Origin: Actinomycetes bacterium
GTDB lineage: Bacteria > Actinomycetota > Aquicultoria > CAJVYJ01 > JAUVQD01
Assembly: GCA_030605305.1 (NCBI GenBank)
Contig: JAUWIO010000057.1
Location: 1-6,128, forward strand
Reading direction: 5' to 3'
DNA length: 6,128 bases
The notes under the pieces are model-generated. The model was not told the origin of the DNA. It was given only the letters and a program-made list of their open reading frames with translations, and did no database searches. This document shows, in pieces, positions 1-6,128 of the stretch. Every line of letters begins with the position of its first letter. The first letter of the stretch is position 1. The translations under genes were made by a program, and so were the position numbers.

Positions 1-194
1 GGCCAGACAATGGTCTCGAAACGCTTGAGCGATAGCGCCGCCAGGGCCATCAAAGAATAGGTCAAGATAGCGACTAGTATCCATGAACCCTCGGACCCCA
101 GTGCCGGAAAGACGGGCTCGGCTCGGAGCAACCACAGGCGTAAAGGAAGAATGTAAAAGAGTCCGACGAAAACGATGCTGACCAGAAATATCAC
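1..194 (-). CDS. Small membrane protein, N-terminal part only (unrecognised)
   Basis: The first 64 codons of a gene that leaves the window at the left edge. It starts with GTG at 194-192, which overlaps the TGA stop of the 688-residue gene in the arrangement GTGA. A perfect AGGAGG Shine-Dalgarno sequence sits 7 nt upstream, inside the preceding gene, so this start is well supported. The visible protein is very hydrophobic. Residues 1-23 (MIFLVSIVFVGLFYILPLRL onward) form a first membrane helix or signal anchor. A short loop with RAEPVFPALGSEGS follows, then a second membrane helix at about residues 38-56 ending in the basic LKRFE. Arg/Lys follow both hydrophobic stretches, so the topology is unclear. 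I recognise no family. The overlap suggests translational coupling to the 688-residue protein and hence a role in the same membrane complex, which is inference from position. Length and C-terminal domains are unknown. Confidence 0.8.
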   Translation of the reverse strand, partial: MIFLVSIVFVGLFYILPLRLWLLRAEPVFPALGSEGSWILVAILTYSLMALAALSLKRFETIVW

Positions 195-2257
195 GCCGCG
201 TCCTCCTGGACGAGAGGGGCGAAGGCCAGCTGAACGTAGATGAGCTGATGCGGACGCGAAACATCGACGACTCCCGCTTCCCTGAGAAGAGTAGGATCGG
301 CCGCGAGCGGCGAAGAGCGGCCGCCCGGCAAGGCGGCCAGGATCACGGCCTCGGAACGGGCCGATGAAGTCGGATGAGGCGGACGCGAATCAGACCGGAG
401 CTGATCAAAAAGCGCCGCTATGGATTCGCGGTCACTAGCTGCCTCCAGCAGTGACCGGTCGAGGGTCTGTTCGTCGACGAATGTCAGTCCGGCGCGCGCG
501 AAGTCATCGAGACCGGCCGCCAATTCTTCTCCTCCGAGTGAACGCCATTCTCGATGATGGCCCGCCGCATAACGGACCGACTCATCCTCTTTATCGTAGC
601 GACCGCGTTTGTATCGGGGGTGGACCGCCGGCTCCACCAGTGAAAAGAACGGGCGGGGGGTCTGACTAATAGAAGTATCTTGAGCAGCCGGAGGTACCCC
701 ACTCAGGGCGTGCAGATATAGCTTACGGAGCCCAGTCAGGGCCTCCTGCTCCGCTAAGAGCGCCGCCGACCAACTATGAACGGGCTCGGCTTCACCCTCG
801 TCGACGTCCGCCCCCGATAGCCACTCCGCCAGCAGGCGCCACCCGGCCCGGTCCACTGCGGCTCGATATTGAGCGACCAATGATTCTATATATAGGGAAC
901 GGGAGTCACGTAACGAAGCCTGGGCCCGCCGAAGAAACAGGAAGATGAAAAGGCCGGTGAGGATGGCTGCCGCGGCCCCGAAAACGGGGGAGGGTGGCAG
1001 ATAGGCCGGGTTGATATAGCCTTCGGGGAAAGCTCCCAGGACCCGCACGAATTCCACGCCGAAAAAGTATGTCAAAGATATCAGTAGCCAACTGCGGGCG
1101 GCGAGCGCCACCGCTTCCGGGTGACCTTTGATCCGCCTAATAAGATCCGTGCGAAAGACCTCCGGGTCCTTGAGCTCGACCGGCTTGGTAGCGGCGCGGC
1201 TCTCCACTTCATCTTTGAGCGCCGCCGTCCGCTCCCCGAGGCGGTCGAGGAATCTCCCTGTTTTGTCCAGAGCACCCGATTCCGCCATGAGGTCGTCGAG
1301 CTCAGAGCCGAGCGCCGCAGCCTCGCTCTCCCCGAGCCGGTCGAGGTTACGTTGCAGTCGACCGATGATCCGCGGTAATCGCTCCCGCCCAATATAATCT
1401 ACGTGGCCGTCGATCTTCTTCACCCAGGAAGAGAGCGGTACACCGGCAAATTGGCGAGTCTCTACGATCAACGCGTCGACCGCCGTCCCCTCGTCATCGG
1501 CGACGACCACCTCTCTAAGAGCATCCGCAAAGAACTCGCGCCGCTTCAGATACTCGTCTGCCTGCCGATAAAAAAGTTCGCCGGCTCCGCCCAATAATCC
1601 TTCGTTGACCAGCTCATGAATGAAGCGGTCCGATTCCTCCTCGACCAAGCTCTCGATCGGATGGACCAGCCCCGCCAGTCCGACTCCGGCCGAACGGGCC
1701 CGGCGGACCTCCATGATATCTCCAAGCGCCGCACCGAAGGATGGTTCAGCCAGCAGAGACGCGAAGGCAGCGGCAGTATCGCTTTGATTAGACCCGGATA
1801 CAAAGAAATGCCGATGGTAAATGCTCTCATCGGGGAAAGCGGCGGTCTGCGGGGGCAACCGAAAGATCCCGGTCGCCTCGATCGGTCCGACCCGGAGCCG
1901 GTCGGTGGAACTGTTGAAGAGCCTCGCCAGTCCCGCACTTAACTCCATGGCTCCGGGGTCTTCTCTGTCGGCGATCGTCACGACCGCGGGGCGCGGCGTC
2001 CCGGTTCCGGACCGATCCGGCAGCTCAATAAACTTACCGGCGCACCAATCTATAAAGGAGTCCGGTGTCTGTGTGTCTCTCAGACCGGCGGGACACTCGA
2101 CCAGAGTCAGGCCCCCAACCGTCTGAAAGGAGAACCCCGGCGCGCTATCGACTGTGCTCAGGGCCGCCATGACCACGGCGGCGCTTGGTTTCGATGACTC
2201 CAGGCGGCGCAATGAATCGACGCCGAACGACCCCAACCCGAGAATAATTACGTTCAT
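191..2257 (-). CDS. Membrane-spanning, degenerate tubulin-like (Tubulin_2-related) protein
   Basis: A 688-residue protein with no function I can assign from memory. It begins with a short hydrophobic strand and a GLGSFG loop (residues 7-12), like the first loop of the neighbouring tubulin-like protein (GLGGTG). Further matches in the same order are: strand AVVTIADREDPG (91-102) where the neighbour has its GGTGSG signature, GIFRLPP (130-136) against SFIFLPG, HFFVSGSNQ (150-158) against YVYIIDRQ, GLAGLVHP with RF 11 residues beyond the Pro (193-212) against GLSRILFP with RF at the same spacing, and HQ followed by PL 11 residues later (670-682) against HQ and PL 12 apart. Both glycine-rich phosphate loops are altered, so GTP binding is doubtful. 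Residues 300-356 form a charged, probably coiled-coil stretch. Two transmembrane helices follow at about 386-408 and 425-442, joined by a Pro-rich loop. The ATG at 2257 is 3 bp after the upstream stop, in the same frame, with no good Shine-Dalgarno, so coupled reinitiation is likely. The gene is certain; the tubulin relationship is inferred by eye. Confidence 0.85.
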   Translation of the reverse strand: MNVIILGLGSFGVDSLRRLESSKPSAAVVMAALSTVDSAPGFSFQTVGGLTLVECPAGLRDTQTPDSFIDWCAGKFIELPDRSGTGTPRPAVVTIADREDPGAMELSAGLARLFNSSTDRLRVGPIEATGIFRLPPQTAAFPDESIYHRHFFVSGSNQSDTAAAFASLLAEPSFGAALGDIMEVRRARSAGVGLAGLVHPIESLVEEESDRFIHELVNEGLLGGAGELFYRQADEYLKRREFFADALREVVVADDEGTAVDALIVETRQFAGVPLSSWVKKIDGHVDYIGRERLPRIIGRLQRNLDRLGESEAAALGSELDDLMAESGALDKTGRFLDRLGERTAALKDEVESRAATKPVELKDPEVFRTDLIRRIKGHPEAVALAARSWLLISLTYFFGVEFVRVLGAFPEGYINPAYLPPSPVFGAAAAILTGLFIFLFLRRAQASLRDSRSLYIESLVAQYRAAVDRAGWRLLAEWLSGADVDEGEAEPVHSWSAALLAEQEALTGLRKLYLHALSGVPPAAQDTSISQTPRPFFSLVEPAVHPRYKRGRYDKEDESVRYAAGHHREWRSLGGEELAAGLDDFARAGLTFVDEQTLDRSLLEAASDRESIAALFDQLRSDSRPPHPTSSARSEAVILAALPGGRSSPLAADPTLLREAGVVDVSRPHQLIYVQLAFAPLVQEDAA
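202..207 (-). promoter_or_regulatory. Ribosome binding site AGGAGG for the left-edge membrane gene
   Basis: On the minus strand AGGAGG lies 7 nt before the GTG at 194, within the codons for the final Gln-Glu-Asp-Ala-Ala of the upstream gene. It is the strongest Shine-Dalgarno sequence in the window and decides the GTG start of a gene whose start would otherwise be missed. Confidence 0.8.
1232..1346 (-). repeat. Two-copy 19-bp intragenic direct repeat, 96 bp apart
   Basis: Copies at 1232-1250 and 1328-1346 match at 18 of 19 positions (plus strand ctccccgag, then g or c, then cggtcgagg) and are offset by exactly 96 bp, which is 32 codons. In the protein they give DRLGE at residues 306-310 and 338-342, within NLDRLGES and FLDRLGER, in the charged helical region before the membrane helices. 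This suggests a short internal duplication of a coiled-coil unit. The flanking sequence is much less similar. Confidence 0.6.
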
Positions 2258-2260
2258 GGC

Positions 2261-5200
2261 CTACCCGGCCAACGGGAATCCGCGGTCGCGCTGGTCCTTT
2301 AACCGGCCGACGTAGGCCGTGAGCGCATCATACTCTCGCCTGAGCATCTCGCGCTCCTCCTCGTCATCCAGACGTTTGACCTCGCTGACGATGATCCGGT
2401 CGAGATACTCCTCGATGTCCGTTATGAGGTGATACTGCTTCAGTTTCTCGAGTTCACCGATGAGCCGGCCGGCCCGATCCGAAACATCCGGAAAACCCAC
2501 CAGGTTTTCAGCCGCCTCGACACGACCGGCGGCTGAAAGTGTCTCGATCGGTCCCATACGCAGGACCTTATCGGACTCGACGAGCTGAACCGCATAATAG
2601 TCCTGGGCATCTCCGGCGAAGACGTATCCCCGCACCGGGCGGCTGTCTATCTTGTCCTGCTCGATCAGACTCAAGATGACCGGATCTTTCTTGAAAACCA
2701 GATAATCAGTGAAGAGACCGAGGGCAAACTCACAAACGGCCTGGTCGTCCAGGCTCGAGGACGTCCGCAAATCAGGAAGGGCTTCGATCTCCCGGCTCCA
2801 ATCTTGCCGAATATGTAATGGCTGGCTGCCCGAGAGCTTGGCGCGGCGCATGTATTGCTTATAGTCGGCGCGCAAAGCCGGCATGACCCGCAGAGCGAAG
2901 AGTGGCAGGCCATGTTGTGCCTGCAAGAGAGTGACCTGATGGTTATCGGCTGTCCGCACTAGTCCGGGGCGGTTCTGTCCCTGTGGTAGGGGCAGCGCAT
3001 CAGGGTCGCTATAGCCGAGCGAAAACGTCCGCGGAAGATCGACCGTACCCGCGTCGTGGGCCTTTTCTTTATCATAATTCCAACATGGTTGGGACAGCTC
3101 GAAGAGGTTGCCCATAACTTGTTCGGAAAACTTCTGCTGCCCCACACTCTCGTTGACGGCTTCTACGGCCGTGCGGCTCAAAGTTTCCTTGAAGAGCTGC
3201 CTGACGTGCTCCGAGACCATCGCTATCAGGACCTTATTGATCTTGACCTCCTGATCGCTAGTGGCCAGATCATACAGGCCTTGCCCGTGCACACCCTGAG
3301 TCTCATTCAGTCGAGCCAGGATCGCCTTGACGTGTTTAGACATGTTCGCCGGGCGGACCTTTTCATCATAGACAGCCTGGAACTCAGATGATTCTAAGGC
3401 CTCCAGCACCTTATGCGGAAAGATCTGCGTGGTGATCGTCGCCCCCCTATCGGCTTTGGCCAGCGCCCGATCCCGGCGACGTTCATCCGCGCGTTCAGCC
3501 AGATGGTTCAGGCGCCCGATGATCAAATCTATCTTATCCAGCTCCCGATCGATGACGCTGCGCTGGACTTTGCGACCGACGCGGATCTCTTCGTCCTCCA
3601 GGTATTCCTCAACGACCTGCTCTTGGCCGACCAGCGCCGTCAGCAGGTGTTGCTTGCGATCGGCTATCCTTTCTTGAAAAGACGCCTCGGCCAGGTCTCT
3701 AAGCGCCGATGCCAGGCGCCTCGCCGCCTTGCCGGTGTTACGGCCGCGAAACGGCACGAGCGAGTCACCGGTGAGACGCTCCAGCGATACCAGCTCCTTG
3801 TTGAGCGCGGCCCGATGGCGCCCTTTGATAACGCCCCATTCAGACTTCTCCTCGCGCATTTGACGCAACAACTCCCGGGCGCTTCTTTTTGCGCCCATGA
3901 CAGTCTTTTGGGCATAGGCGACGCCCAGCTCGCAGTGGTCGACCAGATTGACGACCGCGTCGACAACCTCCTTCTTCGCCTCCTCCTCATGAGCCCGGCA
4001 GTTACGGTCGATCAAAAGGAGCCCCTCGGTGATCCGGCTATCATTGAGGTCGATCTCTTTTGTCAGCTTATCGATCCGCCCCTTGCCCAACGCCTGAGAC
4101 AGCTCTCCCCCAGTCGGGATCTGGGCAACGAAGTCGAGAGCCGGGCGGCACAAGTCATCGATAGCGACCATATTCGTCGGCCCCAGGCGTTCGAAGAGGC
4201 CGGCTTGGCGCTCATCGCTTTCGACAGCCTCATCCATCCAGGAATCACTGGCAGGCAGGTCCATATAGATCATGTCGCGTAAGAAGCGGTAGACCAGCTG
4301 CGACTGGATAGTGTGACGCGGAAAAAGTATCCGGCTGAGGCCAAGACTGCTGGAAGCGGTCCGTTTTCCTTGCCGTTGATGAGAGGGCTCGACGACAGCG
4401 TCGATATTGGTCAAGCCGACACCCTCCTCCTCCTGGCCTACGGGCGTGACGATCATCTGATACATGGCGTCTGCCGTCAGGTCGTAAGCATCCTCCGGGC
4501 GGTCGAGATTGCCGATATTACCGAGCTGGCGGTCGATAATGTAGACGTACTTAGACAGGTTCCCAGCCGGTATCATCACACGCTGGCTGGAATCTCTGGT
4601 CTTGGTGTCCAGGATATATTTATTGAGGTCGCTGCCCGGCGAGAGAAAGTAGTCTAGCTCCTTGAGAAAAGCGTAGGCATTGGCCCGATGCGCCGAAACT
4701 AGTTCGAGAGAGCGCTTTCGCGCCTCTTCCTCATAGACCCCGGGCAGAAAAATAAACGAGCGTATCTCCGGCACCCGCCCCTGGGACAAAACGGCCCGCC
4801 ACACTTTATACAGGATATCGAGGAAGATCCCGCTCCCCGTCCCCCCGCAGGCGGACGAGATGATATAAACGCGGAAATTACCGCCTACATCGGCCAGGTT
4901 CTGGTCGCGCACCAGGTCTTCGTAGAGCGTGCACGTATCGACGACTTTCTGGTGGATGATCGATTCCACCTGGTAGTGCATCTGATGCAGAAAGAGCCGC
5001 CCCAGCTGGCGCACGCGCTTGGCCCCCCACTCTTGATATTGGGGCGAGACGTGGTAGCGATTGTCCCACCAGTCGCGCAAGTTCCGGTCCTTGGCGTAGT
5101 TCTCCTGAAGAAAGCTGTAACCGTTGAAGTCCTGGGCCAGATTGACGTACTCCTCTTCCGACTCCGAGAAGGTGCGGACGATGTCGGGATTCTGCTGCTT

Positions 5201-5443
5201 CAGGAGCCCGATGGTGTCAAAGAGGAGGAACTTGATCATGTCCGCGTGCTCCTGGACCTGACCGTATTCGACTTGGAGATGCTGCTTTAAGCGCGCGGCC
5301 GTCTCGGCCCCGGTGCCGCCAAGGCCCAAAATCAAGGTCGGCTGCGGCGCGCGCCTCTCGAACCTTTCGGCCTGGACAGCTTCGCGGCTGCGAACTTCAC
5401 CGGTCAGCCCTTCAAAAAACTCCTCGTTCAGTATCGAACACAT
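2261..5443 (-). CDS. Tubulin-like GTPase, Tubulin_2 / FtsZl-1 family
   Basis: A 1060-residue member of the tubulin/FtsZ superfamily, expected to bind GTP and probably to polymerise in the cytoplasm. The Rossmann-like core starts with strand PTLILGLGGTG (35-45), the first nucleotide loop. FLLFDT (72-77) fits the second strand and loop. The superfamily signature is at 196-205 (SSACGGTGSG) after strand RVYII, followed by helix IFLDILYKVW. FIFLPGVY (230-237) and KYVYIID (298-304) are further core strands. Next come the GLSRILFP element (368-375), a long charged helical region (about 470-660, probably coiled coil in part), a C-terminal module with HQ (835-836) and GLPLF (845-849), and a highly charged helical tail (about 993-1055). 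I see no membrane segment or signal peptide. The length suits Tubulin_2 proteins, which are far longer than FtsZ. ATG 5443 is the first possible start, because an in-frame TAG lies 12 nt upstream, and AGGGGA precedes it by 5 nt. Family membership is solid; a membrane-remodelling role is the published proposal for the family, not shown here. Confidence 0.9.
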   Translation of the reverse strand: MCSILNEEFFEGLTGEVRSREAVQAERFERRAPQPTLILGLGGTGAETAARLKQHLQVEYGQVQEHADMIKFLLFDTIGLLKQQNPDIVRTFSESEEEYVNLAQDFNGYSFLQENYAKDRNLRDWWDNRYHVSPQYQEWGAKRVRQLGRLFLHQMHYQVESIIHQKVVDTCTLYEDLVRDQNLADVGGNFRVYIISSACGGTGSGIFLDILYKVWRAVLSQGRVPEIRSFIFLPGVYEEEARKRSLELVSAHRANAYAFLKELDYFLSPGSDLNKYILDTKTRDSSQRVMIPAGNLSKYVYIIDRQLGNIGNLDRPEDAYDLTADAMYQMIVTPVGQEEEGVGLTNIDAVVEPSHQRQGKRTASSSLGLSRILFPRHTIQSQLVYRFLRDMIYMDLPASDSWMDEAVESDERQAGLFERLGPTNMVAIDDLCRPALDFVAQIPTGGELSQALGKGRIDKLTKEIDLNDSRITEGLLLIDRNCRAHEEEAKKEVVDAVVNLVDHCELGVAYAQKTVMGAKRSARELLRQMREEKSEWGVIKGRHRAALNKELVSLERLTGDSLVPFRGRNTGKAARRLASALRDLAEASFQERIADRKQHLLTALVGQEQVVEEYLEDEEIRVGRKVQRSVIDRELDKIDLIIGRLNHLAERADERRRDRALAKADRGATITTQIFPHKVLEALESSEFQAVYDEKVRPANMSKHVKAILARLNETQGVHGQGLYDLATSDQEVKINKVLIAMVSEHVRQLFKETLSRTAVEAVNESVGQQKFSEQVMGNLFELSQPCWNYDKEKAHDAGTVDLPRTFSLGYSDPDALPLPQGQNRPGLVRTADNHQVTLLQAQHGLPLFALRVMPALRADYKQYMRRAKLSGSQPLHIRQDWSREIEALPDLRTSSSLDDQAVCEFALGLFTDYLVFKKDPVILSLIEQDKIDSRPVRGYVFAGDAQDYYAVQLVESDKVLRMGPIETLSAAGRVEAAENLVGFPDVSDRAGRLIGELEKLKQYHLITDIEEYLDRIIVSEVKRLDDEEEREMLRREYDALTAYVGRLKDQRDRGFPLAG

Positions 5444-5477
5444 CTGTATCCCCTATATCCTCAGCCGCGCCGTGGCG
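5444..5477 (-). promoter_or_regulatory. 34-bp intergenic gap with ribosome binding site of the tubulin-like gene
   Basis: The only true gap between genes in the window. On the minus strand it holds AGGGGA (5454-5449), 5 nt before the ATG at 5443, which is a good Shine-Dalgarno match. I see no hairpin followed by a T-run and no convincing -35/-10 pair, so the tubulin-like gene is probably transcribed with the gene upstream of it. Confidence 0.65.
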
Positions 5478-6128
5478 CTAGCTCCACTGCAATCTATATT
5501 CCCCGATCTGGACTATGGAGCCGGAATGAAGCTCCATCTCTTCAGTCACGATCACCGGTGTCGACGCTGTTGAGCGCGCCACCCTGACTGTCCCTTCCCG
5601 CGGGCGGATGAAAACTTTGGCTTCCCCGTCGTCCCAGGCTGTAAAAAGCTCCGCGTGGACAGGCTCGATGCCCGCGCCGCGCAGAGCTACGCTGCCATTC
5701 GCGCCCAAGCTCGCCCGTCGTCCCAGACCCTCCAGATTTACCGGTCGGGGTAGTTTCTCCCCCTTAGGAGCTGCGGAAAACGCAAGTCTTCCAAAAAGAG
5801 GCGGCGCGAATAATCCCCGGTACGCCAGCTGGCCCGCCGGGTTGACCGCATAGCGCCCGAAGAGCAGAAGAGTGGTGAGCGCGGCCAGCCCGACCAGGAC
5901 GAATACGTACAGCGCCAGACCAGTCGTCCGGGAGAAAAGTATCTCTTTCTCCGGGCCGCTCGTCTTGATGACAGGGTCGACGCCGAGGCGTTCGATCTTC
6001 GGCGCCAACGGCAGTTCGGCCACGAGCGCCACCTTCAATTGCCCGCGCCACGACTCTTCTTTCTTTAAGTCAACCGCGTCGGCGCCGCGGGGCGCAACGA
6101 CCTTTATCGGGATCGTCCGGCGCTCACC
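5478..6128 (-). CDS. Membrane-anchored protein with C-terminal degenerate FHA-like domain, 5' end outside window
   Basis: The reading frame is open to the right edge, so the 216 visible residues are the C-terminal part of a longer protein (numbered here from the first visible codon, GERRTIPIKV). Residues 1-65 have strand-like stretches (TIPIKVVAP, LKVALVAELPL) that suggest a beta-rich domain I cannot name. Residues 69-91 are one clear transmembrane helix (TGLALYVFVLVGLAALTTLL). After a Gly/Pro-rich linker, about 131-216 resemble a forkhead-associated fold: GLGRRASLGANGSVALRG, then GIEPVHAELF, KVFIRP, EGTVRV, and the typical ending SGSIVQIGEYRLQW. The FHA histidine is kept (H158), but the phosphothreonine-contacting Ser-Arg before it is Glu-Pro and the Asn-Gly turn is missing, so phosphopeptide binding is doubtful. 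FHA domains are normally cytoplasmic, which would put the N-terminal part outside. A vWA domain further upstream is possible, since FtsZl-1 loci often include one, but is not visible. Stop TAG lies 34 bp before the tubulin-like gene. Confidence 0.8.
   Translation of the reverse strand, partial: GERRTIPIKVVAPRGADAVDLKKEESWRGQLKVALVAELPLAPKIERLGVDPVIKTSGPEKEILFSRTTGLALYVFVLVGLAALTTLLLFGRYAVNPAGQLAYRGLFAPPLFGRLAFSAAPKGEKLPRPVNLEGLGRRASLGANGSVALRGAGIEPVHAELFTAWDDGEAKVFIRPREGTVRVARSTASTPVIVTEEMELHSGSIVQIGEYRLQWS

What the first reader, a model, noticed from the sequence alone, without database searches (positions are those of the whole stretch)
191..5443. Tandem pair of tubulin-like paralogs, the second strongly diverged
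The 688-residue protein can be lined up by hand with the 1060-residue Tubulin_2 protein at six places in the same order. These are GLGSFG/GLGGTG, VVTIADREDPG/VYIISSACGGTGSG, GIFRLPP/SFIFLPG, HFFVSGSNQ/YVYIIDRQ, GLAGLVHP with RF at Pro+11/+12 against GLSRILFP with RF at the same spacing, and HQ followed by PL 11 or 12 residues later. The distance from the shared Pro to the shared HQ is nearly equal (470 and 460 residues). I know of no described heteromeric Tubulin_2 pair. If real, this would be an alpha/beta-like duplication in a bacterial tubulin system.
Basis: partly seen in the sequence, partly recalled or inferred. Interest (0 to 1): 0.7.

Follow-up and report, generated by a model that had tools for sequence, protein, structure and literature searches.

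The report
Membrane-moored pseudo-tubulin paired with bacterial tubulin
Next to a gene for a bacterial tubulin-like protein lies a second gene for a predicted, strongly diverged tubulin relative that lacks the GTP-binding signature and has a predicted membrane hairpin; the two genes recur as neighbours in distant bacterial phyla, so the second protein is likely a dead-enzyme partner that would anchor or cap the first.

The parts
5478..6128 (-). 3' part of the upstream membrane protein gene (216 aa here; the gene is cut by the contig end at 6128); FHA-like C-terminus, VWA in full-length relatives
   Evidence: open ORF; PF00498 FHA 13.9 bits, below cut-off 20.7; 10 of 12 upstream proteins of relatives scanned match VWA over a cut-off
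2261..5443 (-). FtsZl1 / Tubulin_2 protein, 1060 aa
5309..5326 (-). FtsZl1 T1 loop GLGGTG (residues 40-45)
   Evidence: G42, G43, G45 invariant in the 20 sequences of A3
4829..4846 (-). FtsZl1 T4 tubulin signature GGTGSG (residues 200-205)
   Evidence: GG[TS]G[SATC][GAS] in 23 of 23 paired FtsZl1
4400..4417 (-). FtsZl1 T7-like loop GLTNID (residues 343-348)
   Evidence: lies after predicted helix 316-332, at the start of helix 347-351 and before strand 364-373; pLDDT under 50 at 335-339 and 341-344; N346/D348 nearly invariant in A3 but variable in wider FtsZl1; T7 assignment is inference
2900..2941 (-). FtsZl1 C-terminal strand HQVTLLQAQHGLPL (residues 835-848)
   Evidence: predicted strand 836-846; inside the part spanned by the CetZ match, model 33-873
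191..2257 (-). second paralog, 688 aa pseudo-tubulin
2222..2239 (-). second paralog T1-like loop GLGSFG (residues 7-12)
   Evidence: aligned to GLGGTG; strand 3-8, helix 9-21
1952..1969 (-). second paralog, degenerate T4 (DREDPG, residues 97-102) in place of GGTGSG
   Evidence: aligned to the T4 region; tubulin signature in 0 of 23 second paralogs
1736..1753 (-). second paralog, junction of helix 158-169 and helix 172-184, where a T7 loop would lie (residues 169-174)
   Evidence: AF2 secondary structure and alignment; inference
1031..1087 (-). predicted membrane segment 1 (residues 391-409)
   Evidence: hydropathy 1.63 over 19 residues
932..988 (-). predicted membrane segment 2 (residues 424-442)
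   Evidence: hydropathy 2.3 over 19 residues
212..250 (-). second paralog C-terminal strand HQLIYVQLAFAPL (residues 670-682)
   Evidence: predicted strand 671-679; aligned to FtsZl1 HQ..PL, weakly; inside the span of the FtsZ/CetZ match
3..194 (-). start of the fourth gene (polytopic membrane protein, cut by the contig end; 352 aa in the sister genome), overlapping the second paralog's stop by 4 bases
   Evidence: ORF; full copy L017:4762-5820; homologous in other phyla

Best explanation
The 688-aa gene encodes a predicted FtsZ/tubulin-fold paralog of the FtsZl1 protein encoded just upstream; it lacks the tubulin GTP-binding signature and is likely the GTP-incompetent, membrane-moored partner that would anchor or cap FtsZl1. 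Shown by sequence: adjacency with 3 bases between the genes, absence of the signature in 23 of 23 second paralogs, and recurrence of the pair, in many cases with a VWA protein before and a polytopic, transglutaminase-like membrane protein after. Predicted: the fold, and two membrane helices inside a helical insertion that would hold a tubulin-like head near the inner membrane. Inferred and untested: FtsZl1 binds GTP and assembles head to tail; the pseudo-tubulin head docks on FtsZl1 through the longitudinal interface, and since it has neither a phosphate-binding T4 signature nor a recognisable T7 loop it would end or seed a filament without triggering GTP hydrolysis; the VWA-TM-FHA protein would link this cytoplasmic assembly to the outside and could read phosphorylation.
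Against: Six of 23 second paralogs (G587, L132, L136, L161, L162, L163) show no mid-protein hydrophobic segment and two (G742, L135) show one. Seven of the eight group X loci have 2.9-3.2 kb after the second paralog without a fourth-family gene; the eighth (L135) ends too soon. So mooring is not universal. Gaps are wider elsewhere: 179 (G005), 45, 57 and 59 bases (G740, G742, G587). Many FtsZl1 stand alone: of 58 recognisable Armatimonadota FtsZl1 loci, 9 had a firm second paralog next door and 1 a weak one (5 of the 58 had too little sequence). Group X aligns to other second paralogs strongly (149.7) but to FtsZl1 directly only weakly (46.2 over 38 columns, reversed 30.9). The AF2 model rests on 8 sequences (pTM 0.53; five models 77.8 to 40.0). 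No interaction, GTP binding or filament was tested. Tree agreement is also expected from shared descent alone. T1 glycines are kept in many second paralogs, so some nucleotide binding cannot be excluded.
Confidence: 0.55

Rival explanations
1. An alpha/beta-like heterodimer: the two proteins alternate 1:1 in one filament, with the pseudo-tubulin as the permanently non-hydrolysing half.
For: Paralogy, tight gene coupling in several genomes and matching trees; the fold matches of FtsZl1 include BtubB and Asgard AtubA/B, which work as pairs.
Against: The second protein lacks the T4 signature in 23 of 23 and apparently T7 in the window copy; a membrane hairpin would force every second subunit into the membrane.
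Confidence: 0.2
2. A regulator that binds FtsZl1 monomers and keeps them from assembling, or a structural pseudo-tubulin that serves the VWA and transglutaminase-like proteins without touching a filament.
For: Recurrent gene order with these membrane proteins; absence of the signature in all 23.
Against: No sequence feature favours it over anchoring; tree agreement of the pair points to a direct partner but does not exclude this.
Confidence: 0.2
3. The 688-aa protein is an unrelated coiled-coil membrane protein and the resemblance is chance or a model artefact.
For: No Pfam or NCBIfam hit for the window protein; pairwise BLASTP E 0.46; Foldseek alone puts long-helix proteins first.
Against: Profile scores against controls, PF13809 hit over cut-off in a relative, VIA-align top 50 all FtsZ/CetZ/tubulin.
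Confidence: 0.03

Closest known systems
FtsZl1 family (Makarova and Koonin 2010, PMC2875224) = Pfam Tubulin_2 PF13809
   Same: The 1060-aa protein belongs here; same VWA-linked operon type as that paper describes.
   Different: They could not identify T6-H7 or a known C-terminal domain; the AF2 model here matches CetZ over 301 of 342 residues, C-terminal part included.
BtubA/BtubB of Prosthecobacter and Asgard AtubA/B
   Same: Two tubulin-superfamily genes that work as a pair.
   Different: Those subunits are close tubulin homologues that both bind GTP (recalled); here one partner lacks the signature and carries predicted membrane helices.
FtsZ with its membrane anchors (FtsA, ZipA, SepF)
   Same: A cytoplasmic tubulin-like GTPase tethered to the membrane by a partner.
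   Different: None of those anchors is itself a tubulin-fold paralog (recalled).
CetZ of archaea
   Same: Top fold match of both models, tied with FtsZ for the 688-aa one.
   Different: CetZ lacks the long helical insertion and the membrane hairpin (recalled; the chain matched has 342 residues).

Membership tests
FtsZl1 / Tubulin_2 (PF13809), 1060-aa protein | match over the Pfam cut-off | tested here: met
   136.6 bits, cut-off 27
FtsZl1 / Tubulin_2 (PF13809), 1060-aa protein | GTP-binding signature GGTG[ST]G and T1 glycines | tested here: met
   GGTGSG at 200-205, GLGGTG at 40-45
FtsZl1 / Tubulin_2 (PF13809), 688-aa protein | match over the Pfam cut-off | tested here: not met
   no hit for the window protein; of 15 relatives scanned, one is over the cut-off, four have a weak row below it and ten have none
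FtsZl1 / Tubulin_2 (PF13809), 688-aa protein | GTP-binding signature | tested here: not met
   0 of 23 second paralogs, the window's included
FtsZ/tubulin superfamily fold, 688-aa protein | FtsZ/tubulin fold | tested here: met
Homology to FtsZl1, 688-aa protein | family profile similarity above controls | tested here: met
Alpha/beta-like tubulin heterodimer | both partners carry the GTP-binding signature | tested here: not met
   0 of 23 second paralogs
Alpha/beta-like tubulin heterodimer | the two proteins co-assemble | not testable with these tools
   no complex prediction or experiment available

The most novel reading that the evidence does not exclude
A two-part bacterial tubulin machine, shared by distant phyla, in which a GTP-free pseudo-tubulin embedded in the membrane seeds or caps filaments of a CetZ-like GTPase and couples them to an extracytoplasmic VWA domain: a tubulin-fold protein evolved into the membrane anchor of its own paralog.
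Probability: 0.4. Interest if true: 0.85.

Novelty: new variant of a known kind. Interest (0 to 1): 0.62.

Why it matters
FtsZl1 has had a family name since 2010, but in the listings of my searches I saw no paper that tests its function. A dedicated, signature-less paralog beside it in several phyla gives a concrete, testable partner, and predicted structures of both suggest that FtsZl1 is a full CetZ-like tubulin with a long helical insertion. A dead paralog serving as filament anchor would be a new use of the tubulin fold.

Tried and rejected
Pairwise BLASTP and Pfam/NCBIfam scans of the window's 688-aa protein gave nothing; the relationship shows only with family profiles. The large protein search found only four proteins, the window's included, with the single sequence and the same four with profile A2. 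Solved-structure sequence searches gave nothing useful for either protein. PADLOC gave one weak hit, to the 1060-aa protein (E 0.0059), so a known defence system is not indicated. Foldseek alone was misleading (long-helix proteins first); VIA-align re-ranked its candidates. Weak profile hits not counted as second paralogs: G792:C20 (a FtsZl1 itself), L133 (A5 E 7.4e-7, but group Y, MotA/ExbB-like with coiled coil), and G602, G477 and G802 (not followed up). G611 has a second paralog at a contig end (L084) and is not among the 23 pairs; the FtsZl1 locus of that genome that I read (L149) has none beside it. My first count of the signature (19 of 23) used too narrow a pattern; the alignment shows GGTGAG in the other four and recounts 23 of 23. 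A conserved NxD T7 motif across all FtsZl1 was considered and dropped: it is nearly invariant in A3 but varies in the wider set. Group Y was considered as a third paralog kind and rejected (hhalign 33.1 or less). Paper searches returned nothing.
Full report
What is in the window. The 6128-base window is a whole contig (C282) of a draft genome of 1.3 Mb in 305 contigs. Four minus-strand genes run in one direction: the 3' part of a protein with a weak FHA match (5478-6128), a 1060-aa protein (2261-5443), a 688-aa protein (191-2257) and the start of a membrane protein (up to 194). Gaps are 34 and 3 bases, and the fourth gene's start overlaps the 688-aa gene's stop by 4 bases. A sister-genome contig gives the fourth gene in full (352 aa, L017). 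The nearest named records are Actinomycetota/Actinomycetes draft genomes.

Observation. On their own they are weak: pairwise BLASTP gives E 0.46 at best. The 1060-aa protein matches PF13809 at 136.6 bits; the 688-aa protein matches nothing in Pfam or NCBIfam.

Homology. I aligned eight second paralogs, the window's included (A2), and 20 FtsZl1 proteins (A3). With ten sequences from more phyla (A4) the score is 104.4; A4 reversed scores 22.5, A2 reversed 22.9, and the best of 40 column shuffles 23.2. With 13 sequences (A5) it is 156.3, against 20.9 reversed and at most 20.0 in 20 shuffles. N-terminal parts alone score 80.8 (reversed 15.5). C-terminal parts alone score 32.5 (reversed 17.1; probability only 20) and put the HQ..PL segments in register. 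Directly, some second paralogs match PF13809: G006 at 36.8 bits (cut-off 27), and below the cut-off G742 24.5, G005 19.7, the Abditibacteriales copy 17.5, G740 14.7; the other 5 of the 10 scanned gave no PF13809 row, nor did five further ones.

Lost motifs. The pattern GG[TS]G[SATC][GAS] is in 23 of 23 FtsZl1 proteins of the pairs and in 0 of 23 second paralogs (the Abditibacteriales second paralog lacks its N-terminus and the G006 FtsZl1 is its N-terminal 554 residues). In the window copy the T4 position reads DREDPG, and the aligned copies show one or more acidic residues in that stretch (by eye). T1 glycines are often kept. In the model the helices before and after the expected T7 loop are only two residues apart, so T7 looks deleted (inference).

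Recurrence. In 60 related genomes (G000 included), PF13809 is found in 8; in two of these (G005, G006) the search lists the second paralog as a further match. The protein itself is found in 6 of the same 60 and profile A2 in 6 of 396 of the phylum, all within the order; the seventh FtsZl1-bearing genome of the order, G004, has a contig that ends 46 bases after FtsZl1. Beyond the phylum: WOR-3 (L040) and Chthonomonas (L041) have it adjacent; an Abditibacteriales and a Poribacteria genome have it on another contig, both genes lying at or near contig ends. The genome search counts the Abditibacteriales genome to the phylum of Chthonomonas. Phylum samples: WOR-3, 2 of 147 with a match, one convincing; Armatimonadota, 8 of 251, six convincing; Poribacteria, 2 of 84, the second not followed. 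PF13809 is in 80 of the 251 Armatimonadota genomes. I fetched 60 of the FtsZl1 regions listed there; 58 gave a recognisable FtsZl1. A second paralog lies next door in 9 firmly: L141, L134, L135 and L166 by profile A5, and L132, L136, L161, L162 and L163 as members of the same BLAST group (group X), whose profile aligns to A5 at 149.7 (38.3 reversed) but to FtsZl1 directly only at 46.2 (30.9 reversed). One more is weak (L172, E 0.0072). Five of the 58 have under 1.5 kb downstream. So the pair is widespread but not a general feature of FtsZl1.

The pair as a unit. Of the 23 pairs, 20 lie on one contig; G002, Abditibacteriales and Poribacteria are split over two. The two trees agree (distance correlation 0.90; 0 of 2000 permutations reach it). 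On a quick tree of 77 FtsZl1 domains the label 'paired' needs 5 changes against 20.0 for shuffled labels (the loci with too little downstream sequence counted as unpaired). These results fit an old pair inherited or moved together; shared descent alone also gives such agreement. The order VWA protein, FtsZl1, second paralog, polytopic membrane protein is seen in G003, G005, WOR-3, Chthonomonas, G742 and G587; in G001 the first protein is cut and gives no Pfam match, in G740 it is a 398-aa protein without a Pfam match. In all, 10 of 12 upstream proteins scanned match VWA over a cut-off. FHA is over the cut-off only in the Poribacteria protein (27.9 bits) and weak or absent elsewhere. The fourth protein is one family: a profile of the four Actinomycetota copies hits 9 of the 10 others clearly, L172 not; a transglutaminase-like match is over the cut-off in WOR-3 and Abditibacteriales and below it or absent in the rest scanned. 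In group X, seven of eight loci have no fourth-family gene within 2.9-3.2 kb after the second paralog and the eighth ends too soon; five of the eight show no mid-protein hydrophobic segment.

Mechanism. Best reading: a GTP-incompetent pseudo-tubulin, in 15 of 23 cases with a predicted hairpin, that anchors or caps FtsZl1. Shown: absence of the signature, gene coupling in several genomes, recurrence. Predicted: fold and hairpin. Inferred: FtsZl1 filaments, docking on the longitudinal face, no hydrolysis at that contact, linkage to the outside through the VWA protein. Rivals are an alternating heteropolymer and a monomer-binding regulator; nothing here decides between them beyond the lost motifs and the hairpin.

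Literature. Searches listed no paper that I could recognise as describing a Tubulin_2 pair of this kind. From PMC9871819 I read passages only: it treats Tubulin_2 proteins as divergent FtsZ-like sequences with irregular architecture. From PMC5898192, PMC12008871 and PMC13286277 I also saw passages only. Most subscription papers and the supplementary files were out of reach, so priority is not proven.

Noticed in passing
L133, L157, L160 and similar Armatimonadota FtsZl1 loci without a second paralog: The gene after FtsZl1 is a membrane protein with a long coiled coil and a MotA/TolQ/ExbB-like match (PF01618 over cut-off in L157, just below in L133 and L160, none in L165), followed in several loci by a 1-TM protein of about 216-238 aa: FtsZl1 may work with a proton-channel motor there.
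   Followed up: partly
L017:4762-5820 and copies in L018, L020, L040, L041, L075, L076, L084-L087: The fourth gene of the module is a polytopic membrane protein with a transglutaminase-like region; the Cys of a GDC-like motif is kept in most copies, while the later His (GHVA) is changed in the Actinomycetota copies.
   Followed up: partly
window 2261-5443: The AF2 model of FtsZl1 has a CetZ-like tubulin core, C-terminal part included, interrupted by roughly 400 residues of mostly helical insertion, which bears on a question left open in 2010.
   Followed up: partly
L133, L142, L145, L160 (GGTCSG); L144, L146, L173 (GGGGTG): T4 variants occur in some Armatimonadota FtsZl1, so even the first paralog may have altered GTP binding in some lineages.
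   Followed up: no
L181 (G802:C294:4252-4749): A further Poribacteria genome has a partial second-paralog-like match in an 879-aa frame (E 6.8e-11).
   Followed up: no
PMC12008871, passage seen: The paper reports a Methanoculleus operon with several VWA proteins and a tubulin-like protein (called CetZ there) upregulated by agitation; whether that protein is FtsZl1 was not checked.
   Followed up: no
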